From Syntrophales bacterium (GTDB taxonomy: Bacteria > Desulfobacterota > Syntrophia > Syntrophales > JADFWA01): a stretch of DNA of 37,813 bases. Position 1 is the first letter of the stretch. The number at the start of each line of letters is the position of its first letter. The stretch lies in contig JAUSPI010000098.1 of the NCBI GenBank assembly GCA_030655775.1, forward strand, positions 1 to 37,813, read 5' to 3'. The notes under the pieces were generated by a model. The model was not told the DNA's origin, made no database searches, and saw only the letters and a program-made list of their open reading frames with translations. Both the position numbers and the translations under genes were made by a program. This document shows, piece after piece, positions 1 to 37,813 of the stretch.

Positions 1-558
1 GAGGCTGTTTTAAATTGTACTGAAGGTAAATTTGCACTTGCCGGTGCATCTATGGGAGGATGGGCATGTTTTAAAGTAGCTGCAGAGCACCCTGAAAGGG
101 TTACAAAACTGGCTTTAATTGGAACATGGGCAAGACATTTGCCTGAAGTTGAAAAGGAACAATATAAGATTTTGGAACGTATAAAGAACGGTCATTTTGA
201 TGAGTTTAAACAAGAATATCTTGATTATGTTTCAACAAATCTGGATTATAGTAAAGATGAATTTGTCAGACTTGTAAAAGAAGGTATGGAATTTGTTGAT
301 GAACAAGTATTTATAAATCATTTGGAATCGTACTTAGATGATTTTAACAGTGAGAAATTTCTAAATAAAATCAAGTGTCCCACTTTAGTAGTAGCTGCTA
401 AAAATGATCCTATATTTTCAGTTGAAGAACATGAACATATTACTAAATCAATTAAGGACGCTAAAATTGCTATAATTGATGATGCCGGACATCATATAAT
501 GTTTGAGCAACCTCAAGCTTTATCCACATTACTCAGATACTGGTTGATATATTTTTAG
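1..558 (+). CDS. alpha/beta hydrolase, 3' part of gene
   Basis: The frame is open from base 1, so the true start lies outside the window; an internal ATG at 52 is not the start because it falls inside the nucleophile elbow G-A-S-M-G-G. The product is a serine hydrolase of the alpha/beta fold: the nucleophile Ser is in GASMGG, a probable catalytic Asp in AKNDPIFS and the catalytic His in DDAGHHIMFEQP, the usual order for this fold. The substrate cannot be told. Base use is clearly different from its neighbours: two rows I counted (181-300) have 25-30% GC against about 40-47% in the dcw genes, which suggests transfer or a foreign island. The last residues (YWLIYF) may be altered by whatever joined this gene to the GC-rich stretch that follows. 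Confidence 0.85.
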   Translation, partial: EAVLNCTEGKFALAGASMGGWACFKVAAEHPERVTKLALIGTWARHLPEVEKEQYKILERIKNGHFDEFKQEYLDYVSTNLDYSKDEFVRLVKEGMEFVDEQVFINHLESYLDDFNSEKFLNKIKCPTLVVAAKNDPIFSVEEHEHITKSIKDAKIAIIDDAGHHIMFEQPQALSTLLRYWLIYF

Positions 559-630
559 AACAGGTTTTGCTTCTTTAAGGGGGCAAGGGGGGCCGTCCCC
601 GTGTCTACTGCGCCCGGCCCAAAAAAGAGG

Positions 631-667
631 TTGACTACTAATCTGCCTTGTCTTACTATGAAGTAAG
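631..667 (+). promoter_or_regulatory. promoter and possible operator of the toxin-antitoxin pair
   Basis: A sigma70-like promoter is visible: TTGACT at 631-636, 17-bp spacer, TACTAT at 654-659. The -10 box lies within an inverted repeat, CTTAC-TATGAA-GTAAG (652-667), and AGTAAG recurs at 680-685 next to the Shine-Dalgarno AAGGAG (683-688). AbrB-type antitoxins usually repress their own promoter, so this repeat is a plausible operator; the binding itself is inferred. The stretch before it, 559-630, holds only a G-rich/C-rich hairpin-like sequence. Confidence 0.5.
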
Positions 668-698
668 AACATGAAAAAAAGTAAGGAGAAAGGTTCCC

Positions 699-947
699 AT
701 GGCATTGGCAACAATCACAAGCAAGGGACAGATAACGATTCCGAAATCAGTCCGGGATTCTCTGCATCTGCATGCAGGAGACAAGGTTGAATTTGTGATT
801 ACCGAAAGCAAGGAAGCACTTATCAGGCCGATCACCAAGAAGGTAGATGATGTATTCGGAAGGTTACACAAACCGGGGAGGAAACCCGTTTCTGTTGAGA
901 AAATGGACGCGGGAATAAGGAAGAAGATGAAGGCGGCTTTCAAATGA
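699..947 (+). CDS. vapB: AbrB/MazE-family antitoxin (VapB-type)
   Basis: This 82-residue protein begins with a SpoVT/AbrB swapped-hairpin DNA-binding domain: the pattern TITSKGQITIPKSVRDSL followed by GDKVEFVI is typical. Its C-terminal half, rich in Lys and Arg, would be the part that wraps and neutralises the toxin. The ATG is preceded by AAGGAG. The gene overlaps the PIN-domain toxin by 4 bases (ATGA), the standard antitoxin-toxin coupling. Expected role: bind and inhibit the VapC ribonuclease, and repress the shared promoter as a complex. Family assignment is secure; activity is inferred. Confidence 0.85.
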   Translation: MALATITSKGQITIPKSVRDSLHLHAGDKVEFVITESKEALIRPITKKVDDVFGRLHKPGRKPVSVEKMDAGIRKKMKAAFK

Positions 948-1342
948 GGGCTTTGGATACTAACGTTCTGGTTTGCTTCCTTACAAAGGATGACGAGCGG
1001 CAAGCCGAAATAATTTACAGGCTATTTAAACAGGCCGAGGCTGACAAGGAAATATTTTTCGTGCCCCTGCTTGTTGTCCTTGAAACCCTCTGGGTGCTGG
1101 AAGCTGTTTACAGGACTCCGAGACAAGCGATACTCGATTCCATTAATGAACTTGTATTAATGCCGATTTTAGAGTTTGAGGCCAAATCAGCAATTCTTGG
1201 CTTTGTCACTTCGGCACGGGAGTCAAAAATAGACCTTTCGGATCTTTTGATCGCCCACTCTGCAAAATTTTCGAACTGCGAATCTGTACTTACCTTTGAC
1301 AAACGAGCGCCGAACTTCGAGCTTTTCGAGTTACTCCGATAG
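944..1342 (+). CDS. vapC: PIN-domain ribonuclease toxin (VapC-type)
   Basis: A 132-residue single PIN domain. The acidic metal-binding residues expected of VapC toxins are visible: Asp in the N-terminal ALDTNVLV strand, Glu in VVLETLWVLE, Asp in DLSDLLIAHSA and Asp in TFDKRAP. VapC proteins are Mg-dependent endoribonucleases, many cutting tRNA or rRNA, and are held inactive by their cognate antitoxin. It starts inside the antitoxin stop (ATGA overlap), so the two are translationally coupled. Length is normal for the family and nothing is missing, so the pair looks functional. The target RNA cannot be predicted from sequence. Confidence 0.88.
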   Translation: MRALDTNVLVCFLTKDDERQAEIIYRLFKQAEADKEIFFVPLLVVLETLWVLEAVYRTPRQAILDSINELVLMPILEFEAKSAILGFVTSARESKIDLSDLLIAHSAKFSNCESVLTFDKRAPNFELFELLR

Positions 1343-1397
1343 ACGCCGTGACCGTGAAATTACAGGACAGCATACTCATTTCTCAAGAATTGATGCA

Positions 1398-1539
1398 CTC
1401 GTAAAAAGTCAGTTTTTGTCACCCAAAATCATGTCCTGAACTTGTTTCAGGATCATTCAGGGTCTCTAACTTGCTGAAATGTTTAGATGCTGAAACAAGT
1501 TCAGCATGACAAATGACACATTTTGAGACTTTTTACGAG
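1398..1539. repeat. MITE-like inverted-repeat element, family 1 copy A
   Basis: Perfect 13-bp terminal inverted repeats CTCGTAAAAAGTC (1398-1410) and GACTTTTTACGAG (1527-1539) enclose a 116-bp interior. Inside is a second perfect inverted repeat, CTGAACTTGTTTCAG (1436-1450) and CTGAAACAAGTTCAG (1490-1504). A 9-bp direct repeat TCAAGAATT flanks it at 1383-1391 and 1544-1552. A related copy lies at 24236-24353 and a third element with the same ends but another interior at 25544-25740. No ORF is carried. The remainder of the 1343-1685 gap shows nothing else clear beyond a weak TATACT box at 1635-1640. Confidence 0.75.
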
Positions 1540-1685
1540 ACTGTCAAGAATTAATTGATTTTAGCTTTTCCCCCTATAAATCAAAAATCCGGGCAGGTCA
1601 TTTCTTATATTATTTGCTTTTATTTCAATATTCTTATACTGTGTGCCGTCGCAATAGTTGCAGACGAAATGGATGGTACAAATAG

Positions 1686-2312
1686 ATGGGATTGCTCACT
1701 CTTCTAATCAAAAATCCGCTGGCCTTTTTTTTGATAGCCATACCGCTCTTATATTCAGTAATACTCCATGAACTGGCCCACGGCTGGGTTGCCTACAGGA
1801 TGGGAGACCCCACTGCCAAGCTCATGGGGAGATTGAGCCTCAATCCGCTGAAGCATCTCGACCCGATGGGGACGTTCATGCTGTTTATCTTCGGCTTCGG
1901 ATGGGCACGGCCAGTTCCCGTCAACCTTAACAATCTACATTCAAGCCGGGCAGGAATGATACTTGTTTCTTCGGCGGGAATTATTGTCAACATGATGCTC
2001 GCCTTTGCCGCTCTCTTCCTGCTCCGATCTCTGGCACTCCCCTCACACGGTATCGCCGCTACGATGCTCTACTACATGGCCCAGATCAATATCATACTGG
2101 CAGCGTTCAACCTGATCCCGATCCCGCCCCTTGACGGCTCTAAAATTCTTATGGGCTTTCTCCCCAAACGTCTTGAATATCAACTCTCACGGCTTGAGCC
2201 CTACGGTTTTCTCATCATCATCACCCTGCTCTTCTTCGGTGTCCTCAACCCTGTCATCGATCTGTTCCGCTGGATCATAATGTCTATCATAGGTGTCATG
2301 CTTTTTAAATAA
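1686..2312 (+). CDS. site-2 protease-like zinc metallopeptidase, M50 family
   Basis: A 208-residue multi-pass membrane protein with the intramembrane zinc site of the M50 family: HELAH at residues 28-32 in the first membrane helix, and the second signature NLIPIPPLDG with Asp150. There is no PDZ or CBS domain, so this is the short YwhC-like form common in bacteria and archaea. It would cut a transmembrane substrate within the bilayer; the substrate is unknown. The codon before the ATG is a TAG in frame, so no longer start is possible; the ribosome site is weak (GGATGG). It stands alone, 147 bases before a small lysine-rich gene. Confidence 0.85.
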   Translation: MGLLTLLIKNPLAFFLIAIPLLYSVILHELAHGWVAYRMGDPTAKLMGRLSLNPLKHLDPMGTFMLFIFGFGWARPVPVNLNNLHSSRAGMILVSSAGIIVNMMLAFAALFLLRSLALPSHGIAATMLYYMAQINIILAAFNLIPIPPLDGSKILMGFLPKRLEYQLSRLEPYGFLIIITLLFFGVLNPVIDLFRWIIMSIIGVMLFK

Positions 2313-2459
2313 TTCCGGACAGGGAACGAATATGATGGATTTTCGACGCAATCCCTGATAAACATACCCGCTGTATTCATCTTCCGGCAGGGAGAAAAAC
2401 GCTCTGAACAGTTTACAACCTGCGGGAAAAACACGTCAAACGGAGAGGAAGGAAAAAAT

Positions 2460-2786
2460 ATGGGATCAAAGCAGAAACAGACGCAAACGGAACAGAAGGC
2501 CAATTTCGAACGGAAGCTGGAAGCCCGCCTCTCTTTCCTGTCTGAAAAGGGAATCGAATCTCCAGGGATCAAAAAAGATCCTGTCGTTAAAAAACTGCGG
2601 GCACATATCAAGGCGGTAAATGCCAGACTGAAGACAATCGCCTCCCACGAAAAGAGAACGGAAGAACTGGCAAAGATGAAGGCGGAAAAGGCGGCCGCCC
2701 CCCCGAAAGATCGAGAAGGCGATAAAGGCAAGAAGTTAAAGGAAACCCCCCAAGAGGGCAAGGGCAAGGGGAAAAAGAAGGAATAA
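2460..2786 (+). CDS. small lysine-rich helical protein, unknown function
   Basis: A 108-residue, highly basic protein with a clear ribosome site (GGAGAGGAAGG just upstream). Residues 1-85 look helical and charged (EQKANFERKLEARLSFL, VKKLRAHIKAVNARLK), with heptad-like spacing that suggests a coiled coil; the tail from about residue 80 is low-complexity KDREGDKGKKLKETPQEGKG. No signal peptide or membrane segment. I do not recognise a named family. The Lys-rich tail could bind nucleic acid or ribosomes, but that is only a guess. It lies just ahead of the dcw promoter and is probably a separate unit. Confidence 0.65.
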   Translation: MGSKQKQTQTEQKANFERKLEARLSFLSEKGIESPGIKKDPVVKKLRAHIKAVNARLKTIASHEKRTEELAKMKAEKAAAPPKDREGDKGKKLKETPQEGKGKGKKKE

Positions 2787-2805
2787 TCCGTGACAAGCGG
2801 CGCAA

Positions 2806-2839
2806 GGGGGGCAGCTGCTCATTTCCATTCAGCTCCCCC
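2806..2839 (+). terminator. hairpin after the lysine-rich gene
   Basis: GGGGG (2806-2810) plus AGCT (2813-2816) can pair with AGCT (2831-2834) plus CCCCC (2835-2839), with a 2-base bulge and a 14-base loop. It is about 20 bases after the stop at 2786. There is no U-run, so an intrinsic terminator is only possible. The rest of the gap to the mraZ promoter shows nothing further. Confidence 0.3.
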
Positions 2840-3009
2840 GCTGAAACCAAACATCAACACCCCAATATCCTGCAGTAAAATTAACTCTTATCAAACAAAG
2901 ATTTTGTATCCAACAACAATGGTTCAAACCATTTCTCATCCAACCTCGCCTCCCCCAAAAGAGCAGTTTTAAGCCATCAGATTAAAAAGAAAAAACGGTA
3001 AATTTTTCC

Positions 3010-3038
3010 TTGACAAACCATATATCCGTCCTTATAGT
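3010..3038 (+). promoter_or_regulatory. mraZ promoter (dcw cluster)
   Basis: A consensus -35 TTGACA (3010-3015), 17-bp spacer and -10 TATAGT (3033-3038) lie 36 bases before the mraZ start. This is the best sigma70 promoter in the window and is probably the main entry for transcription of the dcw cluster. Confidence 0.85.
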
Positions 3039-3061
3039 GGAGGAAAGTGGATGATTGTGGG
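3037..3061 (+). promoter_or_regulatory. MraZ operator: three boxes at 10-bp spacing
   Basis: GTGGA (3037-3041), GTGGA (3047-3051) and GTGGG (3057-3061) repeat with exactly 10-bp periodicity. Known MraZ proteins bind direct repeats of this type (TGGGN units separated by 5 bases) in their own promoter. Here the boxes start within the -10 and run into the purine-rich ribosome site (GGGGGA, 3059-3064), so bound MraZ would block RNA polymerase and cover the leader. The site is seen; MraZ binding is inferred from the family. Confidence 0.8.
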
Positions 3062-3073
3062 GGAACTATATAG

Positions 3074-3520
3074 ATGTCCGTGTTCAGGGGAAGATATTAT
3101 CACACCATAGACAGCAAGGGAAGAATAATCTTTCCTACCAAGCTTCGTGAAGTCTTCGCTGAGAAATATGATAACAGGCTGGTGATCACGAACTGGGACG
3201 GTTATCTGATGGCTTTCCCCTATGACGAGTGGAGGATATTAGAAGAGAAAGTCAGCCACCAGTCGATACTGAAAAAAGAAGTGAGAGCGTTTCAGCGTTT
3301 TTTCATGTCCGGTGCAGTTGATTGTACCTTTGATAGTCAGGGAAGAGTTCTCATCCCACCGACACTTCGGGAATTTGCAAAACTTGAAAAAGATGTTGTT
3401 CTTGCGGGAATGATTAGAGTTATCGAGATATGGAGCAAAGAACACTGGGGAGATGAGATAAATAAAGCTTCCACCCATATAGACGGCTTTAGCGAATATA
3501 TGGCCAACTTGGGCATATAA
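3074..3520 (+). CDS. mraZ: transcriptional regulator MraZ
   Basis: A 148-residue protein with the two tandem SpoVT/AbrB-like halves of Mra[18 protein letters not shown] near the N-terminus and [17 protein letters not shown] in the second half, each with the family DxxGR pattern. MraZ forms a ring-shaped oligomer, binds repeats in its own promoter and controls the dcw operon, usually as a repressor. It is the first gene of the cluster, next to its probable operator and 5 bases before rsmH. Length is normal. Nothing unusual in the protein. Confidence 0.95.
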
Positions 3521-3525
3521 ACAGT

Positions 3526-4464
3526 ATGGATTACTCCTTTCACAAACCGGTAATGTTAAAGGAGGCAATTGATTCTCTTGATTGTAAACCGGGGGGTATC
3601 TACCTGGACGGGACAATAGGAGGCGGGGGGCACGCCTATCATATACTTGCGAAAACAGCCCCTGATGGAATCCTTATCGGAATTGACGCAGATGATGATG
3701 CTCTCGCAACATCCGAACGTATACTTGAACTATTCGCTAAGAGAAAGATCCTTGTTAATGGCAATTTTGCAGATATCGTAAAAATATTAGACGGCCTGAA
3801 TATAAAAAAAGTTGATGGGATACTGCTTGATCTTGGTGTTTCTTCGCACCAGCTTGAAACGGCAGAACGTGGTTTTAGCTTCTCTTTAGACGCGCCACTG
3901 GACATGCGGATGGATCGGAGACAGGAACTCAGCGCCTATGATCTTATAAATACACTTTCAGACAAAGAGTTAGGAAGGATAATAAAAAAATATGGCGAAG
4001 AAATAATGGCCGGGAGGGTTGTCAGGGCTATTTCGAAAAAAAGGAAAATAGCCCCGATAAAAACGACCAAAGAGCTCGCCGCGATTATAGTTGAAGCACT
4101 ACCCCCCCAGTTGAAAAGGAAAAGAACGCACCCCGCAACTAAAACCTTCCAGGCCTTAAGAATAGCTGTCAATGATGAGCTCTCAAATCTTTACAGGGCC
4201 ATAAATGACGGCATCGACGTACTGAAAAAAGGAGGCAGGTTTTCCATAATTTCGTTTCATTCTCTTGAGGACAGAATTGTTAAGAACTTATTTCGCTCCT
4301 GGGAAAAGGGATGTATCTGTCCCCCTGATTTCCCAGTTTGTGCCTGTAAGCGAAAACCGAAGCTGAAGGTGCTGACCAGAAAACCGATTATGCCAAGCAA
4401 TGCGGAGATAGATGCCAATCCGAGAGCCAGAAGCGCCAGACTGAGAACAACTATGAGGGTTTAA
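3526..4464 (+). CDS. rsmH: 16S rRNA m4C1402 methyltransferase RsmH (MraW)
   Basis: A 312-residue SAM-dependent methyltransferase that makes the N4-methyl group on C1402 in the 16S rRNA decoding centre. The RsmH signatures are present: HKPVMLKEAIDSL at the start, the SAM loop DGTIGGGGHA, DGILLDLGVSSHQL followed by RGFSF and PLDMRMD, THPATKTFQALRIAVN, and SIISFHSLEDRIVK. A C-terminal Cys-rich stretch (CICPPDFPVCACKRKPK) is as in other members. It follows mraZ by 5 bases and is followed by ftsL after 2 bases, so it is in the same transcript. Confidence 0.96.
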   Translation: MDYSFHKPVMLKEAIDSLDCKPGGIYLDGTIGGGGHAYHILAKTAPDGILIGIDADDDALATSERILELFAKRKILVNGNFADIVKILDGLNIKKVDGILLDLGVSSHQLETAERGFSFSLDAPLDMRMDRRQELSAYDLINTLSDKELGRIIKKYGEEIMAGRVVRAISKKRKIAPIKTTKELAAIIVEALPPQLKRKRTHPATKTFQALRIAVNDELSNLYRAINDGIDVLKKGGRFSIISFHSLEDRIVKNLFRSWEKGCICPPDFPVCACKRKPKLKVLTRKPIMPSNAEIDANPRARSARLRTTMRV

Positions 4465-4466
4465 AA

Positions 4467-4763
4467 ATGTCTGCAAAGCATAGCAAAAAAGAGCGTTTGG
4501 AAATTAAATTTTCCACCGTGATTATTGTCAGCCTCGTTCTTATGGCAACTGCTCTCATCTATGTCTGGTCGCATCTACATTCTACAAAGCTGAATTATCT
4601 TATAGCAGAGGAAATAAGCATCAGGGACAACCTTATCGAAGAAAACAAAAGGCTGAAAATTGAATACGCCACCCTGAGATCGCCCCAGCGCATCGAGGCG
4701 ATCGCCAGAGACAAATTAGGCATGCATTATCCTGAAAGGGAACAGGTTATTTTTATAAAATGA
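4467..4763 (+). CDS. ftsL: cell division protein FtsL
   Basis: A 98-residue bitopic membrane protein: short basic cytoplasmic N-terminus, one membrane helix at about residues 19-37, then a periplasmic coiled coil (LNYLIAEEISIRDNLIEENKRLKIEYATL) and the conserved end RSPQRIEAIARDKLGMHYPE. FtsL pairs with FtsB and FtsQ and activates the FtsWI septal synthase. The sequence is weakly conserved between species, so the call rests on architecture, the end motif and its place between rsmH and ftsI. Its stop overlaps the ftsI start by 4 bases (ATGA). Confidence 0.88.
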   Translation: MSAKHSKKERLEIKFSTVIIVSLVLMATALIYVWSHLHSTKLNYLIAEEISIRDNLIEENKRLKIEYATLRSPQRIEAIARDKLGMHYPEREQVIFIK

Positions 4764-6766
4764 AGGGAAGATCAAAAAAGTGGCTGCGGTTCAGGACAAC
4801 AACTCTGCTTGTGTTTTTCCTGGTGTTGTTTATCGCCCTGATATCAAGGGCGTATCAGCTGCAGGTTCTTTCAGGAAAGACTCTCAAGGCACAAGCGGAT
4901 AAGCAGCATACGAGCACCCTGCAGTTTCAGCCTGAAAGGGGTCTAATACTTGACCGGAATGGCGAGAAACTTGCTGCAAGCATAATGGTAGATTCAGTCT
5001 GCGCGAATCCATCGAAAATAGATAATCCCGAGGAGGTTTCTTCAAAACTTTCGTCCGTTCTCGGTATAAAGAGAAGAACCCTTCTGAAAAAGCTTTCAAA
5101 ATCAAGAAATTTTTGCTGGGTAGCAAGAAAGATTTCTCCCTCTCAGGCAGGCAATGTAAATGCCCTGGATATCGACGGAATTTTTTTAATAAAGGAACCT
5201 AAACGATTTTATCCTAACAGGGAACTGGCAGGTCAACTTCTCGGGTTCGCGGGTTTAGATTCAACAGGGCTTGAGGGATTGGAACTAAAATATGACAGTC
5301 ACTTAAAGGGAATCCCAGAAAAAATCTTTCTGGGGAAAGATGCAAAGGGGAAAAAAATCTATTCAGGGGAGAACCCAACTGCCGGGAAGAAAAGTAAAAA
5401 CTGCAACCTGATCCTCACAATAGATAGCAGAATTCAATATCTGGTCGAATCACAACTGGATGACGCTGTCAAAAAAACGGGAGCAAAGGGAGGGGTTGCC
5501 ATTGTCATGAACCCAAAAACAGGTGAAATACTCGCAATGGCAAATATGCCCGGTTTCAATCCCAACACCTTCTTCAGATATTCTCCCGAATCATGGAGAA
5601 ATAAAGTAATCACTGATTGCTTTGATCCCGGTTCAACATTTAAACCATTTCTGTTGGCAGCTTCGCTGGAGGAAGGCGTAATCGATGAGAACAACAGGTT
5701 TTACTGTGAGAATGGCTCTTATGCAGTGGGAGATAGAATAATACGCGACTTAAAAAAATATGAGGACCTGTCCTTTCGGGAAATTATCAAATATTCAAGC
5801 AATATCGGCGCTGTCAAAATTTCAGAGATACTGGGCAAAAAGAAATTCTATCAATACATCCAGGAATTTGGGTTCGGCTCAAAAACAGGAATAGACCTCC
5901 CCGGTGAATCTCCCGGAATCCTGAGAAAACCTGAAGACTGGACAAAGGTTGACATGGCAACCATATCTTTCGGTCAGGGTGTTTCGGTGACGGCAATACA
6001 GCTGATTTCCGCCTTCTCTGCCATAGCAAACCATGGTGTTTTGATGAAACCATATGTCGTCCGCGGACTGATTGACCAGAACAACCGGGTAGTCAAGGAA
6101 TTTACACCTACAGTTATCAGGAAGGTAATCTCTCCGGCTACCGCTGAAAAGCTCACATCTGTTCTTATAGATGTCGTGGAAGGTGAAGACGGTACCGGAA
6201 GGGGCGCTCAAATTGCCAACGTTGCCATAGCAGGAAAGTCAGGAACATCTCAAAAATTTGATTTTGCTGAAGGCGTCTATTCTCGCGACAAGGTCAGCGC
6301 CTCTTTTATGGGATTTTTCCCGGCCGAGGACCCGTGCGCAGTTATTCTTGTGGTGCTGGATGAACCTGCAACCCATAGATGGGGCGGGGTGGCAGCAGCT
6401 CCCGTCTTCAAGAATATTGCTGAGAGTATGTTGTATTGGGTAGGACCCTCATCTCTGACAACCTGTGCAACAGAGACCGGCAGGCATGATTTAGGTCCCA
6501 CAAATCTGCCGACATCCACCTCTGATGTCAACACTTCGGACATGGCGGATTACGGTGTTAAATATGTAAACCTGACCTCATCGGATGAATCGACCATGCC
6601 GGACTTTAGGGGCATGTCCATAAGGAATGCATTAAAGCTGTCACAGGAAAGGGGAATAGGTTTGAAGATCGTGGGAAGCGGATGGGCGGTAAAACAGAAC
6701 CCATTGCCCGGAGTCCCCGCAGAAAGCAATGAGTCTTGTACCGTTTCCTTTAGTACCGGATATTAA
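4760..6766 (+). CDS. ftsI: septal peptidoglycan transpeptidase FtsI (PBP3) with a PASTA domain
   Basis: A 668-residue class B penicillin-binding protein. An N-terminal basic stretch and membrane anchor (about 14-30) are followed by the PBP dimer domain and the transpeptidase domain with all three motifs: SxxK at S292-T-F-K295, SxN at S346-S-N348 and KSGT at 493-496. A single C-terminal PASTA domain (about 612-668, starting MPDFRGMSIRNAL) follows; this is absent from the E. coli enzyme but common in PBPs of Desulfobacterota and Gram-positives. It cross-links septal peptidoglycan with FtsW. Start is fixed by the ATGA overlap with ftsL. Confidence 0.94.
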   Translation: MKGRSKKWLRFRTTTLLVFFLVLFIALISRAYQLQVLSGKTLKAQADKQHTSTLQFQPERGLILDRNGEKLAASIMVDSVCANPSKIDNPEEVSSKLSSVLGIKRRTLLKKLSKSRNFCWVARKISPSQAGNVNALDIDGIFLIKEPKRFYPNRELAGQLLGFAGLDSTGLEGLELKYDSHLKGIPEKIFLGKDAKGKKIYSGENPTAGKKSKNCNLILTIDSRIQYLVESQLDDAVKKTGAKGGVAIVMNPKTGEILAMANMPGFNPNTFFRYSPESWRNKVITDCFDPGSTFKPFLLAASLEEGVIDENNRFYCENGSYAVGDRIIRDLKKYEDLSFREIIKYSSNIGAVKISEILGKKKFYQYIQEFGFGSKTGIDLPGESPGILRKPEDWTKVDMATISFGQGVSVTAIQLISAFSAIANHGVLMKPYVVRGLIDQNNRVVKEFTPTVIRKVISPATAEKLTSVLIDVVEGEDGTGRGAQIANVAIAGKSGTSQKFDFAEGVYSRDKVSASFMGFFPAEDPCAVILVVLDEPATHRWGGVAAAPVFKNIAESMLYWVGPSSLTTCATETGRHDLGPTNLPTSTSDVNTSDMADYGVKYVNLTSSDESTMPDFRGMSIRNALKLSQERGIGLKIVGSGWAVKQNPLPGVPAESNESCTVSFSTGY

Positions 6767-6773
6767 TGACATA

Positions 6774-6850
6774 GTTCAGAGTTCCGGGTTCAAGGTTCAA
6801 AGTTAGTTTCAAGTTCTGAATCTTTTAACCCTGAACGTTGAACCCAGAAC
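6774..6850. repeat. heptamer-repeat inverted element H1 (ftsI-murE junction)
   Basis: Left arm: four 7-bp units GTTCAGA, GTTCCGG, GTTCAAG, GTTCAAA (6774-6801). Right arm: AACCCTG, AACGTTG, AACCCAG, AAC (6827-6850). The arms are roughly inverted (GTT...AAC), so they can fold into a long imperfect hairpin. Other members: 8384-8464, 9884-10012, 11120-11246, 20735-20827 and 34956-35022. Confidence 0.75.
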
Positions 6851-6870
6851 TATCTTAAGAGGAATTGATT

Positions 6871-8385
6871 TTGCAACTGTCTCATTTAATAATAGGACTC
6901 GACATCCTTAAGATATCAGGTGATGTCTCAGGTGATGTCTCCTCCATCTGCTATGATTCGGGAAGGTGTGAGGAGGGGTCTCTATTTATTGCTGTCTCCG
7001 GCCATAAATCTGACGGCCACGATTATATCTCTGAGGCGGTAAATGGAGGAGCAAGATACATCGTACATGAAAAGGATATCGGCACAAAACCGCAGATAAC
7101 TTACATAAAAGTTGCGGACAGCCGGCAGGCTCTTGGCGTACTGGGAAAAATTTTCTTTCAGAACCCTTCTTCCAAACTTTGCTTAATAGGCATCACGGGA
7201 ACAAACGGAAAAACTACGGTAAGCTACCTCTTGGAATCAATTCTCAATTCTGCAGGACTCAAGGTTGGAGTAATTGGAACTGTAAATTATAGATTCACTG
7301 GAAAGGTATTCCCCGCCCCAATTACAACACCAGAATCTCTTGACCTGCAGAAAATGCTCAGAGAAATGGCAGATTCCGGGATAACCCATGTAATTTTAGA
7401 AGTATCTTCTCATTCGCTCGACCTGAAAAGGGTGAATAGCTGCGAGTTTAATCTGGGGATATTTACAAATCTTTCCCGGGATCATCTCGATTATCACCAC
7501 ACCATGGAAAGATACTTCCTGGCTAAGAAGATATTTTTCGAGGAAATACTTAATGTCGGTAAAAAGATGATCATAAACAGTGATGACATCTGGGGGCAGA
7601 AGCTCCTTAAGGAAATCGACAAGAAGGCCAAGACCTTCGGTATCAAAAGCGAATCTGATGTTTCGGCTGAAAATTTTACTATTTCACCAGACGGTATAAA
7701 AGGGGAGATAAAAACGCCTCGCGGCAATTTTACAATAAATTCTTCAATGATCGGAAAGTTCAATCTGTACAATATCCTGGCTGCAACAACAGCAGCCCTG
7801 TCACTCCGGATTCCGGAAGAGCACATTCAGGCCGGCATAGAAAATCTAAAGAACATACCCGGACGTCTGGAAAAGGTGAGCAAACAGGGACAACCCGCGG
7901 TTTTTGTAGACTATGCCCATACGGAAGATGCCCTAAGAAGGGTACTCAAGAACTTCTCCGAACTTAATAAGGGGAAGATTATTACCGTCTTCGGGTGCGG
8001 TGGTGACAGGGATCGCGGAAAAAGGCCTCTGATGGGAAATGCCGCCACAACACTGAGCGATATTACCATCGTCACTTCCGATAATCCGAGAACCGAAGAC
8101 CCGCTTATGATCATAAAAGAAATAGAAAAAGGGATTATCGGGGTAACAGGCACCACCGTGAAAAAGTATTCTCCGGAAGAGCTGAATAAAAATTTTAACA
8201 ACAGAGGATACACAATTGTACCCGATCGGAAAGCTGCAATTGAGCTTGCAATCGCCATAGCAAATGTTTCCGACATAGTTCTCATCGCTGGCAAGGGGCA
8301 CGAGAATTACCAGATTATAGGAAACCGGAGGACTCCCTTCGACGACAGAATAGTAAGCGCGGAGGCACTTAAAAAAAGTGCCTAA
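6871..8385 (+). CDS. murE: UDP-MurNAc-L-Ala-D-Glu:meso-DAP ligase MurE
   Basis: An ATP-dependent Mur ligase of about 504 residues that adds the third amino acid of the stem peptide. The P-loop GITGTNGKTTVSYLL, the central domain and the substrate-selecting motif DNPRTEDP are present; DNPR is the marker of enzymes that add meso-diaminopimelate rather than lysine. I chose the TTG at 6871 (MQLSHLIIGL), because AAGAGG at 6857-6862 is spaced 8 bases from it; the TTG at 6865 is only 2 bases from that site. The last codons include a hairpin, GGCACTT-A5-AAGTGCC (8364-8382). It is separated from ftsI by repeat H1 rather than overlapping it. Confidence 0.94.
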   Translation: MQLSHLIIGLDILKISGDVSGDVSSICYDSGRCEEGSLFIAVSGHKSDGHDYISEAVNGGARYIVHEKDIGTKPQITYIKVADSRQALGVLGKIFFQNPSSKLCLIGITGTNGKTTVSYLLESILNSAGLKVGVIGTVNYRFTGKVFPAPITTPESLDLQKMLREMADSGITHVILEVSSHSLDLKRVNSCEFNLGIFTNLSRDHLDYHHTMERYFLAKKIFFEEILNVGKKMIINSDDIWGQKLLKEIDKKAKTFGIKSESDVSAENFTISPDGIKGEIKTPRGNFTINSSMIGKFNLYNILAATTAALSLRIPEEHIQAGIENLKNIPGRLEKVSKQGQPAVFVDYAHTEDALRRVLKNFSELNKGKIITVFGCGGDRDRGKRPLMGNAATTLSDITIVTSDNPRTEDPLMIIKEIEKGIIGVTGTTVKKYSPEELNKNFNNRGYTIVPDRKAAIELAIAIANVSDIVLIAGKGHENYQIIGNRRTPFDDRIVSAEALKKSA

Positions 8386-8464
8386 AGTTTAAAGTGAACT
8401 AAAGTTAAAATGATCTTGAACTTTGAACTTTGAACTTTGAACTTTGAACTTTGAACTTTGAACT
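8384..8464. repeat. heptamer-repeat element H2 with seven TTGAACT units (murE-murF junction)
   Basis: Seven perfect tandem copies of TTGAACT run from 8416 to 8464 and end 6 bases before the murF ATG. A degenerate left arm, AAAGTTT, AAAGTGA and, 3 bases out of phase, AAAGTTA (8384-8407), is roughly inverted to it (AGTTCAA on the other strand). The array occupies the place where a ribosome site would be expected for murF. A perfect 7-mer array of this length could vary in copy number by slippage. Confidence 0.85.
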
Positions 8465-8470
8465 CTAAAT

Positions 8471-9883
8471 ATGAACTGTGTGCTAACCGTAGACGAAATT
8501 ATTGAGGCAACAGGCGGGAGGATAATAAAAAGAAGCTCCGGCGGGACATTCAAGGGACTGTCCACAGATTCAAGGCACATCTCAAAGGGCGCACTCTTTC
8601 TGCCTGTTATAGGAGAAAGGTTTGATGGGCACGATTTTATCGCGGCCGCTATTAAGGACGGGGCTCTGGGATCACTGGTTCAAAGTGGTCTGGAAGAAAA
8701 AATCAAAGATGTCTCCGGGGACGTTACTCTGATCTCTGTTAACGATACTTTGAAGGCCCTGGGGGATATTGCTCACTTCTGGCGGAAAAAATTTGAGCTT
8801 CCCGTTATAGCCGTAACAGGAAGCTCCGGGAAAACAACAACAAAGGAAATGATTGCGGGGGTCATCGGACTAACGAAAAAGGCATTAAAAAGCCGGGGAA
8901 ACTTCAATAACCTCGTTGGTCTTCCACTGACACTCCTTGAGATCAATGCAAACCATGAAGCGGCAATCGTAGAGATGGGAACAAACAGCAGTGGAGAAAT
9001 CGGGAGACTCACAAGAATTGCCATGCCGGACGTGGGACTAATTACCAATATCGGGCCGGCTCACCTCGAAGGGCTTAAATCCATGGATGTGGTGAGAGAA
9101 GAAAAGTGGGATCTGTTCAATAATATGGGAAACAGAGGGATTGCCATTATCAATAATGATGATGATTCACTGCGTGAACTGGCCGGCCGGTGGAAAGGAA
9201 ATGCTGTTACCTTCGGAATTGAAAATTATGCCGATGTCCGTGCGGAACGTATCTCTATAAAAGGGAGAACCGGGACAAAATTTACCCTGATTATAGACGG
9301 AATCTCTCGCGAACTAACAATGTCAACCACAGGAGAACACAACATCTACAATGCCCTTGCCGCCGCCGCGTCTTCCTGTGCCGTGGGTATCGAACACGAT
9401 TTGATATGTGAGGGCTTACAGTCATTCAAGCCTATCTCCGGACGAATGGAGATATTGAATTTGAAAAACGGGGCATTTTTAATTGACGATACATACAATG
9501 CCAATCCGGCATCGGTCAGCGTTGCCCTGAAGACACTGAAAGATTTAAAGGGAAAACAGAAAAGTACGGTCATCTTGGGAGATATGCTTGAGCTGGGCGT
9601 ATGGGCGGAGGAAATGCACGAAGATATCGGAAGCCTTATGGCAGATACTGGTGTTGACACAATCTTCCTCAGAGGAAAGTTCTCCCGCGCGGTCACAGAA
9701 GGGGCAACCAGGAAAGGCATTAAAAGCAACCAGATATATTTCCCCGAAACTACCAAGGAGATAGCGACACATCTCCGACAGCATTTAAAAAAGGGGGACT
9801 GGGTGCTGGTGAAGGGATCAAGGAAGCTGAAAATGGAAGAAATTGTCCAGGAATTAACCAGCGTGTTTGGGCTGGAAGAATGA
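8471..9883 (+). CDS. murF: UDP-MurNAc-tripeptide:D-Ala-D-Ala ligase MurF
   Basis: A 470-residue Mur ligase that adds D-Ala-D-Ala to finish the pentapeptide precursor in the cytoplasm. The P-loop VTGSSGKTTTKEMIA, the central GTNSSGEIGRL and ITNIGPAHLEG, and the C-terminal-domain motif DDTYNANPASV are typical. The start is the expected one for the family (MNCVLTVDEIIEATGG), but no Shine-Dalgarno is visible: the TTGAACT array runs up to 6 bases before the ATG. Next gene, mraY, is 140 bases away across repeat H3. Confidence 0.95.
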   Translation: MNCVLTVDEIIEATGGRIIKRSSGGTFKGLSTDSRHISKGALFLPVIGERFDGHDFIAAAIKDGALGSLVQSGLEEKIKDVSGDVTLISVNDTLKALGDIAHFWRKKFELPVIAVTGSSGKTTTKEMIAGVIGLTKKALKSRGNFNNLVGLPLTLLEINANHEAAIVEMGTNSSGEIGRLTRIAMPDVGLITNIGPAHLEGLKSMDVVREEKWDLFNNMGNRGIAIINNDDDSLRELAGRWKGNAVTFGIENYADVRAERISIKGRTGTKFTLIIDGISRELTMSTTGEHNIYNALAAAASSCAVGIEHDLICEGLQSFKPISGRMEILNLKNGAFLIDDTYNANPASVSVALKTLKDLKGKQKSTVILGDMLELGVWAEEMHEDIGSLMADTGVDTIFLRGKFSRAVTEGATRKGIKSNQIYFPETTKEIATHLRQHLKKGDWVLVKGSRKLKMEEIVQELTSVFGLEE

Positions 9884-10012
9884 AAATATCAAAATAGAAA
9901 AACTACAAAATAAAACGAGGGGGTGACGATATTCCCAAAAAGTCGGCTGGCTTTTTCATCTACGTTATTCACCCATTTTACTTTTTAATTTCTAATTTTG
10001 CATTTTGATATT
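9884..10012. repeat. heptamer-repeat inverted element H3 (murF-mraY junction)
   Basis: Left arm of 7-bp units from 9884: AAATATC, AAAATAG, AAAAACT, ACAAAAT. Right arm: TTTTTAA (9982-9988), TTTCTAA, TTTTGCA, TTTTGAT (10003-10009), ATT. A core of about 65 bp (9917-9981), with GATATTCC and GGCTTTTTCATC, separates them. The core and arms are clearly related to H4 at 11120-11246, so this pair is one family. The mraY ribosome site GGGAG (10013-10017) begins directly after the element. Confidence 0.8.
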
Positions 10013-10023
10013 GGGAGTCGAAA

Positions 10024-11103
10024 GTGCTGTACCATTTATTATATCCACTACATAAAACATTCTTTCATTTTAATGTATTCCGGTACATTACCTTCAGGAC
10101 AATCTATGCAACGATAACCGCCCTGATTATCTGTTTCGTCTTGGGGCCATGGTTAATACGGAAACTTAAAACATTGCAAATCGGTCAGCCGATAAGGGGA
10201 AACGGCCCCGGTTCTCACCTGTCGAAGGAAGGAACCCCGACAATGGGGGGTATTCTTATTATTTTTGCTGTAGTTGTATCGACTCTTCTCTGGGCTAATC
10301 TTACAACCGACTACGTATGGTTAGTGCTCATGGTAACGGTCGGGTTCGGCCTGATAGGCTTTATCGACGACCTGTGGAAACATATCAGCAAAAGCAGCGG
10401 CGGTGTGCCCGGTCATGTAAGATTATTAGCAGAAACAGTTATAGCCCTGTTTATCAGCGTTATTCTGTATATGAAACCGGGATTCAACTCATCTATAACC
10501 ATACCCTTTTTCAAGACATTGCTTCCCGATTTGGGATGGGGTTATGTGATTTTTTCAACGTTTATAATTGTGGGGGCCGCAAATGCGGTAAATCTTACAG
10601 ACGGGCTTGATGGACTTGCAACAGGCCCGGTTCTAATATGTTTTGCAACCTATCTTCTGTTTGCATACTTCGCAGGTAACGTAAAAATATCAGGATACCT
10701 GCAGATACCTCATGTGTCGGGAGTAGGGGAACTCTCCATCTTTTGCGGGGCCATGACGGGTGCATGTCTCGGTTTTCTCTGGTTCAACACCTACCCTGCC
10801 CAGATTTTTATGGGTGATGTGGGATCTCTTTCTCTTGGTGGCGCTCTTGGAACCATGGCTATAGTAACAAAACAGGAGATGCTCCTTGCCATTGTAGGCG
10901 GGATATTTGTGTTGGAAACTATTTCAGTCATATTCCAGGTCGGCTGGTTCAAGATGTCGGACGGTAAACGCATCTTCAGGATGGCTCCGATCCACCACCA
11001 TTTTGAGCTGAATGGATGGGCGGAACCGAAAGTCATCGTACGATTCTGGATTATCTCAATAATCCTGGCTCTCATCGCCATAAGTACTCTGAAGCTGAGG
11101 TAA
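10024..11103 (+). CDS. mraY: phospho-MurNAc-pentapeptide translocase MraY
   Basis: A 359-residue polytopic inner-membrane enzyme that transfers phospho-MurNAc-pentapeptide to undecaprenyl phosphate to give lipid I. Family motifs are visible: [43 protein letters not shown] with the catalytic Asp residues, [12 protein letters not shown] and [11 protein letters not shown]. It starts with GTG at 10024, preceded by GGGAG with a 6-base gap. Heptamer elements of the same family flank it on both sides, so this single gene is bracketed by a repeat pair. Confidence 0.96.
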
Positions 11104-11119
11104 GGGAAGTGATTAATGG

Positions 11120-11246
11120 AAATATCAAAATGCAAATATCAAAATAAAATAAGAAGGTGTTGATATTCCAGAAAGGTTGGTGGGCTTTTCAGCCCCTATT
11201 GTTCATTCATTTTACTTTTTAATTTTCAATTTTGATATTTGATATT
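11120..11246. repeat. heptamer-repeat inverted element H4 (mraY-murD junction)
   Basis: Left arm: AAATATC (11120-11126), AAAATGC, AAATATC, AAAATAA. Right arm: TTTTTAA (11216-11222), TTTTCAA, TTTTGAT, ATTTGAT, ATT (to 11246). The 65-bp core, with GATATTCC, GGTTGGTGGGCTTTTCA and CATTTTAC, aligns without gaps to that of H3 at roughly 70% identity by eye. The arms are inverted, so the whole can form a long A/T-rich stem. murD starts 9 bases beyond it. Confidence 0.8.
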
Positions 11247-11254
11247 AAGGGCTT

Positions 11255-12586
11255 ATGGATCTGAATGGGAAAAGGGTACTGGTTGTCGGCTTGGGAAAGA
11301 CAGGTGTTGCAACTGTCAGGTTCCTGACAGAAAAAGGTGCTGTGGTTTTTGCAAGTGATGAAAAGCCGGCATCAGAACTTGTGGATGCAACCTCTGCACT
11401 CGGGGATTTGAATGTGAACATGCAGCTCGGCGAACACAGGCTCGACGTCATGTCTCAAACAGATATGGTTGTACCGTCACCCGGTGTCCCGCCATTTAAC
11501 GTAATGCTCTTAGAAGCGGCAAAGAGGGGAATCCCCGTTTTAAGCGAGATAGAACTCGCCTGGAGATTTCTGAAAAGACCGATGATAGCTATTACCGGGA
11601 CCAACGGAAAGACAACGACAACTACATTATTAGGAGAAATGCTCAAAAAGGCGGGGAAAGAGGTGTTTGTCGGAGGTAATATCGGAAATCCCTTAATAGA
11701 CTATGTAAACGGAAAACAGGAAGACGATTATGTGGTTGTTGAGGTTAGCAGTTTTCAGCTGCAGTGGGTTGAACTTTTTAAACCTCTTATATCCATACTT
11801 CTGAACACAACCTACGACCATCTGGATTATCATGGAACTTTTGAAGAATATTGCTCAATTAAAGAAAGGATTTTTAAGAATCAAAATGGTGGTGACCTCG
11901 CCATACTCAACGCGGATGATCCCCTGTCACCATCACTTTTAAAAAGAATCCGGGCAGAGATTACGTGTTTCAGCTCTTCCGGAAAGCTGACGGAAGGTAT
12001 TTTCCTCAATGGCAAGGTTTTGAGATTTGGCGATGAAAATTATCCGCTCGAGATGATGAGACTTCCAGGTGTTCATAACATAGAAAATGTTATGGCCGCT
12101 CTGGTTGCGGCAAGAAGATGCGGATGCCACCCATCTAATATCATTTCGGCAGTAGAGGATTTCAAAGGAATACCGCACCGGATAGAATCTGTAGGTCAGA
12201 AAGGTGGAGTGGAGTTTTATGACGATTCCAAAGCAACTAATGTGGGTGCAGTTGTCAGAGCGTTGGAAACCTTTTCCAACCCGATTATTCTCCTTCTGGG
12301 AGGGAGAAATAAGGGCGGAGATTTTAGCGTATTAGCCGGACCAATCAGGGAAAAGGTTAAGCAGCTTGTCCTGTTTGGTGAGGCAGGAGAAGAGATAAAC
12401 TCCATTATCGGCGGAACAGTTCCAACCAGGCGCGTACTCTCCTTTAAGGATGCAGTTCGCTTTGCCTGTAATTGCTCCTCTTCCGGCGATATCGTTCTGC
12501 TCTCCCCGGGATGTGCAAGTTTTGACGAATTTGCAAACTACAAGGAACGCGGAAGATATTTTAAAACACTTGTAAGGAACTTCTGA
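11255..12586 (+). CDS. murD: UDP-MurNAc-L-Ala:D-Glu ligase MurD
   Basis: A 443-residue Mur ligase that adds D-glutamate to UDP-MurNAc-L-Ala. It has the N-terminal Rossmann-like nucleotide-sugar domain (KRVLVVGLGKTGVATVRFL), the ATP loop AITGTNGKTTTTTLLGEML, the central EVSSFQLQW and the C-terminal DDSKATNVGAVVRAL and LLGGRNKG motifs. The purine stretch AAGGG is only 3 bases before the ATG, a short spacing. The stop is 1 base before ftsW, so the two are coupled. Confidence 0.95.
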   Translation: MDLNGKRVLVVGLGKTGVATVRFLTEKGAVVFASDEKPASELVDATSALGDLNVNMQLGEHRLDVMSQTDMVVPSPGVPPFNVMLLEAAKRGIPVLSEIELAWRFLKRPMIAITGTNGKTTTTTLLGEMLKKAGKEVFVGGNIGNPLIDYVNGKQEDDYVVVEVSSFQLQWVELFKPLISILLNTTYDHLDYHGTFEEYCSIKERIFKNQNGGDLAILNADDPLSPSLLKRIRAEITCFSSSGKLTEGIFLNGKVLRFGDENYPLEMMRLPGVHNIENVMAALVAARRCGCHPSNIISAVEDFKGIPHRIESVGQKGGVEFYDDSKATNVGAVVRALETFSNPIILLLGGRNKGGDFSVLAGPIREKVKQLVLFGEAGEEINSIIGGTVPTRRVLSFKDAVRFACNCSSSGDIVLLSPGCASFDEFANYKERGRYFKTLVRNF

Positions 12587-12587
12587 T

Positions 12588-13712
12588 ATGGACAAAGAGA
12601 ATCCTGCCCGCTCATGCCTGACTATGGCAGGCGGGCCTGACATCATTCTCCTGCTTGTTACCCTGATCCTCGTCACTTTCGGTACTGTGATGATATACAG
12701 CTCAAGCTCAGCCATCGCCGAAGCAAGGTTCGGAGATGGATACTTCTTCATAAAGAAACAGCTTCTGTTTGTCGTCGTGGGACTTGGAGTCATGATCATA
12801 CTGTCCAGGATACCTTACTACTATTTAAGAAAAGTGGCTTATTTCAGTATTTTATTTTCTGTTGTGCTCCTTTCTCTGCTTTTGATCAGGGGACTGGGAA
12901 CCAGAGTGGGCGGCGCCACAAGGTGGCTTGACCTTGGAGTGTGTTCATTTCAGGTAACGGAACTTGTCAAGGTCTCCTTTGTTCTCTTCCTGGCTCATTT
13001 CCTGACCAAGAAAGAGGAACACATAAAGGAGTTTTACAGGGGCTTTTTGCCGCCCCTGATAATAACGACCATTATTATCGCCCTCATATTACTGCAGCCC
13101 GATTTTGGCACGGCGACAATCATGGCGATGATATTAATATTTACACTCTATCTGTCCGGAAGCAGGATTTTACACCTGGCCGGCTTAGCGGCTCTTCTTA
13201 TTCCGGCGGGCTTTATACTGATTACGCAGAAGGGCTACCGCTTAGAAAGATTCCTGAGCTTTCTTGACCCCTGGAAAGATCCTACAAATTCAGGCTTTCA
13301 GATAATTCAGTCTTTTCTCTCCTTCGGATCCGGTGGAATACTCGGTGTTGGGCTCGGTAACAGCATGCAAAAACTCTTTTATCTTCCCGAACCGCATACG
13401 GATTTTATCCTTTCGGTCATCGGTGAGGAAAATGGTTTTATAGGGATTACGATTGTTGTTCTTTTGTTCGCCATTTTCGTACTACGGGGATTTATGATTT
13501 CATATAAGGCTCCTGAGTTATTTGGAACACTCCTGGCCTCCGGCCTGACGATATTCATCGCCCTGGGAGCATTTATAAATATGGCTGCAGTTATGGGATT
13601 AATTCCGACCAAAGGGTTGGTGCTTCCTTTTCTTAGCTATGGGGGAACATCATTAATTATGAGTCTGGCAACGGTGGGGGTGCTTCTGAACATATCATCC
13701 CACCGGGAATGA
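12588..13712 (+). CDS. ftsW: septal peptidoglycan glycosyltransferase FtsW
   Basis: A 374-residue SEDS-family polytopic membrane protein that polymerises lipid II at the septum with FtsI. Family features include GTVMIYSSSS in the first helix, VTELVKVSFVLFLAHFL, LLQPDFGTATIMA, and PTKGLVLPFLSYGGTSL near the end. Odd point: residues 6-17 (ARSCLTMAGG region) look like an insertion between the start and the first helix. They are encoded by a GC-rich palindrome, GCCCGC (12606-12611) and GCGGGC (12631-12636) with inner TGCC/GGCA, which resembles a small mobile palindrome taken into the reading frame. Confidence 0.94.
   Translation: MDKENPARSCLTMAGGPDIILLLVTLILVTFGTVMIYSSSSAIAEARFGDGYFFIKKQLLFVVVGLGVMIILSRIPYYYLRKVAYFSILFSVVLLSLLLIRGLGTRVGGATRWLDLGVCSFQVTELVKVSFVLFLAHFLTKKEEHIKEFYRGFLPPLIITTIIIALILLQPDFGTATIMAMILIFTLYLSGSRILHLAGLAALLIPAGFILITQKGYRLERFLSFLDPWKDPTNSGFQIIQSFLSFGSGGILGVGLGNSMQKLFYLPEPHTDFILSVIGEENGFIGITIVVLLFAIFVLRGFMISYKAPELFGTLLASGLTIFIALGAFINMAAVMGLIPTKGLVLPFLSYGGTSLIMSLATVGVLLNISSHRE
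12606..12636. repeat. GC-rich palindrome inside the ftsW N-terminus
   Basis: GCCCGC at 12606-12611 pairs with GCGGGC at 12631-12636, and TGCC (12615-12618) with GGCA (12626-12629) around the 7-base loop TGACTAT. The stretch keeps the ftsW frame open and codes for a segment with no counterpart in the usual FtsW start. Confidence 0.55.
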
Positions 13713-13748
13713 AGGGCAATGGGTGAAAAGTTCAAAGTTTATTTGTAA

Positions 13749-14849
13749 ATGGACATTGATGTGAAGATAATAATAGCAGGTGGAGGAACCGGCGGACATC
13801 TCTTTCCGGGAGTGGCTGTTGCAGAGGAATTCCTGAAAAGGGACAAAAAAAACAGAATCCTTTTCATCGGAACCGGAAAAGGATTAGAAGCAAGGATCTT
13901 ACCGAACATGGGTTTTCAACTGCGAACCATTAATGTAGCGGGCGTTAAGGGAAAAGGCATTGCAAAATCAATCAGTGCCTCATTAAAGATTCCCTGGAGT
14001 ATGTTTCAGTCGCTTATGATTGTCCGTGAATTCTCCCCGGATATAGTTGTTGGCGTAGGGGGGTATGCATCCGGGCCGACAGTTATCACAGCTCATTTTA
14101 TGGGTATCAAGACCGCAATCGCCGAACAGAACGCCATACCCGGGGTAACAAACAGAATACTCGGCAGGTTTGTCAACAGGATATTCCTTGCCTTTCCCGA
14201 AACGAAGAGCTTTTTTCCCGAAGAGAAGGCTGTGGTTACAGGAAATCCTGTCCGGGAAGGATTCCTGGAAGAGAAAAAGATTTCAGAAAAGACAGACGGC
14301 ACATTTACGCTATTTATATTTGGTGGAAGTCAGGGCGCTCATACTATAAACAAGGCCGTCGTTGATTCTCTTAAATATCTGAAAGTAATAAAGGACAGAT
14401 TAAAAATTATACACCAGACGGGCGAAAGTGACTTTAAATGGGTCGTAGATGTTTATACGGATTACGGGATTGATGCCCAAGTCTTTCCATTTATAGGTGA
14501 TATGGCGCAGGCTTTTGGAGCGGCGGATTTATTGGTGTGCAGAGCGGGGGCAACATCAATAGCTGAAATAACAGCAAGCGGGAAAGCCGCCATCTTTGTG
14601 CCATTTCCCTTTGCAGCAGGCGATCATCAGACAGAAAACGCAAGGGTTTTAACAGATGCGGGGGCTGCCGAGATGATCCAGGAAAGAGAACTCAGCGGCA
14701 AACTCTTCGCGGAAGTTATTCTGCGACTTTACCGCAATCCTGAAGCGGTAAGCAAAATGGAGGAAAAATCCTCCGGATTTGGAAACATAAGTGCCGCAAC
14801 AGACATTGTCGATGAATGTCTGGCACTGTGTAGGGGGCATAATGCATAG
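13749..14849 (+). CDS. murG: UDP-GlcNAc:lipid I GlcNAc transferase MurG
   Basis: A 366-residue GT-B fold glycosyltransferase that converts lipid I to lipid II on the inner face of the membrane. The N-terminal loop IIIAGGGTGGHLFPG, VGVGGYASGP, the IAEQNAIPG motif, FGGSQGAHTIN and the UDP-GlcNAc site FVPFPFAAGDHQTENA are all seen. No good ribosome site precedes the ATG at 13749; a GTG at 13761 would give the canonical MKIIIAGGGTGG start, so the true start is uncertain by 4 residues. Two 7-bp units (AAAGTTC, AAAGTTT, 13727-13740) just upstream may be a relic of a heptamer element. Confidence 0.94.
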   Translation: MDIDVKIIIAGGGTGGHLFPGVAVAEEFLKRDKKNRILFIGTGKGLEARILPNMGFQLRTINVAGVKGKGIAKSISASLKIPWSMFQSLMIVREFSPDIVVGVGGYASGPTVITAHFMGIKTAIAEQNAIPGVTNRILGRFVNRIFLAFPETKSFFPEEKAVVTGNPVREGFLEEKKISEKTDGTFTLFIFGGSQGAHTINKAVVDSLKYLKVIKDRLKIIHQTGESDFKWVVDVYTDYGIDAQVFPFIGDMAQAFGAADLLVCRAGATSIAEITASGKAAIFVPFPFAAGDHQTENARVLTDAGAAEMIQERELSGKLFAEVILRLYRNPEAVSKMEEKSSGFGNISAATDIVDECLALCRGHNA

Positions 14850-14899
14850 CATTATGTAGGAAAAGGAATTCGTAATATTTTACGGAAGTAAGAGGAAAC

Positions 14900-15138
14900 C
14901 TTTGAAAAATTTTCAAAGCTCTCAAGAGGTCAATTAATGGTGGCAGGCTGTTGTTCAAACAAAAATTCTTTCGGGCTGTCTTGAAAACGTTTTTTGCGAA
15001 TAAATCTTGGCTACGCGTAAGACAAGCGATTTCTGCTATTTAAGCCCTTAGGGTGGGACTTCAAATCGCTAAGAGTGAGCTTTAGATTTATCAAAAAACC
15101 TCCCTGGCAAAGCAAAAAGGATTTTGAGCAACAGCCTG
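14900..15138. repeat. nested inverted repeats in the murG-murC gap
   Basis: The 361-base gap between murG and murC interrupts an otherwise tight stretch. It holds a palindrome CTTTGAAAA-A-TTTTCAAAG (14900-14918); a 16-bp inverted pair CAGGCTGTTGTTCAAA (14944-14959) and TTTGAGCAACAGCCTG (15123-15138) with one mismatch; and between these AGCGATTT (15025-15032) with AAATCGCT (15063-15070). The outer pair could be the ends of a 195-bp non-coding element. A reading frame from GTG 15075 runs into murC but does not look real. Confidence 0.5.
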
Positions 15139-15210
15139 TTAAACCCCGGAAGTCCGGCATAGACAGGAATGAACTTATAAGTTATTTGCTGTCAGATAAT
15201 AGGGAGTTTT

Positions 15211-16605
15211 ATGTACAGAAAGGTAAAAAACATACACTTCGTCGGTATAGGCGGTATCGGCATGAGCGGTATAGCAGAGGTGCTGCTAAATACGGGCTAT
15301 ACCATCAGCGGATCTGATCTTAATGAAACGGAGCTTACAAAACGTCTGGCCTCACTGGGTACCAAAATTTCCTACGGCCATCGTGCATCCAATCTTGAAG
15401 ATGCTGATGTTGTTGTCACATCGACCGCCATTGAAAAAGATAATCCTGAGGTGCTCGCCGCACATCAGAGACATATTCCTGTTATCCCGCGTGCGGAGAT
15501 GCTTGCAGAGCTCCTAAAGATGAAGTTCTCCATAGCGGTATCAGGGTCTCACGGGAAAACAACAACGACTTCCATGATCGCTATGATACTTACCCATGGC
15601 GGTCTCGATCCCACCATGGTGATAGGTGGAAAGCTGGCAAGTATAGGAAGCAATGCGAAGCTTGGTGACGGAGAATATATCGTGGCTGAGGCAGATGAAA
15701 GTGATGGCTCTTTCCTCAGATTGAGTCCGTCTATCTCAGTAATTACAAATATTGATCGTGAACATCTTGATTACTACCGGGACATCGAAGAAATCAAGGA
15801 GGCCTTTTTGCAGTTCGCCAATATTGTTCCCTTCTACGGCTCTACGATACTCTGTCTCGATGACGACAATGTCATCGACATACTTCCCGAGGTAAAAAGA
15901 AGGGTCATTACGTACGGTCTTTCAGACCAATCGGACTACCAAGCAAGGGATATATCCTTTGAAGGATCATCATCAAGCTTCTCCTTATACTACAGGGGTG
16001 ATTTTCTTGGAGATATTTCCCTGAGTGTCCCGGGACTTTTCAATGTCTATAATTCTATGGCAGCGATTGCCGTTGCCCGTGAACTCGACATGGATTTCCC
16101 GAAAATCAGAGAGGGTATTAAGTCTTACGTCGGTGTTCAGAGGAGATTAGAAATCAAGGGCCAGGTGAGCGGTATAACCGTTATTGATGACTACGGCCAC
16201 CATCCGACCGAAATCAGGGCAACCCTGGCAGCCGCAAAACAGGCGTGGGATAAGCGGATTATTGTCGTTTTTCAACCTCACCGATACACCCGCACCAGAG
16301 CGCTATTTGATGATTTCCTGACAGCTTTTCCCGATGCGGATGTCCTGATCCTGACCGATATATATGCCGCCAGTGAAAAGAAGATAAATGGAGTTCATGC
16401 ATCGGGTCTGTGTAAGGGTATCAAGAATCACGGGCAAAAAGACGTAATCCATATATCAGGTTTTGACAGGATTGTTGACCATCTGCTGGCAATAGCCGAA
16501 CCCACGGATGTGATCATCACGCTGGGAGCAGGTGACGTCTGGAAGGTTGGTGAGGAATTTTTGAGGAAGGCCTTTGTAGAATTTAAGGCCGAGGAAACCG
16601 AATGA
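15211..16605 (+). CDS. murC: UDP-MurNAc:L-alanine ligase MurC
   Basis: A 464-residue ligase that adds L-Ala as the first residue of the stem peptide. Motifs: N-terminal [20 protein letters not shown] loop [52 protein letters not shown] and [18 protein letters not shown] (15201-15206) precedes the ATG. It ends in a 4-base overlap with murB (ATGA). It lies after murG, the usual order, but across a 361-base gap of repeats. Confidence 0.96.
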
Positions 16606-17516
16606 TCAGCGAGAAGGCATTTCAAGAAAAATTAGAGAGTATCGTCTCCGGCAAGGTTTTCTTCAGTGAACCGATGGACCGACACACTTCTATCGGGGTT
16701 GGCGGAATGGCCGATGCACTGATATTCCCCGCCGGCATTGAGGAACTCGGACAGCTTATTTCTTATCTTAGAGATTGTGATGTTCCCTTTATCCCGGTGG
16801 GCAACTGCACAAATCTTATAGTTCGGGACGGCGGGTACAGGGGTGTCCTGGTTTCCTTAAAAAAACTTACCACTATCGATTATCAGCCATCATCCACCTC
16901 AATCTACGCGGAAGCCGGAGTGCCTCTTTCCGAAATCGTGAATCTGTCCATAAAAGAATCTCTTGCCGGCATAGAATTTTGTGCCGGCATCCCCGGATCG
17001 GTAGGCGGCGGTGTAAAAATGAATGCCGGAGCCTGCGGCAGTGAACTGAAAGACGTTGTTAAAACGGTATCACTGATGAACGGTGGAGGGAAAATAAAGG
17101 CTGCGGGAAGAAATGAACTTGAATTTGAATACAGGAACCTCAATCTTCCGAAAAGAACGGTTATCCTAGGTGCAAAGTTTTTATTAACAAAGGGGGCAGA
17201 AGAAGAAATTCAGGAAAGAGTTTCGAAAATTATCAGCATGAGAAAGAAAAAGCACCCTCTTGAACTTCGCAGCGCCGGTTCAATCTTCAAGAATCCGCCG
17301 GATATCCCCGCCGGCAAAATCATAGACGATCTTGGGCTCAAGGGTAAAAAGGCCGGTGGTGCAAAGATATCTGAAATGCATGGAAATTTTATTGTAAATT
17401 CAGGGGGAGCAAAAGCAAGGGATGTCATTTCCCTGATAGAAATGACACAGAAAAGGGTTTGGGAAGAAAGAGGTATTCATCTCGAAACTGAAGTGAAGGT
17501 AATAGGCGTCGACTGA
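16602..17516 (+). CDS. murB: UDP-N-acetylenolpyruvoylglucosamine reductase MurB
   Basis: A 304-residue FAD-dependent reductase making UDP-MurNAc, of the shorter type II form. Evidence: [16 protein letters not shown] at the N-terminus, FAD-binding [31 protein letters not shown] with [10 protein letters not shown], the FEYRNLNL segment, and [11 protein letters not shown] with its serine proton donor. It overlaps murC by 4 bases and ftsQ by 1 base (TGATG). In many clusters ddl comes next; here it is absent. Confidence 0.95.
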
Positions 17517-18325
17517 TGAAGAAATCGATTAAAACAAAAATTGCAACGAAAAAAAACAGGTTAAAGAGACGCTCGGTGAAGATTTTTTACGAAATTTTTA
17601 AGGTGTTAGCGCTGATTGTAACCGTCATCGCTTCAGCTTCATTCATGATACTTGCATACAATTATATGATCAGCGCACCTTATTTTCAAATTGAAAAAAC
17701 GACTATCAAAGGATGTGAAAGGATCACGGAAAAGGAAGTTTTAACTCTTGCCGGCATAAAACCATTTCAAAATATCCTGGCAATCAATCCGGGTGAGATA
17801 GCACGAAGGATCAATTCAAATCCCTGGGTAAAAGATGTCTCAATAGAAAGGGGACTCCCAAACAGACTGGTTATAGAAATCAGAGAAAGGGAAATATCTG
17901 CCCTGGTCAAGGAAAACAAAGACATCTATTTTATGGATAGCAGCGGGGTCATATTCAAAAAACTAAAGGACGGCGAGAAGGCAGATCTCCCCGTTCTTAC
18001 CGGATTTCATAAGAATCCGGCTCTCTTAAAAAAATCGACCGAGCTCATCGCCTTTCTGTCATCGAACAGCGGTTCCACTGAGATAAGGAATGTATCGGAA
18101 ATTCATGGAGATGAAATTTTCGGGTTCTCCATTTTTACCAACAGCGGTCTGTGTATACAGCTCGGCTTTGAGAACTACGAAAAAAAACTGAAAAGGTTAA
18201 AATCTGTCATAACCGACCTTAGAAGAAAGAATTTGAATAAGGAATGTATATGTATCGATGTGAGCAATCCGAGCAGGGTTGTTGTTAAAAGGAAAAATAC
18301 TCTAAAAGAAGGTTATAAGACATAG
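17516..18325 (+). CDS. ftsQ: cell division protein FtsQ
   Basis: A 269-residue bitopic protein: a very basic cytoplasmic N-terminus (about 1-23), one membrane helix (about 32-52), then a POTRA domain starting YFQIEKTTIKGCERITEKEV with the following NPWVKDVSIERGLPNRLVIEIRER, and the FtsQ beta domain. It anchors FtsB/FtsL at the septum. Divergent like most FtsQ, but the POTRA pattern and position before ftsA leave little doubt. It shares one base with murB. Confidence 0.93.
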   Translation: MKKSIKTKIATKKNRLKRRSVKIFYEIFKVLALIVTVIASASFMILAYNYMISAPYFQIEKTTIKGCERITEKEVLTLAGIKPFQNILAINPGEIARRINSNPWVKDVSIERGLPNRLVIEIREREISALVKENKDIYFMDSSGVIFKKLKDGEKADLPVLTGFHKNPALLKKSTELIAFLSSNSGSTEIRNVSEIHGDEIFGFSIFTNSGLCIQLGFENYEKKLKRLKSVITDLRRKNLNKECICIDVSNPSRVVVKRKNTLKEGYKT

Positions 18326-18341
18326 AAAAGGTAGAAAGACA

Positions 18342-19568
18342 ATGGGAAAAAACGGAAATATAATTGTCGGGCTGGACATAGGAACCACCAAGGTCTGTGC
18401 CATTGTCGGTGCAGTGACGGATAACGGTATCGACATTATCGGGATAGGTTCTCACCCTTCTGAAGGATTGAGAAAAGGGGTTGTGGTCAATATTGAAAGC
18501 ACCGTAAATTCCATAAAAGGGGCTGTGGAGGAGGCTGAACTTATGTCCGGCCACGAGATTTCCTCCGTCTTTACAGGAATTGCAGGAGGACATATCAGTG
18601 GTCTCAACAGTCATGGTATCGTGGCAGTAAAGAGTCGTGAGATCGACGAGAACGATGTGAAGAGATCAATTGAAGCAGCAAAAGCTATCGCTATTCCTCT
18701 GGACAGAGAAGTCCTTCATGTATTGCCACAGCACTACATTGTAGATAACCAGGATGGTGTAAAGACTCCCGTAGGAATGTCCGGTGTCCGGCTCGAGGCA
18801 AAAGTTCATATCATCACAGGTGCTGTCACATCTGTGCAAAATATCATCAAATCTGTAAACCGTGTCGGACTCGACGTAAATGATATCATCCTGGAACAGT
18901 TAGCATCGAGTGAGGCGGTTCTCAGCTCCGATGAAAAGGAACTGGGAGTAGCTATAGTAGACATAGGTGGAGGCACAACTGATATAGCCGTATTTTCTGA
19001 AGGAAGCATTAAACACACTGCCGTCCTGTCCCTTGGCGGAAATTATCTAACAGGAGATATTGCTGTCGGTCTCAGGACTCCGACCATTGAGGCGGAAAAG
19101 ATAAAGATAAACTATGGGTGTGCTTACACGCCTTTGATTCCGAAGGATGAATTTATAGAAGTTCCCAGTGTGGGTGGAAGGGAACCGAGGAAAGTTTCTC
19201 GTCAGATACTTGGGGAAATTATCGAGCCACGCATGGAGGAGATACTCAACCTGGTCCACAGAGAAATAGTCAAATCCGGCTACGATGATCTCCTGGCTGC
19301 CGGTGTCGTTTTAACAGGAGGAACGGCTATTCTGGAAGGAATAACGGAGTTAGCCGAACAGATATTCAACATGCCGGTGAGAAGAGGATATCCGATAGGT
19401 ATAGGCGGACTTACAGACATAGTCAACAGTCCTATGTATGCAACCGGTGTGGGGCTAATAATTTATGGAAGCAAGGATTATTACAGAAACGTTTTTAAAA
19501 GGAGTGATGGAAATATATTTAACAGAGCAAATAAAAGGATGAAAAGATGGTTCACAGAATTCTTTTAG
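18342..19568 (+). CDS. ftsA: cell division protein FtsA
   Basis: A 408-residue actin-like ATPase that tethers FtsZ to the membrane. Phosphate loop VGLDIGTTKVCAIVG, the SHS2-type 1C domain (GVVVNIESTVNSIKGAVEEAE and following), second phosphate loop VDIGGGTTDIAVF, adenosine motif GVVLTGGTAILEG, and a C-terminal amphipathic stretch (KRMKRWFTEFF) fitting the membrane-targeting helix. It lies 16 bases after ftsQ and 12 before ftsZ. Confidence 0.96.
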   Translation: MGKNGNIIVGLDIGTTKVCAIVGAVTDNGIDIIGIGSHPSEGLRKGVVVNIESTVNSIKGAVEEAELMSGHEISSVFTGIAGGHISGLNSHGIVAVKSREIDENDVKRSIEAAKAIAIPLDREVLHVLPQHYIVDNQDGVKTPVGMSGVRLEAKVHIITGAVTSVQNIIKSVNRVGLDVNDIILEQLASSEAVLSSDEKELGVAIVDIGGGTTDIAVFSEGSIKHTAVLSLGGNYLTGDIAVGLRTPTIEAEKIKINYGCAYTPLIPKDEFIEVPSVGGREPRKVSRQILGEIIEPRMEEILNLVHREIVKSGYDDLLAAGVVLTGGTAILEGITELAEQIFNMPVRRGYPIGIGGLTDIVNSPMYATGVGLIIYGSKDYYRNVFKRSDGNIFNRANKRMKRWFTEFF

Positions 19569-19580
19569 GAGGAAAGACCA

Positions 19581-20729
19581 ATGTTTGAATTGATAGAATC
19601 TACAGTAAATTCTGCAAAGATCAAAGTTGTCGGGATTGGTGGGGGCGGAGGCAACGCCGTGAACACTATGATATCTTACGAACTTAAAGGTGTAGATTTC
19701 ATAGCGGCAAATACCGATTCCCAGGCCTTGGGAGCATCTCTTGCACCCACTAAGATTCAGCTTGGTGCAGAAGTCACAAAAGGTCTCGGTGCCGGTTCAG
19801 ATCCTGATGTCGGGAAAAGGGCTGCTGTAGAATCAACAGATGCCATAAGGAACTGCCTCAAAGGCGCAGACATGGTTTTCGTTACAGCCGGCCTGGGCGG
19901 CGGGACAGGAACGGGGGGCGCACCCATTGTAACAGAAATTGCAAAAGAATTAGGGGCATTAACCGTTGCCGTCGTTACAAAGCCTTTTCAGTTTGAAGGT
20001 AAGAAGAGGCAAAAACAGGCAGATGAAGGAATTTTGGAACTCCGAAGCACCGTCGATTCTCTCATAGTAATCCCCAATCAGAGACTCCTCAGTATAGGAG
20101 GAAGAACGATGCCGCTTCTGGATGCCTTCAAGAAGGCAGATGAAATACTGTTCCATGCTGTTAAGGGGATTTCCGACCTGATCATGGTACCGGGACTGAT
20201 CAATCTTGATTTTGCCGACGTGAGGAACATCATGTCGGAGATGGGATTGGCCCTTATGGGTACCGGCATTGCAAGCGGAGAAAACAGGGCCGTAGAGGCG
20301 GCTCAAAAAGCGATATCTTCTCCTCTGCTGGAAGACAATACGATTCAAGGTGCACGCGGGGTGCTTCTCAATATAACGGGAGGATCAGACATGACTCTCG
20401 ATGAGGTCAACGAGGCATCATCTTTGATCCATGCGGAGACCCATGAGGATGCTAATATTATCTTCGGAACCGTTGTTGACGACAGCATGGGAGACGAAAT
20501 ACGTATTACCGTTATAGCTACCGGATTTGAAAAGGCCGAGAAAAAGAGACAGGATATAACAGGTGCATCATATCTCGGCGGGTATAAAAGAGAGGACCTG
20601 TCTACACCTGCCTTTATCAGGAAGGAAAGAAGTGTAGATAATCCTAATGTAGTCAGGATGGGACTGATAGATGACAGTGCGGAAGGCGATTTTGAAATCC
20701 CGACATTCCTGAGAAAACAGGCAGACTGA
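19581..20729 (+). CDS. ftsZ: cell division GTPase FtsZ
   Basis: A 382-residue tubulin-like GTPase forming the Z-ring. The G-box [13 protein letters not shown]-terminal [16 protein letters not shown] and the T7 loop [11 protein letters not shown] are all present. After a short linker, the C-terminal peptide [13 protein letters not shown] is the site for FtsA and other partners. A strong ribosome site, AGGAGGAAAG, precedes the ATG, consistent with the high FtsZ level needed. Last gene of the dcw block; no convincing intrinsic terminator follows it, only heptamer repeat H5. Confidence 0.97.
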
Positions 20730-20734
20730 AAAAA

Positions 20735-20827
20735 GGTGAAAGGTGAAAGGTGAAAGGTAAAGGATAGAGGATCAAGGATGGTTGAACCATCGCTGATCCC
20801 CGCCAACTGACCACCGACCACTGACGA
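20735..20827. repeat. heptamer-repeat element H5 (ftsZ-radical SAM junction)
   Basis: Seven units in exact 7-bp register: GGTGAAA three times, then GGTAAAG, GATAGAG, GATCAAG, GATGGTT (20735-20783). On the other side CTGACCA, CCGACCA, CTGACGA (20807-20827), ending one base before the next ATG. GATGGT-TGA-ACCATC (20777-20791) forms a small hairpin in the middle. Confidence 0.75.
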
Positions 20828-20828
20828 T

Positions 20829-22529
20829 ATGTCCTGGAAGCTCAAAAAAAGATACAGAAATATTCTGTCTAAGGAGAAAGGTTATCAAAAAAATCTATGG
20901 GGCAATAGAACAACTGTTTGTCTTGCCTATCCTCATTATTATCGGACAGGAATGTCAAACCTCGGATTTCAAACTCTATATGCCCTTTTCAACAGTCACC
21001 CTTCATTCTTATGTGAAAGGGTCTTCCTTCCCGATCCCGACGATGAAGCCACATTCATCTCGAAATCGACTCCCCTTTTTAGTCTGGAGTCTCAGAAACC
21101 CCTTGCGGATTTTGATATCATTGCTTTTTCCATCTCCTTCGAAAACGATTATCCTAATATCTTAAAAATTCTTGCTATGTCGAGAATCGATCTTCTTGCC
21201 CATCAAAGGAGAAGAGAAGAACCTCTTATCATCGGGGGCGGTATTTCGGTTACCCTTAACCCTGAACCCCTGGCCGATTTTTTCGATCTTTTTATTTTAG
21301 GAGAAGGAGAAGAGGCGATACCCGAGTTTCTTGATATCTTTAAAGAATCCCACCATCTCGGCCTCTCCCGCCATGAGACGCTCTCCCGGGTGCAAAAAGA
21401 GGTCGAGGGTGCCTACGTTCCGAAATTTTATTCTGTTTCGTACAACAGAGATGGTCTCATAAAAGAATTTACTCCATCGGATCCCTCATTTCCTCAAAGA
21501 ATCAGAAAACGGTCGGTCAGGAATATAAATACATTTAATACCGATCAAACCATTATCGCATCGGACACAGAATTCGGGGATATGTTCCTGTCAGAGGTGA
21601 GCAGGGGCTGTCAACGGGGATGCCGTTTCTGTGCCGCCGGTTTCGTATACAGACCTGCGAGATTCAGAGAACCGGAAATTCTCGAAGAGTCTATCACCAG
21701 GGGACTTAAACAGCAAAAAAAAATCGGCCTGCTCGGCACTGCGGTATCCGATCACCCCGATCTTATCTCGCTTTGCCAGTCAATACTGAAAAAGGACGGG
21801 AAACTATCGATAGGCTCTCTCAGACTGGATAGATTGAACAAAGAAATGGTTTCGTTACTCCGGAAAGCCGACGTGGAAATGGTATCCTTAGCTCCGGAGG
21901 CAGGCTCTCAGAGATTGAGAGACCTGATCAATAAGAAAATTACAGAATCTCACATCTTCGACAGTGTAGAATTGTTAATAGAAAACGGGATTTTGAACAT
22001 AAGAATCTATTTTATGGTTGGTCTTCCCACTGAAATTCAGGAGGATATAGATGCAATTGTTGACCTGGCCAAGAAGATCAAATACCACGCAATTAAGCAT
22101 ACGGCAGGAAAAAAGAAATTCAGAATGATTACTCTCAGCATAAATCAATTTATCCCCAAACCGGCCACACCCTTTCAATGGCAGGGTCTTGAGGATACAA
22201 ATCTCGTGAGAAGAAGGATAAGAAAGATCAGCTCCGCTTTAAGAAAAGAGTCATCTATAAAGGTAATCCACGATCTCCCAAAATGGAATTATATCCAGGC
22301 CTTTCTGTCTCTGGGCGACAGGTCGGCGGGACAGGTACTCCTTTCCGTTCATAAAAACAACGGCAATTGGCCCCGTGCCTTCAAAGAAGTCAATATCAAC
22401 CCCGATTTCTACGTCTATCGACAGAAGGATATTGATGAAATCCTCCCTTGGGATTTTATCGACCACGGGGTCAGCAGAGAATTCCTGATAGGGGAATACC
22501 AGAAGGCCCTGTCGGAAAAATCCCCCTAA
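20829..22529 (+). CDS. radical SAM protein with B12-binding-like N-terminal domain
   Basis: A 566-residue protein. Residues about 30-180 resemble a cobalamin-binding-type Rossmann domain (AYPHYYRTGMSNLGFQTLY, PLIIGGGISVTLNPEPLADFFD, LFILGEGEEAIPEFL). The radical SAM core follows, with the iron-sulfur motif C261-x3-C265-x2-C268 in SRGCQRGCRFCAAG. The N-terminal domain lacks an obvious DxHxxG cobalamin motif. This is a widespread uncharacterised family of Fe-S oxidoreductases; reaction unknown. The ATG directly follows the heptamer array H5 and has no visible ribosome site. It ends 33 bases from the convergent acyl-CoA ligase gene. Confidence 0.85.
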   Translation: MSWKLKKRYRNILSKEKGYQKNLWGNRTTVCLAYPHYYRTGMSNLGFQTLYALFNSHPSFLCERVFLPDPDDEATFISKSTPLFSLESQKPLADFDIIAFSISFENDYPNILKILAMSRIDLLAHQRRREEPLIIGGGISVTLNPEPLADFFDLFILGEGEEAIPEFLDIFKESHHLGLSRHETLSRVQKEVEGAYVPKFYSVSYNRDGLIKEFTPSDPSFPQRIRKRSVRNINTFNTDQTIIASDTEFGDMFLSEVSRGCQRGCRFCAAGFVYRPARFREPEILEESITRGLKQQKKIGLLGTAVSDHPDLISLCQSILKKDGKLSIGSLRLDRLNKEMVSLLRKADVEMVSLAPEAGSQRLRDLINKKITESHIFDSVELLIENGILNIRIYFMVGLPTEIQEDIDAIVDLAKKIKYHAIKHTAGKKKFRMITLSINQFIPKPATPFQWQGLEDTNLVRRRIRKISSALRKESSIKVIHDLPKWNYIQAFLSLGDRSAGQVLLSVHKNNGNWPRAFKEVNINPDFYVYRQKDIDEILPWDFIDHGVSREFLIGEYQKALSEKSP

Positions 22530-22562
22530 ATCCCTCTGTTACCGAAAAATCTTGATTGGCTC

Positions 22563-24140
22563 TCAGAGTCCCCATCCACACTTATCATCTGGGCCAAGTT
22601 TTTCTGGCTCCTCAGTGCTAAAAAGCTTTTTTACCTCTTCTTTCAATACTTTCCCCATAGTATTCTTGGGCAACTCTTTCAGAAAAACAATCTCCTTGGG
22701 ACATTTCCATTTATGAATATGTTCCCTGCAGAACCTCTGAATATCTTCAGCCTCAACCTTAGAGCCAGGCTTTGTAACAACGGCTGCAACAACCTTTTCT
22801 CCCCACTTTTCATCCGGGATACCTACCACAGAAGAATCAACCACATCCCCAAGTTGGTTTATAACCACTTCCACCTCTTTCGGGGATACATTTTCACCAC
22901 CTGATATAATAATATGTTTGAGGCGATCAGTCAGATAATAGTATCCATCCTCATCGACTCTTCCCAGATCACCGGTTTTAAACCATCCTTTTTCAAATGA
23001 GCCGGCCGTCACTTCAGGCTTTCGCCAGTAACCCTCGGTAATGGAGGGACCTTTGAGCCAAAATTCGCCCGTTTCGCCGGGAGTTACATCCACAAACGTG
23101 TCAGGATCTACTATTCTCACCTCGAGATCCGGCAGGGGTACTCCGATAGAGCCGGGTTTTCTCATACCCCTGATCTGGTTTGAAAAATTCATCCCCGTCT
23201 CCGACATGCCCTCCCGCTCCACGGGTTCATTTCCAAACATCACTTTTATCTTCTCAAAATCCTTAACAGAGAGTGGCGCCGAACCGGATGTCCATAATCG
23301 CATATGCTCAAAGTTCAGTTTCTTTTCCCCCAGATAATTTATTATTTTACCATACATAGAGGGAACCGCCATAAACATGTTACAAACATATTCTCCGGCT
23401 CTTCTTGACAATACCTCCATTACTTTCTCCGGTGAAAATTTGTCAAGCATGATCACATGGGCGCCTGCCATTAAGGTAGTATGAAGGGCATAGTTAAGTC
23501 CATGGACGTGAAAAAGAGGAAGCGAGTGACAAAACACGTCAGCTTCCGTTATCTCCCATATCTTTACGATGTTTTTTGCGTCATGAACAAGATTCCCCTG
23601 GTTAAGAACAGCCCCTTTAGGCTTTCCTGTAGTTCCTGATGTGTAGATGATAAGACCCGGATCTTCCGGCCCGACATCTACCGGGGGAACACTATCCGAG
23701 GCGGAGCGAAAAAAATCGAGATCTTGGTATGGCCTTTCAGTTTGGACCACAATATTGGTGAGCCCCGGAGCTATTTCTTTTATGGTTGCTTCCTGTTCTG
23801 TTCCTGACAACACTAATTTTGCCTCCGCATTCTCAAGTAGATATGTGATTTCTGATTTTTTGAATTCAGGATTAAAGGGAACCGCAATAACTCCTATTTT
23901 TTGAAGTGCAAGATGCGCAACCACAAAGCCCACAGATTTTTGGAGGAAGAGAATTACCCTGTCTCCTTTTTCAACCCCCAAATCCAGGAAGGTATTTGCC
24001 ATTCGATTGGCATCCCGATCCAAATTTTTATAGGAGATCTCTGTCTCTATTGTGCCTTCACGAAGGAAACTTATCGCTATCTTTTCCCCATGTACCAGGC
24101 AACTCTCCGTAAAACAGTCCTTTAGAGTTTGACCATACAT
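22563..24140 (-). CDS. acyl-CoA synthetase (AMP-binding ligase)
   Basis: A 525-residue adenylate-forming enzyme that activates a carboxylic acid with ATP and joins it to CoA. Motifs: P-loop-like IIYTSGTTGKPKGAVLNQGN, the GMSETG segment, A7/A8 motif WFKTGDLGRVDEDGYYYLTDR, SGGENVSPKEVE, and the C-terminal lysine in LPKNTMGKVLKEE. The substrate cannot be set from sequence; it looks like a general short/medium-chain or dicarboxylate type. I place the start at 24140 (MYGQTLKDCF), because GGAGG lies 5 bases before that ATG; the in-frame ATG at 24158 has no ribosome site. Confidence 0.88.
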   Translation of the reverse strand: MYGQTLKDCFTESCLVHGEKIAISFLREGTIETEISYKNLDRDANRMANTFLDLGVEKGDRVILFLQKSVGFVVAHLALQKIGVIAVPFNPEFKKSEITYLLENAEAKLVLSGTEQEATIKEIAPGLTNIVVQTERPYQDLDFFRSASDSVPPVDVGPEDPGLIIYTSGTTGKPKGAVLNQGNLVHDAKNIVKIWEITEADVFCHSLPLFHVHGLNYALHTTLMAGAHVIMLDKFSPEKVMEVLSRRAGEYVCNMFMAVPSMYGKIINYLGEKKLNFEHMRLWTSGSAPLSVKDFEKIKVMFGNEPVEREGMSETGMNFSNQIRGMRKPGSIGVPLPDLEVRIVDPDTFVDVTPGETGEFWLKGPSITEGYWRKPEVTAGSFEKGWFKTGDLGRVDEDGYYYLTDRLKHIIISGGENVSPKEVEVVINQLGDVVDSSVVGIPDEKWGEKVVAAVVTKPGSKVEAEDIQRFCREHIHKWKCPKEIVFLKELPKNTMGKVLKEEVKKLFSTEEPEKLGPDDKCGWGL

Positions 24141-24235
24141 ATTTGCCTCCATCGGCATGATTCTAAAACGATATCTTAATTGAGAAATCTCCTACACCGC
24201 TAACTTAGTAGTGTGTTTCATAAATACTGATGATC

Positions 24236-24353
24236 TCGTAAAAAGTCTTTTTTTGTCACCCTGAATTTATTTCAGGGTCTCTAACTTACTGAAACAATTA
24301 GATGCTGAAACAAGTTCAGGACGACAAATGGTGCAGTTTATGACTTTTTACGA
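24236..24353. repeat. MITE-like inverted-repeat element, family 1 copy B
   Basis: Ends TCGTAAAAAGTC (24236-24247) and GACTTTTTACGA (24342-24353) are perfectly inverted. The interior aligns with the element at 1398-1539 (shared GGGTCTCTAACTT, TTAGATGCTGAAACAAGTTCAG and GACAAATG), with a net loss of 24 bases. No ORF. Confidence 0.75.
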
Positions 24354-24385
24354 ATACATCAATACTATTACATATAGATAATCCG

Positions 24386-24431
24386 CCCCCACCCTGCCCT
24401 CCCCCTTGAAGGGGGAGGGTTTGGGTGGGGG
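24386..24431. repeat. G/C-rich hairpin repeat
   Basis: CCCCCACCCTGCCCTCCCCC (24386-24405) can pair with GGGGGAGGG, then GGGTGGGGG up to 24431, around TTGAA. It lies between two genes read on the minus strand and has no U-run. Together with copy B of family 1 it fills most of the gap 24141-24480. It resembles repeats scattered widely in bacterial genomes rather than a gene-specific terminator. Confidence 0.55.
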
Positions 24432-24480
24432 TTAAACCGAAAATACGTCACCGTAATTACGAGGTAGAGCACTTAAAGGG

Positions 24481-25382
24481 TTAGTAAATTTCACCGATAA
24501 GATCCTGCGTCACTTTTTTAGAGGCGGTGACGATACTGTCGACGACCTTTGTTCCCCTTTTTACAGTCACCTTTTCCCAGAGAATGGATCGCCTTATCTC
24601 CACCCCCTGTTCAAGACACGCTTCCTCACCAATGATTGCCCAATCCCTGAGTTTGACGGAACTGTGAATCTGAGAACCAGACGCCAGTAAAAAAGATTCC
24701 CCCTCTAAAGCTTCTTTATTGGCAAGAATATATTTTCGACCGTACCGATATCCCGCCACTTGTGTCCCGCCGATATGTAGGCCCTGACCGGTTTGTCTTT
24801 TTGCATCAAATCTCTATAGCAATCGATAATGTCCGAAAAGGCGCCCTCGGGGATATAATCCAAAAGTTTTGGATCGATAATATGAATGCCGGTGAAGGCA
24901 AGCCTGCCGGGATGGTTATTAACAGTAATATCCAGGATGTTCATACGGTTGTCAATCTGAATCTGATTAAACGGCAGTTGGTCATGAAGGATCAGCGTCG
25001 CCAGGTTTCCGTTGCGCCTGTGGTCATCATAAGCCTTTGATAAATTGATATTTGTGAGGATATCCGAATTTATTACGACAAACGGCTCCGTATCCCAGAA
25101 ATCCGCTGTGTTTTTGATGCCGCCTCCCGTTCCCAGAATCTCCGGTTCAACCCGGACTTGAATGCGTGCCCCGAATGATCTGCCGTCACCCAGGTATCTT
25201 GCAATTTGCTGGTGGTGGTGATGTGCGTTCACCACCATTTCACTGACATGGAATCCCTTAAGATAGTTTATTACCCTGTCAATGACCGGTTTGTTCCCTA
25301 TCGGGACAAGAACCTTCGGCTTGTCAGCGCTCAGTGATTTCATCCGTGTTCCAAGACCGGCTGCAAGAATCATTGCTTTCAT
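24481..25382 (-). pseudogene. frameshifted sugar-nucleotide transferase
   Basis: The first 219 or so residues are a nucleotidyltransferase of the sugar-phosphate type: MKAMILAAGLGTRMKSLSADKPKVLVP holds the GxGTRM/KP motif, with VINSDIL and the end GHKWRDIGTVE. Reading then passes to another frame (RKYILANKEALEGESFLLASG...), which gives a left-handed beta-helix tail. The break is in the A-run GAAAATAT (tttt at 24733-24736 on the plus strand); one missing base restores a 300-residue protein. Such enzymes (MurU, GmhB-neighbour or mannose-1-phosphate guanylyltransferase types) charge a sugar phosphate with a nucleotide. It may be a sequencing or assembly error rather than a true null. AAAGGG precedes the ATG. 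Confidence 0.8.
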
Positions 25383-25543
25383 GAAATGCCCTTTCTACTT
25401 TCGACCATCGACCACCGTATTACACATAATCAAAGATTTTTAGTAATAACATATTCGGAAAGCTTTATACAACCATCCGGGAACTGTTTAGAACTTTAAA
25501 AGTGTGATTCTGAGAACCAATCAAGATTTTTCGCACTAATAAA

Positions 25544-25740
25544 TTCGTAAAAAATCAGTTTTCTTCGCTCAGAACCATTTTGTGGATGCTGTTATTGCCC
25601 GGCTAAAAATCTAAAACTCGTGCTTATGCACTCAAACAGTTAGATTTTCTTAACGCCGTTCACTACCAGCATCTTTTTCCCAAAATGCTTAAATTACTTG
25701 CGTGATTCTTCGAATTCGCTATGAAAAGACTTTTTACGAA
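25544..25740. repeat. inverted-repeat element with family 1 ends and a different interior
   Basis: Ends TTCGTAAAAAATC (25544-25556) and GACTTTTTACGAA (25728-25740) match with one mismatch, and the right end continues ACTTGTCAA, as in the 1398-1539 element (GACTGTCAA). The interior is unrelated to the other two copies and has its own nested inverted repeats: AAAATCTAA/TTAGATTTT, GTGC/GCAC inside that, and outside CATTTTG...GATGCTG with CAGCATC...CAAAATG. The rest of the 25383-25848 gap holds two possible heptamer relics (TTCGACC, ATCGACC at 25400-25413) and the promoter listed next. Confidence 0.65.
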
Positions 25741-25773
25741 CTTGTCAAACAATGAGTGAAATTTCTTTTGCCC

Positions 25774-25802
25774 TTGACTCAGAACTATTTTTCTTCTATA
25801 CT
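25774..25802 (+). promoter_or_regulatory. promoter of the S component-DUF1893-DUF362 unit
   Basis: TTGACT (25774-25779), 17-bp spacer, TATACT (25797-25802). The leader of about 40 bases contains CTTAC-CAAACA-GTAAG (25805-25820), a small inverted repeat that could be a hairpin or operator. No riboswitch was recognised. Confidence 0.65.
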
Positions 25803-25848
25803 TCCTTACCAAACAGTAAGATAAAACAAGTATTTAGAGAAGATAAAA

Positions 25849-26430
25849 ATGGGCAGAACACGCACTATTCATTTAGCACACAGAGAAGCAGCTTTCCCAT
25901 GCGTGCTGAAATTTGCCAACTTTCGCCTTTATGCCTTTGTTACCTTATTTGTAGCAATGGACGTGGCGATACCATGGCTTTGCCACTGTATTCACCCTTT
26001 AGCCGGCCCTACATTTCTTCCCATGTTTTTCTTCATTTTGTTGGCCGGACTTTTATTTGGCTGGCGTGCGGGCATTATGGTCGGAATTCTCACACCGCTT
26101 GTAAGTTACGGTTTCTCAGGAATGCCCTTCCTGGAACGGCTTCCCACAATCGTCATCGAGGCTTCATTCTACGGACTGTCAGCGGGTCTTTTCCGTGAGC
26201 GGTTCAAACTGAACGTTTTTTGGTCACTCCTTGGAGCAATGGTTGTTGGGAGATTAGCTGCTGCATTAGCCTTATTAATAATGCATTGGTCAGGTGACTC
26301 AAATTCCCCTGTTTTAGTATGGCAGGCAATAAAGCAGGGGTGGCCCGGAATTGCAATACAGCTGGTCTTTCTACCCACAATCTCCATAGTTTTAGAGAAA
26401 ATCTCTTCAACATCCGGACATCATGAATGA
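25849..26430 (+). CDS. ECF-type transporter S component (predicted)
   Basis: A 193-residue integral membrane protein with about five or six hydrophobic segments. The pattern GPTFLPMFFFILLAGLLFGWRAGIMVGILTPLVSYGFSGMP is typical of substrate-binding S components of energy-coupling-factor vitamin importers. No EcfA ATPase or EcfT gene is nearby, so it would use a shared module encoded elsewhere. The substrate is unknown. The ribosome site is weak (AGAGAAGA) and the start could be later, near MDVAIPW, where the membrane part begins. It overlaps the DUF1893 gene by 8 bases, so the two are coupled. Confidence 0.7.
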   Translation: MGRTRTIHLAHREAAFPCVLKFANFRLYAFVTLFVAMDVAIPWLCHCIHPLAGPTFLPMFFFILLAGLLFGWRAGIMVGILTPLVSYGFSGMPFLERLPTIVIEASFYGLSAGLFRERFKLNVFWSLLGAMVVGRLAAALALLIMHWSGDSNSPVLVWQAIKQGWPGIAIQLVFLPTISIVLEKISSTSGHHE

Positions 26431-26815
26431 TCTCTTTAAGTCATTTCTAAAAAGCGACGATACACTCTGGGTCTTAAAAGCTAACATCTCGATCTTTCAA
26501 TCCAAAAAAAAGGGGATTGCATCACTTCTGGACTACATTGAACAGTTTAGCCCATGTACCGATGAAGTCACCGTTTTTGACCGTGTGGTCGGCAACGCGG
26601 CTGCGTTACTTCTGGAAAGAATACGCTGCAGAAAGATATATTCCCGGATTGGAAGCAGGTACGCTTTAGAAACATTGAACCAACATGGCATTCCCAGTTA
26701 TTTCCTAAAAGTGGTGCCCTATATTTTTAATAGAAAAAGGGATGGAATGTGCCCGTTTGAACAATTGTCTATCGGGAAATCCCCCGACGAATTTTATAAA
26801 TCGATTATCAGCTGA
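26423..26815 (+). CDS. DUF1893 (TM1506-like) protein
   Basis: A 130-residue protein matching the DUF1893 pattern: an N-terminal segment WVLKANISIFQSKKKGIASLLDYI, the core VFDRVVGNAAALLLE, the YALETLNQHGIP segment and the conserved end RDGMCPFEQLS with its Cys. The archetype TM1506 is described as having a deaminase-like fold, but no reaction is established. Its start lies within the end of the S-component gene, and a DUF362 ferredoxin gene follows after 27 bases. This suggests a role with the imported compound or a redox step; that is inference. Confidence 0.75.
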   Translation: MNDLFKSFLKSDDTLWVLKANISIFQSKKKGIASLLDYIEQFSPCTDEVTVFDRVVGNAAALLLERIRCRKIYSRIGSRYALETLNQHGIPSYFLKVVPYIFNRKRDGMCPFEQLSIGKSPDEFYKSIIS

Positions 26816-26842
26816 GATTTATGCAAAAAAACGGATGATAAA

Positions 26843-27862
26843 ATGGATGAACCCATCTTCCAAAAAACCGATGGTAACATCGAAAATTATATTGTCTCTC
26901 TCCGTTCACTCCTTTATAACCTGGAGTCCCCTTTCCGAAAAGGTGACTCGGTTGCCATCAAGCTTCACTGGGGAGAAAAGGGGAATACAAGTTATCTGCA
27001 TCCACGGTACGCCAGAGAAATCGTAGAGTGGCTAAAGGAGCATGAAACAATTCCTCTCATTTTCGATACTACCGCCCTCTATTCAGGCGGCCGTCGCACG
27101 GGAAAAGACTCACTTAAAACAGCAGCAGAACATGGCTTTACAGAGGAGTACCTTGGCTGCCCGGTCGCGATAGGGGATGGAATGGACGGCAAAAATGTAA
27201 TCGACATAGATGCACGGTTCAAGCATTTTGAAACTGTACAGGTTGCCGAGCTTTTGGAAAAGGTGGACGGGTTTTTTATTTTTTCCCATTTTAAGGGACA
27301 TATGGTTGCCGGATTCGGGGGTGCCATAAAAAATATCTCCATGGGATTCGCCTCACGGGCACAGAAACAGAGGATGCACTCTGATGCGCATCCCGTTTTG
27401 AACAGGGAAGAGTGTACCAGATGCGGCATTTGCGTCGATTCCTGCCCCACCGGTGCTGCAACAATCTCCGGGGATGAATATCCTGAATATGACTTAGAGA
27501 AATGCATCGGATGCGCTCAGTGCATTGCACTATGCCCTCAACTCGCGCTAAAAATTTTCTGGAATACTGACGAAAAGGTCTTTCAGGAAAAACTGGTTGA
27601 AACAGCCGCGGCAGTGTGGAAGCGTATCAAGGACAGGACCCTGCTGGTAAATTCCCTCCTTACAATAACTGCCGACTGCGATTGCATGCCCGGGCATAAT
27701 CCTAAAATAGCCGAAGACCTGGGTTTCCTGGGAGGGTACCATCCTGTACTCTTAGATAGAAAATCGATGGAACGTATAGAAGAAGAACCCTTCAACAAGA
27801 CATATCCTCATGTTCCATGGAAAAGACAGTTTGAGTATGCTGAAGAGATCGGTTTTATTTGA
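26843..27862 (+). CDS. DUF362 domain protein with two [4Fe-4S] ferredoxin sites
   Basis: A 339-residue cytoplasmic protein. The DUF362 part (about 1-185) includes VAIKLHWGEKGNTSYLHP and FFIFSHFKGHMVAGFGGAIKN. Two ferredoxin clusters follow: CTRCGICVDSCPTGA and CIGCAQCIALCPQLA, each CxxCxxCxxxCP. The C-terminal part carries further Cys residues (ITADCDCMPGHNP). DUF362 proteins are common in anaerobes and their function is unknown. It is last in the three-gene unit and ends 13 bases from the convergent purF. Confidence 0.85.
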   Translation: MDEPIFQKTDGNIENYIVSLRSLLYNLESPFRKGDSVAIKLHWGEKGNTSYLHPRYAREIVEWLKEHETIPLIFDTTALYSGGRRTGKDSLKTAAEHGFTEEYLGCPVAIGDGMDGKNVIDIDARFKHFETVQVAELLEKVDGFFIFSHFKGHMVAGFGGAIKNISMGFASRAQKQRMHSDAHPVLNREECTRCGICVDSCPTGAATISGDEYPEYDLEKCIGCAQCIALCPQLALKIFWNTDEKVFQEKLVETAAAVWKRIKDRTLLVNSLLTITADCDCMPGHNPKIAEDLGFLGGYHPVLLDRKSMERIEEEPFNKTYPHVPWKRQFEYAEEIGFI

Positions 27863-27875
27863 GGGGATACTATCT

Positions 27876-29333
27876 CTATGTATTTTTAACAGAGAACACG
27901 CCGTCAAAACACTTCAGACACAAACCTTCTCTCGGAATCAAAAGGGCCGAAACAAAGGCATCAATCGTGTTATACTTAACGGAGTCTGCATCTATCTGTT
28001 TTGCTATCCATGCCTCCATCTTCTTCAGATCGTCCATAGAGGTAATATGTCCCGTTTTCATATAATGCCGGGCGACCAACTCTTCATAAGAGCGGGTCGA
28101 TATACCGTAATCGCATGGGTACATCAGAGGGGGACAGGCAATACGTACATGCACCTCTTTGGCGCCTGCCTCCTTTAAATCTCTCACCTTGTTCAAAATT
28201 TGAGTTCCCCGAACGATTGAGTCATCACACAGAACAATCTTTTTCCCTTTAACTGCATAGGGAAGCACAGACAGCTTTCGCTCTGCCATCTTTTCGCGGG
28301 CAAGCTGTGTTGCCTGCATATAACTGCGATCGGCATAGCGATGATAGAGAAACACTTCCTGGTAATTAATCTTAGAGCGTTTGTGATATCCGAGTGCGTG
28401 GCCTATCCCCGACATTGGAACGGGTGCAACAAGATCAGCCGTCAAATCCCCTTCGTCCATATCTCTTTGGGCAAGGGTTTCACCCAAATTGCTTCGAGCC
28501 TCCTGTACATAAACACCATCTATAATGGAATCAATGCTCGCCGTATATGCCCACTCGAAAGCGCAATGTGCACTGCGTGGCGAATCCACCTGCCCCACGG
28601 TTTGAAACCCTTTGTGGTCTATAAGGACGATCTCACCGGGACGTACATCCCGAAAAACCTCCATGCCCAGATTCTTGATGGCACGGGATTCGGAGCTTAC
28701 CGCATACCGTTCAGAATCCATACCCAGCATAAGCGGTCGAACTCCATAAATATCACGAGCCGCATAGATTCCGTCTTTGGTTAAAACCACCAGTGAGTAG
28801 GAACCTTTGATCTTCTCGGCAAGTGCACTAATGCCGCTGACAATATCGGGTTTTTCTATGATAATCTTGGAAATTATCTCTATGTCGTAACCTTTGTAAA
28901 AAGAGATTCCCTGACTCATTATTTCTTTCATCAGGTCATCAGCGTTAATAACTTTACCGCTGAAAGCGACGGCAATCCCCCCGAGTCTGGTCTGCCACTT
29001 CATCGGTTGTCTTTCCCAGAGGCTTACATGCCCTATACCCCAATTGCCATTTAAACTTTTTAATTCTTCATCGGTAAAGGTATTAATAACCTTGCCGTGG
29101 TGAGTGACGTGATTTATTTCCTGACCGAAAGATGCTTCATCTTCATATTCCTGTTCCTTCAGTTTAAGGAAATCAATCTGGGTTGCCTTCTTGACATCCG
29201 GATCAAAAGTAGAAATTCCGCAATATTCCTGTCCACGATGTTGAAGGAAATCAATCCCCCGGTAAATATCGTAAACACACTCTCTTTTTGAATATAAACC
29301 GAAAACACCACAGTTTTCTTGTACTAACTTCAT
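27876..29333 (-). CDS. purF: amidophosphoribosyltransferase PurF
   Basis: A 485-residue enzyme of the first step of purine synthesis, moving glutamine amide nitrogen onto PRPP. A short propeptide MKLVQEN is followed by the nucleophile Cys8 (CGVFGLYS), then LQHRGQEYCGIST. The PRPP site is IVLCDDSIVRGTQI. The structural Fe-S ligands of the Bacillus-type enzyme are conserved: CAFEW, the Cys in PPLMYPCDYGI, and CLKC near the end. The sequence is rather diverged but complete. Its leader holds a terminator-like hairpin (29371-29409). It is convergent with the DUF362 gene. Confidence 0.9.
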   Translation of the reverse strand: MKLVQENCGVFGLYSKRECVYDIYRGIDFLQHRGQEYCGISTFDPDVKKATQIDFLKLKEQEYEDEASFGQEINHVTHHGKVINTFTDEELKSLNGNWGIGHVSLWERQPMKWQTRLGGIAVAFSGKVINADDLMKEIMSQGISFYKGYDIEIISKIIIEKPDIVSGISALAEKIKGSYSLVVLTKDGIYAARDIYGVRPLMLGMDSERYAVSSESRAIKNLGMEVFRDVRPGEIVLIDHKGFQTVGQVDSPRSAHCAFEWAYTASIDSIIDGVYVQEARSNLGETLAQRDMDEGDLTADLVAPVPMSGIGHALGYHKRSKINYQEVFLYHRYADRSYMQATQLAREKMAERKLSVLPYAVKGKKIVLCDDSIVRGTQILNKVRDLKEAGAKEVHVRIACPPLMYPCDYGISTRSYEELVARHYMKTGHITSMDDLKKMEAWIAKQIDADSVKYNTIDAFVSALLIPREGLCLKCFDGVFSVKNT

Positions 29334-29370
29334 GGCCCAACTCTTCTCTTCGTTAATATCTATACGGTAC

Positions 29371-29409
29371 TTTTAAAAAAATAAAATGCGGCTACCCAAA
29401 AGAGCCGCA
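29371..29409 (-). terminator. intrinsic-terminator-like hairpin in the purF leader
   Basis: On the minus strand TGCGGCT (pairing 29403-29409 with 29387-29393, 9-base loop) is followed by TTTTATTTTTTT. It lies about 38 bases before the purF ATG and after the only promoter I can see, TTGACA (29488-29493) with TATACT (29467-29472), spacing 15. A small hairpin TGCC-TTTAT-GGCA (29421-29433) precedes it. An attenuator or unrecognised riboswitch is possible. Confidence 0.6.
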
Positions 29410-29591
29410 ATATCATTGACTGCCTTTATGGCAAGATACAAAAATTTACTTTTTTATAGATGAGGAAGTATAGGAAAATGACTCCTGTGTCAATGAGAAA
29501 GTCTCTTTATGAAATATATAAAAAGCGTGTATACATTAGATGATAAACTTTGCACGAGGGCATCCCTGCTGTTTCATAAAAGAATCATCTT

Positions 29592-29730
29592 CCCCAAAAT
29601 AGACATTGACCCTTCCAACACAGTAGGATAGGCGTCCCGCCTGTCCATAATGGTGAATCGCTTAGACAGCCGAGACGGCTGTCCTACGGGATGGGGAGGA
29701 CAGTCTTTATTTTCAATGTCTATTTTAGGG
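29592..29730. repeat. 139-bp inverted-repeat element with 18-bp ends
   Basis: CCCCAAAATAGACATTGA (29592-29609) and TCAATGTCTATTTTAGGG (29713-29730) are inverted with 17 of 18 matching. Inside is a second inverted pair, GTAGGATAGGCGTCCCGCCT and, facing it, the segment ending CGGCTGTCCTAC, each arm itself a small palindrome (GGCGtccCGCC; ACAGCCGagaCGGCTGT). The ends are unlike those of family 1. The remainder of 29334-29863 outside this and the purF leader shows nothing else clear. Confidence 0.7.
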
Positions 29731-29863
29731 ATCTTTAAATGCTTCTAAATTCTGAGCATCTATGATAAAAAATAGACAGGTGTTCAGAAATCAGTTTTCA
29801 GCAAAACGGTAGACGCTGATCGTCTATTCCTTATCCTTAAAGATATACGTCAGGAATTTTAAC

Positions 29864-31465
29864 ATGATTAAAGGGCTTATACTCTTTGCGACCGGATTGG
29901 TCTTCTTTCTGTTCGGGATGTTTAAGCTGAGTGCCGAGATAAAGAGACTCTTCAATAACATCCGGATTCGTGAATATTTCAGATATTCCATCGAAAAACC
30001 GATCTACGGCGTAATTACCGGTACTATTTCAACCATTCTTTTTCAAAGCAGTTCGGCAACCTCTGCCCTTGTCGTAGGGATGGTCAGTGCCGGCCTGATC
30101 AGCTTCTACCATTCCCTGGGCATAATACTGGGTGCCGGTATCGGAACGACTTTTACCATACAACTTGTAGTCTGGAAGTTTACCGACATTTCTCCTGTTT
30201 TTATAGTTTTCAGTGGTATCCTGTGGCTTTTAGGAAAAGGATATTGGAAAACAATCGGTGAAGCACTGTTCTATTTTGGTCTGATATTCTTTGGTTTGAG
30301 TGTAGCAGCCGAGGCAACCGCGCCCTTGAAGAACAATCCTGCCTTTGTTACTTTCTTTCAGGAAACAAAAAACCCACTGCTCGGCGTTGCCGCCGGCCTG
30401 TTCTTTACGGCAGTCGTCCAGGCTTCGGCCATACCGATCAGCATTCTTGTTATCCTCGCCCAACAGGGATTGATAACCATTGACAATTCCCTCCCTATCA
30501 TTTTCGGGGCAAATATCGGAACAGCAGTCACGGCCATCCTGGCAGGTCTCGTCGCCAATACAGGCGGAAAGAGGAGCGCACTTTCTCATTTACTTTTCAA
30601 ATTCTTTGGAACAGTAATTTGTCTTTGCATTTTGCCTGTTTTTATAAAGGTTCTGAACGGCCTTTCTTCAAACGTTGCCCAACAGATTGCCCTTGGTCAT
30701 GTTATGTTTAATTTTCTGATAGTCATCATCTTTATATTTCTCCTCAAGCCGTTTGCACGGTTGATTGAAAAAATCCTGCCCGGCAAGGAAGAAGTTTTGC
30801 CGATCTGGCCTATATTCCTCGATGAAAAATGTTTGTCTAAACTCGAAGATGCTCTGGAATGCGTCAAAAAAGAGCTGCAGAGACAGATCATCCTTGCTCA
30901 AAAAATGTTTTCCGAGAGTTTACTTCTGATATCTGACTTCAGTTCCGGGGAAAAGAGAAATATCCTCTATGTCGAATTGATAGTAGATAATCTATACAGA
31001 GAAATATCCGGATATCTGTGCAAAATTCCCAGCGGTCATTTTTCGCCGGAGCAGTCAAACAGATTCTTTTCTTATGCAGGAATGATTGGCGATATTGAGA
31101 GGATCGGCGATCACTGTGTAAATCTGGTTGAACTATCTGAAAACAAATATAAGACAAAAATACCGTTTTCTCAACCGGCAGAGAACGAACTGCAGGAAAT
31201 TCAAGAGTTGACGTTCAAAAATCTCGAAGAAGCCGTCTCGCTTATTGAGAGGAGGGACGAAGAAAAGATACGATCAATTTTCGAGCGAGAGGAAAAAATT
31301 GATATTAAAGTGAAAGAAGCCACTGAAAGACATCTGGAGAGATTTCACATGGGAATCTGCCAGGCTGCAGTCGGTCCTATTTTTCTCGAAATACTATTAA
31401 ATCTCGAAAGGATATCGGATCACTGTGAAAATATTGCCGAGTACAGCGAGAGTTTGAAAGAATAA
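29864..31465 (+). CDS. Na/Pi cotransporter family protein with PhoU-like domain
   Basis: A 533-residue membrane protein. The N-terminal 310 residues have about eight to ten helices and the duplicated sodium/phosphate motif, QSSSATSA at 61-68 and the variant VVQASAIPIS at about 185-194, with GANIGTAVTAI after it. Residues about 330-533 form a PhoU-like helical domain (DALECVKKELQRQI, IERIGDHCVNLVELSE, LERISDHCENIAEYS). Such proteins move phosphate with sodium; the PhoU part probably regulates. AGGA lies 8 bases before the ATG. It stands alone. Confidence 0.88.
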   Translation: MIKGLILFATGLVFFLFGMFKLSAEIKRLFNNIRIREYFRYSIEKPIYGVITGTISTILFQSSSATSALVVGMVSAGLISFYHSLGIILGAGIGTTFTIQLVVWKFTDISPVFIVFSGILWLLGKGYWKTIGEALFYFGLIFFGLSVAAEATAPLKNNPAFVTFFQETKNPLLGVAAGLFFTAVVQASAIPISILVILAQQGLITIDNSLPIIFGANIGTAVTAILAGLVANTGGKRSALSHLLFKFFGTVICLCILPVFIKVLNGLSSNVAQQIALGHVMFNFLIVIIFIFLLKPFARLIEKILPGKEEVLPIWPIFLDEKCLSKLEDALECVKKELQRQIILAQKMFSESLLLISDFSSGEKRNILYVELIVDNLYREISGYLCKIPSGHFSPEQSNRFFSYAGMIGDIERIGDHCVNLVELSENKYKTKIPFSQPAENELQEIQELTFKNLEEAVSLIERRDEEKIRSIFEREEKIDIKVKEATERHLERFHMGICQAAVGPIFLEILLNLERISDHCENIAEYSESLKE

Positions 31466-31503
31466 AACTGTCAAGCTAAAACCTTTGTATAATTACGGCC
31501 TTA

Positions 31504-31585
31504 GTCATTGCGAGGAGCAGAGCGACGCGGCAATCTTTCATAATTACAGTGGATTGGAGATTGCTTCGCTATCGCTCGCAATGAC
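31504..31585. repeat. dispersed GTCATTGCGAG inverted repeat
   Basis: GTCATTGCGAGGAGCAGAGC at the left and the segment ending GCTATCGCTCGCAATGAC at the right are inverted copies of a very common bacterial intergenic repeat; the ends span 31504-31585. A half copy (CTCGCAATGAC) sits at 35211-35221, next to the truncated kaiB. Confidence 0.7.
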
Positions 31586-31641
31586 CTTGTTTGTATTATG
31601 CAAAAGAACAAATGCCAACCGGACGATGAGGTAGAGCGATC

Positions 31642-32844
31642 ATGGAAAAGAGAAAGGTAAAACAGCTCATTGAACAGATTATTCCTTCAATGATCGAGCT
31701 TCGACAAGATATTCACTCCAACCCTGAACCAGGATTCAAAGAATTTGAAACAGCCGGAAAAGTCCTGCAAAAACTGGAGGAGATTCCGGATATACATATC
31801 AGAAAAAATATCGCTGGAACAGGAATAGTAGCCACCTTGGGAAGGAATAAAACCGGACCCTGCGTTGCTCTCCGCGCCGATATGGACTGCCTTCCAATAC
31901 AGGAAGAGACGAATAAACCGTACGCCTCCAAGCGACCCGGATATATGCATGCGTGCGGACACGATGGTCACACTACCTGCCTGGTTGGTTCCGCACTCGT
32001 ATTGGCAAAAAACCAGGATGAATTAGAAGGGCCGGTAAAATTTATCTTTCAACCCTCCGAGGAATTCGATGCCGGAGCACAGCTAATGTGCCGGGAAGGA
32101 GCACTGGAAGATCCGAAGGTGGATGCGATATTCGGACTCCACTGTTACTCGGGAAGAGGGCTTCAGCTTGGAGAAGTCGCCGTTTGTAAAGGGTCGGCAA
32201 TGGCAGGAAGCGGGAATTTTAAAATTACCGTTCATGGGAAAGGAGGACATGCAGCATATCCTCATATTTGTATTGATCCTATCTATGTCGGTATGCAAAT
32301 AGGCAATGCCCTCCAATCCATTGTGTCCCGATCAACAAATTCACTCAAAAGTTCAGTCGTAACCGTGGCAAAATTTCATGCCGGCACAGCAACAAACATC
32401 ATTCCCAATCAAGCTGTCATGGAAGGGACATTTCGCGCTCTTTCACCCAGGGTGCTTAAAAAAACCGCTGAACAGATCAAAGAGTTATCAAAGCAGACTG
32501 CCAAAGCATTTGGAGCAGATGCCACCGTCACAATCGAAGAAGGTTATCCTGTCCTTGTAAACCATAAGGAAAGTACAGCCATTTTTGAGAAAATTTCACA
32601 GGATATTATAGGGGAAAAGCTGGTAAAGGCAAACCATCCCCCACTGATGGGTTGTGAAGATTTTGCCTATTATACCGAGCAGATTCCTGGAACATTCTGG
32701 TTTCTCGGCATTAGACCTCCGGAAGCTACAGACTATCCGCGTAATCATCACGCGAAGTTTGATTTTAACGATGACGCGCTCACTATCGGAATAGAGATGC
32801 ACTGCGAGATCGCGCGACGCTTCGCCTCCCTCTGGGGGAAATAA
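31642..32844 (+). CDS. M20 family amidohydrolase
   Basis: A 400-residue metal-dependent hydrolase of the M20D type (N-acyl-amino acid amidohydrolase/IAA-amino acid hydrolase-like). Metal-site residues are visible: Cys105 and His107 in MHACGHDGH, Glu140-Glu141 in FQPSEEFDAG, His167 in GLHCYSG, and the C-terminal HHAKFDFND. Substrates of this family are N-acylated or aromatic-acylated amino acids; the exact one is not predictable. GAGGTAGAG precedes the ATG. It is convergent with the PAS kinase, with a hairpin between them. Confidence 0.88.
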   Translation: MEKRKVKQLIEQIIPSMIELRQDIHSNPEPGFKEFETAGKVLQKLEEIPDIHIRKNIAGTGIVATLGRNKTGPCVALRADMDCLPIQEETNKPYASKRPGYMHACGHDGHTTCLVGSALVLAKNQDELEGPVKFIFQPSEEFDAGAQLMCREGALEDPKVDAIFGLHCYSGRGLQLGEVAVCKGSAMAGSGNFKITVHGKGGHAAYPHICIDPIYVGMQIGNALQSIVSRSTNSLKSSVVTVAKFHAGTATNIIPNQAVMEGTFRALSPRVLKKTAEQIKELSKQTAKAFGADATVTIEEGYPVLVNHKESTAIFEKISQDIIGEKLVKANHPPLMGCEDFAYYTEQIPGTFWFLGIRPPEATDYPRNHHAKFDFNDDALTIGIEMHCEIARRFASLWGK

Positions 32845-32865
32845 TACAAAAGCATTTTTGAAGCT

Positions 32866-32885
32866 CCCCGCAACAAGTTGCGGGG
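32866..32885. terminator. perfect hairpin between convergent genes
   Basis: CCCCGCAAC (32866-32874), AA, GTTGCGGGG (32877-32885) forms a 9-bp perfect stem between the amidohydrolase and the PAS kinase. Neither strand has a U-run after it, so it may be a dispersed repeat or a weak bidirectional terminator. Confidence 0.45.
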
Positions 32886-32919
32886 AATCTCCGACTGTTA
32901 ATGAGATCAGGTCTTCAAC

Positions 32920-34929
32920 TCACTTCACACCTTTCATCTTAAGCACAAAAACAGCGCCTTTCGGTGTGTTGTCCTCAACACGAACACTTCCACCATAATT
33001 TTCTATGGTATTCTTTACTATATGCAATCCCACGCCTGTATGGGCATCTTCACCAAATACAAAGTTCTCTTCAAAAATCCTTCCCTTTATCTCGTCAGGA
33101 ATCCCGATCCCATTATCGGCAATCCTGATTTCACACATATCCCTTGCTTTTTCTATCTTTATCTCTACCCTGTCAGCCTTCCCATGAATTGTGGCGTTGG
33201 CTATTATGTTGTCTATTACTGAGCTCAGGGCCTCATCGGCAAGAACCTGCCCCTTCCCTTCAATCGTAAACCGGATGGAGGAATAGCTCTTCATTACTTC
33301 CTTTATCGTGCTTCCGATATTGTACAGCTTAAGGTCTCTGCGGGACGAAATGAAAATCTCAAGCTCCTTCATACTTCTTATCAAATCAACACTCTTCCCG
33401 ACACGGCCAGATGCCTCTTTGAGGAGCCTCTCTTCCCTCGTTTCTCCATAAAGTCTCAGGGCGCTCCTGATAACGGACAGGTCATTTATTAAATCATGCC
33501 TTAAAATCTTGTTAATCATTGCAACGTGCTCACGGCTGATCTTCAGTTCTTCCTCGGCCTTTCTGCGGTCGGTGATGTCAGTCAGGAAATTCAGAGTGGC
33601 TGTTTTCCCTTTCCAGTTTATCAAAACGGCATTCAGTTCTACCCACCTGATATTACCGTCTCTGTGGATAATCCGAAAAGAATAGAGGTGAGGAAGCTCC
33701 TCGCCCTTCATTCGCCTAATATATCTGTCGATAACCATGTCCCGGTCATCCGGGTGGATGAACTCAATAAATGGTCTTGCCATGATTTCCTCACCGGAAT
33801 AACCGATCATCATGGTGGACACCGGATTGAGAAATACCACTTTATCATCCTGAACTACAAAAATGGCCTGGTTGGCATTCTCAAAAAGATTTCTATAGTT
33901 CTCCTCGCTCTCCCGCAGCGCTTCCTCCACACGCTTGCGGTCGGTGATGTCGTTATATAATACCTGAAACTGTCTTTCACCATCCCAGAGTACTTCTTTG
34001 CGGAAAACCTGAAGATGGCGGAGTTCACCGTCTTTCCTTACGATGCTTATGTCGTATTCGGACGGGTCATAATCACCTCGTTTTCTTTTTTCCTTTCTTA
34101 TCTGGTGCTCGGCAAAACTCTCCGGAGTATAGCGATTTTCTGCGGGGGTTGTTTTCAATTCCTCAAGGCTGTTGCAACTATTGATATCCAGAATTACCCG
34201 ATTAGCATAAATTGTCTCACCTTCTGCAGTCACGATGCGCACCCCCAGCGGGCAGTCATCCAGAGAACGGCGGAAGTTCTCTTCACTTTGGCGTTGCGAC
34301 TCCTCCGCCCGCTTCTGGTCTTCGATCACGCTCTGTAGCGCAAGGCGCGATTGGTTGGAAGCCGCGAGCAACTCCTGCGCCAGCTTTTCGGAGGCTGCGA
34401 TTGCATCGCTGCGCTTCTGCTCGGTCAGGTCGGTTGCCACCAGGAACAAGCAATCGGGCATCTCGTTGATGGGCAGGTTGCCCACCGAAAGAGAGGCCGG
34501 CACCGGTGTTCCGTCGCTGGCGGTAAGTACAAGTTGCTCGCGGCGTTTTTCGTCTGCGCCTTTTATCAGCAGTGACTGAAGAATTTGCTGACTGTCTGGG
34601 GCAACCCAGGTGTGGATTGTGGAACCGATCACCTTTTCAAGCGGTGTCTTGAGCATCTCGGCAAAGCGCCGGTTGGCATACAGAATCACGCCCTCCGCCG
34701 TCAGGGTCAGCGCGCCTTCGCCCATATTCTCGATCAGTATCCGGTAAGAATGATCGGCGCCCTTGAGCGTAAAGAGCTGCTCGCCGTCCACGCCCGAGAC
34801 GACGAGCGCGTCCACCTCGCCGCTGCCAATGGCGCGCAAAGTCTCTTCGGCTTCGTCCAGCCGCGCGCGCAGGTCTTCGTTTTCAGCGACAAGCTGTTTT
34901 TGTGTTCTGCTTGTAGATTTCTTGAGCAT
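32920..34929 (-). CDS. PAS-domain sensor histidine kinase
   Basis: A 669-residue soluble kinase: an N-terminal coiled coil (1-35) with SGEVDALVVSG, PAS1 (about 60-170), a linker helix, PAS2 (215-335), PAS3 (343-455), a dimerisation helix with the phosphoacceptor in ILRHDLINDL (His478), and a HATPase domain with N-box DNIIANA (573-579), DNGIGIPDEI (605-614) and TGVGLHIVKN. No membrane segment or receiver domain. The N-terminal third is GC-rich (about 60% or more) against 43% for the rest, with the change near 34230, inside PAS2. This suggests a chimera. N-termini of this type are often found in kinases beside kaiB/kaiC, which fits the kaiB fragment just upstream. Confidence 0.9.
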   Translation of the reverse strand: MLKKSTSRTQKQLVAENEDLRARLDEAEETLRAIGSGEVDALVVSGVDGEQLFTLKGADHSYRILIENMGEGALTLTAEGVILYANRRFAEMLKTPLEKVIGSTIHTWVAPDSQQILQSLLIKGADEKRREQLVLTASDGTPVPASLSVGNLPINEMPDCLFLVATDLTEQKRSDAIAASEKLAQELLAASNQSRLALQSVIEDQKRAEESQRQSEENFRRSLDDCPLGVRIVTAEGETIYANRVILDINSCNSLEELKTTPAENRYTPESFAEHQIRKEKRKRGDYDPSEYDISIVRKDGELRHLQVFRKEVLWDGERQFQVLYNDITDRKRVEEALRESEENYRNLFENANQAIFVVQDDKVVFLNPVSTMMIGYSGEEIMARPFIEFIHPDDRDMVIDRYIRRMKGEELPHLYSFRIIHRDGNIRWVELNAVLINWKGKTATLNFLTDITDRRKAEEELKISREHVAMINKILRHDLINDLSVIRSALRLYGETREERLLKEASGRVGKSVDLIRSMKELEIFISSRRDLKLYNIGSTIKEVMKSYSSIRFTIEGKGQVLADEALSSVIDNIIANATIHGKADRVEIKIEKARDMCEIRIADNGIGIPDEIKGRIFEENFVFGEDAHTGVGLHIVKNTIENYGGSVRVEDNTPKGAVFVLKMKGVK

Positions 34930-34955
34930 GTCAACTCCCTGTTTCGGATTACTCC

Positions 34956-35022
34956 ATTTCGGATTGCAGATTGCGGATTTCGGATTTCAACCCGCAACCG
35001 CCATTCCGCAATCTGCAATCAG
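34956..35022. repeat. heptamer-repeat element H6 upstream of the PAS kinase
   Basis: Units in 7-bp register: ATTTCGG (34956), ATTGCAG, ATTGCGG, ATTTCGG, ATTTCAA (to 34990); opposite arm CATTCCG (35002), CAATCTG, CAATCAG (to 35022). A perfect 16-bp inverted repeat is contained: GATTGCAGATTGCGGA (34962-34977) with TCCGCAATCTGCAATC (35005-35020). The stop codon of the kaiB fragment lies in the right arm. Confidence 0.8.
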
Positions 35023-35207
35023 GTCTTCTTCCTCAAATCCAGCCCCACTAGCACGCGTTCGGTCTTCGACATATCGCCGATGATGCGGCGCAGCGGGAGG
35101 GGCAATTTCTTGATGAATGTCGGAGCGGCGATGATCTGCTCGCCCTGTGCCAGTTGCGGCTGTTGGTACAGGTCGATCACATCCAGTTCGTAGCGCCCTT
35201 GCAGGTG
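35019..35207 (-). pseudogene. kaiB: 5'-truncated kaiB (circadian clock-type KaiB)
   Basis: Reading the minus strand from 35207 to the stop at 35019-35021 gives 62 residues beginning [16 protein letters not shown], with [19 protein letters not shown] and [17 protein letters not shown]. This is the C-terminal two-thirds of KaiB, with the invariant-like AAPT-IKK-P-PLRR segment. Upstream an in-frame TAG (35208-35210) and the repeat sequence GTCATTGCGAG replace the N-terminal third, so the gene is broken. The true KaiB would partner KaiC; no kaiC is in the window. GC is high, like the adjoining N-terminal part of the PAS kinase. It was too short and lacked a start to be called as an ORF. Confidence 0.85.
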
Positions 35208-35210
35208 CTA

Positions 35211-35246
35211 CTCGCAATGACGGAGAGCTGATTGTGCAAAGCTCTC
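35211..35246. repeat. half copy of the GTCATTGCGAG repeat plus hairpin
   Basis: CTCGCAATGAC (35211-35221) matches the end of the repeat at 31504-31585 and abuts the kaiB break. GAGAGCT (35223-35229) and AGCTCTC (35240-35246) form a hairpin beside it. The stretch 35247-35364 shows nothing else. Confidence 0.5.
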
Positions 35247-35364
35247 ATAATTTCATTCTCTACCGATTTTCCTTATTTCAGAAGTTGGTACTTGTGAAGT
35301 AAATAAAGAAAAATACAGAATGTCAATAAGATATTTTCTTATGAATAATGGGGGGTAGAATTAC

Positions 35365-37047
35365 CTATTGCTCAAGATTTTCAAGATATAATTGAAGATT
35401 TGCCTTTTTGTTGCTCAACCCGAGTTTTTTTCTGATATTTTTTCTGTGGATATCTATTGATCCTGTGGCTATCCTCAATATTTCTGCAATTTCCTTTGTT
35501 GGCTTGCCATCTTTTACGAGCACAGCCACCTTGATTTCTTGGGGAGTAAGATTGAACTGCCGTATGTTTTTCAGCAGGGGCGTTGCAATATTATGGAGAT
35601 GTGCTTCTATGATATCAAGATTGAGTCGCTGTCCGACATCGAGACTCCCTTTTTTCATCTGTTCCACAAAGGGGACAACCAGATTCCGTACATTCATCAC
35701 GAATTTCTCTTCCACGTCCTTCTTATCATCTACCCGTTGTCTCAAGAGAACCTTCAGCACCGTATTGAGTTCCTGAAGGTTCATGTTCTTGGTTTCCAAC
35801 TCCACCGTTCGTTCCTTAACCATGCTCTCAAGATGCTTTAGATGCCTTTCCAATTCCCCCTCTGCCTGCTTGCGCTCGGTGATGTCGCGTGCGGCAGCGA
35901 AGATACCAGACACCTCACCTTTTTTATTGTGGTAAATGGTAGCGTTATAGAGGACAGGGGTCACGTGCCCGTCGCGGTGGCGAATCTCGAGCGGGTAATC
36001 GCGCACATGTCCTTCCGTAAAGACTTGGCAATATCCGGCGCGGGCCCCTTCAGGGTCGCTGAAGTAGTTGGAGAAGTCGGTGCCGACCATGGCATCCCTG
36101 GTGTAGCCAGTCACCCGTTCGGTGGCGGTGTTTACATCGGTGATTTTGCCGTCATGGCTGATAGTGAAGAGAGGGTCAAGGCTCGCCTCGATGAGACTGC
36201 GATTGTAAGCGTTTGCCTCCTTGAGCGCCTCCTTTACCTGCTTCCACTCGGTCATGTCGCGGGAAGTTAGTATGATTCCTTGAACTCGACCATTTTCATC
36301 TTTTGCAAAATTCCCGATTGTTTCAACCCAGATGTAGTGACCATCGGCATGTCTGACACGGTACTCAGCTCTTCCCGGCGTAGATGTGGCAACAGCATTT
36401 TTAAAAATACATTCAACTCTCTCCATGTCTTCCGGGTGCACAAAATCGAAAACAGATTTACCGACTGTTTCTTTCAGAGCATATCCCAGAACTATCCTAT
36501 TAGACGGACTGTGATATTGGAGTATTCCGTTCGTATCAGTAAGGACAATCATGTCGGACATGTTAGCAGTAATGAGACTTAACATGTCCTCAGTTCGTTT
36601 TTTATCTTCCTGAACTGCTTTGAGCTTTTCACTCTCGCTATACAGCAGCGCATCGATCCTTGACACGTCGTCATTTTTTTCAACAATTGTCTTTGTAAGT
36701 TTGTCACGATGTTCAATCAGAGATTCGATGATATCGGTCTCGACGATTACACCGATGAATTTACCGTCCTCGAACACGGGCAGGACAAAGCTGCCGGTTT
36801 CTCGCATATTGGCCAGCACCGACTCGATGCTGTCAGTGCTTTCCAAACGAGGTTTCGGGGAAAGGCAGTCTTCAATAAGCTGGTAGGGAGATTGCACAAT
36901 GTCGTCAGCTGTGACAACGCCCCTGAACTCGTCACCATCCATGACAACAAGAAACCGGTTTTTAAACAGCCTGTTTTGGACTGACGCAATTCCTTCCTCG
37001 GGCGAAGTGCATTCATATACAGACCGTATGATCTTACTAATCTTCAT
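35365..37047 (-). CDS. CBS-PAS-PAS-LuxR-type regulator
   Basis: A 560-residue cytoplasmic protein: a CBS pair (1-115: LVVMDGDEFRGVVTADDIV, FVLPVFEDGKFIGVIVETDI), a linker helix, PAS1 (about 153-268), PAS2 (about 280-393), a coiled coil (390-450) and a C-terminal LuxR-type helix-turn-helix (about 500-555: LTPQEIKVAVLVKDGKPTKEIAEILRI, then SIDIHRKNIRKKLGL). CBS pairs sense adenine nucleotides in many proteins; PAS would sense redox or a ligand, so this looks like a one-component transcription factor. PAS2 DNA is GC-richer (58-60% in rows 35941 and 36061) than the rest. It follows the 115-residue gene after 4 bases. Confidence 0.88.
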   Translation of the reverse strand: MKISKIIRSVYECTSPEEGIASVQNRLFKNRFLVVMDGDEFRGVVTADDIVQSPYQLIEDCLSPKPRLESTDSIESVLANMRETGSFVLPVFEDGKFIGVIVETDIIESLIEHRDKLTKTIVEKNDDVSRIDALLYSESEKLKAVQEDKKRTEDMLSLITANMSDMIVLTDTNGILQYHSPSNRIVLGYALKETVGKSVFDFVHPEDMERVECIFKNAVATSTPGRAEYRVRHADGHYIWVETIGNFAKDENGRVQGIILTSRDMTEWKQVKEALKEANAYNRSLIEASLDPLFTISHDGKITDVNTATERVTGYTRDAMVGTDFSNYFSDPEGARAGYCQVFTEGHVRDYPLEIRHRDGHVTPVLYNATIYHNKKGEVSGIFAAARDITERKQAEGELERHLKHLESMVKERTVELETKNMNLQELNTVLKVLLRQRVDDKKDVEEKFVMNVRNLVVPFVEQMKKGSLDVGQRLNLDIIEAHLHNIATPLLKNIRQFNLTPQEIKVAVLVKDGKPTKEIAEILRIATGSIDIHRKNIRKKLGLSNKKANLQLYLENLEQ

Positions 37048-37051
37048 GGTT

Positions 37052-37399
37052 TTATTCAGAAGAAACCTTTATATTGTTAATGTATGTTACAATATTAATA
37101 TCGACTTTTACAGTATCTCCTGCACTGATGTAAGGAAATACTTCACGTCTCAGGATATCTATTATATGGTCAACCGGTATGCGTTTTAGTATCCGCTTGT
37201 TTATAATTAGCCCCTGTACAATATCATCATCAATTTCGATGAGTTCGAAATTGTCAGGAGACAATAGCTGAAAACATTTTGCCACACCGAACTTCCCCTG
37301 AGAACATTTGGTTCCGAGGATTAAGATGTCTTTTATTGGCGGCAGTGAAATATCCTCGAAGTTAAGGGATAACGAATACTGTTTTGATCTTCCTTTCAT
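37052..37399 (-). CDS. small protein of unknown function, upstream of CBS-PAS regulator
   Basis: A 115-residue soluble protein preceded by a strong ribosome site, GGAGGAGC, on the minus strand. Features: NFEDISLPPIKDILILGTKCSQGKFGVAKCF with two Cys, an acidic middle (ELIEIDDDIVQGLIINKRILKRIPVDHII) and an end with YISAGDTVKVDINIV. No signal peptide or membrane helix. I do not recognise a family. The 4-base gap to the CBS-PAS-LuxR gene means the two are co-translated, so it may act with that regulator. Confidence 0.75.
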   Translation of the reverse strand: MKGRSKQYSLSLNFEDISLPPIKDILILGTKCSQGKFGVAKCFQLLSPDNFELIEIDDDIVQGLIINKRILKRIPVDHIIDILRREVFPYISAGDTVKVDINIVTYINNIKVSSE

Positions 37400-37813
37400 T
37401 TGTTAATGCTCCTCCTTTTTGGTTGGTATAAATGCATGTTCGTAGTTTGAAATATTACAACAGACCTTTGGTATCTTCTATTAAGAGTATCGGCGAATAT
37501 TAAAGAAAAGTTGAAGAGCAATAAGAGGAAAAGGCTTTCAGCTAACCAGCAGCTAACCAGCCCCGTTTATCAGCAGGTAAGAATTGAAGAGAATATCAGC
37601 CGTAGAATAGTATTCAACCCAACTTTGATATTTATAATAAGTCGATATAGCAAGTTAACATATAATCAAAAAAACTTAACCCAAATTCATGATTTGCGCC
37701 CTGAAAATTGCCGAAATCTGGCAGGCAAGAAAACATGATATGTTTAATTACAATACCTTACGATTGCAGGTAGCCTGAAACGTCATTTGTAGTGCCAGAA
37801 AATGACTCATGGA
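37400..37813. other. right-end stretch without a clear gene
   Basis: No convincing CDS or RNA was found in these 414 bases. A 75-codon frame at 37511-37738 has no good start site or family pattern. An 11-bp tandem pair, AGCTAACCAGC twice, lies near 37541-37562. A promoter for the minus-strand genes should lie near 37430-37480, but only a weak TATACC is seen. Confidence 0.5.

Follow-up and report, generated by a model that had tools for sequence, protein, structure and literature searches.

The three-gene unit of the window (the whole stretch of 37,813 nucleotides of the Syntrophales contig JAUSPI010000098.1 that was analysed) encoded an S component of ECF transporters, a DUF1893 (TM1506) protein, and a DUF362 Fe-S protein (Table 1), and it was interpreted, at a probability of about 40%, as a unit for ECF-independent uptake and intracellular capture of a small molecule, often with a reductive step. 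The basis of this interpretation comprised the gene content, the pairing of S and DUF1893 genes across phyla, the co-evolution of the two proteins, the lack of EcfT, the lack of conserved zinc ligands in DUF1893, and the recurrence of an Fe-S gene at the third place.

The S and DUF1893 ORFs overlapped by 8 nt, with the start codon of DUF1893 located inside the S gene, and a gap of 27 nt separated DUF1893 from the DUF362 gene. The upstream neighbor (NTP transferase gene, minus strand, 5' end at 25382) pointed away from the unit and the downstream one (PurF-like gene, 27876-29333, minus strand) converged on it, and thus the unit was composed of exactly three genes; the tight unit described in the initial annotation was borne out, its ORFs being found in place, co-directional, and isolated. 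A 148-aa ORF (25752-26198) overlapping the S gene was dismissed as spurious. The promoter proposed together with the unit fell just outside the interval 25849-27862, and a pattern scan for such promoters was not above chance (4 found versus 6.2 expected), but its elements were conserved in relatives: (i) a TTGAC-containing hexamer, a 17-nt spacer, and TATACT, TATAAT, or TACACT were found upstream of the S gene in genomes G003, G054, and G039, and (ii) the same elements preceded an S remnant in genome G034, with diverged flanking sequence around the conserved hexamers in all four. Since the hexamers and the 17-nt spacer recurred in otherwise diverged sequence of distant relatives, the promoter was probably real.

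Table 1. Coordinates of the three genes and the putative promoter in the window
Feature	Positions	Strand	Length	Basis
Sigma-70-like promoter TTGACT-17-TATACT	25774-25802	+		Pattern scan; conservation in relatives
S component	25849-26430	+	193 aa	ORF and Pfam PF12822
DUF1893 / TM1506	26423-26815	+	130 aa	ORF and Pfam
DUF362 protein with two 4Fe-4S clusters	26843-27862	+	339 aa	ORF and Pfam

Three observations were additionally made around the unit: (i) a sugar-nucleotidyltransferase at 24481-25382 (minus strand) was split into two overlapping frames (225 aa plus a 92-aa repeat-like C-terminal part), which suggested a frameshift, either in the genome itself or introduced by the assembly; (ii) the PurF-like amidophosphoribosyltransferase scored 301 bits against the curated purF cut-off of 350, and it was perhaps a divergent paralogue; and (iii) a Na/Pi cotransporter fused to PhoU domains (29864-31465, plus strand) lay near the unit but outside it.

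The S protein matched Pfam ECF_trnsprt (PF12822; 5.2e-10; 40 bits against a cut-off of 30.7), being the only PF12822 protein above cut-off in its own genome, and it additionally gave a sub-threshold match to Pfam 5TM-5TMR_LYT. Its model (pLDDT 75) displayed the S-component fold: the top 20 rows in the comparison with solved structures were all S components (Z 7.9-13.3), the others reached at most Z 6.9, and Foldseek agreed by probability, with weak E-values. The identity of the S component was thereby confirmed by family and by fold; its role in a normal vitamin ECF importer was not supported by the search for EcfT (PF02361, EcfT/CbiQ), which gave no match in its own genome (G000, 99% complete) and none in all five Syntrophales genomes with S type S1 (own genome plus four others; S types are described below), while 10 of 14 controls and 44 of 60 relatives were positive in the same search. 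EcfT was absent from 21 of the 39 distinct pair-bearing genomes (duplicates merged; S1, 10/15; S2 Syntrophales, 5/17; archaeal metagenome-assembled genomes [MAGs], 6/7) and some EcfT was present in the other 18, with the reservation that MAG incompleteness could mask EcfT in single genomes. Among the 29 EcfT loci inspected, 27 adjoined CbiM or BioY and resembled modules dedicated to cobalt/nickel or to biotin; of the remaining two, one was located at a contig start and the other carried a stop. The EcfA search in the own genome recovered many ABC ATPases, the best of them scoring 168 bits against the TIGR04520 cut-off of 315. Because EcfT was lacking from the own genome and from 21 of 39 pair-bearing genomes, and 27 of 29 EcfT loci lay beside CbiM or BioY, the window S protein was most likely a solitary S component, not part of a normal ECF importer.

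A DUF1893 profile scan of named genomes recovered 66 loci, all of which were then searched with profiles of S, DUF1893, and DUF362; these targeted profiles were used instead of Blast clustering of neighboring ORFs, which was swamped by antisense shadow ORFs. The S gene was located directly upstream of DUF1893 on the same strand in eight Chloroflexota loci, in Syntrophales loci, and in seven archaeal MAG loci, and two S types were distinguished: (i) S1, found in the window, in related Syntrophales, and in the eight Chloroflexota loci, and (ii) S2, found in other Syntrophales and in the seven archaeal MAG loci. The pair thus spanned two bacterial phyla (Syntrophales; Dehalococcoidia of Chloroflexota) and small archaea, and the conserved pairing that the initial annotation had left to a neighborhood survey was found well beyond its own lineage. 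In the reverse search with S alone, run on 60 relatives and on 148 genomes from the class to which locus L066 belongs, all 12 strong S matches (own genome counted) adjoined DUF1893, including those in two Dehalococcoidia-class genomes drawn irrespective of DUF1893; DUF1893 itself was present in 19 of 60 relatives and in 7 of 297 genomes of the phylum. DUF1893 was rated a new partner, S never being seen without it in these searches. About half of the DUF1893 loci had no adjacent S gene, and thus DUF1893 would also work elsewhere.

The distances of S and DUF1893 were also compared (mirror-tree with Mantel test), and they were correlated at r 0.92 across 37 loci and at r 0.77 and 0.80 within S1 and S2, respectively, with 0 of 5000 permutations as high; at the level of sequence the two proteins co-evolve, which is evidence of co-inheritance, not of direct contact. 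In the DUF1893 tree (midpoint-rooted, so that no direction of transfer was claimed), the window clade was placed among Chloroflexota sequences (about 42% identity) and apart from other Syntrophales (26%), a position suggesting that the S-DUF1893 pair moved together between phyla. Close relatives of DUF1893 were found in none of the viral contigs searched, and a Borrelia-type DUF1893 query gave no match in phages and one in plasmids, this being a Chloroflexota record.

Several loci were noted individually: (i) L054 (genome G523), a 2.3-Mb 'Nanoarchaeota' MAG carrying the pair plus DUF362, may be contaminated or misbinned, given its size; (ii) L053, L056, and L058, from a Syntrophales subgroup, encoded DUF1893 with a cysteine-rich tail (CRGQCGYTPWCRECMKSRG-like) and had no adjacent S gene; and (iii) L067, L068, L069, and L078, from Dehalococcoidia and likewise without S, had DUF1893 between a PfkB-like sugar kinase gene and an aldo/keto reductase-ferredoxin gene, a hint of a different context for DUF1893.

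The DUF1893 protein matched Pfam TM1506/DUF1893 (6.9e-26), and its model (pLDDT 96) gave Z 20.0 to TM1506 (1vk9) and Z about 8-9 to other proteins of the deaminase fold, among which AICAR transformylase and FdhD scored as high as true deaminases; a TM1506-like protein of deaminase-like fold, as originally annotated, was hence upheld. The alignment of 25 diverse members contained the invariant residues D53, G57, A59-A61, S78, L85, I101, C110, and E113. The fixed motifs of a zinc deaminase must supply a catalytic Glu as well as two Cys and a further residue that is either His or Cys; in the 25-member alignment, no His was invariant, only one Cys was, and the H/C-A-E and PCxxC zinc/catalytic motifs were absent. 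The family therefore cannot share the zinc-deaminase site, and a zinc-type form of the annotated deamination step was rejected as unlikely on residue conservation. The only other solved DUF1893 member besides 1vk9 was Borrelia 9e9a, described as uncharacterised, and no papers using the name DUF1893 were found in the literature searched.

The third protein matched Pfam DUF362 (4.1e-39) and carried two Fer4 motifs at residues 184-234 (CTRCGICVDSCP and CIGCAQCIALCP), in agreement with its annotation as a two-cluster Fe-S protein; its own genome had only two DUF362 genes, and no biochemical function of DUF362 was found in the literature searched. Other Syntrophales loci and one archaeal MAG also had a DUF362 gene of this subfamily (at least 441 bits) next to the pair, placed downstream, divergently, or convergently. 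In 11 Dehalococcoidia loci, DUF1893 was directly followed by an aldo/keto reductase gene encoding a C-terminal cysteine-rich 4Fe-4S tail, recognised in L066 as a 4Fe-4S dicluster domain. Two unrelated Fe-S oxidoreductase-like families thus filled the third slot, which argued for a redox step; the redox step suggested earlier was retained to the extent that this slot was often occupied by an Fe-S oxidoreductase, but it did not hold for the many pairs without any Fe-S gene (e.g., L006, L073, L076, L084, and most archaeal loci). A decayed unit was observed in G034 (L115:1477-2720), where an intact DUF362 gene directly followed the promoter and what was left of S (39 residues, interrupted by an in-frame TGA), and DUF1893 was not found in the G034 genome.

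As for the substrate, the vitamin riboswitches that the initial annotation had proposed to look for upstream in relatives did not appear: the window gave no Rfam match at all, and no riboswitch turned up next to the pair at 23 related loci or, with a relaxed threshold, just upstream. No biosynthetic gene neighbored the unit. An nhaA-I riboswitch match at L048:7317-7365 (minus strand) lay about 2.6 kb from DUF1893 and was not linked to an S gene.

From these observations we infer transport, trapping, and an order of steps: (i) the solitary S component would bind the compound and give it passage through the membrane with no ATP-driven ECF module involved, as in the case of BtuM and some BioY; (ii) DUF1893 would bind or convert the compound inside the cell via its invariant Asp, Ser, Cys, and Glu, and this capture would pull flux inward; and (iii) where present, a ferredoxin-type oxidoreductase would add a reductive step, namely DUF362-ferredoxin in Syntrophales and aldo/keto reductase-ferredoxin in Dehalococcoidia. 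BtuM is confined almost entirely to organisms that lack an ECF module, and it chemically modifies its ligand (PMC6072759); solitary BioY was another precedent for an S component without an ECF module, and how solitary S components move their substrates was described as unclear (PMC11109136). A stronger version, in which S and DUF1893 perform group-translocation-like uptake in bacteria and archaea, with DUF1893 covalently modifying or ADP-ribosylating the incoming compound and a lineage-specific Fe-S reductase attached, was considered decidedly improbable.

S-fold proteins can be sensors instead of transporters, the fold being common to histidine kinase receptor domains (PMC11109136), and the S protein might accordingly be a membrane receptor that passes its ligand state to DUF1893; the latter would then signal or modify, perhaps through ADP-ribosylation, and the Fe-S protein would be a redox-responsive output. 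This was unlikely: the sub-threshold 5TM-5TMR_LYT match, the lack of an ECF module, and the invariant Asp of DUF1893 were consistent with it, the last in view of a review (PMC8946771, citing Iyer 2011) that reports auto-ADP-ribosylation of the prototype TM1506 on an Asp and serves as a lead only, but Pfam preferred ECF_trnsprt over the receptor domain, the closest solved folds were transporter S components, the unit had no regulator, kinase, or output gene, and the Fe-S partners were oxidoreductase-like. An ordinary ECF importer, with an EcfT/EcfA module that was shared, escaped assembly, or had diverged too far to be recognised and with DUF1893 and the Fe-S gene as downstream salvage enzymes, would suit a good S family member and the 18 of 39 pair genomes with some EcfT; it was made improbable by the 99% completeness of the EcfT-free own genome, by the lack of EcfT in five of five S1-type Syntrophales when most relatives had it, by the location of existing EcfT genes beside CbiM or BioY, and by the lack of EcfT in 6 of 7 pair-bearing archaeal MAGs.

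The other two alternatives concerned the soluble partners. An import step with subsequent zinc-dependent, hydrolytic deamination by DUF1893, a zinc-type version of the deamination step of the initial annotation, drew on the deaminase-like fold (Z about 8 in comparison with dCMP and cytosine deaminases) and on the Zn contained in 1vk9 crystals (PMC2954221), but the zinc ligands and motifs were missing from the 25-member alignment and the equally scoring structural neighbors included non-deaminases (AICAR transformylase and FdhD), leaving this reading very improbable. It was also improbable that DUF362 was a lineage-specific passenger and the real unit S-DUF1893, with an independent third gene: the pairs without any Fe-S gene, as well as the DUF362 gene kept in G034 beside an S remnant without DUF1893, pointed that way, but the same DUF362 subfamily recurred beside the Syntrophales pair in three arrangements even though the own genome had only two DUF362 genes, and an unrelated Fe-S oxidoreductase filled the slot in Dehalococcoidia. 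Under the preferred reading of ECF-independent uptake with intracellular capture, the unexplained DUF1893 family would gain a specific, testable partner, the very few S components seemingly working without an ECF module would receive a cross-phylum addition, and a dedicated soluble partner encoded by an overlapping gene would offer a direct handle on the question of transport by solitary S components.

The comparison was also applied to known systems. BtuM and solitary BioY shared with the window S protein the S-component fold, a host without EcfT, and the pattern of ECF-less organisms, but the window S protein matched neither by family models and had one or two soluble partners in its operon. 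Group I/II ECF transporters (RibU, ThiT, PanT, and FolT) shared the PF12822 family and the fold (Z about 10-13); in contrast, the own genome had no EcfT and no EcfA over cut-off, and no shared module was found in relatives. The Thermotoga maritima protein TM1506 (1vk9) belonged to the same Pfam family as the window DUF1893 protein (Z 20.0; 28% identity) and had the same conserved Asp and Cys-Pro-x-Glu motif. The AICAR transformylase domain, FdhD, and cytidine deaminases had the same fold as well (Z 8-9), but identity was 3-14% and DUF1893 had no conserved zinc ligands. The window DUF362 protein shared its DUF362 domain with Pfam clan CL0471, to which the lactate racemase LarA family also belongs, and differed in having two 4Fe-4S clusters inserted.
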